Part shown: positions 1 to 64,000 of the stretch, piece by piece | Numbering within the stretch: position 1 is the first letter of the stretch | How the letters are laid out: every line of letters begins with the position of its first letter | Assembly (NCBI GenBank): GCA_016874005.1 | Contig: VGVQ01000001.1 | Coordinates: 248,001 to 312,000, forward strand | Source of the DNA: Gemmatimonadota bacterium | GTDB taxonomy: Bacteria > Gemmatimonadota > Gemmatimonadetes > Gemmatimonadales > GWC2-71-9 | Length of the DNA stretch: 64,000 nucleotides | Direction of reading: 5' to 3' | Program-made: the position numbers and the translations under genes | Notes under the pieces: generated by a model | The model's input: the letters and a program-made list of their open reading frames with translations, nothing else | Told to the model about the DNA's origin: nothing | Database searches by the model: none

Positions 1-2
1 AT

Positions 3-506
3 TTGGGGTCGGCTTCGGTCAGCATCGGCGGCCAGAATGTCACCGCCTCGGCGAAGATGCAGGCGGCCCCGCTCTTCGGTGCCAAGTTTGGTTACTACCC
101 TCGGGGTCGATTCGGCCTCGAGGTGGGCTACTTCTTCTCGAGTCCGAAATCCCGGATCTCGGTCGGCGCCTCGGGACGGGAGGATGACGGAGAGGTCCAG
201 GGCGGTTCGCTCAAGGGAAGCTACCGGCTGACCGACGGCACCACCGACACCGACTTCTTTCTGAGCGCCGGCCTCAGCGGGACCAACCACGGCGGCGATC
301 TGTTCGATGCGACCCAGGCTCAGGATCAGTTCGATGTCGGCGGGGCGGTCGGCGCCGGGCTCCACGTCCAGTTGTCGCCCCAGGTCACCCTGCGGGTCGA
401 AGGCGACCTCAACGTCTACAAATGGAGCCAGTTCCGGATCGTCTCGTCGAAGACCCAGGCCGATTTCCTGCTCACCGCGGGCTTGGGGCTCCGACTCGGC
501 CGTTAG
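3..506 (+). CDS. Outer-membrane beta-barrel protein, C-terminal part (5' end outside window)
   Basis: The visible 167 residues alternate hydrophobic and polar residues in the manner of transmembrane beta strands and end in a short strand, LGLRLGR, as outer-membrane barrels do. The frame is open to the left edge and the first possible start there is a TTG with no ribosome site, so the real start and signal peptide lie upstream. The protein probably sits in the outer membrane; no substrate can be inferred. Three bases separate it from the DUF502 gene, so the two are likely co-transcribed. Confidence 0.7.
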   Translation: MGSASVSIGGQNVTASAKMQAAPLFGAKFGYYPRGRFGLEVGYFFSSPKSRISVGASGREDDGEVQGGSLKGSYRLTDGTTDTDFFLSAGLSGTNHGGDLFDATQAQDQFDVGGAVGAGLHVQLSPQVTLRVEGDLNVYKWSQFRIVSSKTQADFLLTAGLGLRLGR

Positions 507-509
507 GTC

Positions 510-1088
510 ATGCGGCGGATCGCGAACTACTTCCTTCGAGGGATGCTGATCACGGTCCCCGCGCTGGTCACGTTCTATCTCTGCTGGTACGCGATTCGGT
601 GGTTCGACGACCTCTTCGGGATCACCATCCCGGGGGTCGGCTTGATCATCGCGCTGGTGGCGATCACGCTGATCGGCTGGTTGGGCTCGAACCTGGTGAC
701 CCGCTCCCTGATCGGCAGTTTCGACGAACTGCTCGCCAAGCTCCCGTTCGTTCGGCTGCTCTACACCAGCGTCAAGGACCTGCTCGGCGCCTTCGTCGGA
801 GAACAGCGGCGGTTCAACCGTCCGGTCCGGGCTAGAATCTGACAGGGCGACGCCGAGGTGTATCTGCTCGGCTTCGTCACCGCCGAGACGTTAGGTAACC
901 TCGGCCGGCCTGGCGAAGTGGCGGTCTACGTTCCGTTTTCGTACAGCGTCGCCGGTCACATCCTGATTCTGCCGAGTGAGCGAGTCGAGGTGCTCGCCGC
1001 CGACGCGGCCGACACCATGGCGTTCATCGTCTCGGGTGGCGTCGGCCGATCGGCCCGGCCGGCCCGGAGTCCGGCGCCCCCCGCCTGA
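510..1088 (+). pseudogene. DUF502 membrane protein interrupted by an in-frame TGA
   Basis: DUF502 proteins are about 200-residue membrane proteins of unknown function with two N-terminal helices and a soluble tail. The first part (510-842) has the family start (RGMLITVPALVTFYL) and the run up to FVGEQRRFNRPV. The second part, after TGA at 840-842, continues in the same frame with the family tail: LGFVTAETLG, VAVYVPFSYSVAGHI and AFIVSGGV. No base is lost or gained; a single CGA-to-TGA change would explain the break. A GTG at 858 could restart the tail but lacks a ribosome site. It is either a recent nonsense mutation or a base-call error. Selenocysteine is unlikely because no family member has a Cys or Sec here. 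Confidence 0.8.
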
Positions 1089-1219
1089 GCGCCGGTCGAC
1101 GAGCGACCGGTTAACGAATCGGCCGCCCACCCGTCTTTCAGGACGAGCGGCTCGCTGGACCCAAGTGCAACGGTTTGCCGAGCCCTGAACCGAACCGAAA
1201 CCGCCTGGAGGAACGCGTC

Positions 1220-2002
1220 ATTAAGTCGTTGCGCCATGGGGCTTTAGCCCTCGTCGTCGGGTTCGCCGCCTGCAGCACGGACGGTACCGGCCCCGATCTC
1301 TCGCCACTACAGTCCCTCGTTCTCAATCGTGACGTCGCCCTGGTGGCTGCCGATGCCGCCGCCCAGGACGTGGAGTTGATCGGCGGCCCGGGAGGGAGCT
1401 TCGGTATCGGGTTGGCGCCGTCACTGGCCGCGGCCGATGACGAACATGCCCCGTTCCGCTGCGGAACCCATACCCGCGATGGTCTGAGCGTGGTCCGCAC
1501 CTGCACCTTCAAGAACGCCGCGGGCGAGACTCAGTCGAGCTACGACCCCCAAACGACGGCATCGGTCTCGATTCACGCCGAGATCGACGGCAACCTCTCG
1601 CGGGACAATTGGAGCGCCACGATCGAACGGGTTCGGGACCTGGTGGTGAGCGGCTTGGCGGGGAACGAAACCCGGCGTACCTGGAACGGCACCGGCACCA
1701 GCACCTCGACCCGGTCGCGCCATCGCGAGGGGACCGAAACCCGCCAATATGACGTCTCCGCGAACGGCGTCATGACCAACGTGGTGGTCGGCGTGCCCCG
1801 GTCAGCCAACGTCTGGCCGCTCTCAGGGACGATAACCAAGAATGTCACCATCAAGATCACCGGCGGACCGCGCGACGGCCAGACGGTGACCCGCACCGTG
1901 ACCATCACCTTCAACGGCACCCAGTTCGTTCCGATCACGGTCAACGGCGACACCTTCACCTTCGACCTCAGGATTCGCCGGATCGTTCGCGACAACGGCT
2001 GA
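1220..2002 (+). CDS. Putative lipoprotein of unknown function
   Basis: I do not recognise a family. The N-terminus has a positive start, a hydrophobic run and a lipobox-like end (GFAAC), followed by STDGTGPD, which predicts a lipid-anchored exported protein of about 260 residues. The tail is rich in Thr and beta-strand-like segments (TVTRTVTITF). The start is uncertain. GGAGG at 1207-1211 is ideally spaced for an ATT at 1220; in-frame alternatives are TTG at 1229 and TTG at 1175. A strong hairpin with a T-rich tail follows the stop. Confidence 0.55.
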   Translation: MKSLRHGALALVVGFAACSTDGTGPDLSPLQSLVLNRDVALVAADAAAQDVELIGGPGGSFGIGLAPSLAAADDEHAPFRCGTHTRDGLSVVRTCTFKNAAGETQSSYDPQTTASVSIHAEIDGNLSRDNWSATIERVRDLVVSGLAGNETRRTWNGTGTSTSTRSRHREGTETRQYDVSANGVMTNVVVGVPRSANVWPLSGTITKNVTIKITGGPRDGQTVTRTVTITFNGTQFVPITVNGDTFTFDLRIRRIVRDNG

Positions 2003-2027
2003 TCGGGCCGCCCGGGACCCCGAGAGG

Positions 2028-2054
2028 CGCGGGAGGGGAAATCTCCCTCCCGCG
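2028..2054 (+). terminator. Intrinsic terminator of the upstream lipoprotein gene
   Basis: A perfect 10-bp stem, CGCGGGAGGG with CCCTCCCGCG, closes a 7-base loop (GAAATCT) and is followed by CTATCTTTT. It lies 25 bases after the lipoprotein stop. The T-rich tail also contains the TATCTT box proposed as the selO promoter. Confidence 0.8.
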
Positions 2055-2055
2055 C

Positions 2056-2061
2056 TATCTT
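2056..2061 (+). promoter_or_regulatory. Candidate -10 box (TATCTT) of selO, leaderless spacing
   Basis: TATCTT ends exactly 6 bases before the GTG at 2068. A start site about 7 bases downstream of the box would fall on the start codon, giving a transcript without 5' leader. The same spacing is seen before leuS, the chemoreceptor, the 17.5-kb small gene and the esterase. No clear -35 box is visible because the terminator stem occupies that region. Confidence 0.5.
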
Positions 2062-2067
2062 TTGGGG

Positions 2068-3537
2068 GTGGCCACGACCCTGACCTCGCTCCGGTTCGAC
2101 AACCGGTTCGCTCGGCTCCACCCGAGCCTCTACCAAGTCGTCGATCCGACCCCACTCCCCGCACCCTATCTGGTGGCATTCAATTCGGACGCTGCCGCCC
2201 TGCTCGACCTCGATCCGGCCGCGGCGCTCGAGCCGGAGGCGGCGGGCTATCTCTCCGGCGCGATCCGGCTTCCCGGCGCCGAGCCCATTGCCATGCTCTA
2301 CGCCGGTCACCAGTTCGGGATCTGGGTTCCGCAACTGGGCGACGGCCGGGCCATTCTCCTTGGCCAGGTCCGTAACGCGCGGAGCGAGACCTGGGACCTC
2401 CATCTGAAGGGCGGCGGCCAAACCCAATTCTCTCGGATGGGCGATGGCCGCGCCGTGCTCCGGTCGACCATCCGCGAGTACCTCGGCTCGGAGGCAATGC
2501 ACGGGCTCGGAATCCCGACGACCCGCGCCCTCGCGATCGTGGGCAGCGATGCCCTGGTCTATCGGGAAACCCCGGAGACCGCCGCGACCCTGATCCGGCT
2601 GGCACCCACTCACGTCCGGTTCGGCAGCTTCCAGGTCCTCGCGTCGCGGGGCCTCGAGGACCGGGCCCGCGAACTCGCCGATTACCTGATCGGCGAGCAT
2701 CTCCCCGAGCTGGTGGGAGCACCGGACCGGTACCGCGCGTGGCTCGAGGTCATCGTCGAGCGAACCGCCGACTTGGTGGCTCAGTGGACGGCGGTCGGGT
2801 TCGCGCACGGGGTGCTCAACACCGACAACATGTCGGTGCTCGGGCTGACGCTCGATTACGGCCCGTTCGCGTTCATGGATGAATACGACCCCCGGTTGGT
2901 CTGCAATCACAGCGACCACGATGGCCGCTACGCCTTCGATCAGCAGCCGGCGGTGGGTTTGTGGAACCTGGCCCGATTCGCCGAGGCGCTCCTCCCCCTC
3001 GTGACGTTGGAGGAAGCCAACCTGGCCTTGGAGCGTTACCCCGCCCGATTCAACGAGAGCTACGGCCGACTGGTCCGCGCCAAGATGGGCCTCGCGACCG
3101 AGCGGCCGGAAGACGGGGGCCTGGTCGAAGAGATGTACTCGATCATGGCGGCCAACCGCGCCGACCACACCCGTTGGTTCCGCGCCCTCGGCGGGGTGAC
3201 CGCGACGACCGAGGCCCCCCCGGCGGAGCTGCTGGCATCGGTTCACGACCTCGAACGCCTCGCCGGGTGGACGACTCGCTACGCGGCCCGGATCCGAGAC
3301 GAGGGCCGGCCCGAGCCGGCGCGGGCAGCCGAGATGCGGGCAATCAACCCCAAGTTCGTGTTACGGAATCACCTCGCCCAGCAGGCGATCGACCGGGCCC
3401 TCGAGCGGGATTACTCCGAAATCGAACGGCTCAGGAGGCTGCTGGCGGATCCCTTCGCCGAGCATCCCGAATTCGAGCGGTACGCGGATCCCGCGCCGCC
3501 GTGGGCCAAGGATCTGGTGATCAGCTGCTCGTCGTGA
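2068..3537 (+). CDS. selO: SelO/YdiU family protein adenylyltransferase
   Basis: SelO is a pseudokinase-fold enzyme that transfers AMP from ATP to protein Ser, Thr or Tyr residues, linked in E. coli to redox homeostasis. The 489 residues match the usual length. Visible family blocks are YAGHQFGIWVPQLGDGRA near the N-terminus, LHLKGGGQTQFSRMGDGRAV (nucleotide-binding loop), and HGVLNTDNMSVLGLTLDYGP (the catalytic/metal-binding DYG region). The C-terminus is ISCSS, the Cys-containing form rather than the selenocysteine form. The GTG at 2068 was chosen because the family motif LRFDNRFARL starts just after it and a -10 box lies 6 bases upstream; a TTG at 2062 is in frame. The gene stands alone and converges with the minus-strand lipoprotein. 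Confidence 0.93.
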   Translation: MATTLTSLRFDNRFARLHPSLYQVVDPTPLPAPYLVAFNSDAAALLDLDPAAALEPEAAGYLSGAIRLPGAEPIAMLYAGHQFGIWVPQLGDGRAILLGQVRNARSETWDLHLKGGGQTQFSRMGDGRAVLRSTIREYLGSEAMHGLGIPTTRALAIVGSDALVYRETPETAATLIRLAPTHVRFGSFQVLASRGLEDRARELADYLIGEHLPELVGAPDRYRAWLEVIVERTADLVAQWTAVGFAHGVLNTDNMSVLGLTLDYGPFAFMDEYDPRLVCNHSDHDGRYAFDQQPAVGLWNLARFAEALLPLVTLEEANLALERYPARFNESYGRLVRAKMGLATERPEDGGLVEEMYSIMAANRADHTRWFRALGGVTATTEAPPAELLASVHDLERLAGWTTRYAARIRDEGRPEPARAAEMRAINPKFVLRNHLAQQAIDRALERDYSEIERLRRLLADPFAEHPEFERYADPAPPWAKDLVISCSS

Positions 3538-3546
3538 AGGTTGGGC

Positions 3547-3960
3547 TCAACGGACGGTGACCGCGCCCGTCCAGATGACCGTCGAGTCTCGGAGGGCGCC
3601 CCGCAGGACCACGTGGGTGATCGCGACGTCGTAGGTTCCCCTGGGCAACCGGCTGACCCGGCTACGGTAGAAGTGGAGGGTCGGGAACTGAACTCCCCCT
3701 CCGCTGGGTGTCCCACGAATCCGCAGTTGGATCCGGCGGGCATCGGGGACATCGAGCCAGCCGGTGACCCCGAACGCCGAGTGCGGTACCTCGAACAGGC
3801 CGGCCAACTCGATGGCACCCTCGCCGGCCGTGATCGTCGGCGGCGATCGGCGGACTCCGAAGACCACCGAGCTGGTGAACTCGAACCGGGGCGTGAGCGG
3901 TTCGGTGGCGGTGTCGCAGCCGATCGCCAGCGCGAGCGCGGCTACCGGAAGGTATCGCAA
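3547..3960 (-). CDS. Small lipoprotein of unknown function
   Basis: This 137-residue protein begins with a compact lipoprotein signal, RYLPVAALALAIGC, followed by DTATEPLTP. The body is beta-rich with no recognised domain. The start is TTG at 3960, inside the last codons of the metallopeptidase gene (overlap 3942-3960). That makes the two genes translationally coupled and suggests they are used together. A purine-rich stretch (GGGAAGGG) lies about 7 bases before the TTG. The exported location is inferred from the signal; the role is unknown. Confidence 0.68.
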   Translation of the reverse strand: MRYLPVAALALAIGCDTATEPLTPRFEFTSSVVFGVRRSPPTITAGEGAIELAGLFEVPHSAFGVTGWLDVPDARRIQLRIRGTPSGGGVQFPTLHFYRSRVSRLPRGTYDVAITHVVLRGALRDSTVIWTGAVTVR

Positions 3961-4793
3961 TCCTCGACCCTTCCCGATCGCATTCCCCGCATGAACCACT
4001 GCATCCGCTGCTCCGATGACCCGTGCGTGAAGGCGTCTGGGTTGACGTAGCCCTGGGAATTCTTCTGAATCCGATCGTCGCCAACCGCGGCGGCCGCCGC
4101 CAGCCCTTCCTCGACGTCGCCCTCTACCAGCAGGCCCTTGCGGGCGGCATCGTGGCCCCAGATCCCCGCCAGGCAGTCCGCTTGGAGCTCCATCCGGACC
4201 TGAACCTGGTTCGACTGGTCGGGATTCGACTGCTGCAGCTGCCGCACCTTGGCCTCGATCCCGAGCAGCGTCTGGACGTGGTGGCCGACCTCGTGGGCCA
4301 ACACATAGGCCTGAGCAAAGTCGCCGGGCGCGCCGAAGCGACGGTCGAGGTCGTCGTAGAACGACAAGTCGATGTAGACCTTGTTGTCTCCCGGGCAATA
4401 GAACGGCCCCATGGCCGCTTGGGCAAACCCGCAGGTCGACTGGGTGGCGTCGCGGAAGAGCACCAGGGGAGCCCGTCGATACTGCGCCCCCATCTCGGCA
4501 AATTCGCGCTCCCAGAAATTCTGGGTGCTGTCGAGGACAAAGGACACGAATCGAACCAGGGTCTCCTCTTCGGGCGTCGTTTGAAGGGGCCCCGCTTCTT
4601 GGGTGACCTGCCCTGCCCCGCCGCCCAAGGCCCCTCCGCCGACCAAGGAAAAGAAATCCTGCCGGAACACGATGCTCAGCACGAGGAGAATCGCGAGCCC
4701 GCCCAATCCCAGGCCGCGGCCACCGGTCATTCTGGTCCGCATCCCTCGGCGATCTTCGATGTCGCGACTGACCTGGCCAGGTTTCCACTTCAT
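3942..4793 (-). CDS. ypfJ: YpfJ-type neutral zinc metallopeptidase, membrane anchored
   Basis: This is a zinc-dependent peptidase-like protein of the YpfJ/KPN_00495 family whose cellular substrate is not known. The 283 residues start KWKPGQVSRDIEDRRG, the family's cytoplasmic lead-in, followed by one membrane helix (GLGGLAILLVLSIVF) and an extracytoplasmic domain. The zinc site HEVGHHVQ and the later ELQADCLAG (third-ligand region) are intact, as is the FYCPGDNKVYIDLSFY block. The ATG at 4793 was chosen over an upstream start because it begins the family motif. The lipoprotein gene overlaps its 3' end. Confidence 0.9.
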   Translation of the reverse strand: MKWKPGQVSRDIEDRRGMRTRMTGGRGLGLGGLAILLVLSIVFRQDFFSLVGGGALGGGAGQVTQEAGPLQTTPEEETLVRFVSFVLDSTQNFWEREFAEMGAQYRRAPLVLFRDATQSTCGFAQAAMGPFYCPGDNKVYIDLSFYDDLDRRFGAPGDFAQAYVLAHEVGHHVQTLLGIEAKVRQLQQSNPDQSNQVQVRMELQADCLAGIWGHDAARKGLLVEGDVEEGLAAAAAVGDDRIQKNSQGYVNPDAFTHGSSEQRMQWFMRGMRSGRVEDCDTFR

Positions 4794-4903
4794 CCGTCCG
4801 CACCTGGCTCGGGGGGTGGCAGCAACGTAACTCCCGGTCCCAATACCCCGCCAGGGACCCGACGTTTCAGGGCGCATCTCGACATGGGATCAACGCCCGG
4901 TCG

Positions 4904-6376
4904 TCAAATCAGCGATCCCAACCAGAGCGTGACGAAGACGCCGTAGAATGCCGCAAAAACGATCAGCCCCGCTCGCCGCCAGCGCGATGGCCGGAGGGCG
5001 GGTGGCAGCAAGGTGCAGTTGATGTAAAGGAGGTGGAGCGAGGCGATCACGAAGACGATCCCGGCCATGTTGGCGGTGAGTTGCAGCAGAAGGAACGGCT
5101 GGACCAACTTGAGGGCGATGGCACCCCAACTGACGCCGAGAATCATGACACCGTAATACACCAACCGGACGTCGCCCCCGCGCCATTCCCGGAGTCGTTT
5201 CGACCCGCTCCAGAGGATGTCGGTGATGGCTCGGGTCAGGCCTTCCATCTGGTCGAGCTGGGTCTTGAACAGGATCCACACGGCGATCACGGCGACGACG
5301 GTGCCGAGCGCGGGCCCCGCGGCCTGAGCCATGGCATTGGCGAGAGCGGCCGCCGCTCCGAGGCCGCCGATCGTGGTGCCCGGTGGGATGAAGGTGAGGT
5401 AGAGCATGGCTGGCAGCGCCATGCCCAGGACCGCGCCGACGAAGAACACTCCGATCTGGTCGACCCGAACGATCCGAAGCCAACCGCGCCATCGGGTCAT
5501 CGCCTCGGCCGTCGGCTCGAACCGGAAGCCACTGTGGGCCAGGGTCGATTTCTCGCCCGTCGCCGCGGCGATGTAGCCCGCGTTACCGGCCATGCCGTAG
5601 CCCTTGTCGCGGGCCCAGTTGGAGAGGGTGAGGTTGGCCATCCCGCCCGCCCCGCTGAACGCCGCAAAAGCGCCAAGCAGCATTAAGTCCATGTTAGGAG
5701 GAATCGGCCGGAACGAGGCCGAGGCCGGGTCGTACCCGACGAAACCCACCGCGGTCGCGGCCCACACCGACGCGGGGACGTACCGCACCGCCAGCACCAC
5801 GAAGGCGAGCAATACCCCGGCGACCAGGACCCAGTTGAGGATCTCCAGCGTTCGCTCGATCCGGCGCCCGAGCAAGAGCACCGCGAAGCAGACCCCGAAG
5901 GTCGCCAGGCCGAACAGATAGACGGACGACGCGTCGGCCGGGCCGGCCAGGCGCCCAGCCGACAGGAAGAAGACGGCGCCGGCGGCGTTGGCTGCCCAGG
6001 CGGGCCAGCCGTTCTGGAGGAAGTACAACGCGGCGTAGAACCAAGCCCAGAATCCCGCGCGAGGGCGGGTCCGCATGAAACCGGTGAACACCGGCTCGCC
6101 GGTCGCCAGGGTGTACCGCATCACCTCGAGGTTGAAAAGGGTCTGGAGGATCACCGCGGCCAGCGCCACCCACAGGATCGTGGCGCCGTGCTTGACGATG
6201 ATCGCGGGGCCGAGAAGGAACTCGCCGCTGCCGATCGACAGACCGAGCAGAATGACGCCCGGACCCACCACCGGAACCCATCCCAGCCCTTTCGGGTTGG
6301 GCGCAATCGGCATCTCGGCGGGACGATACGGGTCGAGACCGCTCCGGGCTTCGGGGGCTGAATCGTTGTTGAGCAT
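4904..6376 (-). CDS. Nramp-family metal transporter, divergent metal site
   Basis: Nramp proteins are proton-coupled importers of divalent metals in the inner membrane. The protein has about 490 residues with 11 or so hydrophobic helices. The first helix reads GPGVILLGLSIGSGEFLLGP, so the position of the canonical metal-binding DPGN motif is taken by GSGE. The canonical Nramp metal ligands are therefore missing and the substrate may not be Mn or Fe. Other family-like blocks include NLEVMRYTLATGEPVFTGF and GAGGMANLTLSNWARDKGYG. The ATG at 6376 was chosen because a TATCGT box lies 5 bases upstream; a GTG at 6394 is also in frame. No metal-responsive operator was seen. Confidence 0.82.
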   Translation of the reverse strand: MLNNDSAPEARSGLDPYRPAEMPIAPNPKGLGWVPVVGPGVILLGLSIGSGEFLLGPAIIVKHGATILWVALAAVILQTLFNLEVMRYTLATGEPVFTGFMRTRPRAGFWAWFYAALYFLQNGWPAWAANAAGAVFFLSAGRLAGPADASSVYLFGLATFGVCFAVLLLGRRIERTLEILNWVLVAGVLLAFVVLAVRYVPASVWAATAVGFVGYDPASASFRPIPPNMDLMLLGAFAAFSGAGGMANLTLSNWARDKGYGMAGNAGYIAAATGEKSTLAHSGFRFEPTAEAMTRWRGWLRIVRVDQIGVFFVGAVLGMALPAMLYLTFIPPGTTIGGLGAAAALANAMAQAAGPALGTVVAVIAVWILFKTQLDQMEGLTRAITDILWSGSKRLREWRGGDVRLVYYGVMILGVSWGAIALKLVQPFLLLQLTANMAGIVFVIASLHLLYINCTLLPPALRPSRWRRAGLIVFAAFYGVFVTLWLGSLI

Positions 6377-6381
6377 CGGTA

Positions 6382-6387
6382 ACGATA
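6382..6387 (-). promoter_or_regulatory. Candidate -10 box (TATCGT) of the Nramp-like gene
   Basis: On the minus strand TATCGT is followed by 5 bases and then the ATG at 6376, one base short of the 6-base spacing seen at other presumed leaderless genes here. No ribosome site precedes the ATG. Confidence 0.35.
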
Positions 6388-6423
6388 CCGCCACCGACCC
6401 GGTTGGGTGAGAGGGTCGGTCGA

Positions 6424-7911
6424 TCAGTCTCGGACCGTCACCGCGAACGGCGCGGTGAGGATCACGCCGCCACGGCGAATCTGAACCCAGACCCGGTAGT
6501 TGCCGCCCTTGGGAAAGGCGTATGGAAAGCCGACCCGGCCCGCGAACATCGGCTCCCCGCCATGGGCCGCGTGGGGATCCGCTGCCCCGACCGGCGCGGC
6601 GGCCGAGACTTGGCGAGACAGGAGAGCGGCCTGAGCCGCCATCGAGATGGTACCGTTAGGGTGAAGATGGATGTAGACCGACCCATCGTCCCGATGGACC
6701 ACCGCGTGCGCCGGCATCCCGAGGAACGGAGCCAGCCGGGCCTCGCTGCCGTCGATCTCCCGCACCACGAAGTCGAGCCCGGCTTCCTGATTGGCCACCA
6801 GCTCGGCCGGCCTGTTCACCCAGGTAATGGTGGCGCCATCGGGCAGCCGGTAACTGTCCTCGGCAGGGTCCCCGACGAAGACCGCGTCATCGGGGTCACC
6901 CGGCGCTCCCGGCACCGCGGCCGGCAACTCGACCTCGGCCACCATCGTCTGCGGAAAACCGGTCTCGTGCACCACGTCCGCGTAGACGTCATACCGACCA
7001 GCCGGGAGACCGGCGACCGATGCGTAGAAGTTAGCCGAGTCGGTGGACACCGGGTGGAGATGGGCAAACGCCCCCTGATCGCCCTTCCGGATCATGAACA
7101 GGTGCATCAGCTTGCCGTGGTCCGGCACCAACGGCGTGGTCGAAAAGCGCTGCCATCGATTGGCCGCCCGCCCGCCGGTCCAGATACTGTCGGTGATGGT
7201 GAATCGGAGGGACGGAGCGCCGTCACGGGTCTCGACGGCTGCCGCCGCGGCAAAGGGCCGGTACAATGCGCTCCGGTAGTCCGCCGCCACGCTGTTCCAC
7301 CAGCTTCGGCCGCCCCACAGACCGGCGCTCAGCAACCCGGCGCCCACCGACGCCACCACCAGTCCGCGCCGCGCCTGCCGCCGCTCGACGCTCAGCCCGG
7401 GCGGGGTGACCCCGTCCGTCGCGGCGGCGCGGAAGATCGTCACCGCGCCGACGAAGAGAAAAAGCCCCAAGACCGCGAGGAGCTTGCCTAACCACGGGTA
7501 CAGCGCGATCTGCCGGACCGCGACCGCCGCCACCGGAACCACCACTGACCCCGACCCCTGGCTGCCGTCCACCGCCACGTTGACGCTGAACGACCCCACG
7601 GTCATGAACCATAACTCGGCGTGATAGCTGCCCGGCCGCCCATGAACCGGCTTGGCGACGTCGGGCGGCGGCGCTCCTTCCTTGCCCGCGTCGAAGATCA
7701 CCGGCTGGGCGGTCACTTCGCGAACCCCGTCCCCGGTGACGCTGATGTCGATCTGGGCCAGGCCCGGCACCACCCCAGGGAGCCGGATGACCACCCGGAC
7801 CGGGTAGGGGCCCGCCTGTCCCTGGAACCAGGTGTCCGGGCTGCCGACGTGAGCGGAGGTGACCACCACCACCGCGGCGAGCAGCCCGCTCGCGACCAGA
7901 CTCCGAAGCAT
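6424..7911 (-). CDS. Exported membrane protein with repeated His-rich HLHP motifs
   Basis: I do not recognise a named family; the N-terminal half resembles YtkA/FixH-like periplasmic beta domains. The 495 residues comprise a signal peptide (1-20), a beta domain starting with HVGSPDTWFQG, two membrane helices (about 136-160 and 184-202) and a C-terminal domain with two His clusters. These are H265, H270, H284 and H286 (MHLFMIRKGDQGAFAHLHP) and H402, H406, H415 and H417 (YIHLHPNG). Paired HLHP motifs suggest metal, perhaps copper, binding; this is inference. The gene starts 2 bases after the stop of the preceding membrane-protein gene, so they form one operon. Confidence 0.6.
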   Translation of the reverse strand: MLRSLVASGLLAAVVVVTSAHVGSPDTWFQGQAGPYPVRVVIRLPGVVPGLAQIDISVTGDGVREVTAQPVIFDAGKEGAPPPDVAKPVHGRPGSYHAELWFMTVGSFSVNVAVDGSQGSGSVVVPVAAVAVRQIALYPWLGKLLAVLGLFLFVGAVTIFRAAATDGVTPPGLSVERRQARRGLVVASVGAGLLSAGLWGGRSWWNSVAADYRSALYRPFAAAAAVETRDGAPSLRFTITDSIWTGGRAANRWQRFSTTPLVPDHGKLMHLFMIRKGDQGAFAHLHPVSTDSANFYASVAGLPAGRYDVYADVVHETGFPQTMVAEVELPAAVPGAPGDPDDAVFVGDPAEDSYRLPDGATITWVNRPAELVANQEAGLDFVVREIDGSEARLAPFLGMPAHAVVHRDDGSVYIHLHPNGTISMAAQAALLSRQVSAAAPVGAADPHAAHGGEPMFAGRVGFPYAFPKGGNYRVWVQIRRGGVILTAPFAVTVRD

Positions 7912-7913
7912 GG

Positions 7914-9131
7914 CTACCGTCGCACCTGCGCCATCCAGTTGCCCCACGCCAACCCGAGCCGACTCGACAGGACGGCGAGCACCGCGGCGATGGCGAGGCC
8001 GCGAGCCATCGCGGCCGAGTCGAGACTGCCAACCCAGCCTTGACCCCGGATGTACTGATACCCCGGCACGTCCATGAACTGGGTGGTCCACGGCCCGAGT
8101 CGGGCGGTGTAGTCCCAGTACCCCTGCCCGAAGAGGTAGTTCGGCTGCTCGAGCGAGAGGAGGAACGAGGCGAACGGCCACTGGACCGCGAGGAGGACCA
8201 CGAGGAACACCACGCCCGCGAGCGGTCCCACCACCCAGTCGCTGGTCTTGACCCGGGCGAGAATCAAGTCGATGGCGAGCGCGGGCACGATGATCAGGAT
8301 CGGGAACCCGGGCGGCACCAGGGTGGTGACTGGGTTATAGATGGGGGCCAGCATCGGGGTCGCCGGGACCAGGGCCAGCACCCAGTTGAGGAGGATCATG
8401 ATCACCGAGTAGGTCGCCGCGGCGATCGTCGCGGGCCAAGGTACCCGACCCGACCGCGCGACCGCCAACAAGAAGAGCGGAAACAGCGCCGCCGAGATCT
8501 GATAGAAGGCGGGTCGGTGCTGCAGGTTGGCCACACCGGTCTCGGCGTACACCATCGTGGCGACCATCAGCACGATAAGGCCCATCGACGTCGCGAAGAC
8601 CACCGCCGAGCGCCGAGACGCGGCGCCCCGGTTCTGCTCGGCCAGCATCATCAGCATCGCCCCGAGCTGGACCGAGACCATGCCAAGAAGAAGGAATACG
8701 TGCGGGGGGGTGAGGATCTCGACGTCGAGTCCGTAGGCGTTGTGCCACCAGTCGTCGAACGGCGCCGAGGTGATCATCGCGATGGTGCCCCAGATGCAAA
8801 CCCAGCCGCCCAGGGGGCCATGGAACAGCTTCCACCACCGAACCGCCCCGTCCCGCTCGGCCTGGGGAGCGAAGAACGAGGTGTAGATGACCCGCCAGCC
8901 GCAGAACAGACCCGCCACCGCCGCCGCGACCTGCTCGAGTACGTGGGGCGGACTCCAGAAGGTGTCCCGACCGATCGCCCGGTGCCAGGCGATGTCCCAA
9001 TGGAGCCCGATCACGATCGCGGCGGAAGCGAACAACACCGCGGGCACCGTGGCGTCGAGCGCCAGCGTCCGGGCCCAGGCAGGCACTGCCGCGCGGGTCG
9101 CGGTCGACCGCTCCAGAACGGAGGTACTCAC
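7914..9131 (-). CDS. Polytopic membrane protein with duplicated WH-PPHV motif
   Basis: The family is unknown to me. The 405 residues carry about ten hydrophobic helices. The N-terminal third contains a motif twice: W49-H50-x3-G-x-D-x4-PPH63V, and W129-H130-x3-G-x-D-x5-PPH144V. Each lies at the end of a helix, so four histidines could line a membrane-surface site. The start is GTG at 9131 with GAGGGAGA 4-11 bases upstream. It is the first gene of a two-gene operon with the HLHP protein, and the shared His-rich character argues that both handle the same ligand. Metal handling is a guess, not shown by homology. Confidence 0.6.
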   Translation of the reverse strand: MSTSVLERSTATRAAVPAWARTLALDATVPAVLFASAAIVIGLHWDIAWHRAIGRDTFWSPPHVLEQVAAAVAGLFCGWRVIYTSFFAPQAERDGAVRWWKLFHGPLGGWVCIWGTIAMITSAPFDDWWHNAYGLDVEILTPPHVFLLLGMVSVQLGAMLMMLAEQNRGAASRRSAVVFATSMGLIVLMVATMVYAETGVANLQHRPAFYQISAALFPLFLLAVARSGRVPWPATIAAATYSVIMILLNWVLALVPATPMLAPIYNPVTTLVPPGFPILIIVPALAIDLILARVKTSDWVVGPLAGVVFLVVLLAVQWPFASFLLSLEQPNYLFGQGYWDYTARLGPWTTQFMDVPGYQYIRGQGWVGSLDSAAMARGLAIAAVLAVLSSRLGLAWGNWMAQVRR

Positions 9132-9207
9132 TCGTCTCCCTCTCGATAATCCAGGCCAACACTAAGAGCCGCTTCCAACCCGGTCAACCAGGAGGTTTCT
9201 TTCCCCG

Positions 9208-9606
9208 GTGCCCGCCAAAGCCCTCGCCCCGGTCGACGCCGCCTTTCGGGCCATCGCGACGACGTTCGTGCCCGAACTGGCCGCCGCCGGGCCGGCGGAA
9301 TGGTCGGCGCTGGGCCGGACCATCGATTCGGCGCTCGAGAGCCGCCCGGCCGCCCTCACCGGGCAGCTGGTCGCGTTCATCCGAGCGCTCGATCTGGTGT
9401 CCCGCCTCCGATATTGGCGTTCGCTCCCGGCCCTGCCTCCCGACCGACGGCTCCGACTGCTGCGGAGCTTCGAGCGATCGCCGGTGCTGGCGTTTCGGCG
9501 GGGGGTCTGGGGACTTCGGACCCTGGTGTTCATGGGCTACTACACCCAGCCATCGGTGATCGAATCGTTAGGGTACCAGGCAACGCCCGCCGGGTGGAGT
9601 CGATGA
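9208..9606 (+). CDS. Small subunit partner of GMC oxidoreductase
   Basis: This is a 132-residue protein of the gluconate 2-dehydrogenase subunit 3-like type that pairs with GMC flavoproteins. The C-terminal VFMGYYTQPSVIESLGY is the most recognisable block. It has no Tat or Sec signal, so the complex is probably cytoplasmic. It starts at GTG, with AGGAGG 13 bases upstream, and its stop overlaps the GMC start in ATGA, which supports a fixed stoichiometric partnership. It is the first gene of the operon and divergent from the His-rich membrane operon. Confidence 0.65.
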   Translation: MPAKALAPVDAAFRAIATTFVPELAAAGPAEWSALGRTIDSALESRPAALTGQLVAFIRALDLVSRLRYWRSLPALPPDRRLRLLRSFERSPVLAFRRGVWGLRTLVFMGYYTQPSVIESLGYQATPAGWSR

Positions 9607-11105
9607 ACCGGCGCCGCGCCGACGTGGTGATCGTCGGGTCCGGGGCGGGCGGCGGCACCGTGGCTGCCCGGCTGGCGCCGCTGGTGGCCGCCGGCAAGTC
9701 GGTGCTGGTGCTGGAACAGGGCCCTCGACTCGACGACCACGAGTTCACCGGCAAAGAGGCCGAGATGGCCAACGCGCTCTATGCCGACGGCGGCGGCTTT
9801 CTCACCGCGGACGGGACCATGACCCTGGCGTTCGGGCGTGGCTACGGGGGCTCGACCGTGGTCTACACCGGCACCTCGCTGGTGGCGCCCCGCCGGGTGA
9901 TCGAGCACTGGAAGGTGCCCGGCCTCGGCCACGACGAAGTCGTCCGCCGATCGGCCAAGTATCAAGCCGAGAACAACGTGGCCCTGCTCCCGGAGAACCT
10001 CCTCAACGACAACAATCGCCTGTTCGTCACCGGGGCCCGGGCCGCTGGATTCACGGCCGAGCAGTTCCCGCTCAATCTTCGGGGCTGCCGGGGGTCGAGC
10101 CTCTGCAACCTGGGGTGCCCCAACGCCGCCAAGCAGGGGACCAACCGGGTGCAGCTCCCGGCGGCCGAGCGCCTCGGAGTCGAGGTGGTGACCCGAGCCG
10201 AAGTGGTTCGGCTCGAAGAGCGTCAGATACAAGTATTAGTTAGCGACGTCCCGCCGGGCGCCAGAGGCCGGCCTTCGTCCTGGGCCCCGGGCGAGTACCT
10301 GATCGACGCCGATACCGTCATCCTCGCCGCCGGAGCCATCGGCACCCCGGCGCTGCTGCTTCGGTCCGGGCTGGCGGGGCTTCCCTCCGGAACAGGCCGG
10401 GGACTGACCGTGCATCCGGCCCTGATCCTGGTCGGGGAGCATCCGACCCCCATCTCCAACGACGTCGGCCACCCCAAGAGCTTCTTCGTCGACCGCGCGG
10501 CCGAGGAAGGGTTCGTCCTCGAGACCTGCATGTATTTCCCGTTCGTCACCGCCAAGAACCTGACCGGATTCGGCCCGGAACACAGCCTGTTGATGCGAGC
10601 CTTTCCGCGGCTCCAGATGATCCTCGTCCTGGCCTGCGACAAGGCGATCGGGGAGAACCGGGTCACGGTGGATCGGCAGGGCCGGCCGGTGGTGCACTAC
10701 CGGTTTACGCCCGAGGTCGTCCGGTCGCTCACCCGGGCGACTCGAGCGTCCGCGCGAATCTTCTTCGGCGCGGGGGCCGTCAGAGTGCACGCGCCGTTGG
10801 CGGATCCGCCCCTGCTCGACCGGGCCGACCGCGATCGGATCGATCAGCTGATCGACGACCGGCACTTCCGCCCGGGTCGGGTCTCGGTCTCGGCAGCGCA
10901 CCTGATGGGGGGGGCGGCGATGGGACACGACGAGACCGACTCGGTGACCGACAGCTGGGGTCGCCTTCATGGTCGACCGTGGCTCCGGGTGGCGGACGCG
11001 AGCCTTTTCCCCGATTCGTTGGAGATCAACCCCTATCTCACCGTGATGGCCCTGGCCGACCGGGTCGCCGATGGCGTCTTGGGGGACCTCGGAGCCATCC
11101 CGTGA
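9603..11105 (+). CDS. GMC-family FAD-dependent oxidoreductase
   Basis: GMC enzymes oxidise alcohols, sugars or sterols using FAD. The 500 residues open with the dinucleotide-binding motif VVIVGSGAGGGTVAARL (residues 8-24), with the second FAD contact VLVLEQG just after. The substrate-domain His is in SAAHLMGGAAMG and the C-terminal GMC block is SLEINPYLTVMALADRVAD. RGCRGSSLCNLGCPNAAKQG contains four Cys, as in the sterol/long-chain-alcohol branch. An AT-rich patch of rare codons (10225-10243) codes for QIQVLVS in an otherwise GC-rich gene. The gene overlaps both neighbours by 4 bases. The exact substrate cannot be read from sequence. Confidence 0.9.
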   Translation: MNRRRADVVIVGSGAGGGTVAARLAPLVAAGKSVLVLEQGPRLDDHEFTGKEAEMANALYADGGGFLTADGTMTLAFGRGYGGSTVVYTGTSLVAPRRVIEHWKVPGLGHDEVVRRSAKYQAENNVALLPENLLNDNNRLFVTGARAAGFTAEQFPLNLRGCRGSSLCNLGCPNAAKQGTNRVQLPAAERLGVEVVTRAEVVRLEERQIQVLVSDVPPGARGRPSSWAPGEYLIDADTVILAAGAIGTPALLLRSGLAGLPSGTGRGLTVHPALILVGEHPTPISNDVGHPKSFFVDRAAEEGFVLETCMYFPFVTAKNLTGFGPEHSLLMRAFPRLQMILVLACDKAIGENRVTVDRQGRPVVHYRFTPEVVRSLTRATRASARIFFGAGAVRVHAPLADPPLLDRADRDRIDQLIDDRHFRPGRVSVSAAHLMGGAAMGHDETDSVTDSWGRLHGRPWLRVADASLFPDSLEINPYLTVMALADRVADGVLGDLGAIP

Positions 11106-12829
11106 CCGCCCGCACCGGCGCCGAGCTGGTGGTCAGGGCCCTGGAGGACGAAGGGATCCGGTTTGCCTTCGGCATCCCTGGCACCCACAACATCGAGCTC
11201 TACGACGCCCTGGCGGAGTCCGCCTCGGTGCGGCCCATCCTGGTGACCGACGAACAGAGCGCCGGCTTCATGGCCGACGCGGTGTGGCGGGCCAATCGCG
11301 AGCTGGCTTGCGTCAACGTGGTCCCGGGTGCCGGGCTCACCCACGCCTTGTCCGGCATCGCCGAGGCCTCCCTCGACGGGATGGCGGTCCTGGTGCTGGG
11401 ATGCGGGATCCGGCGAGACACCGGGCACGGCTATCAGCTCCACGACGTCGATCAGCTCGCAATCGCGGCACCGGTCTGCAAGGCGGTGTTCCGGCCGGAG
11501 CATGGTGGCGACCTCTATCCCACCATTCGGCGGGCCGCGGCACTCGCCCGCTCGGGAACCCCGGGCCCGGTCATGGTCGAAGTCCCGGTCGACCACTACC
11601 TCTTCAAGCACCAGGTCGCCGGGTTCGAGGCGCCGGCGCCGATCCCGGTGGCCGCCGCGGATGGCAACGCGATCGACCGGGCCGTCGCCTTGCTTCGGCA
11701 ACCGGGAGCCAACCCGCTCCTCTACCTCGGGTGGGGCGCTGCCGCGGCCGGAGCCGACCTGGTGCGGCTGGCCGAAACGCTGGGCGCGCCGGTGGCCACC
11801 ACGATCACCGGCAAGGGCGTGTTCCCCGAGGACCACCCGCTCTTTCTCTGGAACGGTTTCGGGCACGCGGCGCCGCCGTTCGTCCGGACCATCGCGGATC
11901 GGTGCACGGTCACCTTGGCGATCGGATGCCGGTTCAGCGAGGTGGCGACCGGCAGCTACTCGTGCCAACCCAAGGGCCCCCTGATCCACGCCGACATCGA
12001 TCCCGCCGTCATCGGCCGGAACTACCCCGCCGCCGTCGCCCTGCCGGGTGACGCCCGCGACACCGTGGCGCGGCTGATCGCTGCGTTAGGCGGGCCCGCC
12101 GGCGACCACGCCGCCCTGGCTCAGGACATCGGTCGCGGCTGTCTCGAGGTGGCCGCCGCCCAACGAAGCGAACCCAGCCCCGACCGAGTCTCACCGGCCC
12201 GGCTGTTCGATACCCTCGCCGAGTGTTTTGGCCCGGACTCCGTCTACGCCACCGACAGCGGCAACGGCACCTTCCTGGCAATGGAGCACCTGGTGCTTCG
12301 CCGGCCCGGCCAGCTCCTCGCGCCGGTCGACTATTCCTGTATGGGGTATGCGGTGCCAGCCGCGATCGGTGCCAAGTTGGCTCGGCCCGACCTGCCGGTG
12401 GTCGCGATCCCCGGCGATGGCGCGTTCCTGATGACCGGACTCGAGCTGCTCACCGCGGCCAATCAAGGCGCCCCGATCGCGGTCTTCGTGCTGCGCGACC
12501 GGGAGTTGGCCCAGATCGCCCAGTTCCAGGCCACCGCGTTCGGACGCAAGGCGCAGAGCACCCTGCCCGACTACGACGTGGCCAGCTTGGCGGAGGCAAT
12601 GGGAATCGAGTGGGTTCGGGTGGATCGCGACGCCGGCGTGCCCGATGCGGTTCGCTTCGCGCGAGAGGTCACCCAGGACGGCAGGCCGGTACTCGTCGAC
12701 GTGGCGATCGACTACAGCCGGCCGACTTATTTCACCCGGGGCGTGGTCCGGACCAACCTCGGCCGGCTGCCGCTCAGGGACCGGCTCCGGTTCATCGGGC
12801 GGGCCGTGGCGCGGCGGCTCAGACCTTGA
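11102..12829 (+). CDS. Thiamine-diphosphate enzyme, acetolactate synthase/benzoylformate decarboxylase type
   Basis: Enzymes of this superfamily cleave or form C-C bonds next to a carbonyl. The 575 residues show the three usual domains: N-terminal pyrimidine-binding domain ([14 protein letters not shown]; cofactor-activating Glu in [13 protein letters not shown]), central domain with [15 protein letters not shown], and C-terminal pyrophosphate-binding domain with [17 protein letters not shown]. The Mg-binding motif that usually ends in NN ends here in VLRD, a departure from classic acetolactate synthases. The GTG start overlaps the GMC stop (GTGA). Being third in an operon with an alcohol oxidase suggests it consumes the aldehyde or keto product; this is inference. 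The last 11 bases overlap the convergent chemoreceptor gene. Confidence 0.85.
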
Positions 12830-14078
12830 AGTTGCCGACCGCCGAGTCGAGCCGTGCGCTGGCCGCGGCGAGTTGGGTTCCGGAGGCGGTGATTTCCTCG
12901 GTGGCGGCGTTCAACTCCTGGGCGGCCGCCGCGATTTCCTCGGCCGAGGCGGCGTGGGACTCCACTCCGGCCGCCAGCTCTCTCGACCGCCGGGCGATCC
13001 CCTCCACCAAGGTGCGGACCTCGCCCGCGGCCCGGGAGACGCCCCGGGTCCATTCGTCGATCTGGGCCGCCTCCTTGGCGACCTGCTGAAGCCCGTCGAC
13101 CGCGGCCATGGTCGCCTCGCGGGCCTGCAGCCCGCTCCGGCCTAACCGGAGCAGCCGCTCCCGGGCCGACTCGACCCGCTCCACGATCCGGCGGGCGGTT
13201 TCGCTGGTGGCGTTGGCGGTCTGGGCGGCTTGGGTCGCGAGCTTCTGCATCTCACCCGCCACCACCGAGAATCCCTCGCCTTCCTCGCCAGCCCGGGCGG
13301 CTTCGATCGAGGCATTCAGGGCCAGCACCCTGGTTTGCTTGGCGATCGTTCGCGACTGCACCAGGAATCGCTCGATCTCCGCCGACGCCGTGGCGAGCGC
13401 CTCGGCTTCCTCGGCCCCTCGAACCACCTCGTCGCTCAGGCTCTCCAGGGTCGCCGCGCTCTGCCCCAGACGCGCTTCGTGATTGCGGGCCAGTGCCGCC
13501 AACTCGGCGTTCCGTTCGGCGGTGCGCTGGGCCCCGCCAGCCACCTCCTGCGCGATCGAGAGAATCCGGGCGGCGTCATCGGCCACGTTGCGGACCAAGG
13601 CGGCCTGGCCGATCGCCCGGTCGGTGAGGTCCGAGGTGGCGTGGGCCACGTCTTCGGTCGACGCCATGACCTGCTGGGACGCTTGGGCGATTTCGGCTGA
13701 CAGCGAGGACGACTCCAACGCCGCCTGGCGCACCGCCTCGACCAGCCGGCGAAGTTCGTAGACCATCACCCGCATCGACTCGGTGACCGGCCCGCCGCCC
13801 ACCGCCTGGAACTGCGCCTCGGTCACCCGAACGTCGCCTTTGCCGACCCGGGTGGCGATCTGCTCGGTCACCTCCAGGGGCCGCAGGATGACCCGGGCGA
13901 ACCAGCCGTCGACCAGGCTCACCGTGACCAGGGCCACCAACGCGAAGACGCCGATCCGGACCGCGAGCGGCCACCCTTCGCCGAATTCGAGGATCACCGA
14001 TACGGTCCCGGTCAAGACGATCACGATCCCGACCCCGGCGAACTGGAGCCGGCGGACCAGGGGGTGAATGGAGGCCAT
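12819..14078 (-). CDS. Methyl-accepting chemotaxis-type signalling protein
   Basis: The 419 residues have two N-terminal membrane helices (about 12-32 and 37-60) with almost no periplasmic loop, a HAMP-like stretch ([20 protein letters not shown]), and a long coiled coil. The signalling tip is [20 protein letters not shown] followed by [10 protein letters not shown], the CheA/CheW-binding hairpin. With no ligand-binding domain it probably senses membrane or cytoplasmic state. No che genes lie nearby. TAGATT sits 6 bases before the ATG, predicting a leaderless mRNA, and this box overlaps the leuS -10 box on the opposite strand. Confidence 0.88.
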
Positions 14079-14084
14079 GGTAGG

Positions 14085-14094
14085 AATCTATATT
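14085..14094. promoter_or_regulatory. Overlapping divergent -10 boxes for the chemoreceptor (-) and leuS (+)
   Basis: In the 10 bases AATCTATATT, the plus strand gives TATATT (14089-14094), 6 bases before the leuS ATG at 14101. The minus strand gives TAGATT (14090-14085), 6 bases before the chemoreceptor ATG at 14078. Only 22 bases separate the two start codons, leaving no room for a Shine-Dalgarno leader on either side. The two promoters share 2 bp and should exclude each other. Confidence 0.55.
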
Positions 14095-14100
14095 GTCGGG

Positions 14101-16536
14101 ATGACTTACACGCCCGAAACGATCGAGCCCAAATGGCAGCGGCGCTGGGCCGAGCGCCGGACCAACGAGCCGGACCTCGATGGGGCTCCCAAACCCTTCT
14201 ACAACCTGATGATGTTCCCTTACCCCTCGGCCGAGGGGCTTCACGTCGGGAACTTCTACGCCTTCACCGGGGCCGACGTCTTTGGCCGGTTCCAGCGGCT
14301 GCGGGGGTACCAGGTGTTCGAGCCGATGGGGTTCGACGCCTTCGGGATCCACAGCGAGAACTACGCCCTCAAGGTCGGCGTCAACCCCGCCGAGCTGATC
14401 CCGAAGAACATCAAGAATTTCACCCGCCAGCTCACCGCGCTGGGCGGGATGTTCGACTGGAAGCACACCCTGGCCACCACCGATCCGGCCTACTACAAGT
14501 GGACCCAGTGGATCTTCCTCCAGCTGTTCAAGGCCGGGATCGCCTACAAGAAGAAGGCGGCGGTCAACTGGTGCCCGAGCTGCAAGACCGTGTTAGCCAA
14601 CGAACAAGTCGAGGCCGGCGTCTGTGAGCGGTGCAAGAGTCCGGTGGAGCAGCGCAATCTGGAGCAGTGGTTCTTCCGGATCACCGGTTACGCCGAACGG
14701 TTGCTCGCCAACCTCGACGATAGCGACAAGATGGATTGGTCGGCGAGCACCGCGGCGGCCCAGCGCAACTGGATCGGCCGGTCGGCCGGCGCCCAGATCG
14801 ACTTCCCGACGGCGGCGGGCTCGGCGATCCGGGTCTTCACCACCAGGCCGGACACCATCTTCGGGGCCACCTTCATGGTGCTGGCGCCGGAGCATTCGCT
14901 GGTCGAGGCGGTAACCACGGCCGAACAGGGTGCCGCGGTCGACCGGTATCGACGGGCGGCGGCGGCCAAGGACGTGGTCTCCCGGAGGGTCGGCGACAAG
15001 GAGAAGACCGGCGTGTTCACCGGTGGCTATGCCACCAACCCGATGACCAAGAAGCCGGTCCCGATCTGGATCGCCGATTACGTCCTGATGGAGTACGGCA
15101 CCGGGGCCATCATGGCGGTGCCGGGGCACGACGAGCGGGACTTCGCCTTTGCCACCCGGTACGGGCTCGAGATCGTCCGAGTGATCGCCGGGGCCGAGGA
15201 GCCGGACTCGGCGCCGCTCGCCGAGGCGATGGTCGAGATCGACGGGTGCCGGCTGGTCAACTCGGGGCAATACTCCGGGCAGTCGGTTTCGGACGGCAGC
15301 AAGGCCATCGTGGCCGCGCTCGAGGCCGCGGGGATCGGCCAGGGGATGGTCAAATACCGGCTCTACGATTGGTGTATTTCCCGGCAGCGGTACTGGGGTC
15401 CCCCGATCCCGATCATCTACTGCGACGGCTGCGGTCCGGTGGCGGTACCGGAACGGGACCTGCCGGTGGAACTGCCGCTGATCGACGACTTCCGGCCCGA
15501 CGACTCGGGGATCTCGCCGCTGGCCCGCCACAAGGAGTGGTATCACGTCGGCTGCCCCGAGTGCGGCAAACCGGCCCGACGCGAGACCGACGTCTCCGAC
15601 ACGTTTCTCGACTCGGCGTGGTATCACCTCCGATACCTTTCGACCGAGCTTGCCGACCGGCCGTTCGACTCGGCGCGGGTCAAGCGGTGGCTGCCGGTGG
15701 CAAGCTACATCGGCGGCAACGAGCACGCGGTGCTCCATCTCCTGTATGCCAGGTTCGTGACCATGGTGTTGCACGACCAAGGCCTGCTCCATTTCGACGA
15801 GCCGTATCGCCGCTTCCGGGCGCACGGGCTGATCGTCAAGGACGGCGCCAAGATGTCCAAGTCGCGGGGCAACGTGGTCATCCCCGACGAGTACATCGCC
15901 AAGTGGGGTGCCGACAGCTTCCGGCTCTTCCTGATGTTCTTGGGACCGTTCGAGGAGGGTGGCGACTTCCGGGACGCCGGATTGTCGGGGCCGCGTCGGT
16001 TCCTGGAACGGCTCTGGGATCTGGTCGAGCAATGCGAGCGGCGTACCCTCACGGGCGAGGAGCTGCACCGGAGCATCGTGGTGAAGTGGCATGCCACCAA
16101 GAAGAAAGTCACCGGCGACATCGAGGCCTTGGGCTACAACACCGCAATCGCGGCGATGATGGAGTTCCTGAACGCGATGCGGGACTCGAATTGCTCGGAG
16201 CGGAGCATCGTCAAGGATCTGGTGATCATGGTGGCGCCGTTCGCGCCCCACTTCGCCGAGGAATGCTGGGAGCGGTTAGGCGGTCAGTCGTCGGTGTTCG
16301 ACGCCGCCTGGCCCACCTGGGACGAGGCCCTCACCATCGACTCGGTGGTCGAAATCGCGGTGCAGGTCAACGGCAAGACCCGCGCGACGGTCAGGATACC
16401 GCGGGGGGCCAGCGAGAGCGGGGCGCTCGAGCGGGCGCTCCGCGACCCGACGGTGAAGCGGTTCGTCGAGGGCAAGGAGCGGAAGAAGGTGATCTACGTC
16501 AAGGACCGGCTGATCAACATTGTCGTAGCGGGATGA
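14101..16536 (+). CDS. leuS: Leucyl-tRNA synthetase
   Basis: It charges tRNA-Leu with leucine in the cytoplasm. The 811 residues include the class I signature (FPYPSAEGLHVGN, with N in place of the last H of HIGH), GFDAFGIHSENYALKVG, a zinc-ribbon-like WCPSCKTVLANE...CERCKSPV, the editing domain (TTRPDTIFGATFMVLAPEH), a second Cys4 set (CDGC, CPECGK), and KMSKSRGNVV. The tail has the anticodon-binding and C-terminal domains (VQVNGKTRATV). The ATG at 14101 was preferred over an upstream ATG at 14068 because the -10 box would lie inside that longer form and MTYTPETIEPKWQ is the family start. The stop overlaps the next gene in ATGA. Confidence 0.96.
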   Translation: MTYTPETIEPKWQRRWAERRTNEPDLDGAPKPFYNLMMFPYPSAEGLHVGNFYAFTGADVFGRFQRLRGYQVFEPMGFDAFGIHSENYALKVGVNPAELIPKNIKNFTRQLTALGGMFDWKHTLATTDPAYYKWTQWIFLQLFKAGIAYKKKAAVNWCPSCKTVLANEQVEAGVCERCKSPVEQRNLEQWFFRITGYAERLLANLDDSDKMDWSASTAAAQRNWIGRSAGAQIDFPTAAGSAIRVFTTRPDTIFGATFMVLAPEHSLVEAVTTAEQGAAVDRYRRAAAAKDVVSRRVGDKEKTGVFTGGYATNPMTKKPVPIWIADYVLMEYGTGAIMAVPGHDERDFAFATRYGLEIVRVIAGAEEPDSAPLAEAMVEIDGCRLVNSGQYSGQSVSDGSKAIVAALEAAGIGQGMVKYRLYDWCISRQRYWGPPIPIIYCDGCGPVAVPERDLPVELPLIDDFRPDDSGISPLARHKEWYHVGCPECGKPARRETDVSDTFLDSAWYHLRYLSTELADRPFDSARVKRWLPVASYIGGNEHAVLHLLYARFVTMVLHDQGLLHFDEPYRRFRAHGLIVKDGAKMSKSRGNVVIPDEYIAKWGADSFRLFLMFLGPFEEGGDFRDAGLSGPRRFLERLWDLVEQCERRTLTGEELHRSIVVKWHATKKKVTGDIEALGYNTAIAAMMEFLNAMRDSNCSERSIVKDLVIMVAPFAPHFAEECWERLGGQSSVFDAAWPTWDEALTIDSVVEIAVQVNGKTRATVRIPRGASESGALERALRDPTVKRFVEGKERKKVIYVKDRLINIVVAG

Positions 16537-17378
16537 TTCGGAGGTTTGTTGCGGCGGCCGTCCTGATGACGGCCGCCGCGGATCGAGCCGAGGCGCACCC
16601 GGGCTGGGGGTTGGTCCGAGATCCGACGCGCGGAATCGTTTACTACACCGATCTGGCGCGGGTCTGGAAGATCGATCGCGACGGCCGGCGGAGCGTGGCG
16701 GTGCCGGACGTGCATACTCATGAGCTGCGGATCGACGCCGCTGGCAACCTGTACGGCGAGGACCTCGCGGGCGTCGGGACGGGTTGGCGCAACCGTGTTT
16801 GGCGGATGACGCCGGACGGGCGGGTCGCCGACATCTTGCCCTGGCGGAGCGGTTTCCGTGACGATTACGGCTTCGTGGCGGATCGGAACGAGGCGCTCTA
16901 CTGGGCGAAGTGCTCCACCGAGCGGGATGCCTGCGTGGTGCGCCGCCGGCGAGGCCCCGGCGTGGTCGGCGATGTCGCGGGCGGAAAGACCTTCGCTCGC
17001 CCGCTCAACTTTCTCGCCTCGGACCCGGCGGGCCGGGTGTTCCTCGCGGACGGGCGTTCCATTTTGCGCCTGACAGAGGGCGACAGTTTTTCGGTGGTGT
17101 ACCGGGGGCCGGCCTCGGCGAACGATCGATTCGCGTTGATGGGGTTTCAGCCGTTGGCGAGCGGCGAGGTGCTGGCGGCGGCGTTCGAGGATCGGACGGT
17201 GATTCGGATCGCGCCGGGCCGGCAGCCGGTGGTGGTGTACCGGACCGCGGCGCCGTGGCAGCCGGCGGCGGTGCTCGAGGCCCCGGACGGGTTATGGATC
17301 ACGGAATACGATGGCTCGCGGGTGCGGCAGCGGCACCGGGGGGCGAACGGCCGGGAGCGGACCTGGGGGCCGGACTGA
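16533..17378 (+). CDS. Secreted NHL/SMP-30-like beta-propeller protein
   Basis: The 281 residues start with a Sec signal (RRFVAAAVLMTAAADRAEA) and then show repeated propeller-like blades: GIVYYTDLARVWKIDRDG, LRIDAAGNLYGEDLAG, FLASDPAGRVFLADG and VLEAPDGLWITEYDG. Such proteins fold as six-bladed propellers, and some are lactonases; no catalytic set is clear here. Translation is coupled to leuS by an ATGA overlap, though no functional link to tRNA charging is evident. Confidence 0.6.
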   Translation: MIRRFVAAAVLMTAAADRAEAHPGWGLVRDPTRGIVYYTDLARVWKIDRDGRRSVAVPDVHTHELRIDAAGNLYGEDLAGVGTGWRNRVWRMTPDGRVADILPWRSGFRDDYGFVADRNEALYWAKCSTERDACVVRRRRGPGVVGDVAGGKTFARPLNFLASDPAGRVFLADGRSILRLTEGDSFSVVYRGPASANDRFALMGFQPLASGEVLAAAFEDRTVIRIAPGRQPVVVYRTAAPWQPAAVLEAPDGLWITEYDGSRVRQRHRGANGRERTWGPD

Positions 17379-17496
17379 TCGACCAACCTGAAGTGCCTGG
17401 TGTAGGAGAGGCCCACAGGCAGTGAACACCGCGGCCGTGACGGGACCGGGGACGGCGCCACGCGAGGGCCGCCTTTCCGAAACGCGCGGACCGCGA

Positions 17497-17502
17497 TACA
17501 CT
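17497..17502 (+). promoter_or_regulatory. Candidate -10 box (TACACT), leaderless spacing
   Basis: TACACT is followed by 6 bases and GTG-ATG (17509-17514), matching the leaderless arrangement seen at selO, leuS and the esterase gene. Confidence 0.4.
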
Positions 17503-17508
17503 ACCGCC

Positions 17509-17766
17509 GTGATGACACTCATCCGCGAAGCCCGCTTGCGCCCCGAGTTCGCCCACTTGTACCCCGAGCTCGTCGCGGGACACTGGATGCCCGCGTCCCA
17601 GATCGGCGCGACGATTCTGCTCGCCCAACTCCGATCGGAGCGCGCCCCGTCGCTCGGGGAGCGGCTCCTCGACGAATCGCACTTCGACTTCCGCGGCGGG
17701 GTGGCCCGCGAACCGGCTGGGGACTACCGCACTCGGGTCAACGATCAGGCGCATCAGCAACACTGA
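17509..17766 (+). CDS. Small hypothetical protein
   Basis: An 85-residue soluble protein starting (V)MTLIREARLRPEFAHLYP and containing ERLLDESHFDFRGG. I do not recognise a characterised family. The frame is open further upstream, but the TACACT box 6 bases before the GTG at 17509 argues for this start; the adjacent ATG at 17512 is an alternative. No signal or membrane segment is present. It precedes the OsmC gene by 81 bases. Confidence 0.5.
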   Translation: MMTLIREARLRPEFAHLYPELVAGHWMPASQIGATILLAQLRSERAPSLGERLLDESHFDFRGGVAREPAGDYRTRVNDQAHQQH

Positions 17767-17847
17767 GCGGCACTCGTCAACGTGGCCTGGTTCCACCACA
17801 GGCCGGAGGAACCTCGACCCAGCAACTCGGATCCGCAGGAGGACGCC

Positions 17848-18270
17848 ATGATCATTCGCTCTGCCGAAGCCCGTTGGACCGGTGACCTCAAGACCGGCAA
17901 CGGCTCCCTCAAACTCGGCAGCGGGGCCTACCAAGGGCCATACTCCTTCAATTCGCGCTTCGAAACCGGGACCGGCACCAATCCGGAGGAGCTGCTCGGC
18001 GCGGCCCACGCCGGCTGCTTTACCATGGCGCTCTCGATGATGCTGTCGAACGCCGGCCACCCGCCGGCCTCACTGCACACCACCGCCAAGGTCCACCTCG
18101 GCAAAGTCGCCGAGAAACTCACCATCACCACCATCGAGCTGATCACCGAGGGTCACGTGCCCGGGCTGAGCGTCGAAGAGTTCGAGCGTCACGCCCAGAC
18201 CGCCAAGCGGGATTGCATCCTCTCCCGGGCCATCTCGGCAACCATCTCGCTCAAGGCCACCCTCAAATGA
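17848..18270 (+). CDS. osmC: OsmC-family peroxide-detoxifying protein
   Basis: OsmC/Ohr proteins are cytoplasmic thiol peroxidases that reduce organic hydroperoxides with two catalytic cysteines. The 140 residues match the family. The first catalytic Cys is in [14 protein letters not shown] and the second in [28 protein letters not shown] precedes the first and is the OsmC-type signature. AGGAGG sits 7 bases before the ATG. The stop overlaps the start of the S9 peptidase gene in ATGA, an unusual partner for an OsmC gene. Confidence 0.92.
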
Positions 18271-20165
18271 CCCGTGCGGCCCGATTGACGTTCGCGGCGC
18301 TGGGCCTCGCGGCCGCCAGCGCCAGCGCCCAGGGCGACAGGCCAACGATCGATCAGCTCCAGTCGGTGCTGCCCTCGATCGGCGCCAATGAAGCCCCCGT
18401 TTGGACCAAGGACGGCTCCCGCCTCTTTTACCTCGGCACCGACGGGGCGCTCTGGTCGGTCGCCGCGAGCGGGGGGAATTCGGTGCGCCACCTGGCGCTG
18501 GGCGGGGCCAGTCAGCTCAGACGGTCGCCCGACGGCGCCCTCGTCAGCTACGTCAAAGCGGTCCCGGGCGGCAACGACATCCACGGCTGGGACATCGCGG
18601 CCCAGACCGAGCGACGGATCTCGCACTTGTCCGGTCATGTTCGCTCCTATTCGTTCTCGCCGGACGGGCAGCGGATCGCGCTGGCCAACGATCGGCAGGG
18701 GAGCGAGGACATCTACCTGGTGACCACCGCGACCGGTGCCGCGACCCGGATTACCTCGAGCCCGCTCTACGAGGTCTTTCCATCGTTCACGCCGGACGGC
18801 AACACGGTCCTCTACACTCGGCTCGACTCGCGCTGGGTCGATCACGACGTGTTCGCGGTCCCGGCGGCCGGGGGCCCCTCGCGCCTAGTGCTGGCCGACA
18901 AGGACTACTTCGACTATCGCCAGGGGGCCTCGTTCGGCTTTACCAGGGTCTCGCCCGACGGCAAGTCGATCTTGTTCCGGTCGCAGCGAAGCGGATGGGC
19001 CAATTACTGGTTGGCCCCGCTCTCCGGCGGCCCGGCCAGGCCGCTGTCGGCGGAACCCGCCGACCAGAGCGAGGCTCGGTGGTCTCCGGACGGCTCGGAG
19101 GTGCTGTTCCTTTCCATCACCAACGGGACCCAGAGCCTCAAGGTCGCCCGGTCGAGCGGCGGGGCGGCGCGGACGGTGGTCGCGCCGGCGGTCGGGATGG
19201 TCACCCGGGCCGAGTGGTCCCCCGATGGACGGTCGATCTCCTACGGCTTCGGCAACCCGACCAAAGGTCAGGACCTCTACCTCGTCGCGGCCGGCGGCGG
19301 CGCACCAACCCAGCTCACCTTCCCCGGCGCCGACTGCCCGGCACCCTCGTTGTTGATCGAGCCGGAGAAGATCGCTTGGGTCAACGAGGGGCTGACCATC
19401 AACGCCTACCTCTACAAACCCAAGGGACTTCGCCCCGGGGACAAGGTCCCGGTGATCATGCTGGTGCACGGGGGACCGACCTCGCAGTTCAGCGATAACT
19501 ACCAGCTCCAGGCCCAGTTCTTCGCGAGCCGAGGATACCTGGTGATCGCGCCTAACGTGCGGGGCAGCTCCGGGTACGGCAAGGTCTTCGAGGACCTCAA
19601 CAACCGCGACTGGGGCCACGGCGACCTTCGCGACGTGCTCGCCGGCGTGGCCTGGGCCAAGCGCCAACCGTACGTCAATCCCGCCAAGATCGGGATCACC
19701 GGGATCAGCTACGGCGGGATGCTCACGATGTACGCCATCTCCTTCGCGCCCGGAGTATTCCAGGCCGCCATCTCGGGGTCCGGCTACGGCGACGTCAAGG
19801 ACTTCCACACCGTGGTACCGGTCCTCCAGCACAGTCAGCTGCTCCACTACGAGCTGGGCAAGTGGCCCTCGACGCCCGCGGTCGAAGCCATCTACCGGCG
19901 GAGCTCGGCGATCCTCAAGGCCAAGGACGCCACCGCCCCCGCCATGATCATTCATGGTTATGGGCTCGACGTCCTCGACACCGAGTATGCTGCCTGGAAG
20001 TATTCCCGGGAGCTGGCCAAGCACTCCAAGATCGTCGAGTACAAGTCGTACCCCGGCGAGACCTACTACGTCTACGGGCGGGAGAACACCAAGCAGATGT
20101 TGGGCGACATGCTCGAGTTCTTCGACCGCTACCTCAAGGACCCGTCGGCGGACGCCGGCCGGTAG
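18267..20165 (+). CDS. Secreted S9-family peptidase with TolB-like propeller, catalytic His not evident
   Basis: Prolyl-oligopeptidase-like serine peptidases cleave small peptides in the periplasm. The 632 residues have a signal peptide (RLTFAALGLAAASASAQ), a WD/TolB-like propeller with SPDG repeats (SPDGALV, FSPDGQRI, SPDGKSI, WSPDGRSI), then the hydrolase domain. The nucleophile is S481 in GISYGG, and HGGPTSQFS and NVRGSSGYG match the family. The usual final His (in an EGHGF-like context) is replaced by YPGETYYVYGREN, so the enzyme may be inactive or use a different base. It is coupled to OsmC and converges with the ABC permease. Confidence 0.82.
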   Translation: MTRAARLTFAALGLAAASASAQGDRPTIDQLQSVLPSIGANEAPVWTKDGSRLFYLGTDGALWSVAASGGNSVRHLALGGASQLRRSPDGALVSYVKAVPGGNDIHGWDIAAQTERRISHLSGHVRSYSFSPDGQRIALANDRQGSEDIYLVTTATGAATRITSSPLYEVFPSFTPDGNTVLYTRLDSRWVDHDVFAVPAAGGPSRLVLADKDYFDYRQGASFGFTRVSPDGKSILFRSQRSGWANYWLAPLSGGPARPLSAEPADQSEARWSPDGSEVLFLSITNGTQSLKVARSSGGAARTVVAPAVGMVTRAEWSPDGRSISYGFGNPTKGQDLYLVAAGGGAPTQLTFPGADCPAPSLLIEPEKIAWVNEGLTINAYLYKPKGLRPGDKVPVIMLVHGGPTSQFSDNYQLQAQFFASRGYLVIAPNVRGSSGYGKVFEDLNNRDWGHGDLRDVLAGVAWAKRQPYVNPAKIGITGISYGGMLTMYAISFAPGVFQAAISGSGYGDVKDFHTVVPVLQHSQLLHYELGKWPSTPAVEAIYRRSSAILKAKDATAPAMIIHGYGLDVLDTEYAAWKYSRELAKHSKIVEYKSYPGETYYVYGRENTKQMLGDMLEFFDRYLKDPSADAGR

Positions 20166-20171
20166 CTCCCC

Positions 20172-20191
20172 GGACCCGGCGGGCCGGGTCC
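20172..20191. terminator. Hairpin between convergent S9 peptidase and ABC permease genes
   Basis: GGACCCGG-CGGG-CCGGGTCC forms an 8-bp perfect stem with a 4-base loop in the 25 bases between two convergent stops. On the plus strand it is followed by TATTCG rather than a strong T run, so it is a plausible bidirectional terminator. Confidence 0.55.
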
Positions 20192-22554
20192 TATTCGTAC
20201 CCCAACGCCCGCCGGGTCTCCACCCGCATCGCCTGCCACGCGGGCCAGGCCGACGCCGCGCTGGCGACGACGACGACGATCCCGAGCCACGTCGCCACCC
20301 CGCCCGGGGTTGGCAGATAGTGAATCGGCACCGCGATCATGATCCGGCTGAACGCCTTGGCCAGCGTCACGCTCATCGGGACCGACAACGGCAGCGCCAC
20401 GAGCCAACTCGCCAACCCGATCACCAGGCCTTCGATGAGAACCAGCCGGAAAATGGTCGGGTGGCGAGCCCCGATCGCTTTCAACACGCCGATCTCACGG
20501 GTCCGTTCCAGCACCGCGAGACTCATCGTGGCCGCGAGGCCCATCCCGCCCACGACCATCATGACCCACCCCATCAGCCCGAGGAACTCCGCCACCATCA
20601 CCAGGTGATCCTCCATGGCCCGACGACCCTCCTCGACCCTGAGGCTCGTCGCGACCGGCAAGCCGGCCTCGACGAACGCGGTCCGGAGGCGTTGGATCAG
20701 GTCGATCTGAGTGGCGAAGTCGGTGAGCGGGGTCGCGACCATCAGGCTGCCGACCGAGTGCCCGCCGCGAGTGAACGTCGCTCGGGGGAGGTACGCGACC
20801 GGCGCCGGCCCGGCATCGACCAGACCCATGACTTCGAACCGACGCCGGTCGCCTCCGAGGAGCACCGTCACGCTGTCGCCGACCTCGACGCCCGGCTCGA
20901 GTCGCTGCCAGGCCCGACTCACGACGATGTTGGCGGTGTCGCCGGCGGCCAGCCAGCGTCCGGCGATGGGAACCTGGGCGACGATGGCGCTCGGGATCGG
21001 CGGGGCCATGACCGGGAAGCCATCGCTCGCGGTCCCGTCGGCGTGGGGCACTTCGGCGCGGGCGGTACCCCAGGCCTCGACCCGCCCAGCCCCCTCGACC
21101 CGCCTCGCGACGGCCTCGATCGATTCGGCGGGAGCCGGGTCGGCCAACCGCAAGCTCACGTTGTAGCCCTGACGGGCGTACATCAGGTCGACCGACTGGC
21201 CGATGGCGAACTCGAGATTGGCCGCGCCGAGATACACCCCGCCACCGGCGGCCAGAACCCCGAGCGTCATCGCGACCCGAACGCGCCGGCGGGCGGCGTT
21301 GCGAAATCCCAGCAGCGTCAGGCGGGACCATCCCGGGCCGCCGACGGCGACGACCGTCTCGCCGCGGGCCGGCCCCGGTCCCCTGAGGAGTTCGGCGACC
21401 GGCATCCGGGTGGCCCGCCGGACCGGCACCCAGGCAGCCACCAGCGGCACCAGCAAGCCGATCGCCGCCTGGAGCACGACCACGCCGACCGGGACCGGAA
21501 TTCCCGCGGCATCGAAGTTGAGCAACTCCGCCTTGAGGGTACCGTACCAGCGACCGAGCCACAGGGCGACCGGAATCCCGAGCAGGGCGGCGGCGGCGCC
21601 TAACGCCAACGCGAAGAGCAGGTAGATCGCCGCGAGCTGATCCCACCGGGCGCCGATCGCCTTGAGCACCCCGATCTGACGCCTCTCCCCGGCCAGTACC
21701 GCCGCGATCAAGTTGACGACCAGGAACCCGCACAAGACCAGGGCCATCGCACCGAAGGCGCCCTGGGTGTAGAGGAGCGAGTTCATCTGACCGGCGTGGA
21801 CGTGCTCGCCGGGCTCCGGCACCTCGACGTCGTCCACCACTCGACCCGTCGCCTCGATCGCCGCCTTGGCTCGGTAGGCGATCCGGCGCACCTCGTCCCG
21901 CGGGAGCGATCGATCCGCCACCAGCAGCTTGATCTCATCGAAGCCCGGGGCGAGGCCGAGCCGAACCACCGCCTCGGGCGACACGAAACCGTAGACCACG
22001 TTCTCCATCCAGCCTGGCGCGAGCCCCACGTCTCGGGCGGTGCCGCTGACCGTAAACGGCTGGGGGTCGCGGTCGCCGGCCGCGACCAGGGCCTGGTCAC
22101 CCACCCCGAGCCCCGCGAACGCCAGGGACGATCGTTCGATCACGATGGTCGTGTCGTCGGGCCAGGTCCCCGACAGCAACCGGAGCGCACCGATCCGGAC
22201 CTCGGCGAATTCGGGGGCCACGAACAACCAGGCCGGACGCCAGCGCCCGCCGCCGTGCACCGTGCCGACGACGGTCCGGCGCGCCTCGGCGGCACCGACG
22301 CCGGGGACCGCCCGGATGGTCGCGAGCAGGGCGCTATCGACCGCGCCGGTCCGGATCGTCGCGGACGCCGGGTCGCTCGCCAGGTACTGGACTCGGGTGA
22401 CCCGTTGAACCAGGGCCCAGGTAATGAGCACCGTTCCCGCCCCGGCCAGGCCCGCCGCGATTGCCACGACGACCAGCGCGCTTCGGCCCCGATGGAGCCA
22501 GAGGTCGCGCCAGACTTTTCGCCAGCGGGGCCTAACCATGGATGAAGGTGTCAC
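20191..22554 (-). CDS. FtsX-like ABC transporter permease
   Basis: The 787 residues contain an N-terminal membrane helix (SALVVVAIAAGLAGAGTVLI), a periplasmic MacB-type domain, an FtsX triple-helix domain containing ERRQIGVLKAIGA, a second soluble region, and a second FtsX domain with ERTREIGVLKAIGARHPTI. Two FtsX domains are typical of permeases that extract lipids or lipoproteins or export amphiphiles. Its GTG overlaps the stop of the ATPase gene (GTGA), so the two proteins form one transporter. No membrane-fusion partner gene lies beside it. Confidence 0.88.
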   Translation of the reverse strand: MTPSSMVRPRWRKVWRDLWLHRGRSALVVVAIAAGLAGAGTVLITWALVQRVTRVQYLASDPASATIRTGAVDSALLATIRAVPGVGAAEARRTVVGTVHGGGRWRPAWLFVAPEFAEVRIGALRLLSGTWPDDTTIVIERSSLAFAGLGVGDQALVAAGDRDPQPFTVSGTARDVGLAPGWMENVVYGFVSPEAVVRLGLAPGFDEIKLLVADRSLPRDEVRRIAYRAKAAIEATGRVVDDVEVPEPGEHVHAGQMNSLLYTQGAFGAMALVLCGFLVVNLIAAVLAGERRQIGVLKAIGARWDQLAAIYLLFALALGAAAALLGIPVALWLGRWYGTLKAELLNFDAAGIPVPVGVVVLQAAIGLLVPLVAAWVPVRRATRMPVAELLRGPGPARGETVVAVGGPGWSRLTLLGFRNAARRRVRVAMTLGVLAAGGGVYLGAANLEFAIGQSVDLMYARQGYNVSLRLADPAPAESIEAVARRVEGAGRVEAWGTARAEVPHADGTASDGFPVMAPPIPSAIVAQVPIAGRWLAAGDTANIVVSRAWQRLEPGVEVGDSVTVLLGGDRRRFEVMGLVDAGPAPVAYLPRATFTRGGHSVGSLMVATPLTDFATQIDLIQRLRTAFVEAGLPVATSLRVEEGRRAMEDHLVMVAEFLGLMGWVMMVVGGMGLAATMSLAVLERTREIGVLKAIGARHPTIFRLVLIEGLVIGLASWLVALPLSVPMSVTLAKAFSRIMIAVPIHYLPTPGGVATWLGIVVVVASAASAWPAWQAMRVETRRALGYE

Positions 22555-23222
22555 CGGACCATCCGCCCGTCGCTCAACCTCACCGTTCTGGTCGCGAACC
22601 GCTCGGCGCTCGGTTCGTGGGTTGCCATGATGACGGCATGGCCGTCGGCCCGCAGCTCCGCCAGCGCCGTGAGCAGACCGCGGGCGCTGGCACTGTCGAG
22701 GTTGCCGGTGGGTTCGTCGGCGAGGATGACCGGCGGCTCATTGGCGAGCGCCCGGGCGACGGCAACCCGCTGTTGCTGGCCGCCCGAGAGCGCACCAGGG
22801 AACTTCTCGGCCTGGTCAGCGATGCCGAGCCGTGCCAGCAAGGCCTCGGCTCGAGGGCGCCGCTCGGCGGCGGGCCACCGGTCGGCGAAGTCCATCGGGA
22901 GCATCACGTTTTCGGCGACGGTGAGGGTCGGCAGCAGCTGGAAGAACTGGAACACGATACCGACGGCGCGGCCCCGCCAGGCGGACAGGGCGGCTTCGCC
23001 TAACGCGTGGACGGCGACCCCGCCGACTTGGACCGCGCCGGAACTGGGCCGGTCGATGCCGGCCAGCATACTCAGCAGGGTGGACTTCCCGCTGCCGGAC
23101 GGGCCGACCACGGTGACGAACTCGCCCGCGTCCACCGAGAGCGACACCTCGGAGAGGGCGGTGAACGGCCGCTCGCCGCCAGGATATTCCTTGGTCACCG
23201 CGTGGACTTCCACCAGCGCCAT
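22551..23222 (-). CDS. ABC transporter ATPase, LolD/MacB type
   Basis: This is the ATP-hydrolysing subunit of the FtsX-type transporter, cytoplasmic face. The 223 residues carry Walker A GPSGSGKST, Q-loop VFQFFQLLPTLTVAENV, signature LSGGQQQRVAVARAL, Walker B ILADEPTGNLD and the H-loop MATHE. The ATG at 23222 was chosen because GGGAGG lies just upstream and MALVEVHAVTKEYPGG is a usual family start. It is the first gene of the two-gene operon and divergent from the DUF1579-like gene. Confidence 0.94.
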   Translation of the reverse strand: MALVEVHAVTKEYPGGERPFTALSEVSLSVDAGEFVTVVGPSGSGKSTLLSMLAGIDRPSSGAVQVGGVAVHALGEAALSAWRGRAVGIVFQFFQLLPTLTVAENVMLPMDFADRWPAAERRPRAEALLARLGIADQAEKFPGALSGGQQQRVAVARALANEPPVILADEPTGNLDSASARGLLTALAELRADGHAVIMATHEPSAERFATRTVRLSDGRMVR

Positions 23223-23396
23223 GATGCCTCCCGGTCGTTTTGGCGGTGGCGACACGATACCAGGCTGGCCCTGGCGGAAGCCATGGGACGCGGCGTCATT
23301 GGGCGACGCCATTCCCCATCGAGCGATTGGTCGGCGCGATCCGATTGCCTCGACCGGCATCCGCGCGGAGAATCCCTGTCATCCGAGGAGGTCGTC

Positions 23397-23993
23397 ATGC
23401 CGATACCCGTCCGGCTCACCCTGGTCGCCGCGCTGGTGGCGCTGCCGGCGATGGCGCAGCACCCCACCCGCGGGGGCGGCCAGCGGGCTTCGCTACCCGG
23501 GCCCGAGGCCAAGCAATTCGATTTCCTGATCGGCCAGTGGCAGCTGGTGGTGCGGCCCAAGGTCAGCAGCCTGGCGGCCCGAATCCACGGGGCGCCGAAA
23601 CTGGCGGGAACCCTCAAGGCCTGGCGCGCCTTCGATGGCTTCGGGGTGGAGGACGAACTCCGGGTCGTCGACGGGTCCGGCAACCCGACGGCGTACTCGC
23701 ACGCCCTTCGGGTCTACGACCTCGCCAGCGGGCGGTGGCAGATCACGACCCTCGACGTCTATCGGGCCCGGTTCTCGACCGCCACCGCGCAGTGGAACGG
23801 GACCGAGATGGTGACGACCGGCACCGGAACCGACCCCGAAGGTCGCCCGATCCAGACTCGGACCCGGTTCACCGCCATCACCAAAGATGGATTCCGGATG
23901 GTTCAGGACCGATCGGCGGACGACGGGAAGAACTGGGAGGCGGCGGTGCTGTCGATCGAGGCGAAGCGAGTGGCGGCGACCGCCCCTCGGTAG
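23397..23993 (+). CDS. Secreted DUF1579-like protein
   Basis: The 198 residues start with a signal peptide (RLTLVAALVALPAMAQ) and then show the DUF1579-like entry motif KQFDFLIGQWQLVV, with later beta strands (RWQITTLDVYRARF). Family members are predicted lipocalin-like barrels of unknown role. GAGGAGG precedes the ATG by 6 bases. A sensor kinase gene follows 40 bases later. Confidence 0.65.
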   Translation: MPIPVRLTLVAALVALPAMAQHPTRGGGQRASLPGPEAKQFDFLIGQWQLVVRPKVSSLAARIHGAPKLAGTLKAWRAFDGFGVEDELRVVDGSGNPTAYSHALRVYDLASGRWQITTLDVYRARFSTATAQWNGTEMVTTGTGTDPEGRPIQTRTRFTAITKDGFRMVQDRSADDGKNWEAAVLSIEAKRVAATAPR

Positions 23994-24033
23994 GCTCGGA
24001 CGCCTCCATGGACCCTTGCCGGGGGCAGGGCCG

Positions 24034-25086
24034 GTGACCGATCCTTCGCCGATGCGCCGACCGTGGGTGTGGCTCCAGATCGTCATCGGGTGGCTCCCGG
24101 TCTGGGCCCTCTACACCCTGCTCGTCATCACCGCTCACCCGGGGTCGCACGGGTGGCGGGCGCCGCTCGCGGGGGCTCGGGCCATCGCGGCGGCGGCGGT
24201 CCTGGGATTCGCCGTCGACCGACTAACTGTTCGTTGGCCCTGGCCCCGTCCGGTCCGCCCGGGGTTCGTCCTCCGCCACATCGTCGCGGCGGCTGGGTTC
24301 GCGGCCGCCTGGATCGTCATCGTGAGCGCGGTGGAAAGCGCCCTCCGGGGGCGGTTGGGCGTGGTGTCGACGCCGAACGGGGTATCGCCATTCTTCATTC
24401 TCGGCATCTGGCTCTACGTGATGGTGGCCGGGGTCTCGTACGCGGCCCGAGCCACCGAGCGGGCCGCCCGGGCGGAAGCGGCCGCGGTGGAGGCCGAGCT
24501 GGCGGCCCTTCGCTCCCAACTCAACCCGCATTTCCTGTTCAACACCCTGCACACCGTGGTCCAGCTGATTCCCACCGACCCCGTGCTCGCGGGGAAAGCC
24601 GCCGAGCAGTTGGCGGGGCTGCTCCGAACCGTTCTGGGGCGGGACCGCGACGTGGTCCGACTGACCGAGGAGCTGGCATTCGTCGAGGGGTACCTCGCGA
24701 TCGAACGGATTCGCTTCGGCGATCGGCTGGCGGTGCGTCGTGACGTCCCGGACGCCCTTCTCGACCTCGAGGTGCCGTCGTTCGCCGTCCAGACCCTGGT
24801 CGAGAACGCGGTCCGTCATGGCGCCGGACCCAAGGTGGGCTCGACGACCGTTTGGCTCCGGGCCCGACGCGACGGGACGTCGCTCACGGTGGAAGTCGCC
24901 GACGACGGGGCGGGGATCCGACCCACTACCGGATCGACGGTCTCGTCGGCCGCTTCGGTGGGCACCGGACTCAAGCGGCTCCGCGATCGGCTTCAGGCCC
25001 GCTATGGGTCTCTGGCGTCGCTGGTGACGAGCGGATCGCCCGATGGCTACCGGGCGATCCTCAGGGTGCCGATCGCGGATGACTAA
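24034..25086 (+). CDS. LytS/YehU-type membrane sensor histidine kinase
   Basis: It phosphorylates the downstream LytTR response regulator. The 350 residues have four membrane helices (about residues 10-140), a short coiled coil (TERAARAEAAAVEAELAALR), and the His_kinase domain with phosphoacceptor His in QLNPHFLFNTLH. The ATP-binding boxes are FAVQTLVENAVRHG (N box), VEVADDGAGI (G1) and VGTGLKRLRDRLQARYG. The start is GTG at 24034; an ATG 18 bases on is an alternative. The gene overlaps the regulator by 8 bases. Confidence 0.9.
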   Translation: MTDPSPMRRPWVWLQIVIGWLPVWALYTLLVITAHPGSHGWRAPLAGARAIAAAAVLGFAVDRLTVRWPWPRPVRPGFVLRHIVAAAGFAAAWIVIVSAVESALRGRLGVVSTPNGVSPFFILGIWLYVMVAGVSYAARATERAARAEAAAVEAELAALRSQLNPHFLFNTLHTVVQLIPTDPVLAGKAAEQLAGLLRTVLGRDRDVVRLTEELAFVEGYLAIERIRFGDRLAVRRDVPDALLDLEVPSFAVQTLVENAVRHGAGPKVGSTTVWLRARRDGTSLTVEVADDGAGIRPTTGSTVSSAASVGTGLKRLRDRLQARYGSLASLVTSGSPDGYRAILRVPIADD

Positions 25087-25817
25087 CATTGTTCGAGCCC
25101 TGATCGCCGACGACGAGCCGGTGGCCCGTCGCGGCCTCGCGAGGCTGCTCGGCGAGTTTGATTGGATTGCGGTGGTGGGCGAGGCGGCCAACGGCGACGA
25201 GGCCGCCGAGCTGATCGACCGGCTCCGCCCTGACCTGGTGTTTCTCGACATCCAGATGCCCGGCAAGTCTGGAATCGAGGTGCTCGCCGCGACGACCGAG
25301 CGACCCCACGTGGTGTTCACCACGGCGTACGCGCAACACGCGGTGGCCGCGTTCGAGTTGGGGGCGCTCGACTACTTGCTCAAGCCCTTCGGGCGCGATC
25401 GGTTGGCGACGACGATCGAGCGGGTGCGCGGCACCCTCGGCTCGGGGCAATCGGACAGCGACGTCGGCCGCTACCGTGAGATGACCGGGGGGGCGCCGCT
25501 CGCGCGGCTGTACGCTCGGACCGCAACCGCGGTGGTGCCGATCGCGGTCGACGAGATACTATGGTTCGAGGCCCGGGGAGACTATGTCGCCGCGCACCTT
25601 GCCAAGGGGAGGCATCTTCTCCCGGGGTCGCTCGCGACCCTCGAGGCCCGACTCGACTCGATTCGCCAGGATTCACCGGGCCTATCTTGTCAACCTCGCG
25701 GCCGTCCGGGAGTTCCGGCGCGCGGGCAAGGACCGGTTCGTCGCGGTGCTTAGCTCCGGCCAGGAACTGCCGGTGAGCCGGCAGCGGGCCCAGCATCTCC
25801 GGGGCTGGACCCGGTGA
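25079..25817 (+). pseudogene. LytTR response regulator with frameshift in the DNA-binding domain
   Basis: The receiver domain is intact: acidic pocket IADDEPVARRG, phosphorylated Asp in LVFLDIQMPGKSG, and the Lys in LDYLLKPFGRD. The LytTR DNA-binding domain begins normally (VDEILWFEARGDYVAAH) but the frame breaks near 25649-25663. The original frame runs on to a stop at 25753 as non-family sequence, while the rest of LytTR (RFARIHRAYLVNLAAVREF ... LPVSRQRAQHLRGW) is in another frame ending at 25817. The break lies in CGACT-CGACT-CGATT; adding one CGACT unit restores a perfect LytTR reading. Either a real 5-bp slippage deletion or an assembly error. Confidence 0.85.
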
Positions 25818-25876
25818 GACCGCAGGAACGAGCCGGTCCCTCAGCCCAAAATCACCGCGGCCGCTCCGGAGCCGAA

Positions 25877-25900
25877 GCCGGCGACCCTTATGTCGCCGGC
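25877..25900. terminator. Hairpin between convergent response regulator and lipoprotein genes
   Basis: GCCGGCGAC-CCTTAT-GTCGCCGGC is a perfect 9-bp stem with a 6-base loop in the 103-bp gap between convergent genes. It has no T run on either side, so termination may be weak or Rho-assisted. Confidence 0.45.
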
Positions 25901-25920
25901 ACTCGGCACCGATTCCACGT

Positions 25921-26976
25921 TCAGATGCCCAACCCTATCAGGAGCAGCACCCCAGCCGGCGCCAACAGCCCGCCGATCAGTTCGAAGACGCCCTCGGCGA
26001 ACTTCACCACCGCGCCCAACGCCTCGAGTTCTTCAGCGGTCAGATCTCGACCGCCCTCGCCCTTGATCACCGGCTTCTCCGCGGTCCCCGTCACCGTCGC
26101 GAACAGCTTGCCGTTGGCGGTGATCGTGGCGTTGATCGCGCCGGCCGAACCGGTGACTTTGATGACCAGCACGTCGTCACCGGCCTTGACCCTCAAGTCG
26201 ATCTGCCCCGCCCCGCCCGATTCGCCGGCCTGGCCCACCAGCTTGGCTTCGACGGAGAATCGCTGGCTGGGAACCTCGATCTTGCCCTCGATGGTGGCGG
26301 TGCCACCCCTGCCGAACAGCTGACCGTTGGTCGACAGATCGAAGTTGATCCGCTCGGTACCGTCGCTCAGGTAGCCAACGACCTTCACCGTGGCGTTCGA
26401 GATCGAGCCACTGAGATCGAAGCTGTACTCGAGGTGGGTTATCGACCCCGATACCACCTTGAGCTTGAGCCCGGCACTGGTGGCCGACGATGCCTTCTCG
26501 TCGGTGAGATCCGCATAGCCAATCTCCTGGGCCGGGTTCGGCCGGCCCTGCTCGCCCTCGCGATAGAGAATGAACCGCACCCCGTTCGCCGGCGCTCCGG
26601 CGCGGCTCGACACGACGTATTCCTTGGTTGCCGGATCGTACACGAAGGTCTTGCCGAAAACGCTCGGGCGAATCACCGGAATGGCGTTCGGGCCGCCCAG
26701 AGCGGGCCGGGTGAGCGTCGCGATGTCCTGCACCGCCGCGATCAGCCGCCCCGCGGCCGAGGCCCCGGCGGGAACCGAGCCGGGGATCTGACCAGCCAGG
26801 TTCCGAAAGCTGGCCAGCACCGGCGCCGCGCTCACCCGTTCGATGGTGGCAACCCCATCGGTCATTTGGCGGGCGTTGAATTCTCCCTGATCGCCCCCGG
26901 GTCCGGTTCCGTCGGAGCACGCCGCCACGACCGCCACCGGTACAACCCACGCGAGTTTTCGCATCGTGCCCATCAT
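25921..26976 (-). CDS. Large lipoprotein of unknown function, last gene of the sigma-factor operon
   Basis: The 351 residues begin with a lipoprotein signal (RKLAWVVPVAVVAAC) followed by SDGTGPGGD, very like the STDGTGPD of the lipoprotein at 1.2 kb. The middle is beta-rich (GSITHLEYSFDLSGSISNA), and the C-terminus ends in a hydrophobic segment (LLAPAGVLLLIGLGI) that could insert in a membrane. GAGGAGG lies 7 bases before the first ATG at 26976; ATG at 26964 is an alternative. It is translationally coupled to the Spy-like gene and probably belongs to the envelope-stress output of the ECF sigma factor. Confidence 0.68.
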   Translation of the reverse strand: MMGTMRKLAWVVPVAVVAACSDGTGPGGDQGEFNARQMTDGVATIERVSAAPVLASFRNLAGQIPGSVPAGASAAGRLIAAVQDIATLTRPALGGPNAIPVIRPSVFGKTFVYDPATKEYVVSSRAGAPANGVRFILYREGEQGRPNPAQEIGYADLTDEKASSATSAGLKLKVVSGSITHLEYSFDLSGSISNATVKVVGYLSDGTERINFDLSTNGQLFGRGGTATIEGKIEVPSQRFSVEAKLVGQAGESGGAGQIDLRVKAGDDVLVIKVTGSAGAINATITANGKLFATVTGTAEKPVIKGEGGRDLTAEELEALGAVVKFAEGVFELIGGLLAPAGVLLLIGLGI

Positions 26977-27443
26977 CGTCCCGCCTCCTCGTTAGCGGCA
27001 TCGCTGCCGTCGTCTGAGTCGTCTCCTCGACCCCCGTCTCGAATGGCTCGTAACCTCGCCTGCTGATCCTTGGTCAAGACGTTCTTGATCTTGATCAGGA
27101 GTGCCATCTGCTTCTTCTTGACTTCGTTTTCGAGCTTGAGCACCTGCTCCGCCTTGGCGACCGCCGCCGCCTCGTCGACGACCGGTTGCTCGATCAGCTC
27201 CGCCATCTCGAGGGCGGGTTCCGCCATGTCGAGCTGGAGAGGAACCAGTTCGGCCTGGATCTTCTTGATGGCGTCCATCATCGTCGCTCGCTGCTGGGCG
27301 GAGAGCCCGATCTCTCGGGCATGTCGCAGCACCAGTTGCGGATCGAAGAACGCCTTCTCGAACCGATCGTCCTTCTTTTCTTGGGCCGCCAGGTTGCTGC
27401 CACCTAACGTCGCCACCAATACTAACCATGCCATCGATTTCAT
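26973..27443 (-). CDS. Spy/CpxP-like periplasmic protein
   Basis: The 156 residues have a signal peptide ending SNLAAQ and an all-helical body with the arrangement of Spy/CpxP or heavy-metal-resistance (CnrX-like) proteins: IGLSAQQRATMMDAIKKI, then a long helix (LENEVKKKQMALLIKIKN) and LTKDQQARLRAI, the LTxEQ-like motif. The C-terminal tail is acidic (DSDDGSDAANEE). Such proteins act as chaperones or stress sensors in the periplasm. It lies in an operon with a sigma/anti-sigma pair, as expected for a stress-sensing regulator. Confidence 0.75.
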   Translation of the reverse strand: MKSMAWLVLVATLGGSNLAAQEKKDDRFEKAFFDPQLVLRHAREIGLSAQQRATMMDAIKKIQAELVPLQLDMAEPALEMAELIEQPVVDEAAAVAKAEQVLKLENEVKKKQMALLIKIKNVLTKDQQARLRAIRDGGRGDDSDDGSDAANEEAGR

Positions 27444-27799
27444 GAGGGGGTATCCTCGTCGATTCCCGGTAGGTCGAACCAATCGCGGCTGTCGCCGATC
27501 CGCGGCACCGCGCCGGCCGAATGAGCGCTCGCCATGTCGAGCAGGAAGTCCGTCGCGCTCCGAAGCTCGACCGGCGGCATCGCCAACTCCTGACCACTCG
27601 GCGTTGGATCTCGGAGCAAGGCAATCGCGACAACGGTGGCGGCGCCCATCGTCGCCAGGAGCCAGGGGATCCCGCGCCGGCGGCGCGGCGCCGGTCGCCC
27701 GCCGAGGACCCGCTCAAACGAAGGCACCCAGGCCGATTCCGCCCGCCGGGCCTCGGCGAACCATGCCCGGATCTCGTCGTCACGTTCGATGTCGGTCAT
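27440..27799 (-). CDS. Putative membrane anti-sigma factor
   Basis: The 119 residues contain a charged cytoplasmic N-terminus (DDEIRAWFAEARRAE), one membrane helix (IPWLLATMGAATVVAIALL) and a short periplasmic tail. There is no zinc-finger HxxxCxxC, so this is inferred from size, topology and position directly after the sigma gene (4-base overlap), not from a domain hit. It also overlaps the Spy-like gene by 4 bases. It would hold the sigma factor at the membrane until a periplasmic cue arrives. Confidence 0.65.
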   Translation of the reverse strand: MTDIERDDEIRAWFAEARRAESAWVPSFERVLGGRPAPRRRRGIPWLLATMGAATVVAIALLRDPTPSGQELAMPPVELRSATDFLLDMASAHSAGAVPRIGDSRDWFDLPGIDEDTPS

Positions 27800-28305
27800 C
27801 CCACCAACTCCTTTCGTCCCAGCAGCGATCGCAGCCTCGCTTTGCCCCGTTCGTAGTGGGTTCGCACGGTTCCCGCCCGCATCCCCAACACCTCCGCCGC
27901 CTCGACCAAACTAAGGTCCTGATAGAACACCAAGTGGAGGACCAGAGCTTGTTTGGGGGACAGCGCTTTGAGCGCCATCTCGACCCGGGTCGCCTGCTTG
28001 GCCCGGTCCACCTCATCCTGCTCGGGAACCGGATCGGGCCGTTCCCGCCACCACTGACCCAAACGAACCGCTTGCGACCAATCCCAGCGCTGCTCCTCCC
28101 ACGCGGTTCGGCGGATCACCGAAAACAACCAGGTCTTGAATGCCGCCTTACCCTGGAACCGGGCCCGCCCGTCGAGAACCTTCAGGTAACTCCGGTGGAG
28201 GACGTCTTCGGCGGCCATCCGGTCGCCGCGGCAGCAGCGCACTGCCCACGCAAACCCAAGCGGGTGAAGGACTTCCAACTGGGCCTCGAGGTCCCGCAGG
28301 TCCAT
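27796..28305 (-). CDS. ECF-type RNA polymerase sigma factor
   Basis: The 169 residues show sigma region 2 (CRGDRMAAEDVLHRSYLKVL and AFKTWLFSVIRRTA, the -10 contact) and region 4 (LSPKQALVLHLVFYQDLSLV, then AEVLGMRAGTVRTHYERGKA, the -35 helix-turn-helix). A Trp-rich linker (WEEQRWDWSQAVRLGQWW) is unusual. The gene leads a four-gene operon with its presumed anti-sigma, a Spy-like protein and a lipoprotein. A small hairpin (ACGGCG-GGA-CGCCGT, 28353-28367) lies between it and the upstream protease gene. Confidence 0.9.
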   Translation of the reverse strand: MDLRDLEAQLEVLHPLGFAWAVRCCRGDRMAAEDVLHRSYLKVLDGRARFQGKAAFKTWLFSVIRRTAWEEQRWDWSQAVRLGQWWRERPDPVPEQDEVDRAKQATRVEMALKALSPKQALVLHLVFYQDLSLVEAAEVLGMRAGTVRTHYERGKARLRSLLGRKELVG

Positions 28306-28377
28306 GCCGATCGCCGTCCTTCGCGCCAGCGCTCTGGGTTCGTAAGTATGTGACGGCGGGACGCCGTTTGTAGGACA

Positions 28378-29801
28378 CTAGGGCCGGCGGGCGGCCGCCT
28401 GAACCATGCCGGCCGCGACGACCGGATCGGCGAGGAGGCTCTGCCGGGCGACTTCGGCCCGACTCCTCGCGAGGCGGCGACGACCCGCCGCAACTCGAGA
28501 TCGAAGAGGCGGCGGTGTCGGTCGACGAGCCGCCGGGAGAGGGTGATGCCGCCGGGGCGGACCGCCTCGCGGAACCGATCGGCGATCGCCGACTCGAAAC
28601 GCACCGAGTCGAGCGCCACGCCGCTGTCCACCGCGGCCGCCGAGCGGTCCAGCGCCCGAGCCACCAGCTCCGGCTCGCGTCCGAGGACTCGACGCACCAT
28701 CGCCTCCGCCGGGGGAACCACCACCACCGAGTCGGGTTGAATGCCGCCGGCGATGAGGCGGCCGCCCGGACCCTGCCAGCGACCGGTCGTTAGGCGGAGC
28801 GCGCCGCCCTCGCGAAGCGGCACCGTGGTCTGGATCAGCCCCTTGCCGAAGGTGCGTTCACCCACCAATCGAGCCCGGCCGTTGTCCCGGAGCGCCGCCG
28901 CGATGATCTCGGCTGAACTCGCCGTCCGGCGGTCCACCAGGATGACCAGATCGAGATCGGGGAAGGAGTTGGGACCCCGCGCCGCGTAAGTGGCCCAGAG
29001 ACCCCGTCGCTTGGCGACCGCCCCGATGCGTCGTCCCGGCTCGAGGAAGAGGTCGGCAACCGCGAGCGCCTCTTCGAGCGGCCCACCCGCGTTGCCGCGG
29101 AGATCCAATAGCAGCCTAGAACCCGGTCCGAGCCGCGCCCCGGCGAGCGTCCGCCGCAGTTGCTCGCTGGCATCCCGGGCGACGCTGCCAAGGGCGAGAT
29201 ACACGGTCGAATCGGCCAACCGGATCGGGGCGAGGGCCGCGGGAAGGCCGCCGATGGTCGGCTTCAGGGTCAAGTCGATCGGAACCGAGTCGCCAGGGCG
29301 CCGGATCCGAACCGTGATCGGCTCGTCGGTTTCGCCCTCGAGCAATCGGGCGGCGCGACTCGGCGGTAGCCCCGCCGTCGCCGAGTCGTTGATGGCGATC
29401 AGATAATCACCCGGCCGAACATCGCGGCGATCCGCCTCGGAGCCGGGCGCCACCGCACGCACTCTGAGCCCCGCCAGTCCCGATTCGAGTGCAATCCCCA
29501 CCGTGCTCCCCCGCCCGGTCAACAGGCCGCGATACCTGGCGTAGTCGCCGGGGCTCAACACCGCGGAATAGGGGTCGCCAAGGGTGGCCACCACGCCCTG
29601 AGCCGCCTTGGCATAGAGTTCCTGGTCGGTGAGCGAGTCGACGTACCGTTCCCGAATCGCCGCCATCACGTCTTGGAAGACTTGGGCGGTGGTCTCCGGC
29701 CGCCCGGGACGGCTCGCTTCCCGGCCCAGCCGCAGGCCGATCCCGAGCCCCAGAACGAGGCCGAGACCGAGCAGTACCCAGGGCCGGACGAACCGCTTCA
29801 T
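28378..29801 (-). pseudogene. S41-family C-terminal processing protease, frameshifted near its C-terminus
   Basis: CtpA-like periplasmic serine protease. It starts with an uncleaved signal helix (RPWVLLGLGLVLGLGIGLRL) and then has the family N-terminal block (DSLTDQELYAKAAQGV, LGDPYSAVLSP). A PDZ domain (VRPGDYLIAINDSA) follows. The catalytic core has the nucleophile in RTASSAEIIAAALRDNGRAR and the Lys in ERTFGKGLIQT. After RRVVAAS the frame breaks: the coding-like tail SRAEVARQSLLADP...QAAARRP, with a stop at 28378, lies two bases out of frame. The unshifted frame would run 124 bases into the sigma gene. Removing one CG from CGCG (28468-28471) repairs it. Only the last 30 or so residues, after the catalytic core, are affected. 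Confidence 0.75.
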
Positions 29802-29946
29802 GAGCCGCCTTCGTGCAGATTGAGTGCCAAAACGCCCACCCAGGGGCAGACCGCAATCTCCTTTGATACTGGCATCTTGGCAGCCGTTTGGCGAGGGCTT
29901 CGATGGCTTTGGGCTGAAACTGGGTTCATATTTGCCGAGCCACCCC

Positions 29947-31407
29947 ATGACTCCTCCCACCCCGAAGCAGTTGGCCCGAGCCGCCGGTCCGGTCCTCTTC
30001 GCCCTGATCCTGGCGTTTGGCCCGAGCGAACTGACCCCGGTCGGTCTGAGGACTCTGGCGGTCACCGCCTGGATGATCCTCTGGCTGATCACCGAAGCCG
30101 TACCGATCATCGCGACCTCGCTCCTTCCGCTGGCCCTCTTCCCGCTCCTGGGCATCGCGAGCTCCCGGGACGCGGCGGCCCCCTACGGCAACGAGCTGGT
30201 CTTTCTCTTCCTCGGTGGATTCCTGCTCGCCGCCGCGCTGGAGACTTGGCAGAGCCACGTCAGGGTGGCCTACCGGCTGGTCCTGGCGGTGGGAATCACC
30301 GGTCGGCGCGCGGTGTTAGGCATCATGCTGGCCACCGCGTTCATCTCGGCCTGGATCTCCAACACCGCGACCGCCGCGATGATGTATCCGATCGCGATGG
30401 CGATGGCCGCGCTGTTCCCGGCCGGTCGAGCCGGTGACGATACCCGGACGGCCCTGATGCTCGGGGTGGCGTACGCCGCCACGCTCGGCGGGATGGCCAC
30501 GATGATCGGCAGCCCGCCCAACCTGGTGGTGGTGAGCGGGATCAAGGAGCTGGCCGGCGAATCGGTGAGCTTCGCCCAATTCATGGCGCTCGGGCTACCA
30601 ATCACCCTGATCCTGGTCCCGACGTGCTGGTTCCTGCTCGTCTTCGTGGCGTTCAAAGCGACGGCCGGACTGGGGGACAATGCCCGCGACATGTTGCGAG
30701 CGCGGCTCGACGGCCTTGGCCCGATCAGGGGCGGCGAGGCCCGGGTGCTGGCGATCTTCTCGGTCACGGCCCTGGCGTGGTTCCTCCGGGAGCGGAAGGA
30801 ATTCGGGACCTTCTCATTGCCTGGCCTGGTCGACCTGTTCCCTCGGGTTTCGGACTCGGCGATCGCGGTGATCGCCGCCGTGCTCCTGTTCCTGGTCTCC
30901 GGCACCACCAAGTCGGGCGAATCGAGACCGCTCCTCACCTGGCCTGAGGCTCGTAAAATCCCCTGGGACGTGCTGCTCTTCTTCGGGGGTGGACTCTCCC
31001 TGGCCGACGCCATCGAGAAGCACGGGCTCACCACCTGGCTGGCCGGACACCTCACCGGGCTGGCCGGGATGCCACCGGTGGTGCTCTACTTGGGGCTCGC
31101 GATCACCGTCTTGGTTTTGAGCGAACTGGCCTCGAACCTCGCCGTGGCCGCGATGATGATGCCGCTGTGCGTGGCCCTCGCCAAGACACTGGACCAGCCG
31201 CCGATGGTGTTGATGCTGGTCGCCGGGTTCGCGGCGTCGACAGGCTTCATGCTGCCGGTGGCCACCCCGCCGAATGCGATTCTGTTTGGAACCGGTCTCA
31301 TCTCGGTCCGTCAGATGGCGAAAGCGGGCTTCTTGCTCGACATTGTTTCGGTGCTCGTGGTGGTTGCCGTGTTGACGTTCCTCGTCCCAATCGTGCTCGG
31401 ACGGTGA
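29947..31407 (+). CDS. DASS/SLC13-family sodium-coupled anion transporter
   Basis: These inner-membrane carriers import dicarboxylates, citrate or sulfate with Na+. The 486 residues have about 12 hydrophobic helices. The first SNT motif is intact (ISAWISNTATAAMMYP); the second reads SELASNLAVAAMM, SNL instead of SNT. The family signature is in ASTGFMLPVATPPNAI. The ATG at 29947 was chosen since the frame upstream is not membrane-like. It is the first gene of a four-gene plus-strand run and divergent from the S41 protease. Confidence 0.9.
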   Translation: MTPPTPKQLARAAGPVLFALILAFGPSELTPVGLRTLAVTAWMILWLITEAVPIIATSLLPLALFPLLGIASSRDAAAPYGNELVFLFLGGFLLAAALETWQSHVRVAYRLVLAVGITGRRAVLGIMLATAFISAWISNTATAAMMYPIAMAMAALFPAGRAGDDTRTALMLGVAYAATLGGMATMIGSPPNLVVVSGIKELAGESVSFAQFMALGLPITLILVPTCWFLLVFVAFKATAGLGDNARDMLRARLDGLGPIRGGEARVLAIFSVTALAWFLRERKEFGTFSLPGLVDLFPRVSDSAIAVIAAVLLFLVSGTTKSGESRPLLTWPEARKIPWDVLLFFGGGLSLADAIEKHGLTTWLAGHLTGLAGMPPVVLYLGLAITVLVLSELASNLAVAAMMMPLCVALAKTLDQPPMVLMLVAGFAASTGFMLPVATPPNAILFGTGLISVRQMAKAGFLLDIVSVLVVVAVLTFLVPIVLGR

Positions 31408-31409
31408 CA

Positions 31410-32417
31410 ATGACGATGTTTCGCGAGTTTCACCTGATTCGGCGCCCCGTGGGGCTGCCATCGGTGGACGACTTCAGGATCGCGGAGCGGCCGGCCGCCC
31501 CGCTCGCCGAAGGCGAGGTGCGGGTCCGGAACCTCTTCTTGTCGGTCGACCCGTACATGCGGGGCCGGATGTCGGAAGCCAAGAGCTACGCGACACCGTA
31601 CGACTTGAACGCGCCGATGTCCGGCGGCGCGGTCGGGCGGGTCGAGGAGTCGCGCCACCCCGCCCTGCCGATCGGGACCCTGGTGCTGAGCGCCCACGGC
31701 TGGTGCGACGGCTTCGTGAGCGGCGCCAAGGGACTTGCGACCATCGACCCGGCCGACGGCCCCCCCCAAGCCCATCTCGGAACGTTAGGCATGCCCGGGC
31801 TCACCGCCTACGTCGGGCTGACCGAGATCGGGCGGCTCGCCGCCGGCGAGACGGTCCTGGTGACCGGAGCGGCGGGCGCGGTGGGATCGGTCGCCTGCCA
31901 GATCGCCAAGGCCCGAGGCTGTCGGGTCATCGGGACCGCCGGTACCGACGAGAAGGCCGCCTGGCTCCGCAGCCAGGCCGGGGTCGACCACGCGATCAAC
32001 TACCGAAGCGCCGGGAACCTCCGGAAGGCGTTCGCCGCCGCGGCCCCGGACGGCATCGACCTCACCTTCGAAAACGTCGGCGGTGATCACCTCGAGGCCG
32101 CCCTGGCCAACGCCAAGACCTTCGGCCGGGTGGCCATTTGCGGACTGATCTCGCAATACAATGCCACCGATCCCGGCCACGGCCTTCGCAACGTCCGGGA
32201 CATCCTCACCCGGCGGCTCACCGTCCGAGGGTTCATCGTGTCCGACCACGGGGCGCGGCGTGATGCCTTTCTCGCCGAGATGCGTGAGATGATCGGGGCG
32301 GGCGCGATGCGGTGGACCGAGACCATCGTGGACGGCTTCGAGCGGATGCCGGAAGCGTTTCTCGGCCTCTTTTCCGGCGCCAACCTCGGTAAGATGGTCG
32401 TCCGAGTCGGTCCATGA
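31410..32417 (+). CDS. NADPH-dependent zinc-free MDR reductase (CurA/LTB4 dehydrogenase type)
   Basis: Such enzymes reduce alpha,beta-unsaturated ketones and aldehydes with NADPH. The 335 residues include VRNLFLSVDPYMRGRM, the family substrate-binding entry, LGMPGLTAYVGL, the cofactor-binding loop VTGAAGAVGSVACQIAKARG and YNATDPGHGLRN. No zinc ligands are present, as expected for this branch. ATG at 31410 is 2 bases after the transporter stop; ATG at 31416 is an alternative. The stop overlaps the CocE gene. Confidence 0.9.
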   Translation: MTMFREFHLIRRPVGLPSVDDFRIAERPAAPLAEGEVRVRNLFLSVDPYMRGRMSEAKSYATPYDLNAPMSGGAVGRVEESRHPALPIGTLVLSAHGWCDGFVSGAKGLATIDPADGPPQAHLGTLGMPGLTAYVGLTEIGRLAAGETVLVTGAAGAVGSVACQIAKARGCRVIGTAGTDEKAAWLRSQAGVDHAINYRSAGNLRKAFAAAAPDGIDLTFENVGGDHLEAALANAKTFGRVAICGLISQYNATDPGHGLRNVRDILTRRLTVRGFIVSDHGARRDAFLAEMREMIGAGAMRWTETIVDGFERMPEAFLGLFSGANLGKMVVRVGP

Positions 32418-34267
32418 CGGCCCCGACAGGCACTCGGGCGCCGGCGACTTGGCGCCGGTGCGGCGCCCTTGGTCTGGCAGTCGCCGTCGGGACGGCCGAC
32501 TGGGAAACCAGCCTCGCCCAGCCCGCGCCGGGCTACCAGTTCGGCGCCTGCGCCGAGCCGAGCCGGGCGCAGTGGCGAACCGGACCGATCCAGTCGCTCT
32601 ACCTCTCGATGCGCGATGGGGTCCGGATCGCGCTCGACCTGATCCTCCCCGAGGGCGCCCCGGCGGGAAGCCGGTTCCCCACCGTGCTCCAGAGTACCCG
32701 CTACTGGCGGGCCGGCGACGGCGACCCGCCTAACGCTACCCAGCGATTCTTCACCGAGCGCGGCTACGCCACCGTCTGGATGGATGTCCGCGGCACCGGG
32801 GCCTCCGGCGGGATCTGGCGCCGGAGTCGCTCCTCGATGGAGACCCGCGACTATGCCGAGGTGGCGGCCTGGATCGCCAAGCAACCGTGGTCCGACGGCG
32901 CGGTCATCGGTTGGGGAATCTCCTACGGGGCGAACACCGCGGACTTCCTCGCCATCGAAGCCGGCCGGCGAGTGAAGGCCACCATTCCGCTGTTCCCCGA
33001 TTTCGACGTCTACAACGACCTGATCCAGCCGGGCGGAATCTTCCACGAAGCCTTCGGCCGGCTCTGGAGCGAAGGCGTCAAGGCCCAGGATCGGAACGAG
33101 CCGCGGCCGGGACCCAACGGCGCCCTCCGGGGAGTCCGCCCAGTGATGGGCGACCGCGGCGAGGCCGAGTTGGGCCGCTATCTCGCCCTCCGCGACACGG
33201 TGCCCGGGATCTACGAAGGGTATCGGGTGATCCGGTACAAGGACGACAACCCGCGAGGCTGGGACGGCTCGCTCGACCGCCGGAGCACCCACGCCCACTT
33301 TCGCGCCCTGGAAAGCTCCGGCGCGGCGACCTACACCTGGGCCAGCTGGCTCGATGCCGGCACAGCCAACGGCGCGCTCCATCGGTTCGCCACCGTCCGC
33401 GGCAACCAACGCGTCGTCATCGGGCCGTGGAGCCACGCGGCGCGTTATTCGGCGAGCCCCTACCAATCGGCCGATACCCCTCTCACGCCGTCTCTGGAGG
33501 AGCAGCAACTGGAGCAGCTGTGCTTCCTCGATCAGTGGGTCAAGAAGCGCGACAACGGTATGCGGCAGCGGCTGGTGATCTACTACACCCTCGGCGAGGA
33601 GGTTTGGAAGACCACCCCGGTCTGGCCCCCCGCCGGGTTCCGCGATACCCGGTTTTTTCTCGGCGCCGATCGGACCCTGAGCCGCCAGTCGCCCACGATC
33701 TCAGTCGGCGCCGATCGATATCAGGTGGATTTCGAGGCCACCACCGGCACCGCCAACCGGTGGCACACCCAGCGGGGTGGCGGTGACGTGATCTACCCCG
33801 ACCGCCGGCTGCTGGTTTACGACAGCGAGCCGCTGACCCGGGACCTCGAGATCACCGGCACACCAGTCGCGGGGCTCCTGATCCGCCCGACCCACGAGGA
33901 CGGCGCCTTCTTCGTTTACCTCGAGGACGTGGCGCCCGATGGCCGGGTTACCTACCTCACCGAGGGTCAGCTCCGCGGCATCCACCGAAAGATCGCCCTC
34001 GAACCGCCCTATCGAGTCTTCGCGCCCTATCACAGCTTTCACCGGCGCGACGCCCAGCCGATGCGACCGCAACGAATCAACGAGATGGTCTTCGGCCTTC
34101 TCCCGACTTCGGTCCTGATCAAGCGGGGTCACCGAATCCGGGTCGCGATCGGCGGCGCGGACAAGGACACCTTCGCCCGAGTCCCGGCCGAGGGCGAGCC
34201 GGCTTTCCTGGTCGAACGCAACGCGAGCTACCCGTCATGGATCTCCCTACCCGTCAGGGAACGTTAG
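32414..34267 (+). CDS. Secreted CocE/NonD-type S15 hydrolase
   Basis: These alpha/beta hydrolases cleave esters, acyl groups or X-Pro dipeptides. The 617 residues comprise a signal-like N-terminus ending around TSLAQ, a hydrolase domain entering at LYLSMRDGVRIALDLILP, the nucleophile in GWGISYGANTADFLA, and a C-terminal jelly-roll (ITGTPVAGLLIRPTHEDGAFF, HRIRVAIGGADKD). The Asp-His pair is probably near WLDAG and GPWSHA. The ATGA overlap with the reductase and the 31-base overlap with the quinoprotein gene mark a tight operon. Confidence 0.85.
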   Translation: MTAPTGTRAPATWRRCGALGLAVAVGTADWETSLAQPAPGYQFGACAEPSRAQWRTGPIQSLYLSMRDGVRIALDLILPEGAPAGSRFPTVLQSTRYWRAGDGDPPNATQRFFTERGYATVWMDVRGTGASGGIWRRSRSSMETRDYAEVAAWIAKQPWSDGAVIGWGISYGANTADFLAIEAGRRVKATIPLFPDFDVYNDLIQPGGIFHEAFGRLWSEGVKAQDRNEPRPGPNGALRGVRPVMGDRGEAELGRYLALRDTVPGIYEGYRVIRYKDDNPRGWDGSLDRRSTHAHFRALESSGAATYTWASWLDAGTANGALHRFATVRGNQRVVIGPWSHAARYSASPYQSADTPLTPSLEEQQLEQLCFLDQWVKKRDNGMRQRLVIYYTLGEEVWKTTPVWPPAGFRDTRFFLGADRTLSRQSPTISVGADRYQVDFEATTGTANRWHTQRGGGDVIYPDRRLLVYDSEPLTRDLEITGTPVAGLLIRPTHEDGAFFVYLEDVAPDGRVTYLTEGQLRGIHRKIALEPPYRVFAPYHSFHRRDAQPMRPQRINEMVFGLLPTSVLIKRGHRIRVAIGGADKDTFARVPAEGEPAFLVERNASYPSWISLPVRER

Positions 34268-36180
34268 GCCTCGTCGCCGGGCTCCTGGCGACTTCCCTCG
34301 CCGCCCAAGCCCGTCCCGCCGATTGGCCCACCTGGGGCCGGGACCCGGGCAACGGCAAGTACTCACCGCTGACCCAGATCAGACCGGAGAACGTCGACCG
34401 ACTCCGCCTGGCCTGGACCTGGCGGACCGGCGAAGTGCCGATGGAGATCGCGCTCGATGGCGCCACGCCCGCCCGGCCAGGGATGTTCCAAGCGACCCCG
34501 ATCGCGATCAACGATACCGTCTACCTCACCACGCCCTACAATCAGCTCGTCGCGCTCGACGGCGCCACCGGCCGGCAGCTCTGGCGGTATGACCCTGGCT
34601 CGGCCAGGTACGGCCAGCCGCCTAACGGCACCGGGTTCGTCCACCGCGGCGTCGCGGCCTGGAGCGACGACCAATCTCGCCGGATCTTCCTCAACACCAG
34701 GTGGCGGCTGATCGCCCTCGATGCCGCGACCGGCAAGCCGATCCTCGGGTTCGGGGCCAATGGCGAGATCGATCTCACCGAAGGCCTGCTCAAGCCGGTC
34801 AACAAGCTCCACTACACCAATACCTCGCCACCGGTGGTCTATCGCGACCTCGTCATCGTGGGCAATGGGGTGGCCGATCGACTGGTCTACTCGGGCGACC
34901 CGCGCGGCGAAGTGCAGGCCTTCGACGTCAGGACCGGGAGGCGGGTCTGGGTCTTCGATCCGATCCCGGGACCGGGCGAACTGGGGAACGAGACCTGGGA
35001 AGACGGCTCCTGGCGCACCACCGGCCACACCAACGTCTGGGCCCCGATGTCGCTCGACGAACGCCGGGGCCTTCTCTATCTGCCGGTCTCGACCCCGAGC
35101 AACGACTTCTACGGCGGGAACCGAAAGGGCGATAACCTGTTCGCGGAGTCGGTCGTCTGCCTCGACGCCGCAACCGGCCAGCGCAAGTGGCACTATCAGA
35201 TCGTCCGGCACGGTGTCTGGGATTACGACCTGCCATCCGGCCCCACCCTGATCACGATCGGCGAAGGCGCCACCGCGGTCGACGCGGTCGTGCAGCTCAC
35301 CAAGCAGGGCATGGCGTTCGCGTTCCACCGGGTGAGCGGAGCCCCAATCTGGCCGATCGAGGACCGACCGGTACCCGAGAGCAGAGTGCCCGGCGAGCGG
35401 CTGGCGAAGACACAACCCTTCCCGACTAGGCCAGCGCCATTTTCGCCCCAGGGTTTCTCGGAGGCCGACGCGGCCGACTTTACGCCCGCTCTCAAACGCC
35501 TCGCGCTCAAAGCAATCCGCGGCTTCGACCTCGGCCCGATCTACTCGGCCCCGAGTTTTCGCGGGCTGATCATGCGCCCGGGGCTGATCGGCGGGGCTGG
35601 CTGGGGAGGAGGCGCCTATGACCCGACGACCGGCACCCTGTTCGTCAAGGCGACCAACAACCCGGCGCTGGTCAAGCTGACTCGACCGGCCAAGTCGCCG
35701 ACCGTCATCGCCGACATCACCGCGGACCTCTCCGCCGAGCTTCGCTACCCCGACCTCTCCTTGGCCGAGCGACGGGCCCTGGGCGGGTCGCTCGCCGGGT
35801 TGCCGCTCCACAAACCGCCCTACGGCACCATGACCGCCATCGACATGAAGTCGGGAGAGCATCGTTGGACCGTCACCGCCGGCGACAGTCCCCCGATTCG
35901 AAACCACCCGGCGCTCGAGGGGCTGGCGTTGCCGCGGTTAGGCGCCACCGGCGCGCCGGGCCCCATCGTCACCGCGAGCGGGTTGATCTTCCTGACCGGG
36001 GGCGGCCAGGCGCTGGAAGCATATCGAAGCGACTCGGGAGAATTGCTCTGGAGCGCCGACCTTGGCGCCAACGGCTACGCCAACCCGATGACCTACGCCA
36101 CTCGTGACGGGCGCCAGTTCGTTGCGATCGCCACGGGGACCGGAGCGGACGCGGTGCTCAAGGTCTTCAGCCTTCCCTGA
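34237..36180 (+). CDS. PQQ-dependent dehydrogenase, glucose/alcohol-dehydrogenase-type propeller
   Basis: A periplasmic quinoprotein that would oxidise a sugar or alcohol and pass electrons to the respiratory chain. The 647 residues have a Sec signal ending LAAQA and tryptophan-docking propeller blades: LVALDGATGRQLWRYDP, CLDAATGQRKWHYQIVRHGVWDYD and GEHRWTVTAGDSP. No cytochrome domain (no CxxCH) and no vicinal CC are present, so it resembles the membrane glucose-dehydrogenase catalytic domain without its membrane part. The start lies inside the CocE gene (31-base overlap) and no other start preserves the signal peptide. PQQ synthesis genes are not in the window. Confidence 0.88.
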   Translation: MDLPTRQGTLGLVAGLLATSLAAQARPADWPTWGRDPGNGKYSPLTQIRPENVDRLRLAWTWRTGEVPMEIALDGATPARPGMFQATPIAINDTVYLTTPYNQLVALDGATGRQLWRYDPGSARYGQPPNGTGFVHRGVAAWSDDQSRRIFLNTRWRLIALDAATGKPILGFGANGEIDLTEGLLKPVNKLHYTNTSPPVVYRDLVIVGNGVADRLVYSGDPRGEVQAFDVRTGRRVWVFDPIPGPGELGNETWEDGSWRTTGHTNVWAPMSLDERRGLLYLPVSTPSNDFYGGNRKGDNLFAESVVCLDAATGQRKWHYQIVRHGVWDYDLPSGPTLITIGEGATAVDAVVQLTKQGMAFAFHRVSGAPIWPIEDRPVPESRVPGERLAKTQPFPTRPAPFSPQGFSEADAADFTPALKRLALKAIRGFDLGPIYSAPSFRGLIMRPGLIGGAGWGGGAYDPTTGTLFVKATNNPALVKLTRPAKSPTVIADITADLSAELRYPDLSLAERRALGGSLAGLPLHKPPYGTMTAIDMKSGEHRWTVTAGDSPPIRNHPALEGLALPRLGATGAPGPIVTASGLIFLTGGGQALEAYRSDSGELLWSADLGANGYANPMTYATRDGRQFVAIATGTGADAVLKVFSLP

Positions 36181-36224
36181 CGCCGCGCCCGACGCGCCGC
36201 CGTGAGCCGGGCGGCAGGTGGCGG

Positions 36225-37481
36225 TTACCCCAGCGACCGGAGCGCCTCGACGGCGCGATCGACGTCTTCCAGCGTGCTGCAGATGGTGGGACTCAACCGG
36301 AGGCCCCCGGTGTTGGAGCCGATGACCCCGTGGGTTCGGTAGAGTCGCTCGTGCCAGTCGCGTGCCTTGGCCGGGTCCGCCGCGACGACCACCACACCGA
36401 GTCGGAGCGCCGGATCGCGAGGCGTCTGTAACTCGAAGCCGGCCTCGGCCAGGCCGCGATACAGGCGAGTGCCCAGTTCCCGAACCCGAGCCTCGACCAC
36501 CGCGGGCCCGAGTCGCTCGTGGAATTCGATCGCGGCTGCCAGCCCGGCGGTACTGGCGTCGTTGCGCTGTCCCAAGGTCTCGAACTTGCCCGCGCCTTTC
36601 ACCGACGGCTCGGCACCCGCCCCCCAGCCCACCCCGATCACCCCTGGCCACATCGACGCGATCCGCTCCGCCCGGACGTAGAGGATTCCGATCTCGCGGG
36701 GACCCAGCACCCATTTCTGCCCGCTCGCCGAGTATGAGTCGCATCCCAGCTCGGCCAGGTTGCGCCGCGCGGCCCCGAAGGTCTGGGCCCCATCGACATG
36801 GACGTGAATCCCGCGGGCCCGACCGAGCCGGCAAAGCTCGGCGGTCGGCATCGCGAGGCCCGACGAGTTGGAGACGTCGGAGAACGCCAGGACCTTGGTA
36901 CGGGCGGTGATCGGCGCGGCCATCCGATCGATCACCTCGGCGGCGTTGCTCGGCGGGGTCGGAAAACCGACCCGCTTGACCAGGAAGCCGAATCGGGCGG
37001 CCCGGACGTCCCAGGCCACGTTGTTGGTCGGGTGATTCTGGTCGAGGAGGACCACCTCGTCGCCGGCCTGGAGCGGCATCCCGCCCACCACGATGTTGTT
37101 GGCCTCGGAAGCATTCCGGACGATGGCGATCTCCTCGGGCGTCACCCCGAGCAGCCGGGCGATCCGACTCCGCACCGCCTCCCGAAGCTCGTTGTATTTG
37201 GCGCGGTTCTGGTACGACACGTCGGCGTCGACGTCGCGGGTGGCACGCTCGACCGCCTCCACCACGGCGCGGGGCGCCGGGCACATGTTGGCCGAGTTCA
37301 TCGGCAACTGACTGGCGGGAAAGACGAATTGGCTCTTGAGGTCGCGCCAGAACCGTTCGTCGACCGGGCCGGCGGCGGGCCATGGCGGCCTGGCTGCCGG
37401 TCGTTCGGCGACGAGCGGGAGGCCGAGAACGGTCGAAGCGCCAAGGACGCGCTCGAGGAAAGCACGGCGGGAGTCGCTCAC
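36225..37481 (-). CDS. Tat-exported class V aminotransferase (isopenicillin N epimerase-like)
   Basis: PLP-dependent enzyme of fold type I. The 418 residues begin with a twin-arginine signal (SDSRRAFLERVLGASTVLGL), so a folded, cofactor-loaded enzyme is exported. Family motifs: NSANMCPAPRAVVEA, VRNASEANNIVVGG, the cofactor Asp in VHVDGAQTFGA, and the PLP Lys in SASGQKWVLGPREIG. Periplasmic class V aminotransferases are less usual; cysteine desulfurase-like, kynureninase-like or epimerase activity cannot be decided. Start GTG at 37481 has GGAGAGAGG upstream. It is divergent from the next S9 peptidase. Confidence 0.85.
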   Translation of the reverse strand: MSDSRRAFLERVLGASTVLGLPLVAERPAARPPWPAAGPVDERFWRDLKSQFVFPASQLPMNSANMCPAPRAVVEAVERATRDVDADVSYQNRAKYNELREAVRSRIARLLGVTPEEIAIVRNASEANNIVVGGMPLQAGDEVVLLDQNHPTNNVAWDVRAARFGFLVKRVGFPTPPSNAAEVIDRMAAPITARTKVLAFSDVSNSSGLAMPTAELCRLGRARGIHVHVDGAQTFGAARRNLAELGCDSYSASGQKWVLGPREIGILYVRAERIASMWPGVIGVGWGAGAEPSVKGAGKFETLGQRNDASTAGLAAAIEFHERLGPAVVEARVRELGTRLYRGLAEAGFELQTPRDPALRLGVVVVAADPAKARDWHERLYRTHGVIGSNTGGLRLSPTICSTLEDVDRAVEALRSLG

Positions 37482-37581
37482 GGCCTCTCTCCGGATGTCG
37501 GGCGGTACCCCAACAGTATTGCCCTCGGGCCCTTTGCGATAGATTCGCGGGTGAACCCCGACTTCGTCCCGAGGCAAGAAG

Positions 37582-39711
37582 ATGAACCGCGCGTTGACCC
37601 TGGCAGCCCTGACGGCGCTGTCCCCCGCCGCCCTCGTGGCCCAGCGAAGCTACACCCTCGAACAGATCCGCTCGTATCCGTTCCCGAACGAGATGGTCGC
37701 CGCCGCGACCGGATCGCGGATCGCTTGGGCATTCAACGAGCGCGGACTCAGGAACATCTATGTGGCCGAGGGACCGGGGTACGCCGCTCGACGGCTGACT
37801 TCGTACACCACCGATGACGGCCAAGAGCTGACCAGCGTAGCGCTCTCGGCCAACGGCCAGTGGGTGGTGTACCTGCGCGGCGGGGATCATGGATCCAACT
37901 GGGATGACGGCCTGCCGGTGAACCCCGAGTTTCTGCCCAGCCCGCCCAAAGTGCAGATCTGGGCGGTCCCCTTCTCCGGCGGCGAGCCCAGACTCCTTGC
38001 CGACGGTGAGGCGCCGGTGATTTCACCCAAGAACGACGTGGTCGTCTTCGAGCGGGGTGGTCAGTTCTGGTCGGTGCCAGTCGATGGGGCCACGCCGGCC
38101 AAGCAGCTCTTCACCGCGCGGGGCGTTCAGGGTTCGCCAGTCTGGTCCCCGGACGGCACCCGGATCGCGTTCGTCTCCAACCGCGGCGATCGCGCGTTCG
38201 TCGGGGTCTATCGGGTCGCCGAGCCGAGCGGCCCCCTCCAGTGGATCGCGCCGTCGTACTCCCGAGACCGCTCGCCCCGCTGGTCGCCGGACGGCCGGAG
38301 CTTGGCGTTCGTGCGGCTGCCCGGTGCTGGCGGCGCCCCGGACTCCGTGCTCGCCCGCCGTCACTCACCCTGGTCGATATACCGGGCCGACGCGGCCACC
38401 GGCGCGGCCACCAAGCTCTGGACGGCGCCGAAAACCCTCCGGGGTTCGGTTTCGACGACCGACGGAGGGACCAATCTCCACTGGGCCGCGGGGCGAATCG
38501 TTTTCCTGTCCTATCAGGACGGCTGGCCTCATCTCTACTCGCTGCCGGAGACGGGCGGCGAGGCATTGCTGCTCACCCCGGGTCGGTTCATGGCCGAGCA
38601 CATCAGCATGTCACCGGACCGCCGCTGGATGGTGTTCGCGGCCAACGCCGGGAGCGACTCCCTCGACATCGACCGCCGGCACGTCGTGAAGGTCCCAGTC
38701 GACCGGGCCGCGCCCGAAGTCATGACGCCAGGGTCCGGCCTCGAGTGGTCGCCGGTCGTCACCGGCGACGGAACCCTCGCGATGATCAGCGCCACGACCG
38801 AGCGGCCGCCGCTGCCGGCGGTGATGCCGCTGTCCGGCGGAACGCCGAGACTGCTCGCCGCGGATCGGATCCCGGCCGATTATCCCACCGGGTCCTTGGT
38901 GGTGCCGAAACAGGTCGTCTTCAAGGCCCCCGACGGCGTGACCGTGCACAACCAGCTATTCGTGGCGCCTGGCGGATTGGCCCGGAAGCCGGCGATCATC
39001 TACGTCCACGGCGGACCGCCTCGGCAGATGCTCCTGGGTTGGCATTACTCCGACTATTACTCGAACGCCTACGCCACCAACCAGTACCTGGCGAGCCAGG
39101 GGTACCTGGTGCTCTCGGTGAACTACCGGTTGGGGATCGGCTACGGCTACGAGTTCCACCAGCCGGCCCGGGCCGGTACCGCCGGCGCCTCGGAGTATCT
39201 GGACGTCAAAGCGGCCGCGCTCTGGCTGGCTCGGCAGCCTAACGTCGATCCGCGGCGCATCGGGATCTATGGGGGGTCCTACGGCGGCTACCTGGTGGCG
39301 CTCGCGCTGGGGCGCGACTCCCGCCTCTTCGCGGCCGGGGTGGATATCCATGGCGTCCACGACCGCACCATCGAGCGGACGCGCAATCTGGTGAGCCCGG
39401 ATCGGTTCGAGCGGGCCCCGGATGCCGATCTCGCCGCCCGGGTGGCCTGGCGGTCGTCGCCAGTGTCGTCGGTGAACACCTGGACCTCCCCGGTGCTGGT
39501 GATTCACGGCGACGACGACCGAAACGTCCGATTCAGCCAGAGCACCGACCTGGTTCGTCGCCTCGAAGAGAAGGGAGTGTCCGTCGAGACGCTGGTGATC
39601 GTGGACGACACCCACCACTTCATGCGGCACGCCAATTTCCTCAGGGTGGGCGACGCGACGGTGGAGTTCTTCAACCGGCGGTTCGGGATGGAGCAGGCCC
39701 GGGCCCACTAG
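37582..39711 (+). CDS. Secreted S9-family (DPP4/acylaminoacyl) peptidase
   Basis: A periplasmic serine peptidase of 709 residues. Order: signal peptide (ALTLAALTALSPAALVAQ), WD40-like propeller with SPDG repeats (WSPDGTRIAFVSN, WSPDGRSLAFVR, SPDRRWMVFAAN), then the alpha/beta hydrolase domain. The triad looks complete: S566 in GGSYGGY, Asp in VIHGDDDRNVRF, His in VDDTHHFMRHAN. The ATG has GAGG about 9 bases upstream, and a TAGATT box at about 37540 gives a short leader. Converges with the DUF6796-like gene. Confidence 0.93.
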   Translation: MNRALTLAALTALSPAALVAQRSYTLEQIRSYPFPNEMVAAATGSRIAWAFNERGLRNIYVAEGPGYAARRLTSYTTDDGQELTSVALSANGQWVVYLRGGDHGSNWDDGLPVNPEFLPSPPKVQIWAVPFSGGEPRLLADGEAPVISPKNDVVVFERGGQFWSVPVDGATPAKQLFTARGVQGSPVWSPDGTRIAFVSNRGDRAFVGVYRVAEPSGPLQWIAPSYSRDRSPRWSPDGRSLAFVRLPGAGGAPDSVLARRHSPWSIYRADAATGAATKLWTAPKTLRGSVSTTDGGTNLHWAAGRIVFLSYQDGWPHLYSLPETGGEALLLTPGRFMAEHISMSPDRRWMVFAANAGSDSLDIDRRHVVKVPVDRAAPEVMTPGSGLEWSPVVTGDGTLAMISATTERPPLPAVMPLSGGTPRLLAADRIPADYPTGSLVVPKQVVFKAPDGVTVHNQLFVAPGGLARKPAIIYVHGGPPRQMLLGWHYSDYYSNAYATNQYLASQGYLVLSVNYRLGIGYGYEFHQPARAGTAGASEYLDVKAAALWLARQPNVDPRRIGIYGGSYGGYLVALALGRDSRLFAAGVDIHGVHDRTIERTRNLVSPDRFERAPDADLAARVAWRSSPVSSVNTWTSPVLVIHGDDDRNVRFSQSTDLVRRLEEKGVSVETLVIVDDTHHFMRHANFLRVGDATVEFFNRRFGMEQARAH

Positions 39712-39717
39712 GCCCGG

Positions 39718-40419
39718 CTACCAGAGGTAGACCGCGACCGCCGTGAAGAACGCCAGGTAGGCGATGTTGAAACCGGCACCCTCGGTGTAGCGGACCACGA
39801 CTTCGGGCAGCCACCGCTGCGGGAGCAGCCAGGCCGCCGTGAGACTCACCGGGTTGACCGCCGCCATCCAGGCGGGCAAGGCGGTGGCCCCGATCGCCAC
39901 GGCGACCGCGTACCAGAGGGTCCCCGCCAAGGCCAGGACCAGCGCGACACCGTAACTCAACTTGAGGACCTCGACTTGGCGAAGCAGCCGGGCCAGCACC
40001 GCGGGCCTGGCGCCGTCCTCGGCTTCGTCGACCAGCGCGGCAAATTCGGCCAGGTGCAAGAACGATCCATGGACATAGCCCCCGAGGATCGTGGCCCCCG
40101 CGAGGAGCAGACCAGCCGGCATCGCGAACCACGGACCGGCCGGCGCCAGGGCCCGGTAGACGAGCCAAACGCCAGCCAGCACCAAGGGCGTCGCGAATAC
40201 CCCGAGCAGCGCCCCCGCCGCCAGCCGCTTGGGCGGCATTCCGGCGAGCGTGTCGAAGAGCGCGGCCCGCCGGGCCAGTCCCGGCAGCGTCGTCCAGTCG
40301 AACCGCCTCGACCGAGCCAATCGGGGCCCCACCCGGGCGGCCAACATGAACACGTCGCCCACCGCGTACATGGCCGAACCAGCGATGCCCACCGCGGCCG
40401 CAAGCTGGACGGCGGTCAC
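39718..40419 (-). CDS. Hypothetical integral membrane protein (DUF6796-like)
   Basis: The 233 residues have six to seven hydrophobic helices. The N-terminus, AVGIAGSAMYAVGDVFMLAA, resembles the GxxGSxxYxxGD entry of DUF6796 proteins; this match is from memory and weak. Start GTG at 40419 lies 8 bases after the stop of the esterase gene, so it is probably co-transcribed. Function unknown. Confidence 0.6.
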   Translation of the reverse strand: MTAVQLAAAVGIAGSAMYAVGDVFMLAARVGPRLARSRRFDWTTLPGLARRAALFDTLAGMPPKRLAAGALLGVFATPLVLAGVWLVYRALAPAGPWFAMPAGLLLAGATILGGYVHGSFLHLAEFAALVDEAEDGARPAVLARLLRQVEVLKLSYGVALVLALAGTLWYAVAVAIGATALPAWMAAVNPVSLTAAWLLPQRWLPEVVVRYTEGAGFNIAYLAFFTAVAVYLW

Positions 40420-40427
40420 GGTCGGCG

Positions 40428-42020
40428 CTATCCGGCCCGAGCCCAGGTCGGGCGGATCCGGGCCTCCACCGCGTCGCAGACGTCGTGCTTGAGGCGCGCC
40501 CCGGCCGAGATGGTCGAACCCAGCTCGAGGTACTTCGCCGCCTGGTCGTAACGAGGCCACGCGACCGCGCCCCCGCCGTTCGGATCTCCGGTCGCGGCGA
40601 AACGGGTCCAGTAGCCCACCATCGCCTCGCTCAGCCGATCGTCGACCGGCTCGCGCGGCATCCACCCGATCCGATTGCCGAACGCGTAGCTGATTTCCAG
40701 CGCGTGGTACGCCCCGAGCTTCTCGCCGCCCGGCAGGACGCGGGTGAAGTAGTAGAGGTACACCGGTTGCCCCAACGTCGCCGTGGCCCGAGCCGCGAGG
40801 CGGGTGGGACAGGTGAAGAAGACATCGCTGAAGACCTCGAGCGACACCCGGTCGACTTGTTCCGCGGCGGTCACCGGGAACCGCGCCAGGACCGGCTCGG
40901 CATGCGGACCGAGTAGTTGGCTGACCCAGCGCTGGTACCCTTCCGGCGTCTGCTCGACCCTCGGCATGTAGGTTCGCAAGGTGCTCATCTCGAGCGCGTT
41001 GGAGCCCGCCAGCAACGGGACCGGATGTTGCTTGCCCGCCTCGAAGACTCGGACCGTCATTTCGGGCAGCGCCGCGCCGTCGACGATCGGACCCATCAGT
41101 TGCCCGCCGGCCATGGCCTTGGTGCCGGCATCGAGTATCGCCGCCGCCGGGGCCGCGCGGAGCGACTGCAGCGGCGCCGAACTGTCGGCGACCAGCGATT
41201 TGAGGGCATTGGCGCCCTGGCGCTCCGCCAACCCGAGCGGCACCATCGCCGCCATCGGAGCGCCGCTTTGGGCAATGGCCCGGTGGAAAAGCCCCTTGGC
41301 CGCGGGGATGGCCATCAGGTGCATCACGTCGATCGAACCGGCCGACTCGCCGAAGATCGTGACCCGGTTCGGATCACCACCGAACGCCGCGATGTTGCGG
41401 CGAACCCACCGGAGCGCCTCGACCTGATCGAGCAGGCCCTGGTTGCCCGACGCTTTGACCGGCGACTCCGCGGTCAACGCCGGATGGGCGTAGAAGCCGA
41501 ACACCCCCAGCCGGTAGTTGATCGTGACGACCACCACCCCCCGCCGCGCCAGGACGGCACCGTCGTACCACGACGAGTGGCCCTCGCCGTTGAGGTTGGA
41601 GCCGCCGTGAATCCACACCATGACCGGCCGGCGGTCCCGGCCCCCGACGTTGGCGGACCAGACGTTGAGATAGAGGCAGTCCTCGCTCACCACGAGCGGC
41701 CTGGTATCCACCTGATCGGCGGTGCCGAAGACGGTGGCAATGCCCTTGGTCCAGAGGGTGAGTCGGTCGGTCTGCATGCACCCGGCGGCGAACTCGGTGG
41801 CCGGTCGCGTTCCGGAACCAACGGGCCGCGGAACCGGGGGTTTCCAGCGGAGGTCGCCGATCGGTGGCTCTGCGTACGGAACCCCGCGGAACACCGACAC
41901 CCCTCCGGGAAGGGCCGCGCCCTGGAGGGTCTCGCCGTCGGCAACCGCGGTCGGGGCGGACTGCCCGAGGAGCATCGAGGCCAGTCCGAGAGTCAGAACA
42001 ACCAGTAGTGGAGTCGTCAT
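40428..42020 (-). CDS. Secreted type B carboxylesterase
   Basis: Alpha/beta hydrolase that cleaves carboxylic esters. The 530 residues begin with a signal peptide (LLVVLTLGLASMLLGQS), then FRGVPYAEPPIGDLRW, the family block EDCLYLNVW, the oxyanion HGG in VMVWIHGGSN, the nucleophile S226 in FGESAGS, and the catalytic His in GAYHALEISYAFGN. The acid should lie near LLAGSNALE. The start is fixed by the signal peptide and by TATCTT exactly 6 bases upstream. A small membrane-protein gene follows in the operon. Confidence 0.94.
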   Translation of the reverse strand: MTTPLLVVLTLGLASMLLGQSAPTAVADGETLQGAALPGGVSVFRGVPYAEPPIGDLRWKPPVPRPVGSGTRPATEFAAGCMQTDRLTLWTKGIATVFGTADQVDTRPLVVSEDCLYLNVWSANVGGRDRRPVMVWIHGGSNLNGEGHSSWYDGAVLARRGVVVVTINYRLGVFGFYAHPALTAESPVKASGNQGLLDQVEALRWVRRNIAAFGGDPNRVTIFGESAGSIDVMHLMAIPAAKGLFHRAIAQSGAPMAAMVPLGLAERQGANALKSLVADSSAPLQSLRAAPAAAILDAGTKAMAGGQLMGPIVDGAALPEMTVRVFEAGKQHPVPLLAGSNALEMSTLRTYMPRVEQTPEGYQRWVSQLLGPHAEPVLARFPVTAAEQVDRVSLEVFSDVFFTCPTRLAARATATLGQPVYLYYFTRVLPGGEKLGAYHALEISYAFGNRIGWMPREPVDDRLSEAMVGYWTRFAATGDPNGGGAVAWPRYDQAAKYLELGSTISAGARLKHDVCDAVEARIRPTWARAG

Positions 42021-42026
42021 GGGGGG

Positions 42027-42032
42027 AAGATA
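42027..42032 (-). promoter_or_regulatory. Candidate -10 box (TATCTT) of the carboxylesterase gene, leaderless spacing
   Basis: On the minus strand TATCTT-CCCCCC-ATG places the start codon 6 bases after the box. The hexamer is identical to the one before selO. No ribosome site exists in the C-only spacer. Confidence 0.5.
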
Positions 42033-42115
42033 CCGCGGATCGGTGGAGTCGGCATACTTGCCACGACGGCAATCACGACCGATCCTTGCTGCAACGGACA
42101 ACAATGGGTGGTTCG

Positions 42116-43609
42116 ATGACGGATCGGACGGGTCTCAGCCGACGCGACGCCCTCCGCGCGGGAGCCGTAGCCTTGAGCGGGGCGGCGGTGCTCCAACCCA
42201 GGGCATCCGCTGCCCGATCGGGATCGCGCGACGACCTGACCGACGGCCTCACGGCATTGGTCAAGAAGCATCGGATGCCAGGCGCGCTGGTCGGGGTGTA
42301 TCGAGCAGGCCAAGTCCGAACGGCCGCGGCCGGGATCGCCAATCTCAACACCGGCGCACCGATGACCTCGGAGCTGGGGTACCTGACCGGGTCGATCACC
42401 AAAGTCTGGAGCGCGACGCTGGTGATGACCTTCGTGGACGAGGGGAAACTCGATCTCGACGCTCCGCTGATCGCCTATCTCCCGCACCTCCGCTTGGCCG
42501 ACCCCGAGGTCACTCGACAGATCACCACTCGCCACCTCCTCAACCACACGAGCGGCCTCGACGCCGGCGACTACATTCTCGATCTCGGCGAAGGACCGGC
42601 CGCGAACCGCCTTTTCGTGGGAGCGCTCGGCAAGGTGGGGCAGCTGCATCCGCTCGGTGCCTACTCGTCCTACTGCAACGGCGGCTGGGTTCTCGCCGGC
42701 CATCTCCTCGAGCACCTGTCCGGAAAGAGCTGGCACCGACTGCTCGAGGAACGAGTCATCCGACCCCTGGGCGCAACCCGCACCTTCACCGATGCCGAGG
42801 ATGCGGTGCTCTTCGGCGCCGTGGTCGGCAGCGTACCGGATCCCAAGCGCCCCGGTGAGCACATGGCCACCCCGAAATTCCTCCTGCCGAAGACCTTCGC
42901 GCCGGCGGGGGCGACCCTGCTCCCCACGATTCACGACAACCTGCTCTTCGCGAGAATGCACCTCGGCCGCGGCGTCGCGCCGAATGGCACTCGAATCATC
43001 AGCGAGCGCTCCGCGGTGGCCATGGCGACCCGGACAATCGACCACCCGAGCGGCCCGGCAAGCGGCTACGGCTTGGGCTGGTTCCACGCGACACCCAACG
43101 GTCAGGTCACTTTGTCGCATGGCGGCGGCTCGAACGGAGGGCGGGCAATGTTGGTCGTGGTCCCCGAGGCGGACTTCGCCTACGCGACGTTCGTGAACTC
43201 CAACGCCAGCGACGGATTCCAGGCCGAACTCGACCGGTGGATCCGAACCGGCTACCAGCCGGGTTGGACCGAGCCGCCGCCACCCCCCGCGCCCGAGGGA
43301 CCGATCGACCCGGCCCGCTTCGTCGGGGTGTACCGGCGGATGACCAGCAAAGTGACGATCCGACAGCAGGGTGGTCAGCTGATGGTGGAGAGTGCCTGGG
43401 TCCCCGAGGAAGCGCCGGGGACCGAAGCGTACGTGATCGGCCGGCAGGTCGAATTCCCGATGCGGCCGGCCACGCCGAACGCCCTCGTGTCGGCCGCCGC
43501 CCCGGCGGGGAGCCGGGCGGGGGCCTGGACCTTTCTTGAGCCTGACGAGCGGGGTCGGTACCGACTGGTTTATGCCGGCGGACGGTTGGCCCGCCGGATC
43601 GCGGATTAG
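42116..43609 (+). CDS. Tat-exported serine hydrolase of the class C beta-lactamase family
   Basis: These penicillin-binding-protein-like hydrolases act as esterases, peptidases or beta-lactamases in the periplasm. The 497 residues start with a twin-arginine signal (GLSRRDALRAGAVALSG). The catalytic set is visible: SxxK in GSITKVWSATL, YxN in SSYCNGGWVLAG, and the HGG triad LSHGGGSNGGRAM. A C-terminal lipocalin-like domain (DPARFVGVYRRMTSKVTI) follows, as in many esterase-type members. ATG at 42116 has GGGTGG upstream; ATG at 42104 is in frame. Divergent from the carboxylesterase. Confidence 0.9.
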   Translation: MTDRTGLSRRDALRAGAVALSGAAVLQPRASAARSGSRDDLTDGLTALVKKHRMPGALVGVYRAGQVRTAAAGIANLNTGAPMTSELGYLTGSITKVWSATLVMTFVDEGKLDLDAPLIAYLPHLRLADPEVTRQITTRHLLNHTSGLDAGDYILDLGEGPAANRLFVGALGKVGQLHPLGAYSSYCNGGWVLAGHLLEHLSGKSWHRLLEERVIRPLGATRTFTDAEDAVLFGAVVGSVPDPKRPGEHMATPKFLLPKTFAPAGATLLPTIHDNLLFARMHLGRGVAPNGTRIISERSAVAMATRTIDHPSGPASGYGLGWFHATPNGQVTLSHGGGSNGGRAMLVVVPEADFAYATFVNSNASDGFQAELDRWIRTGYQPGWTEPPPPPAPEGPIDPARFVGVYRRMTSKVTIRQQGGQLMVESAWVPEEAPGTEAYVIGRQVEFPMRPATPNALVSAAAPAGSRAGAWTFLEPDERGRYRLVYAGGRLARRIAD

Positions 43610-44361
43610 GGCCGCGCTCCCTCGGCCGCCAGCGTGGCGACGGCGCGGCGCTCGATTGCCGCAAGCCAATTGCGCCGAATCAACGCGCTGCCCGGGTAGA
43701 TCAGGCGCCAATACACGGCGAACCGGCGCCGGGTGGCCGGATCATTGGCGTGGACCCTCGTTTCCGTGGCGATCCGCGAGCCCGTGCCATGGGCTACGAT
43801 CAGGAAGTTCATCGTGGCCATCACGGTCCCCGGGATCTGCTCGGCCCGGTATTCCGCCGGGGTGCGTGGCCGGGCCTGGCCGCGCGGCATGACGACCGCC
43901 GACCCGAATACCAGCTCCCGCGGCGGCGCATCGACCACCCGAACGAAGCCACCTCGAACCGCCACGTCGAGCAGCGGATCCTCGACCCCGGGATTCAGAA
44001 CACCGGGCTGGAGATCGCGCCCGCCTCGCCGGATCCACGTCAGAGCGCGGAACAGGAAGATCTCGTCGGCACGAACCTGGGTCGCGGCCCGGTAGACGAC
44101 CTCCGGCGGCGCGGCCACGGTGCGCTGGTGACGCTCGTTGAACTGCCAGGCCGGAGCGATCGAGTCGAGGTGCGAGACCAATGCTGCGACCCGGAATTCC
44201 GGCGCCGGGAGGGCGAACCCAACGATCGTCAACGCGGCGCCGACCGTGCCTAACGGAGCGCCCGGCCGCGCGACCCCACCCCGAACCTTCCGAACGACCC
44301 AGCCGGCCGCCTTCGCGCCGAGCAACACGAGGCCAAGATAGACGACCAGCGAACCAAGCAC
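43606..44361 (-). CDS. Membrane-anchored SRPBCC-like protein of unknown function
   Basis: The 251 residues have two N-terminal hydrophobic helices (MLGSLVVYLGLVLLGAKAAG and TVGAALTIVGFALPAP) and a soluble domain whose sequence RTVAAPPEVVYRAATQV and VMATMNFLIVAHGTGSRIATE resembles the SRPBCC/polyketide-cyclase fold. No catalytic residues can be named. GTG start, 15 bases after the CocE stop, so it ends the minus-strand operon. The last 4 bases overlap the convergent beta-lactamase-like gene. Confidence 0.6.
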   Translation of the reverse strand: MLGSLVVYLGLVLLGAKAAGWVVRKVRGGVARPGAPLGTVGAALTIVGFALPAPEFRVAALVSHLDSIAPAWQFNERHQRTVAAPPEVVYRAATQVRADEIFLFRALTWIRRGGRDLQPGVLNPGVEDPLLDVAVRGGFVRVVDAPPRELVFGSAVVMPRGQARPRTPAEYRAEQIPGTVMATMNFLIVAHGTGSRIATETRVHANDPATRRRFAVYWRLIYPGSALIRRNWLAAIERRAVATLAAEGARP

Positions 44362-44376
44362 CGATCGACCCCGCGG

Positions 44377-46236
44377 TTACGGAATCACCGGCAGCAACAG
44401 GTGCGACGGATACCTGGCGCTGTGGTGCACGGTATTGTGCTGGAGCACCCAGGTCGTCTCGTCGTAGTTGTTGCCGCCGGTGCCGAGGTTCCGGTCCCAG
44501 CGAGGAAAGTTGCTGCTCGACACCTGGACCCGGATCCGGTGGCCTGCCTTGAAGTACATGCTGGTGGCCTCGAGGTCGATCTCCACCTTGTAGACCTGAC
44601 CCGGCTCGATCCACACCTTCTTTTGATATCCTTCCCGGAACCGCATCCGTTGGATGCCTTCCTGGACGTTGAACGCCCGACCGTCAGGATGGACGTCGAC
44701 CAGCTTGACCGTGAAGTCGGTATCCTTGGCGCTCGATGACACGTAGAGGACCGCCTTGATCGGCCCGGTGACCTCGACACCGTCGGTCAGGGTCGGCGAG
44801 GTATACACGAGAACGTCATTCCGCACCTCGACCTCGGCTTGGTCGGCCGGCCCATCGAAGACCCGTTGCCCCCTGGCGCAAGCGGCGCAGACGCTGCCGC
44901 CAACGGTCCATACCGGCGTCGCGGGATCGAAGCTGAACCGGTCGGCCGGCTCCGCCTTCGGCGCGACGGGCGACAAGGCGCCGTCGCCGTCCCGACTGTT
45001 GGCTCGACCGCCGCTGCGAAGGTAGTACGGGGTCCACTTGGTCCGGGCCAGCGGCCACTCGTCTTCGCTCCGCCAGGCGTTCCTGCCCATCACGAAGATC
45101 CGGATCCGCGGCCACGAGGCCAGGGCGGCCGTATTGCCGTTGAGCCAGCGGTCGTACCACTGGAGATAGCTGCCCCAATAGTCGAACCGGGCGTCGCCGA
45201 AATCGAGCTGGCCGACCATGGTCTTCTCGCTCACCGACTCCGACCGACAATGGGTGACCGGCGACATGATCACGTATTGATGGTCGCGAGCCTGGTCGCT
45301 GACCGCCCCGGCGCGGTAGGCGTTGAACTCGACGAAGGTATCCTGGGCGCCGAAGTCGTACCAACTGTTGATGTGCAGCGCCGGAACGTCGAACCGGTCG
45401 CCATCGCGCAGGTAGCCGAATTGATCCCACCAAGGGTCGGCGGGACTCCGCGCGATGAGATCTTCGTAATCGCTCGCGGGGGCCCCGGCCGCCCGGAGGA
45501 TGTCCCTGGTCGGCAGGTGCCAGATCCACTTGGCCATGTCGAACTCGGGCAGCTTCCGTTCCGGGTCGTAATACCGCACCGCCTCGAGATACTCGGCCCG
45601 AGTCATCTGAGGCGGCGGCCGCCAGTAGTGCCGGCTGCCGTTGCCCCAGAACCAACCAGCGGCCGCCGCGAGCTCCCAGGCACCGCCGAAATAGGTGCCG
45701 AAGTTGTGATACCGGCCGCCGATCGGACCGACCGAGCTCCCGGCCGCTTGGGGGATTTGCGCCGCGAGGTGACGGGGCCGCGCCCGCGCCATCATGATCT
45801 GGGTGTCGCCGCCATACGAACAGCCGTAGGTGCCGATCTTGCCGTTGGACCACTCCTGCGCCGCGATCCACTCCACCGTGTCGTGGCCGTCTTCCTCATC
45901 CCGGCCCTGGACCACGAAACTCCCTTCGGACTCGAACCGGCCCCTGGTGTCCTGGATCGCGACCAGGAAGCCCTGACTCGCGAAGATCTGGGCAAAGCTC
46001 CCCGCCCGGCCATGGTAGCTGTTCTTGTTGTAGGGCGTCCGCATCAGGACCGTGGGCAGTTTGCCGCCGGCGCCCACCGGCCAGTACAAGTCGGTCGACA
46101 GTTTCACCCCGTCGCGCATCGGCACCGGGTGGCTTCGGTCGAGCCGGACCTGATAGCGGGCCGCCGGCGGCGCGATCGGTCCGGCCTGGGCGAACGCCGC
46201 CAGGACCACCGCCGTCATCACCACGCTGCCAACCAT
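44377..46236 (-). CDS. Secreted CocE/NonD-type S15 hydrolase (second copy in window)
   Basis: The 619 residues have a signal peptide (SVVMTAVVLAAFAQAG), hydrolase entry RSHPVPMRDGVKLSTDLYWP, the DTRGRFESEGSF block, nucleophile in GTYGCSYGGDTQ, and the jelly-roll tail (ATSMYFKAGHRIRVQVSSSN). It is only distantly like the first copy at 32.4 kb, so not a recent duplicate. VCAACARGQRVF contains a CxxC not usual in the family. It lies 25 bases after the penicillin acylase gene. GGGGAGA precedes the ATG. Confidence 0.88.
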   Translation of the reverse strand: MVGSVVMTAVVLAAFAQAGPIAPPAARYQVRLDRSHPVPMRDGVKLSTDLYWPVGAGGKLPTVLMRTPYNKNSYHGRAGSFAQIFASQGFLVAIQDTRGRFESEGSFVVQGRDEEDGHDTVEWIAAQEWSNGKIGTYGCSYGGDTQIMMARARPRHLAAQIPQAAGSSVGPIGGRYHNFGTYFGGAWELAAAAGWFWGNGSRHYWRPPPQMTRAEYLEAVRYYDPERKLPEFDMAKWIWHLPTRDILRAAGAPASDYEDLIARSPADPWWDQFGYLRDGDRFDVPALHINSWYDFGAQDTFVEFNAYRAGAVSDQARDHQYVIMSPVTHCRSESVSEKTMVGQLDFGDARFDYWGSYLQWYDRWLNGNTAALASWPRIRIFVMGRNAWRSEDEWPLARTKWTPYYLRSGGRANSRDGDGALSPVAPKAEPADRFSFDPATPVWTVGGSVCAACARGQRVFDGPADQAEVEVRNDVLVYTSPTLTDGVEVTGPIKAVLYVSSSAKDTDFTVKLVDVHPDGRAFNVQEGIQRMRFREGYQKKVWIEPGQVYKVEIDLEATSMYFKAGHRIRVQVSSSNFPRWDRNLGTGGNNYDETTWVLQHNTVHHSARYPSHLLLPVIP

Positions 46237-46261
46237 ACCGATCTCCCCTTGCTCGGCGTGC

Positions 46262-48586
46262 CTAACGAGGATCGAGCCAGAGCGTGTGCGCCGTGGCGTC
46301 TTCCACCGCCTGGCGCGAATAGACCAGCGGGAAGTACCGCTGCTGGCCCCACAGCGGCAACAGGTTGTCGTAGAACGGACTCCCCGGTTGCCCCGACTGA
46401 CCCGGCACGCTCGTCGCCACCGAGTTGTCCCAGTTCGCGGTGTCGAAAATGCCCCGATACGACGCCCCGCTCGTTTGGAGCCACCCTGACCCGCCGGTCA
46501 TGTTCACCGTGTTGTCGTCCCCGCCGCGGCTCGGCGACGCGAGGTCGAAGGCGGCGGCCAACGGATGGCGGAACCGGGCGACGTGGGCGAGGCCCCACCG
46601 CCAGGTCGATACCTCGCCGCCGAATTCGGTCGTCAGGGCCGCGAGGCCCCGGTCGAGGGCCGCGATCAGGAGCGAATCCCGGCCCGCCTGCGGCCGAGGA
46701 CCGAAGCCGGCGTCGGGCTGCTGGATCAGTTTGATCAACAGCGGCAGGTCCCACTCCCTCCCTCGTTGGCGGCCGCCCCCGTCCCCCAGCCGAGACTGGA
46801 ACACCATCGGCATCAAGGCCCGAAGCCATGCGGTGTAGACCAGCGGCTCGGCGCCGTCTTTTCGCATCACGAAATCCCAGTTGCCGAGCAGCGTCAGGGC
46901 CGGATTGGACGCGTTGCGGCGACGGGCCGCGCCGAGGAGCTGCGGCACCAGCGCCGCGGCCGGGCGAGAGAACTCGTCGTGCTGAAGCCCCTCGAAGTCG
47001 GCCCGGCTCCAGTCTCGCCGGCGGGACAGGACCTCCTTGATCCGGTCGGCGCGATAGGGGGTGGCCCACTCGTAGTTGAGTTGATGCCGGTACCCGGGCG
47101 GCAGGATGTTGTGGTTGGCCGTGGCGATGATCCCGGATGCGGGGTTCAGCGTCTGCGGCAGCCTGGAGAACGGAAGGAACCCCCGCCACTCGAACCGACC
47201 GTCGCCCGGCACCGGGAGGAGACCGCTCCACGACCGGATCGGATTGAGCCCGGCCGCGATCCAGCCGATGTTCCCGTCAGCGTCGGCGTAGACCATGTTC
47301 TCGGTCGGCAGCCGCCACCGGTACGACGCCTCCTTGAAGGTCCGCCAATCCCGGGCCCGGTTGATCGAGATCTGGGCCAGATACCCGGCCGTCCCCGGCT
47401 CGGTTCCGACGAAGCGGATCACGAATGCCCGGGCGCCCGTCGAGTCGATCTGAACGATCGGACCATGCTCGGTGAACTCCAGATCGACGATTCGTGGCGC
47501 TTCGCCCTTCACCGGGATGGTGTCCCTGAAGACGATCAACGGTTTCCAGGCGTTCTGATGGAAATAGCACCGCCGAGTGGCCGCGTTCGGGCAGGGACCC
47601 AACCGCTCGACGTAGACATCCTGCTGATCCATCCCGACGATGGTGAACCCGAAGGCGATCCGTTCGTTGTGGCCTCCCGCGACACCGGGCAACGCCGGCT
47701 CGCCGGCGCCGATCACGTTCCACCCCGGGCCGACCAGATGGGTGAGGTAGCGGAGCGACGGCAGGGTAATGGCGCGATGGGGGTCGTTCGCCAGGAGCGG
47801 CTTGCCCGACTTGGTGCGCCGACCGCTCACCACCCAGTTGTTGGAGCCGTCGAGCCGCTGATACGGAATCCCGCCGTACATCTGGGCGGCGGCGCCTAAC
47901 GAACTGAGGTCGATTCCCTCGAGGTCGAGACCGGGTGCCGGGTCCAGGGAGCGAGCCGGATCAAGGGGGAACAGGGCCTCGACTTTGGCCTTCCCGTAAA
48001 TCCGCACAAGGTTGGCCCGATCGACCTCGTTCAAGGCATTGCCCGTCATCGACAGGGCGGCCATCCGCTGGAGCGGCGCCGTGGGCGACCACAACCCCGG
48101 CCGAAACCCCATCAGGTCGAACTCGATCGGGGGCCGGGCTCGCACCTGGCGGACGTAGGCGTTGATCCCTCCGACGAACGCCGAGACGATCGCCTTGGCG
48201 TCCGGGGCGTAGCTGGTCCACTCCCGGTCCATGTCGCCCCGGTACTTGAAGAGCCGGGCGAAGCGATCGCGTTCGAAGGTGCCGGGACCGAGTACCTCGG
48301 AGAGCAGCCCCTCCCCCTGACGGCGCCACATCTCCATCTGCCAGAGCCGGTCCTGGGCCGCGACGTAGCCCTGGGCGAAGAAGAGATCGTGGACCGTCTT
48401 GGCATAGATGTGCGGCACGCCCCACCGGTCCCGCCGCACCTCGACCGCCGAGTCGAGGCCGGCCACGACGACCCGGCCGTCGATCACCGCGAGGCGGCTA
48501 CGAGCCGAATCCAGCAGCGACTGGGCCGCGGCCCCGGTCGGGCCGACCGCGACGAGGAGACCCAACCCGACGCTGACGATTTTCAT
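46262..48586 (-). CDS. Penicillin acylase-family Ntn hydrolase
   Basis: These periplasmic amidases are made as a precursor that cuts itself to expose an N-terminal Ser. The 774 residues include a signal ending GAAAQ, the alpha-chain block RDRWGVPHIYAKTVHDLFFA, a spacer, and the self-cleavage site at G247-S248 in RLDGSNNWVVSG. The beta chain carries LLANDPHRAITLPSLRYLTH and GGHNERIAFGFTIVGMDQQD. Substrates can be acyl-homoserine lactones, penicillins or other amides; not decidable here. Coupled by ATGA to the upstream quinoprotein gene. Confidence 0.93.
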   Translation of the reverse strand: MKIVSVGLGLLVAVGPTGAAAQSLLDSARSRLAVIDGRVVVAGLDSAVEVRRDRWGVPHIYAKTVHDLFFAQGYVAAQDRLWQMEMWRRQGEGLLSEVLGPGTFERDRFARLFKYRGDMDREWTSYAPDAKAIVSAFVGGINAYVRQVRARPPIEFDLMGFRPGLWSPTAPLQRMAALSMTGNALNEVDRANLVRIYGKAKVEALFPLDPARSLDPAPGLDLEGIDLSSLGAAAQMYGGIPYQRLDGSNNWVVSGRRTKSGKPLLANDPHRAITLPSLRYLTHLVGPGWNVIGAGEPALPGVAGGHNERIAFGFTIVGMDQQDVYVERLGPCPNAATRRCYFHQNAWKPLIVFRDTIPVKGEAPRIVDLEFTEHGPIVQIDSTGARAFVIRFVGTEPGTAGYLAQISINRARDWRTFKEASYRWRLPTENMVYADADGNIGWIAAGLNPIRSWSGLLPVPGDGRFEWRGFLPFSRLPQTLNPASGIIATANHNILPPGYRHQLNYEWATPYRADRIKEVLSRRRDWSRADFEGLQHDEFSRPAAALVPQLLGAARRRNASNPALTLLGNWDFVMRKDGAEPLVYTAWLRALMPMVFQSRLGDGGGRQRGREWDLPLLIKLIQQPDAGFGPRPQAGRDSLLIAALDRGLAALTTEFGGEVSTWRWGLAHVARFRHPLAAAFDLASPSRGGDDNTVNMTGGSGWLQTSGASYRGIFDTANWDNSVATSVPGQSGQPGSPFYDNLLPLWGQQRYFPLVYSRQAVEDATAHTLWLDPR

Positions 48587-50766
48587 CGAGCCCTCCCCGC
48601 CGCCGCGGCCGACAGCACCCGCTGCTCGCGGATCAGGTACGAATGAATGGCCCGCGAATCGGCCGGGCTGAGCAAGTCGGCGAAACTCGCCATCCCGTTG
48701 GCGGAGAGTGAGCCACCGAGCACGATGGAATCGAAAACGGCGTGGGTGCCCTCGGCCATCCGGAAGAGGTCGGGATAGGCCGAGAGCCGCTCCTCACCCT
48801 TGCCGCCGTGGCATCGTCCGCAGTGCTGGGCAAACAAGGGTCCGCCCCGCGCGGCCGCGGTATCGCTGTACCAGTCGACCGAGGGGGCGGGCGGCGTGGG
48901 GGCGGGGCTCCGGGCCGGCGGGAGCGGAGTGGGACCACCGTCGAGTTTGAACGCCAGGATCCGGCCGTAGTTCTGGTACCGAGTCGCGGCGATGCCGGCG
49001 GCCAACACCGGGTTCACCGCGCCGCCAAACCCGGCGAACACCGCGAGGTACTGCACCCCGTCGATCTGGTAACTCACCGGAGCGGCCATGATCCCGGTGC
49101 CGACCTCGATCTGGTGGAGCTTCTGACCGGTGGCCGCGTGATAGATCACCAGCATCCCATCGGCGGTCCCCTGCACCACCAGGCCGCCCGCCGTGGTGAG
49201 GACGCCGCCGCCGGAAAACCAGGCCTTGCCTAACGGCACCCGCCAGCGCTCTCGCTGCTCGATCGGATCCCAGGCGAGGAGAAATTCCCGAGTCGCCATC
49301 GACGGCTCACCCTCGGTCGCGGCCCGGAACTGAGCCGCCAACTCCGGCGGGACCTCCATCGGGAGCTCCTGGCTCGCCGTGAACTCCTCGGGCAAATCGC
49401 CGAACACCGCCGCCGAACCCATGTTGAGGTCGCCCCGACGCCACCGATACCGGGGGTCGGAGATCATCACCATCCCCTCTTCCCGAGCCGGGATGTAGAC
49501 CAGACCGGTCTGCCGACTGTAAGCCATCGGCTGCCAGTTGTGGCCGCCCGACTGGGTCGGAAAGACCGCGGCTGCCCGGTTCTGGTAGTTGCCCTTCCCG
49601 GTGAGAATCGGCCGACCGGTCGAGTCGACGCCGGTGGCCCAGTTCACGTACACGTACGGTTTCGCCGATAGCACCTCGCCGGTGGCCCGGTCGAGCAGGT
49701 AGAAAAACCCGTTCTTGGGCGCCTGCATCAGCACCTTGCGCGGCGCCCCTTGGTACTCGATATCGGCGAGGATCATGTTCATCGTGGCGGTGTAATCCCA
49801 GATCTCCCAGGGCACCTGCTGGTAGTGCCACTTGAGCCGCCCGTCGTCCGGGTTGATCGCCAGGATCGAGACCAAGAAGAGGTTGTCGCCGCCGGATGGA
49901 TCCCGGTGCCATCCCGCGTAGGGCGTGCTGTTGCCGGTGCCGACGTAGAGCAGATTCAGTTCCGGGTCGTAGTTCATCTCACCCCAGACCGTCCCGCCGA
50001 GCCCTGACTCCCAGTTTGTGTTAGGGCCCCAGGTCTCGAGCGCCATCGCCATCTCGGGATGCTCCGGCCCCCCCTTGGCCGGGTCGCCCGGCACGATGAA
50101 GAACCGCCACCGCTGCTCGCCGCTCAGCCGATCGTAGCCGGTGATATACCCCCGGACCCCGAATTCGCCGCCGCTGTTGCCGATCACCACGACGTCCTTG
50201 GCGACCTGCGGCGGACTGGTGATGGTGTAGAACCGAGTGTCTCGATCGACGAAGGTGTCCTGCCGCCAGATCTCCCGCCCGGTGGCCGCGTCCAATGACA
50301 CCAGATACCCATCCAGCGTTCCGACGTAAACCCGGCCTTCCCACACCTGAAGGCCGCGGTTGACCACGTCACAGCAGGCTCGGCGACCATAACTCCCGTC
50401 GACCGGCGGATCGTAACGCCACCGCTCGGCGCCGGTCTTGGCATCGACCGCGAAGACCGACCCCCACGGGCCGGATACATAGAGGACCCCGTCGACGACG
50501 ATCGGGGTCGCCTCCTGGCCATGCTCGACCCGGCCTCGGCGCGACTTGGCATCGTAGCCCCAGGCGTACCCCAGCCGGGTCACGGTCCCGGTATCGATCT
50601 GGGTCAACGGCGAGTAGCGATCGCCCTTGAACGTCCTCCCCAAAGCCAGCCATTGGCCCGGCTCCCGATCGGCCGCCCGCCAGCGCGCCAGGTCGATGTT
50701 GCCGGCCTGGGGTCGACGACATCCCAGCAGAGTCAAAGTCGCCACAGCTGCAAGCCAGGTTCGCAT
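48583..50766 (-). CDS. Quinohaemoprotein alcohol dehydrogenase (PQQ propeller plus cytochrome c)
   Basis: A periplasmic type II-like alcohol dehydrogenase that carries PQQ and a haem c. The 727 residues start with a lipoprotein-like signal (RTWLAAVATLTLLGC), so it may be lipid-anchored. PQQ-site features: the vicinal disulfide Cys pair in GRRACCDVVNRG, GNSGGEFGVRGYITG (Ca2+/PQQ region) and TGTGNSTPYAGWHRDP. The C-terminal cytochrome domain has CGRCHGGKGEERLSAYPDL with axial-Met candidate in SANGMASFADLLS. ATG at 50766 leads the four-gene minus operon (penicillin acylase, CocE, SRPBCC). Confidence 0.92.
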   Translation of the reverse strand: MRTWLAAVATLTLLGCRRPQAGNIDLARWRAADREPGQWLALGRTFKGDRYSPLTQIDTGTVTRLGYAWGYDAKSRRGRVEHGQEATPIVVDGVLYVSGPWGSVFAVDAKTGAERWRYDPPVDGSYGRRACCDVVNRGLQVWEGRVYVGTLDGYLVSLDAATGREIWRQDTFVDRDTRFYTITSPPQVAKDVVVIGNSGGEFGVRGYITGYDRLSGEQRWRFFIVPGDPAKGGPEHPEMAMALETWGPNTNWESGLGGTVWGEMNYDPELNLLYVGTGNSTPYAGWHRDPSGGDNLFLVSILAINPDDGRLKWHYQQVPWEIWDYTATMNMILADIEYQGAPRKVLMQAPKNGFFYLLDRATGEVLSAKPYVYVNWATGVDSTGRPILTGKGNYQNRAAAVFPTQSGGHNWQPMAYSRQTGLVYIPAREEGMVMISDPRYRWRRGDLNMGSAAVFGDLPEEFTASQELPMEVPPELAAQFRAATEGEPSMATREFLLAWDPIEQRERWRVPLGKAWFSGGGVLTTAGGLVVQGTADGMLVIYHAATGQKLHQIEVGTGIMAAPVSYQIDGVQYLAVFAGFGGAVNPVLAAGIAATRYQNYGRILAFKLDGGPTPLPPARSPAPTPPAPSVDWYSDTAAARGGPLFAQHCGRCHGGKGEERLSAYPDLFRMAEGTHAVFDSIVLGGSLSANGMASFADLLSPADSRAIHSYLIREQRVLSAAAAGRAR

Positions 50767-50950
50767 CCGCGCCCGTTCGATTCCCGAGGATATTCCAAGG
50801 CTACCCGCTCGATACCTCGTCGGGAAGGGTCGCCCCGGGGCGGCGGGGACGGCTGCCAATGACACCGGCGAAGGCGGCGGCTATTCTTGGAGGTCGCCGG
50901 CCTGCTCAATCCGGGAAGTCGCCGCGACGAACCACGAGGGAGAGATCACG

Positions 50951-52105
50951 ATGCCTTCCGCCCGCCCACTGATGGGCTTCGCCCTGATATGGTCCACCAC
51001 CGCCTCGGCCCAGTCCCAGGTCCACCGGTCCGTGCTCTACGACTTCCGAGCCGTGCCGGTGGTCGAAGGGTTCCGCCAACCCTGGTCGATGGCCTTCCTG
51101 CCGGGCGGCGACATGCTGGTGACCGAAAAAGGCGGCCAGCTCAGGATGGTCCGAGGTGGCAAGCTGCTGCCGACCCCGATCGCGGGCGTGCCAGCCGTCC
51201 TGGCTCGCGGCCAGGGGGGCCTGCTCGACGTGGTGCTACATCCCAACTTCGCCAGCAATCGGCTGGTCTATCTGAGCTATTCCAAGCCCATCGGCGATAG
51301 CACTACCGCGACCACCGCCATCGGCCGAGGCCGGCTCGAGGGCGACCGGCTCGCCGACTTCAAGGACATCTTCGTCGGGCAAACCCGCGGGGCGCCGGGC
51401 CACTATGGCTCCCGGATCGCCTTCGACAAGAACGGACTGCTCTACTTCTCGATCGGCGACCGGATGGTCGCGCCCACGGGCGACCTGGCCGCCCATCCCG
51501 CCCAGAGCCTCGCCAACCACCAAGGGAAGATCCTCAGAATCCACGACGACGGGCGGGCGCCGGCGGATAACCCATTCGTCGGCAAGGACGGAGCGAAGCC
51601 GGAGATCTTCAGCTACGGCCATCGCAACCCGCAGGCCCTCGCGGTGCACCCGGAAACCGGCGACGTCTGGGCCACCGAACACGGTCCCCAGGGCGGCGAC
51701 GAGCTGAACCTGATCCGGCCGGGACTCAACTACGGGTGGCCGGTGATCGGCTATGGGGTCAACTACGGCAGCGGCAGCGCGATCCACAAAGGCACCCATC
51801 AGACGGGGATGGAACAGCCGGTGGTCTTCTGGGTGCCGTCGATCGGGATCTCCGGCATCACCATCTACACCGGCGACAAGTTCCCGGCGTGGAAGGGGAG
51901 TGTCTTCGTCGGGGGGCTGAGCGGCGAGCAACTCGGCCGGCTCACCCTCGACGGGCAGAAAGCCGAGTTGGCCGAGACGATCTTCCGGCATCAGGGCCGG
52001 ATCCGTGACGTGCGCCAAGGACCTGACGGCTTCCTCTACCTCGCGATCGACGACACCCAGAAGGCAACCGCGATTCTCCGGCTCGAGCCAATCGGACGGC
52101 GCTAG
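50951..52105 (+). CDS. Soluble aldose sugar dehydrogenase-type PQQ protein
   Basis: Six-bladed quinoprotein (YliI/Asd and sGDH family) that oxidises aldose sugars in the periplasm. The 384 residues have a signal peptide (GFALIWSTTASAQ), then VVEGFRQPWSMAFLPGGDMLVTEK split over blade one, GLLDVVLHPNFASN, the catalytic-His region APGHYGSRIAFDKNG, YGHRNPQALAVHP and WATEHGPQGGDELN. GAGGGAGAG precedes the ATG. It opens a run of four plus-strand genes and is divergent from the other quinoprotein operon; the 184-bp gap 50767-50950 must hold both promoters. Confidence 0.9.
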   Translation: MPSARPLMGFALIWSTTASAQSQVHRSVLYDFRAVPVVEGFRQPWSMAFLPGGDMLVTEKGGQLRMVRGGKLLPTPIAGVPAVLARGQGGLLDVVLHPNFASNRLVYLSYSKPIGDSTTATTAIGRGRLEGDRLADFKDIFVGQTRGAPGHYGSRIAFDKNGLLYFSIGDRMVAPTGDLAAHPAQSLANHQGKILRIHDDGRAPADNPFVGKDGAKPEIFSYGHRNPQALAVHPETGDVWATEHGPQGGDELNLIRPGLNYGWPVIGYGVNYGSGSAIHKGTHQTGMEQPVVFWVPSIGISGITIYTGDKFPAWKGSVFVGGLSGEQLGRLTLDGQKAELAETIFRHQGRIRDVRQGPDGFLYLAIDDTQKATAILRLEPIGRR

Positions 52106-52129
52106 CCGCAGCGCTCGCCGACCAACACC

Positions 52130-53539
52130 ATGGCAAGCAAGCCGATCGGCGCGACGGGTTTCGACCGGTCGCTGGTCGAGGGGCCGATCGGTCCGGCGGT
52201 CTGGAAGCTGGCCTGGCCCACGATGCTCCAGAACATCTTCGGGGGCCTCCAGGGCATGGTCGACCACGCCATGGTCGGCCACTACGTCGGCTTCACCGGC
52301 AACGCCGCCATCGGGGTCTCCTGGCAGATCTTCCTCGTGGTCATGGTGTTCATCAGCTCGCTGTTCACCGGGATGGGGGTACTGGTGGCTCGGTTCGCGG
52401 GCGCCGGAGACGCTGCCAAGGCCAACCGAACGGTGTACCAGGCGTTCCTGACCTCGACAGCGATCTCGTTGCTGATTCTCGCCCCGGTCGGCTATCTCCT
52501 CTCACCCACCTTGCTCCAATTCGTCAAAGCCACGCCGGAGGTCCGGGCCGAGGCGCTCCCGTACCTCCGAACGATGTTCGTGTTCAGTTTCGGGATGCTG
52601 ACCTTCTTCATGTTGGGAGGCGCCCTGCGGTCCGCGGGCGATGCCAAGACGCCGCTCCGGTATGGCATCGCCCTCACCGTGCTCAACATCGTGCTCAACG
52701 TGATCTTCATCGCCGGCCTGGGCCCGATCCCCGCCCTCGGAACCGCTGGCGCCGCCGTCGGCACGGTGCTCGCGGGCGGGATTCTCTCGGTGGTGGCCTT
52801 TCACCGACTGGTGACCGGCAAATGGGTGGTCGGGTTCCCGAAGCACGAGAGCTGGAGGCCCGATTGGGACGTGATCCGGTCGCTGTTCCGATTCGGGCTG
52901 CCCACCGGACTCCAGGGGGTGGCCATGAACGTCGGCGGGGTGCTCCTCCTCCGGTACATCGGATCGCTGGAGCAGAGCGCCGAAGCGCAAGCGGCCTATT
53001 CGGTGGGATACGGTCAGCTCTTCTCGCTGATCATCTGGACTTCGGTCGGGCTGATGGGAGCGACCGGTGCCGTCGTCGGCCAGAACCTCGGAGCCAGGCA
53101 CCCCGAACGAGCCATCGAAGCGGTGTCGGTTTCGGCCCGGGTGGGGCTGATGGTCGCCGCCGTGATCGGCCTGCTCTTCCTGGTCATCCCCCGCCTCCTG
53201 CTCGAGGTCTTCGGGATGACCGACCCGACCGCCGTCGGCCTGGCCGTTCGTCTTCTCCAGGTCCTCGCGGTATCCGGGTTCTTCATCTCACTGGCGTTGG
53301 TCTATACTGGCGGGCTTCAGGGAGCCGGTGACACCAAGAGCCCATTCTACATTTCGCTTTTGTCGCAGATCCTGGTGCCGTTAGGCGGCCTTGCCGTGGT
53401 CGCCACCATCCGCCCCTTGGTGCCGCTCGACGTCTGGCTCGCGATCTTGCTCGGCCACATCACCCGGGCGGCCCTCAGCATCACCCGCTTCCGCCAAGGT
53501 CGGTGGCGGACGATCGCGGTCGACATCAGGGGACACTAG
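52130..53539 (+). CDS. MATE-family multidrug/metabolite efflux pump
   Basis: Inner-membrane antiporter using Na+ or H+. The 469 residues have 12 helices in two related halves. The first half begins VWKLAWPTMLQNIFGGLQGMVD across the usual entry, followed by GNAAIGVSWQIF; the second half has LRYIGSLEQSAEAQAAYSVG. FSFGMLTFFMLGGALRSAGD and VYTGGLQGAGDTKSPF are the equivalent sixth-helix blocks. No gap to the next gene (stop and ATG adjacent), so it is in an operon with the PLP enzyme. Confidence 0.94.
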   Translation: MASKPIGATGFDRSLVEGPIGPAVWKLAWPTMLQNIFGGLQGMVDHAMVGHYVGFTGNAAIGVSWQIFLVVMVFISSLFTGMGVLVARFAGAGDAAKANRTVYQAFLTSTAISLLILAPVGYLLSPTLLQFVKATPEVRAEALPYLRTMFVFSFGMLTFFMLGGALRSAGDAKTPLRYGIALTVLNIVLNVIFIAGLGPIPALGTAGAAVGTVLAGGILSVVAFHRLVTGKWVVGFPKHESWRPDWDVIRSLFRFGLPTGLQGVAMNVGGVLLLRYIGSLEQSAEAQAAYSVGYGQLFSLIIWTSVGLMGATGAVVGQNLGARHPERAIEAVSVSARVGLMVAAVIGLLFLVIPRLLLEVFGMTDPTAVGLAVRLLQVLAVSGFFISLALVYTGGLQGAGDTKSPFYISLLSQILVPLGGLAVVATIRPLVPLDVWLAILLGHITRAALSITRFRQGRWRTIAVDIRGH

Positions 53540-54529
53540 ATGCTGTCCGACGATCGCGCCCGGCGCGCTCTGGCGGCCTTGCGCCGGTTCCCCTGTCGGA
53601 CACTCGGGCGCTATCCGACGCCGATCGACCCGCTCGATCGTTTCGGGCGCCGGGCCGGCATCCCTCAACGGCTGTTCGTCAAACGGGACGATGCCATCAG
53701 CTTTGGGTTCGGCGGCAACAAGGTCCGCAAGCTCCAGTACGTCCTTCCCTCGATCGTCGCCAGTGGCGCCGACACGGTGATCACCTGCGGCGGCGTCCAG
53801 TCGAACCACGTCAGGGCAACCGCCGCCGCCGCCACCGCGGCGGGTCTCGATTGCCACGTCGTCGTCAACGGAACCGCGCCCACTCCGCCGACCGGAAACG
53901 CCCTGCTCGATCGGCTCTATGGCGCCACCTTCGAGTATGTCTCGGCTCGCGAGGAGCGCGCCCCCGCGATGGAACGGGCCGCGGCGCGGCTTCGAGCCGA
54001 GGGCAGACGACCCGCGATCGTCCCGTTGGGAGCCTCCACCCCACACGGTGCCCTCGGCTACGTCGCGGCGATCGGCGAGATGCTCGACCAAGGACTCCGA
54101 CCGGACCTCATCGTGCACGCCTGCTCCTCGGGCGGGACCTCGGCCGGACTCCTCGCCGGCTGCGCGGTCCATGGTCTCGACGCGGCGGTGATCGGGATCA
54201 GCGCCGATGATCCGCCCGCGGCCGTCGAAACGGCTGTCCGAAGCATTCTCCGCGGCCTCGGCGAGTTGCTGGAGATCGGTCCCGCGCTCGAGTCCTCCAT
54301 CCGGGTCCAGGTCGACGACGCCTTCGTGGGGCCGGGCTACGGCGAACCGACCCCGGCATCCCGCGAAGCGGCCGAGTTGATGGCCCGCGCCGAGGCAATC
54401 GTGGTCGACCACAGTTACACCGCCAAGGCCACGGCGGGATTGCTGGACTATTGCCGGAGCCGCAGGATCGGGGCGGATGCCACGGTGCTGTTCTGGCATA
54501 CCGGCGGACAGGTCGCCCTGTTCGCATGA
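53540..54529 (+). CDS. PLP-dependent D-cysteine desulfhydrase/ACC deaminase family enzyme
   Basis: Fold type II PLP enzyme that breaks D-cysteine (or a related amino acid) to pyruvate and ammonia. The 329 residues show LGRYPTPIDPLDRFGRR, the PLP Lys in FGGNKVRKLQYVLP, the phosphate/substrate loop CGGVQSNHVRATAAAA, and HACSSGGTSAGLLAGCAV. Cytoplasmic. Its ATG directly follows the MATE stop, and its TGA overlaps the next ATG. Confidence 0.9.
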   Translation: MLSDDRARRALAALRRFPCRTLGRYPTPIDPLDRFGRRAGIPQRLFVKRDDAISFGFGGNKVRKLQYVLPSIVASGADTVITCGGVQSNHVRATAAAATAAGLDCHVVVNGTAPTPPTGNALLDRLYGATFEYVSAREERAPAMERAAARLRAEGRRPAIVPLGASTPHGALGYVAAIGEMLDQGLRPDLIVHACSSGGTSAGLLAGCAVHGLDAAVIGISADDPPAAVETAVRSILRGLGELLEIGPALESSIRVQVDDAFVGPGYGEPTPASREAAELMARAEAIVVDHSYTAKATAGLLDYCRSRRIGADATVLFWHTGGQVALFA

Positions 54530-55689
54530 CCGAGTTCGCCGACGGGATCGAGATCGGACCCGACTTCGTTCGGTTCAGCCAGCGGGACGACATCTTCAGC
54601 CGCGCGGATTGGGATCCCGAGGTCGCCGGCCCGAAGGCGGACGCGTTCTACCAGGGCTATTTCATGGCGGGCGCGAAAGCGCGGCCAGTCGAGGGGTTCA
54701 CCCTTCGCGACTACGCCCTTCGAAACGCCTCCTGGCACATCGCGGACGTCTTTTCCGACCTCCGGCGCGGCGACGGCCGGCATGAAGGGTTCACCGACCT
54801 CTTCACCGCCCACCGTCCCGGCTCGGCGGCGCTGGCCGATCTGCCGGCGCCCGCTCGACTGACGGCCGAGATCAAGCAAATCGCCAGGTTGTTCGGGGCC
54901 GATCTGGTGGGGATTGCCCGCTCCGATCCTCGCTGGATCTACCGCGAGAGCTATCGCCGCGCCTCGCACTCGGCCGTCCCCAACGCTCTCCCCGAGGACC
55001 TGCCCTATGCGATCGTCATCGGCAAGGGCATGGATTGGAGCCTCACCGAGACGGTGCCCTCCGCCCTGGCCGGCGCTGCGACCGGCCTGGCTTACTCCCG
55101 CGACGCAACGACCCTGGTCGCCTTGGCCCAGTACATCCGGAATCTCGGGTACCGAGCCGAGGCCAGCATGAACGACTCCGCGCTGGCGATACCCCTGGCC
55201 ATTCAGGCTGGGCTGGGAGAGTATGGGAGGAACGGCCTGCTGATCACACCCGAGTTCGGTCCTCGGCTTCGGCTCGGGAAAGTGTTCACCGACTTGCCGC
55301 TGGAGCCGGACCGACCGAAGCGTTTCGGCGTCAAGCAGTTCTGCGACCGGTGCCGCCGATGCGCGGAGGCCTGTCCCGTCAAGGCCATTCCCTTCGACGC
55401 CCCCGCCGCCACGGTCCACGATCGCTCGAACCTGATCGGTGTCACCAAGTGGACCGTGCACGCCGCGAAGTGCTTCGGGTTCTGGGTCAATCAGAACTCG
55501 GACTGCTCGATCTGCATCCGGGTCTGCCCTTACAATCGAGACTACTCGCGGTGGTATCACCGGCTCTGGCGGGCGACCGCGGCCACCTGGATGCGCGGGA
55601 TCCTGCTGTGGGTCGAGCGCCGGCTCGGCCGCGGCGAACGGCGGCCGGCCGGGTGGTGGTGGAAGCGGCTCGGTTCGCCTAACGAGTGA
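54526..55689 (+). CDS. Reductive-dehalogenase-like (epoxyqueuosine-reductase-related) 4Fe-4S protein
   Basis: The 387 residues include an N-terminal region typical of the reductive dehalogenase domain (FSRADWDPEVAGPKADAFY), the active-core block QAGLGEYGRNGLLITPEFGP, and two ferredoxin-type clusters: CDRCRRCAEACPVKAIPF and CFGFWVNQNSDCSICIRVCP. No Tat signal is present, unlike respiratory dehalogenases, so it is probably cytoplasmic. QueG proteins share the fold and cobalamin use; the LLITPEFGP block favours the dehalogenase side. The last 48 residues (YSRWYHRLW onward) are Trp/Arg-rich and their coding sequence is duplicated 1,027 bp downstream. Confidence 0.78.
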   Translation: MTEFADGIEIGPDFVRFSQRDDIFSRADWDPEVAGPKADAFYQGYFMAGAKARPVEGFTLRDYALRNASWHIADVFSDLRRGDGRHEGFTDLFTAHRPGSAALADLPAPARLTAEIKQIARLFGADLVGIARSDPRWIYRESYRRASHSAVPNALPEDLPYAIVIGKGMDWSLTETVPSALAGAATGLAYSRDATTLVALAQYIRNLGYRAEASMNDSALAIPLAIQAGLGEYGRNGLLITPEFGPRLRLGKVFTDLPLEPDRPKRFGVKQFCDRCRRCAEACPVKAIPFDAPAATVHDRSNLIGVTKWTVHAAKCFGFWVNQNSDCSICIRVCPYNRDYSRWYHRLWRATAATWMRGILLWVERRLGRGERRPAGWWWKRLGSPNE

Positions 55690-55709
55690 CGACCGGGAAC
55701 TCGACCCGG
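55546..55709 (+). repeat. 164-bp direct repeat, copy 1 (3' end of the Fe-S gene)
   Basis: Spans the last 48 codons of the reductive-dehalogenase-like gene, its stop, and 20 bases beyond. It matches 56573-56736 with 7 substitutions and no gaps (about 96% identity). Confidence 0.95.
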
Positions 55710-55866
55710 GACCAGCGCCGCCGGGGGGATGGCGATCGAACGGGCGGGCTGGGCCTCGAGGGGACCGACCAGGCCTGCCCCGGCGATCCATGCCCGCCAC
55801 CGTGGCTTCCTCCACGGTCCTCGGTTGCAGTCTTATCTTGATGACTTCGCCTGGGAGTGACCGCAA

Positions 55867-56469
55867 ATGCCGCTGACCGATGAGGAGCTACGCGCCGTGC
55901 TCGCGCGCGCGGAGGAGATCGACCGCGCATCTCGGACCGGCGCGGAGTGGAAAGCCGAGGTCGCGGCGGTCGTCAGTGCGGCCCAAGAGGTCGGCTTCTC
56001 GCGCCAGGCGGTCGAGCGCGCCCTCACGGAACAGCTCGACCTCCCGACCGCCCCCCTCGAGCCAGGCTCGCTGGTTTGGGCGCGCTCCGCCGACGAGAAG
56101 TACTACGTGGCCAAGGTGATATCAGGGTCCGAAGATGGGACGCACGTGCGATTCTTGCGCGGGAGCGAGCACTCCGTGGGACCACACGAGCTCCGCCGAT
56201 GCTCCTTCATTCCCGGCGAGCGCGTCATCGTCGACTGGCCCATGTGGGGAGAATGGACCTGCTCGGTTATCTCCTACAGCGCCGAGAGCGGAATCGTCAC
56301 CGTCAACGACGGTTGGGGGGAGACCCGAACCTTCCCGATCAGCGAGGTCTGGCTCGCTCCGCGCAAGGCAGATGGGGCTTCCGCTCGTAAACGGGCCTAT
56401 GCTATTCTGGCCGTTGGTGGCATGATCGGCGCCGTAATCGGCTCCCTCGTCACGGCACTGGTCCGCTGA
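55867..56469 (+). CDS. Tudor-like double-repeat protein with C-terminal membrane anchor
   Basis: No characterised family is recognised. The 200 residues comprise a helical N-terminus (LTDEELRAVLARAEEIDRA, SRQAVERALTEQLDLP), then two SH3/Tudor-like barrels: residues 67-110 (PGSLVWARSADEKYYVAKV ... VRFLRG) and 117-165 (GERVIVDWPMWGEWTCSVI ... VTVNDGW). A Lys/Arg-flanked helix follows (177-199, AYAILAVGGMIGAVIGSLV). The W-x-W/Y-x-A-x-V pattern is that of Tudor/Agenet modules. It would be a tail-anchored membrane protein with a cytoplasmic binding domain. The gene sits between the two copies of the 164-bp duplication. A TATCTT box lies 27 bases before the ATG. Confidence 0.62.
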   Translation: MPLTDEELRAVLARAEEIDRASRTGAEWKAEVAAVVSAAQEVGFSRQAVERALTEQLDLPTAPLEPGSLVWARSADEKYYVAKVISGSEDGTHVRFLRGSEHSVGPHELRRCSFIPGERVIVDWPMWGEWTCSVISYSAESGIVTVNDGWGETRTFPISEVWLAPRKADGASARKRAYAILAVGGMIGAVIGSLVTALVR

Positions 56470-56485
56470 CGCGCTCAGCGCCGCC

Positions 56486-56547
56486 TCGACCCCTTTGGAG
56501 ATCGGCTCGATCGGCGGCGGCTCGACCTTCAAGGGGTTGTTGCCTGG
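56486..56547 (+). repeat. 60-bp dispersed repeat, copy A
   Basis: Starts TCGACC and ends GTTGCCTGG; it contains the small palindrome GATCG-GCT-CGATC. It matches the reverse complement of 59315-59374 with 4 mismatches and two 1-base gaps. It lies 26 bases before copy 2 of the 164-bp repeat. Confidence 0.85.
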
Positions 56548-56572
56548 ATGGGTTGTGGGCGAAGGAATCCTA

Positions 56573-56736
56573 TCGCGGTGGTATCACCGCCTCTGGCCGG
56601 CGACCGCGGCCACCTGGATGCGCGGGATCCTGCCGTGGGTCGAGCACCGGTTCGGCCGCGGCGAACGGCGGCCGGCCGGGTGGTGGTGGAGGCGGCTCGG
56701 TTCGCCTAACGAGTGACGACCGGGAGCTCGACCCGG
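56573..56736 (+). repeat. 164-bp direct repeat, copy 2 (orphan 3' fragment of the Fe-S gene)
   Basis: About 96% identical to 55546-55709. The fragment still reads LSRWYHRLWPATAATW and ends RRLGSPNE with the same stop at 56714-56716, but it has no start signal and no Fe-S domain. It is therefore a decaying remnant. All differences are substitutions, so the copy has aged somewhat since duplication. Confidence 0.95.
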
Positions 56737-57021
56737 CACCTCGCCCGGTGGTGGTACAACAGCCCACCGGTCGGCGTCTGCCCAGACCGTCGATGGCCGC
56801 CGCCGGGCCGGCAGCGGGAATCGGCTCCTCGCCGCGGCCCGGTCACGGTTGGCTGCCATGGACCCGGAGAGGCCGAGCCCCACCTATTTTCCCTCCGATG
56901 ACCAGCACCCCTGGCCGCCGGCCCACCCCTCGCCACCGGTTCGTCGCCGCCACGGCGCTGGAAGAGCGGCTTCGACTCGGCGCCGCCTGCCCCCACCGTC
57001 CAACGACTCGCTGAGGCATCG
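56737..57021. other. Intergenic stretch, no convincing full-length gene
   Basis: Together with the repeats this is the longest region without a clear gene (56470-57021). It contains GC-rich sequence with no long coding-like frame, a TATTTT box (56885-56890) and one short reading frame starting at 56898. No hairpin, tRNA or insertion-sequence end was recognised. Confidence 0.6.
56898..57014 (+). CDS. Candidate small open reading frame, 38 codons
   Basis: Starts ATG 7 bases after TATTTT, reads TSTPGRRPTPRHRF, then VAATALEERLRLGAACP, and stops 7 bases before the rhodanese gene. It could be a leaderless small protein, a leader peptide for the rhodanese gene, or chance. Only the promoter spacing and position support it. 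Confidence 0.25.
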   Translation: MTSTPGRRPTPRHRFVAATALEERLRLGAACPHRPTTR

Positions 57022-58776
57022 ATGCTCACTTTCATGACCGCCCTGTTCCTGACCGCGCCGAATCCCGACCTGCTGGTCTCGGCCGACTGGTTGGCCAGCA
57101 ACCGCAGCGCACCTAACGTCGTCGTGCTGCACGTGACCCGCGACGAAGCCGAATACCGGCGGGCCCACATCCCGGGCGCGAGATACCTCCCGGCGCGCGC
57201 GCTTTGGATCACGACCGGCCCCGGAGTCGAATTGCCCCCGGCGGCGCAGATCGACTCCTTGTTCGAGTCCTTGGGTGTCTCCGACCGGTCGCGGGTCATC
57301 CTCTACGGCGACACCTGGACCACGCCCCGGGCCTTTCTGGCCCTGGACTACATCGGCCTGGGCGACCGCGCCGCCATCCTGAACGGCGGCCTCGGCGCCT
57401 GGATGGCCGGCGGCCGAGCCGCCGAGTCCGACGAAGGTCACCGGGCCGAACGAACCGGCTCGATTACCCCGACCCTCCGGCCCGACGTCGTCGCCGATGC
57501 CGCCTGGATCAAGGCTCGCTTGGACGACCCCACCGTCGCCCTGATCGACGGACGCACCAAACCGGAATACGACGGCACCACCGAGGCGGAGCGGCTTCCC
57601 CGCTACGGACACATTCCCCGCGCGGGCCACCTGGCCTGGACCGAGACCTTTCGGGCGCCGAGCGCGGCCGACAGCGGCCGAGCCACGGAACTCCTCGACA
57701 TCCCGGCGTTGATCGCGCTCTTCGCCCAGGCTGGGGGAACCGGCACCAAGCAGATCGTCACCTACTGCACTGTCGGGTTACGAGCCAGCCACCTCTACTT
57801 CGTCGCCCGACTGCTCGGCCACCGCCCGAAGATCTACGACGGGTCGATGCGCGACTGGAGCGCCCAGCCCGACCTGCCGATGGTTGGCCCTCCGGCGAAG
57901 CCGCCGGCCTCCGACGAGCGCCGCCCATTCCAGGCATCCGACGAGCGCCGCCCATTCCAGGCATCGGTCGACTGGCTCCATCAGCACGGCGACGACCCCG
58001 GCGTGGTGGTGCTCCACGTCGATCGCGCTCGCGCCGGCTACGACTCGGTTCACGTCGCTCAGTCCCGCTTCGTTCCCATGAGCGCCTTCGTGGTGGAGAA
58101 GGACGGCGTGCCGACCGAGCTTCCCCCGCCGGACCGGCTCGACTCGCTGCTCGAGTCGCTCGGGATCGGCGATGACACCCGACACATCGTGCTCACCGGC
58201 GAGGTGCTCGCCGCCTCGCGGCTCTTCTTCACCCTCGACTATCTCGGCCTGAGCGATCGGGTCCGGTGGCTCGACGGCGGCGTCAAGGCGTGGAGCGCGG
58301 GAGGGCATCCGGTCAGTTCCACGGCGTCGCCGGGTGCGCGAGGCTCGCTGTCGGCGGTGCCCCGGCCCGAGTTGGTGGTCACCGCGGATCAGGTGGCCCG
58401 GTTGGTCCGGGACCCTGGGTATGCCGTGGTCGACGCCCGCAAGCCGGAGGAGTTCGCCGGGACCGCCAAGGAGGAAGGCGTCGAGCGCCCCGGTCACATC
58501 CCCGGCAGTATCAACGTCGATTGGACTAGGTTGTGGGACGGCTATTCGCTCAAGCCAGCCGCCGAGATCGACGCGATCTTGCGGGCGGCCGGGGTGAAGC
58601 CTGGCCAGACGATCGTGACCCTATGCCGGGTGGGGACCCGAGCCAGCGCGCTGTACCTCGCGGCCCGCGTCGCGGGGTATCGAACCGTGATGTATGATGG
58701 GTCGATGATCGACTGGAGCCGGAGGGCCGACCTTCCGGTCGCGACCGGTCAGTCGGCGGCCGGCCGCTCCAGGTAG
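57022..58776 (+). CDS. Four-domain rhodanese (two fused thiosulfate/3-mercaptopyruvate sulfurtransferases)
   Basis: Sulfurtransferases move sulfane sulfur from thiosulfate or mercaptopyruvate to thiophilic acceptors. This 584-residue protein holds four rhodanese domains: 1 (about 20-135, inactive, YGDTWTT where the Cys loop should be), 2 (155-287, active C249 in YCTVGLRAS), 3 (313-430, inactive, LTGEVLAAS), and 4 (450-575, active C535 in LCRVGTRAS). Each pair equals one normal tandem enzyme, so two enzymes are fused head to tail. The linker holds a perfect 9-residue tandem repeat (SDERRPFQA twice). The short hydrophobic start may be a remnant signal. Its 3' end overlaps the next gene by 28 bases. 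Confidence 0.9.
   Translation: MLTFMTALFLTAPNPDLLVSADWLASNRSAPNVVVLHVTRDEAEYRRAHIPGARYLPARALWITTGPGVELPPAAQIDSLFESLGVSDRSRVILYGDTWTTPRAFLALDYIGLGDRAAILNGGLGAWMAGGRAAESDEGHRAERTGSITPTLRPDVVADAAWIKARLDDPTVALIDGRTKPEYDGTTEAERLPRYGHIPRAGHLAWTETFRAPSAADSGRATELLDIPALIALFAQAGGTGTKQIVTYCTVGLRASHLYFVARLLGHRPKIYDGSMRDWSAQPDLPMVGPPAKPPASDERRPFQASDERRPFQASVDWLHQHGDDPGVVVLHVDRARAGYDSVHVAQSRFVPMSAFVVEKDGVPTELPPPDRLDSLLESLGIGDDTRHIVLTGEVLAASRLFFTLDYLGLSDRVRWLDGGVKAWSAGGHPVSSTASPGARGSLSAVPRPELVVTADQVARLVRDPGYAVVDARKPEEFAGTAKEEGVERPGHIPGSINVDWTRLWDGYSLKPAAEIDAILRAAGVKPGQTIVTLCRVGTRASALYLAARVAGYRTVMYDGSMIDWSRRADLPVATGQSAAGRSR
57910..57963 (+). repeat. Perfect 27-bp tandem duplication in the rhodanese linker
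   Basis: Two identical 27-bp units (57910-57936 and 57937-57963) keep the frame and add nine residues. They lie exactly at the junction of the two fused sulfurtransferases. Perfect identity implies a recent event or an unstable site. Confidence 0.97.
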
Positions 58777-59267
58777 CTTCGAACCCGCCAGCGGCGACCT
58801 TCTTGGTAGAGCACCATCACGAAGGTCCCGCTGACGTCGCGGCCGGCCTCGCCGGGACCGTCGAGCCGATATCCCATCCGGCCGAGGTAATAAGCCAGTC
58901 CGCCGCTCGCGGTGAAGTCGAGCAAACTCGCATGGTAGCCCCGAATCCGGCTCAGCCGGCTGGTGAGGCTGTCGGCGACCGCGTCGCGGCCCTGGACGTA
59001 GTAGCCCTCGATCGGGGCGTAGAGCCCATCCGCGGTGAACAGGCGGGTCAATTTCTTGACGTCGCCGCCGCGGAGGTGATCGTGCCACTCCGCCAACACC
59101 GCCTTCACGTCGGTGTAAGTCGCCTCGAGATACTCGCTGCGGGCCCGCGACCCGTTAGGCAGCTCGCTCCCGGGAATCTGAGCCTCGGCGCGCCACCCGG
59201 CCGCCGCGAGCAGCGACAGGGCAACCGGGACGAATCGGGATCGGAATCCTGGTCGGGGCATGTTCAT
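58749..59267 (-). CDS. Secreted SnoaL/NTF2-like protein
   Basis: The 172 residues have a signal peptide (RFVPVALSLLAAAGWRAEAQ) and an NTF2-like cone domain: VLAEWHDHLRGGDVKKLTRL, FTADGLYAPIEGYYVQGRDA, and the final strand GRRWRVRSYLERP. DUF4440/SnoaL-like proteins include isomerases, hydratases and ligand binders; no catalytic residues can be fixed. It converges with the rhodanese gene (28-base overlap). TAGACT lies 9 bases before the ATG. Confidence 0.72.
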   Translation of the reverse strand: MNMPRPGFRSRFVPVALSLLAAAGWRAEAQIPGSELPNGSRARSEYLEATYTDVKAVLAEWHDHLRGGDVKKLTRLFTADGLYAPIEGYYVQGRDAVADSLTSRLSRIRGYHASLLDFTASGGLAYYLGRMGYRLDGPGEAGRDVSGTFVMVLYQEGRRWRVRSYLERPAAD

Positions 59268-59314
59268 GGGACGGTCAGTCTACCCCGTCCACCTCTCGAA
59301 GACAAGAAACCGGC

Positions 59315-59374
59315 CCAGGCAACACCCCTGAAGGTCGAGCCGCCGACGATCGAGCCGATCTGCGAAGCGGTCGA
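59315..59374 (-). repeat. 60-bp dispersed repeat, copy B (inverted relative to copy A)
   Basis: The reverse complement matches 56486-56547 at about 90% identity. It lies in the 136-bp gap between the SnoaL-like and rhomboid genes, which otherwise contains nothing recognisable. Confidence 0.85.
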
Positions 59375-59403
59375 AACAAACCCTGAGGTTGAGCGGGCCG
59401 GAC

Positions 59404-60198
59404 TCACTGGAGCCGGGCACTGAACCGTTCGAGGAACTCGCGCTCCGACGCCGTCAGGCTGGCCACACCGGTCGCCCCGATCTTGTCGAGGATCCGGTCC
59501 AGCTCGGCCCGGTTGACCTCGTGCAGTTCCTCCCGGCGGATTCGCGACCAGCGCTCCATCGCCTTGGAAGCGGTCTCCATCCGGGGCACCGAGGGCCGTG
59601 CCTTGCGCTGCCACTCGCGCAGCGGAGCCTGCTGGCGCGCCTCGAGCCAACGAAGGAACAAGAACCCCCCGAGGAAACCACCCAGATGGGCGAAGTGGGC
59701 CACGTTCCCGCCCCCACGCACCCCCATCCACAGCGACACCACCGTCATGATCAACACCAGCCACCGCGCCTCGATCGGGATGATCCCCCAAATGTGAATC
59801 GGCTGGCGGGGCCAGAAATAGGCGAACCCCAGCTGCACCCCGAAGACTCCGCCGGAAGCCCCGACCAACACCCCGACGCCACCCATCGGCATCGCCGAAA
59901 AAATCAGCCAGCAGAGGCCTCCGACGATGCCGCTGATCAGATAGAGCTGAAGAAAGTGGCGGCCCCCCAGCCGGCTCTCGAGGATCGGTCCGAAGAAGAA
60001 CAACCCCAGCATGTTCCAGAAGATGTGCCCGAAATTGCCGGGGGCGTGGAGGAACATGTAGCTGGCGAACGACCAGGGCCGAAACCAGGCGTTGGGACCG
60101 TACAGCGCAAACAGGGTCTCAAGTAGGTTAGGAATCGAGATCTGGATTAGATAAACCGCGCCGGTGGCGATGACGATGCGGAGGACCCAGGGCGTCAC
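59404..60198 (-). CDS. Rhomboid-family intramembrane serine protease
   Basis: Cleaves membrane proteins within the bilayer. The 264 residues have six helices. The catalytic Ser is in LVGASGGVFGVQLG (GxSG motif) and the catalytic His in NVAHFAHLGGFLGG. The L1 loop has a typical WRxxT-like region replaced by FRPWSFASYMFLHAPGNFGH followed by IFWNMLGLFFFG. The C-terminal 70 residues form a charged cytoplasmic tail. The GTG at 60198 overlaps the cupin stop (GTGA), so the genes are coupled. Confidence 0.92.
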   Translation of the reverse strand: MTPWVLRIVIATGAVYLIQISIPNLLETLFALYGPNAWFRPWSFASYMFLHAPGNFGHIFWNMLGLFFFGPILESRLGGRHFLQLYLISGIVGGLCWLIFSAMPMGGVGVLVGASGGVFGVQLGFAYFWPRQPIHIWGIIPIEARWLVLIMTVVSLWMGVRGGGNVAHFAHLGGFLGGFLFLRWLEARQQAPLREWQRKARPSVPRMETASKAMERWSRIRREELHEVNRAELDRILDKIGATGVASLTASEREFLERFSARLQ

Positions 60199-60626
60199 GT
60201 GGTCGGCCGATGGGTGCTGGGGTAATCGACGATGTGCTCCCACTCGCCCGCGTCCGACCGGGCCACCACGGCCACGACCGGCTCGGTGTCGCTGCGATTG
60301 TAAACCTCGTGGGGGACCCCGGGCTCGATGAAGATGAAATCCCCCGCTTCGTTGTCGACCACCTGGGCCAGTCCTTCGCCGTAGGCGTGGCGGACCCGCC
60401 CCGCCAGGATGTACAGCATCACCTCGAAGTCGACATGGATGTGGGCGAAGGCGATGGCCCCCGGTGGCACCGTGGCGACGTTCATCGACAGCTGCTTGGC
60501 CCCGACGTTGCCCGCCGAGAGACCGGCCCGGTACTGAATCCCGTTCCAGGCCCGACAGATCGCGCTGTTACGCAGAACGTGAATCCCAGCGCCCAGCTCC
60601 GCGGCCGGGATCGACGGTGTCACCAT
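60195..60626 (-). CDS. Cupin-domain protein
   Basis: The 143 residues form one cupin barrel. The metal motif 1 has FAHIHVDFEVMLYILAGRVR (two His and a Glu) and motif 2 has FIFIEPGVPHEVYNRSD (His). This is enough for a metal-binding small-molecule sensor or dioxygenase/isomerase; the substrate is unknown. TGGAGG sits 6 bases before the ATG. It is the first gene of the cupin-rhomboid operon, driven from the palindromic promoter region at 60654-60668. Confidence 0.85.
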   Translation of the reverse strand: MVTPSIPAAELGAGIHVLRNSAICRAWNGIQYRAGLSAGNVGAKQLSMNVATVPPGAIAFAHIHVDFEVMLYILAGRVRHAYGEGLAQVVDNEAGDFIFIEPGVPHEVYNRSDTEPVVAVVARSDAGEWEHIVDYPSTHRPTT

Positions 60627-60653
60627 GCCAAACCTCCAGATTGCTCTTCCGAG

Positions 60654-60668
60654 GGGCTAATTTAGCCC
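60654..60668. promoter_or_regulatory. Palindromic AT-centred site between divergent cupin and phytase-like genes
   Basis: GGGCTAA-T-TTAGCCC is a perfect 15-bp palindrome in the 85-bp gap. Each strand contains a possible -10 (TAATTT on plus, TAAATT on minus), so the site could be a two-way promoter, an operator for a dimeric repressor, or both. Confidence 0.4.
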
Positions 60669-60711
60669 GGGCCGGGTCCCGCCGCAGACCCCTCTCGAGG
60701 AGTTCATCGCC

Positions 60712-62016
60712 GTGCCAGTTTCCGCTTGCCGAATCCGCCGCCCGGACCGCCCCGGCTCCGCTCTGCGCCCGCGGCCGCGTCTGGGCCGGCGGCTTCTGCC
60801 GAAGCTGGGCCCCGCATTGGCCGCCACCGTCCTCGGACTTGGCACCGTGGCCTCCGCCCAAACCGCGGTGCAGATCCCGGTCCGCAGTTTCCGCGAGCTG
60901 GTCAAGGAGCCGGTTCGGATCGCGGGGGGCTTCGGTTCCGGCCTGGCGCTCGACCCTCGCACCGGCGACTGGCTCCTCCTCACCGACCGAGGCCCCAATT
61001 ACGAGGTCGGCCCGGATGCCAAGGTGTTCCCGGTGCCCGATTTTGCCCCGATGGTCGGCCGGTTCAGACTCGTCGGTTCGGGAACCAGCCGGCGCCTGGA
61101 CCTGATCGGCCGAATTCGGCTTCGGCGGCAGAACGGAGTGCCGTTGAGTGGCCTCCCCCGACCGGCCGGACCCGGCGCTACCGGCGAACGGGCCGTCTCG
61201 GCCAGTGGCGGCCCGCTCACCGCTGACGAGGCCGGCATCGACCCCGAGGGCATTCACGCCTTGGGGGACGGGACCTTCTGGGTCGCCGAGGAATACGGGC
61301 CGAGTCTGATCCACTTCGGGGTCGACGGTCGGGAACAGAGCCGGGTCGACCCGATCGGCGGCGGCTTGCCCGGGGTGCTGGCCAACCGGCGCCCCAATCG
61401 GGGATTCGAGGGACTGACCGGCGACCTCGGGGGTAACCGATTGATCGCCATCCTTCAGTCGCCGCTCGACAACCCCACAGCCGCGGGTCGGACCTCCCGC
61501 TGGACCCGTATAGTCGTCTATCACCCTCATGCCAAGACGACCGAGCAGTTCCTCTATCCGCTCGACCACCCTGACCACTTTGTCGGCGATCTCACCCTGT
61601 TGCCGGACGGGTCCCTGCTGGTGATCGAGAACGATGGCTCTCCGCCATCCCCGAGGAGTCATCGCCGGATTCTCCGGGCCCGCCTCGAGGGAGCTACCGA
61701 CATTGGGCGGCAGCCCGAGCCACCGGTCGAGACGCTGGACTCAGCCGGGTTGGCGAAGCGGCGCGTGATCCCCGTGGCGAAGACCCTCGTGGTGGACCTC
61801 GCGACCCTGGGATATCGTCACGACAAACCCGAGGGAATTGTCGCCCTGAGCCCAACCGAAATCGCCATCATCAACGACGATGACTTCGGGATCGCGGCGG
61901 GACCCTCGGGTCAGGCTGTGCCCAAGAAGGTTCTCGGCAACACCGGCCCAGTCGATCAGAACCGCCTCTGGCTGATTCGGCTGCCGGAACCTCTCTGGCC
62001 CAAGCCGGCTCGCTAA
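60712..62016 (+). CDS. Secreted phytase-like esterase (PF13449-type)
   Basis: Proteins with this domain are six-bladed propellers annotated as esterase-like activity of phytase; real substrates are mostly unknown. The 434 residues have a long twin-Arg-rich start (RPRLGRRLLPKLGPALAATV) ending GTVASAQ, then GGFGSGLALDPRTGDWLLLT, DRGPNYEV, GIDPEGIHALGDGTFWVAEE, RGFEGLTGD and DHFVGDLTLLPDGSLLVIEN, all family blocks. GAGGAG lies 9 bases before the GTG. Converges with a possible small gene. Confidence 0.82.
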   Translation: MPVSACRIRRPDRPGSALRPRPRLGRRLLPKLGPALAATVLGLGTVASAQTAVQIPVRSFRELVKEPVRIAGGFGSGLALDPRTGDWLLLTDRGPNYEVGPDAKVFPVPDFAPMVGRFRLVGSGTSRRLDLIGRIRLRRQNGVPLSGLPRPAGPGATGERAVSASGGPLTADEAGIDPEGIHALGDGTFWVAEEYGPSLIHFGVDGREQSRVDPIGGGLPGVLANRRPNRGFEGLTGDLGGNRLIAILQSPLDNPTAAGRTSRWTRIVVYHPHAKTTEQFLYPLDHPDHFVGDLTLLPDGSLLVIENDGSPPSPRSHRRILRARLEGATDIGRQPEPPVETLDSAGLAKRRVIPVAKTLVVDLATLGYRHDKPEGIVALSPTEIAIINDDDFGIAAGPSGQAVPKKVLGNTGPVDQNRLWLIRLPEPLWPKPAR

Positions 62017-62023
62017 CGGCCCC

Positions 62024-62143
62024 TTAGAAACCGGCGGTGGAATCGCGCTCCCAGAAGGCCTCGAGGTACTTCTTGAGCTCGGCCAGCCCTTCACGCTCGG
62101 CCCGGATGTCCCTATCCTCTTGATAATCAAAGACTTCCGGCAT
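62024..62143 (-). CDS. Candidate small acidic protein, 39 residues
   Basis: The reading frame gives PEVFDYQEDRDIRAEREG, then LAELKKYLEAFWERD and a short tail. It is helix-prone, with GC-rich third positions more like real genes than chance. A TGA lies seven codons upstream and no other start fits, so the size is fixed. There is no ribosome site. It lies in the gap between the phytase-like gene and a sigma-factor gene. No family is known to me. Confidence 0.4.
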   Translation of the reverse strand: MPEVFDYQEDRDIRAEREGLAELKKYLEAFWERDSTAGF

Positions 62144-62266
62144 GGCATCGGACCAGAATCAACCGGGCTGCCCGGGGATTACCTTCCCGGGCGCGATTCG
62201 AACCCCATCTGCAACCCTGATTTGGATTTGGGCATCTTTACGGTCGTGCCGACAGGAACCCTGACA

Positions 62267-62803
62267 ATGGAAGCGTACCGGCTGGCGGACGCTGAGGTCG
62301 TGCTGCCCCGGCTCCGAGCCGGCGACCCGGCGGCTCAGGAGGCGCTTTACCGGGCCTTCGAGTCTCCCGTCTATAACTTGGCCCGTCGCATCTGCCGAAC
62401 CACCGAGGACGCCGAGGATGTCCTCCAAGAGACCTTCTTCGAGGTCTTCCGCAGCATCGGTCAGTTCCGCGGTGACGGCAGTCTCTGGGGTTGGGTTCGC
62501 ACCGTGGCATCGAGCAAAGCCCTGATGCGGCTTCGCCGTAACAAGTACCGCGACACCGACGAGCTGCACGACGAGGTTGGACCGGCTCGAGGCGAGGACA
62601 CCGCGCTCATCATGGACCTCGAAGCAGCCCTCGAGCGCCTCTCGGATACCTCGCGCGCCGTGGTCTGGCTCCACGACGTCGAGGGCTACACCCACGAAGA
62701 AATCGCCGCGATGATGGATCGAACCGTCAGCTTTTCGAAATCGCAGTTGGCTCGGGCTCACGCCCGGCTGCGCCGCTGGCTGGGCGAAGGAGCGAGCGTA
62801 TGA
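62267..62803 (+). CDS. ECF-type RNA polymerase sigma factor
   Basis: The 178 residues carry region 2 (EALYRAFESPVYNLARRICR, EDVLQETFFEVFRSI, then SLWGWVRTVASSKALMRLRR) and region 4 (LERLSDTSRAVVWLHDVEGY, then HEEIAAMMDRTVSFSKSQLA). The ATG at 62267 is preferred because the upstream extension is not sigma-like. It leads a three-gene operon with a zinc-finger anti-sigma factor and a PDZ protein; coupling is by an ATGA overlap. Confidence 0.92.
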   Translation: MEAYRLADAEVVLPRLRAGDPAAQEALYRAFESPVYNLARRICRTTEDAEDVLQETFFEVFRSIGQFRGDGSLWGWVRTVASSKALMRLRRNKYRDTDELHDEVGPARGEDTALIMDLEAALERLSDTSRAVVWLHDVEGYTHEEIAAMMDRTVSFSKSQLARAHARLRRWLGEGASV

Positions 62804-63411
62804 CTCACTTGAGCATGGAGCAATTGCTGGCCGCCCGAGAGCCCGGGCTCGAGCCCGGTGTCCAGGCGGTTCGGGACCACTTGGCCGGCTGCGACCACTG
62901 CCGTGCCGAGGCCGATCGCATCGATCAACGGATCGCTCGCCTCAAGGCGCTTCCGACCCTCCGTCCCGCCCGCGATCATTTCGGTGCCGTCCGGTTCCGG
63001 ACGGCCCGCGAGCGCCGGACTCGCCAAGCGAAACGTCTTGGCTCAGTCGGGTTGGCCCTCGCGGCGTCGGTCCTGCTGGCGGTCGCCTCGAGCCGGCCTT
63101 CCCAGCCCGCCGAACGCCAACTGATCGCCGCGGACCCCGAGTTGGCCGAGATGATGAGCCGCTCCCGGGAGCTGGAGCGGGCGCTGGAGCGATTCGATCC
63201 GGATCGGTCGGTGGTCAACGGCCGAATGGTTGGCATCACGGCCACGTTGGAGAGCAGGCTCGCGGACTTGGATCGGCAGATCGAGGTCGTCGACCTGATG
63301 GAGTCGTCGGTCCGGCAGCGACAGGCGGTGAGATTGTGGCGCGAGCGGGTCGGGCTGCTCGACGCATTGGTGGATGTCCACCTCACAGGTGCCCGTTACG
63401 TGGGGTTCTAA
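62800..63411 (+). CDS. Zinc-finger-type membrane anti-sigma factor
   Basis: The 203 residues contain the ZAS motif HxxxCxxC (RDHLAGCDHCRAEAD), a cytoplasmic linker, one membrane helix (LGSVGLALAASVLLAVASS) and a periplasmic coiled coil (ELAEMMSRSRELERALERF). It should bind the preceding sigma factor and release it on an envelope or redox signal. The PDZ protein encoded next may be the periplasmic sensor or protease partner; this is inference. Confidence 0.87.
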   Translation: MTHLSMEQLLAAREPGLEPGVQAVRDHLAGCDHCRAEADRIDQRIARLKALPTLRPARDHFGAVRFRTARERRTRQAKRLGSVGLALAASVLLAVASSRPSQPAERQLIAADPELAEMMSRSRELERALERFDPDRSVVNGRMVGITATLESRLADLDRQIEVVDLMESSVRQRQAVRLWRERVGLLDALVDVHLTGARYVGF

Positions 63412-63434
63412 CGACCCCAAGGAGTGATAGCAGG

Positions 63435-64000
63435 ATGTTCCGTACCATTCTTTTGGTGGCCAGCGGACTGGCCGTGGCGCTGCCGCTGGTGGCGCAGGAT
63501 CGGGAGCGGGTTCGGGTTCGATCCGCCGAACCTCAGGCCCGCGTCTGGATCAATGGCGAAGAGGTCGATCCGATGCAATGGGTCGCCAGTCGCCGGGCTC
63601 GGCTCGGAATCACCGTCGACATGCGAGCCTCGGAGAACGACTCGATCGGCGCCACGATCTCGTCGGTCACTCCGGGCGGGCCCGCCTCCAAGGCCGGTCT
63701 TCGCTCGGGCGACATCGTCACCAAGCTCGACGGCAAATCGATGGTCCGCGGCGAACGCGAGCAGGTCCGCCGCAATCGCGACGACGACGAGGACCTCGAC
63801 GACGAGTCGCTCCCGGCGCTTCGGCTGATCGAGACGGTATCGAAGCTCGAGCCCGGGGATACGGTTGCCGTAGAGTACCGCCGTGGTCGGGAGACCCGGA
63901 CCGCGTCGGTGGTCACTTCGTCCGAGCGCCAGCTGGCTGCCCGGAGCTTCGGCGACGGCAATTTTGTCTTCACCGTCCCGGAAATCGAAGGCCGGGTCTC
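63435..64000 (+). CDS. Secreted PDZ-domain protein (3' end outside window)
   Basis: The visible 188 residues have a signal peptide (RTILLVASGLAVALPLVAQ) and one PDZ domain (ARLGITVDMRASENDSIGA, PGGPASKAGLRSGDIVTKLD) with an unusually charged insertion (NRDDDEDLDDE). The frame is open to the edge. AAGGAG sits 10 bases before the ATG. Its place after sigma and anti-sigma genes suggests a periplasmic role in that stress circuit, comparable to PDZ proteins that gate RseA cleavage. Confidence 0.78.
   Translation, partial: MFRTILLVASGLAVALPLVAQDRERVRVRSAEPQARVWINGEEVDPMQWVASRRARLGITVDMRASENDSIGATISSVTPGGPASKAGLRSGDIVTKLDGKSMVRGEREQVRRNRDDDEDLDDESLPALRLIETVSKLEPGDTVAVEYRRGRETRTASVVTSSERQLAARSFGDGNFVFTVPEIEGRV

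Follow-up and report, generated by a model that had tools for sequence, protein, structure and literature searches.

Insertion with long target duplication is reportedly the subject of Nobusato et al. 2000, Gene 259:99. The term comes from comparisons of Helicobacter pylori strains, in which the inserted DNA often carries restriction-modification genes (PMC1643837, PMC3031569). In Arabidopsis, transposed single genes are flanked by genic direct repeats, for which either long target duplication or the remnants of tandem arrays have been offered as an explanation (PMC2869330).

The window considered here (the whole stretch of 64,000 nt that was analysed, from an uncultured Gemmatimonadota bacterium) contains a locus which probably belongs with the long-duplication insertions of these two types. 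It resembles the H. pylori cases in that (i) a lineage-specific gene lies between long direct repeats of host sequence, (ii) the length of these repeats is atypical for transposons and (iii) the insert encodes no recombinase. It differs from them in its cargo, which is a gene for a Tudor-like protein instead of restriction-modification genes, and the target duplication is here a presumed one. With the transposed genes of Arabidopsis it shares the presence of one non-transposon gene between direct repeats of host gene sequence; however, the present locus is bacterial, and the repeat is missing at the orthologous site of the relative, since the gene from which it is derived is absent there. Events of this type are already known as a form of genome rearrangement, and the locus is a real but modest example. 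It may be read as a polarised scar of gene acquisition with no visible mobile element, in which the duplication rebuilds the 3′ end of the resident gene, so that this gene survives.

Anatomy of the locus

The two copies of the repeat are direct and ungapped, with a spacing of 1,027 bp and 160 identical positions out of 168 (95.2%; BLAST E ~3e-73), and a genome-wide DNA search detected these two copies only (Table 1). A reading of the sequence alone (hereafter the sequence-only reading) had described an ungapped duplication of 164 nt at this spacing with approximately 96% identity, and this description proved accurate (157/164, 95.7%). The content of the repeat was also correctly given as 48 codons plus stop, but the stop codon, which ends at position 55689, is followed by 24 common bases and not by 20. 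Two further statements were confirmed: the orphan copy contains no Fe-S domain (the last cluster cysteine is C334, and the tail begins at residue 340), and one gene is located between the copies. The genome is a draft comprised of 49 contigs, which could favour an assembly artefact at the repeat. We nevertheless regard such an artefact as scarcely credible: the copies differ at 8 positions, the locus sits within a contig of 588 kb, and the longest exact run common to both tails is 39 nt, which makes confusion of the assembler unlikely.

Table 1. Features of the repeat-flanked locus and of two similar loci (C7 and C2) elsewhere in the genome.
Feature	Position	Strand	Remarks
PALP-family enzyme gene, outer left neighbour	53540..54529	+	PF00291; conserved in the genus
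Reductive-dehalogenase-like (RdhA-like) Fe-S gene, 387 aa	54526..55689	+	Start overlaps the PALP stop (ATGA)
Gene-end repeat, copy 1	55546..55713	+	48 codons, stop and 24 nt; intact 3′ end of the RdhA-like gene
Unit between the copies, 859 bp	55714..56572	+	Single copy in the genome
Tudor-like gene, 200 aa	55867..56469	+	AlphaFold2 model, Foldseek, four homologues at 47-61% identity
62-nt element	56486..56547	+	Shortly downstream of the Tudor-like gene stop
Gene-end repeat, copy 2 (orphan)	56573..56740	+	Probably diverging without coding constraint
Multi-domain rhodanese gene, outer right neighbour	57022..58776	+	PF00581; directly after PALP in G004
Second copy of the 62-nt element	59315..59374	-	Downstream of a rhomboid gene stop (59404, minus strand)
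C7 direct repeat	167290-167466 / 171736-171912		177 nt, 98.9%; covers the final 44 codons of a gene for a gamma-glutamyltransferase
C2 direct repeat	227236-227488 / 233705-233957		253 nt, 94.5%; covers the 3′ end of a gene for 685 aa

Free copies of the unit elsewhere in the genome, whose existence had been raised by the sequence-only reading, were not found in a whole-genome DNA search. The claim that the unit carries a dispersed repeat was not upheld either. The genome contains a single additional significant copy of the 62-nt element, placed in the inverted orientation (88.7% identity over 62 nt), the remaining matches being 16-37 nt long with E >0.01; a dispersed repeat family was therefore rejected. 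Each of the two copies is located immediately behind a gene stop. Their predicted RNA folds are unremarkable and dissimilar (z -1.07 and 0.27), and no Rfam match was obtained. The spacers (55690-55866, 56467-56580 and 56735-57021) were compared with a set of loci in order to trace the native flank of the RdhA-like gene by homology, and nothing informative was matched among these loci. The rhodanese gene itself contains a pair of 27-bp direct tandem copies (96%) at positions 57906-57959, where the encoded linker joins rhodanese domains.

Integrative elements often restore the 3′ end of their target gene. Such rebuilding is what the locus would have in common with the insertion of a transposon, an integron cassette or an integrase-mobilised element with the gene end as attachment site. 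This origin is, however, very unlikely. Neither a transposase nor an integrase is encoded within the unit or by the flanking genes checked, no terminal inverted repeats were reported at the ends of the unit, and a repeat of 168 bp far exceeds the usual target duplications of transposons (~2-14 bp). Moreover, no relatives of the Tudor-like gene were found in viral contigs, plasmids or PHROGs, by which a phage or plasmid origin of this gene was rejected.

The Tudor-like and RdhA-like genes

In an AlphaFold2 model, the Tudor-like protein has three helices at its N-terminus. These are followed by a tandem pair of five-stranded barrels (block pLDDT mostly 75-91) and by a C-terminal segment, which is helical, hydrophobic and poorly modelled. 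A Foldseek search with this model retrieved tandem Tudor and Agenet domains (Crb2, 53BP1 and ADCP1) at a probability of 1.00; the TM-score of the barrels against 53BP1 chains is ~0.7-0.76, and at the profile level KDM4A is weakly similar (E 0.002). The Pfam Tudor models remained below their gathering scores (PF18104, 14.1 vs 31.4 bits; PF18115, 13.0 vs 25.8), and NCBIfam gave no match. Because the Foldseek matches are tandem Tudor or Agenet domains, the name "Tudor-like" holds at the level of the predicted fold. In this predicted fold both barrels resemble the eukaryotic tandem Tudor domains (53BP1, Crb2, KDM4A), whereas the flanking helices and the C-terminal hydrophobic segment, together with the scores below the Pfam cut-offs, set the protein apart.

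The G+C content of the Tudor-like gene is identical to the contig mean (67.0% vs 67.0%), and an anomalous base composition was therefore rejected. The gene is absent from all five of the other genomes of the genus. Among the 288 genomes of the order, convincing homologues are present in just four others, all of which belong to a second family; in the loci read, their neighbours are unrelated and no gene-end repeats flank them. The five Gemmatimonadota genomes share an uncharacterised bacterial protein family, predicted to combine tandem Tudor-like barrels with a C-terminal hydrophobic helix.

The resident gene had been labelled simply as an Fe-S gene. The Fe-S part of this label stands, but the gene should be described as a reductive dehalogenase homologue: its product matches NCBIfam TIGR02486 (186 bits, against a curated cut-off of 160.35) as well as Pfam PF13486 and Fer4 families. 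Like the reductive dehalogenases of TIGR02486, the protein contains two 4Fe-4S cysteine sets; it differs from them in its length of 387 aa, in the lack of an evident twin-arginine motif at its N-terminus and in its patchy distribution. The only close full-length homologue found (55% identity) is encoded by G166 (MAG REEB496, Gemmatimonadetes). It aligns to near the end of the tail, which indicates that this C-terminal portion truly belongs to the RdhA-like protein. In G004, a member of the same genus, an RdhA-like remnant of 133 codons is present at another locus; this decayed remnant also appears to begin at an upstream stop (TTGA). The RdhA-like gene is patchily distributed among relatives, as is the Tudor-like gene.

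Origin of the duplicated gene end

In G004, the rhodanese gene starts approximately 50 bp past the PALP stop, and all of the DNA between these two genes in the present genome is therefore lineage-specific. In G003, the same interval is occupied by DinB-like and TonB-like ORFs (named by reading the sequences). Given these three different contents, the PALP-rhodanese gap (54529-57022) is a variable spot in the genus. The 2.5 kb located there has no counterpart at that site in the relatives read, and no relative was found that carries the RdhA-like gene at this site but lacks the Tudor-like gene (an empty site).

Over the 144 coding nt, copy 2 departs from copy 1 by six changes, of which five are nonsynonymous and one is synonymous; a further two are located in the 24 nt past the stop. 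The replacements at residues that could be polarised are R349P, L361P and R365H; since R349, L361 and R365 are common to copy 1 and the G166 homologue, it is copy 2 that is derived. With six changes in all, the probability of at least five being nonsynonymous is 0.003 at an omega of 0.1, 0.03 at 0.2, 0.08 at 0.3 and 0.51 under neutrality. This substitution pattern and the polarity, which both rest on few changes, suggest that the copies were probably identical at birth and that copy 2 is probably a derived non-coding relic, drifting by neutral decay.

Probable identity at birth argues against a tail that was imported from a diverged paralogue. The sequence-only reading had offered, as one of two options, an inserted segment that had acquired the end of another Fe-S gene; for a gene that had diverged, this is disfavoured, since five of the six coding changes are nonsynonymous and all three polarisable ones are derived in copy 2, which is the pattern of neutral decay and unlike that of two functional paralogues. 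The same changes bear on single-crossover (Campbell-type) integration, in which the resident tail would have recombined with a circle that bore the Tudor-like gene together with the diverged RdhA tail of another strain. A single event of this kind would produce precisely the arrangement of direct repeats seen here, and it has been proposed for the flanking repeats of Arabidopsis (PMC2869330). However, between the tails of two functional genes silent differences should prevail, whereas five of the six coding changes seen here are nonsynonymous, with R to P and L to P among them. In addition, no other genome was found with both a close RdhA and a Tudor-like gene, the latter being absent from REEB496, the sole source of a close full-length RdhA. 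Integration of this kind appears improbable.

The explanation that we favour, and to which we would give about an even chance, is the insertion of a Tudor cassette with long target duplication, by which the RdhA-like gene would have been kept whole while its displaced end became a relic. A small segment carrying the rare Tudor-like gene would have arrived recently and directly behind the RdhA-like gene, and 168 bp across the 3′ end of the latter would have become duplicated on both sides of it. As the duplicate spans the last 48 codons and the stop, the resident gene would have stayed complete, whereas its displaced original end (copy 2) would persist as a useless direct repeat, now decaying. 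The Tudor segment would be incoming DNA, possibly from Gemmatimonadaceae-like donors, and may have entered in the course of break repair; end joining is possible, as the genome contains a Ku gene. In favour of insertion are the repeat itself, the single-copy nature of the unit, the lineage specificity of both genes at this site, the adjacency of the PALP and rhodanese genes in G004, the derived state of copy 2, the two similar gene-end duplications and the local, direct repeats found in the genome survey (below), and the analogous events in H. pylori. Against it, no relative shows an empty site, and the spacers are uninformative in the loci compared. The link between gene acquisition and gene-end duplication made in the sequence-only reading is thus supported by the absence of the Tudor-like gene from the other genomes of the genus and from nearly the entire order, and by the arrangement in G004, although its option of a second-gene tail is disfavoured by the substitution pattern.

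A real possibility, if a more doubtful one, is that a local duplication was succeeded by loss. Either the whole RdhA-like gene or only its last 168 bp would have been copied approximately 1 kb away, with the Tudor-like gene already there as a bystander, and the second copy would have eroded to the tail. Copies that were identical at birth, with one of them decaying, fit this history equally well. Loss of the gene seems easy, judging from its reduction to a remnant in G004, and tandem-array remnants are the explanation favoured by the Arabidopsis authors for similar repeats (PMC2869330). On the other hand, two full RdhA copies, a finding by which the sequence-only reading would have been refuted on its own terms, were seen at the site in no relative, and the spacers hold no trace of the remainder of a second RdhA gene, which could also be the outcome of full erosion.

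Similar gene-end repeats elsewhere in the genome

We also surveyed 2.01 Mb of the genome (about half) for repeats with both copies on one contig, a length of ≥70 nt and an identity of ≥85%. All five repeats detected are direct, with their copies 1.0-6.5 kb apart, and the three longest, namely the present one and those at C7 and C2, cover a gene stop. Surviving high-identity repeats that are local and direct are to be expected under local duplication. A random stretch of such lengths covers a called gene stop in ~11-16% of cases, a figure which is somewhat too low, as the gene calls are incomplete; positions covering a stop would also be favoured by selection for an intact resident gene. High-identity dispersed repeats of 170-250 bp were not found in the 2.0 Mb examined. 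A control region of 400 kb from G031 contained no such repeats, but it is uninformative, as approximately one would be expected at the rate of the present genome.

It is conceivable, but in our view rather unlikely, that a recurrent process in this lineage deposits genes downstream of, or close to, resident ones, of which 3′-end duplicates of 170-250 bp are left over, as at the RdhA/Tudor, C7 and C2 loci. If the three loci do share a mechanism, a comparison of sister strains could test the pickup of single genes without transposons or integrases.

The C7 locus has a more complex history. Directly behind the first copy of its repeat there remains, in frame, the C-terminal part of another gamma-glutamyltransferase, for which G005 has a homologue; the gene order is unlike that of G005. 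The tail copy is found inside a cluster of such genes, right before the C-terminal remnant of another, which is in line with local duplication. For the 685-aa gene at the C2 locus, no DNA match within the genus was convincing. Its orphan tail copy is located 6.5 kb upstream, before a large beta-propeller-like gene; this arrangement is not produced by simple insertion behind a gene end, and it counts against the insertion with long target duplication that we favour.
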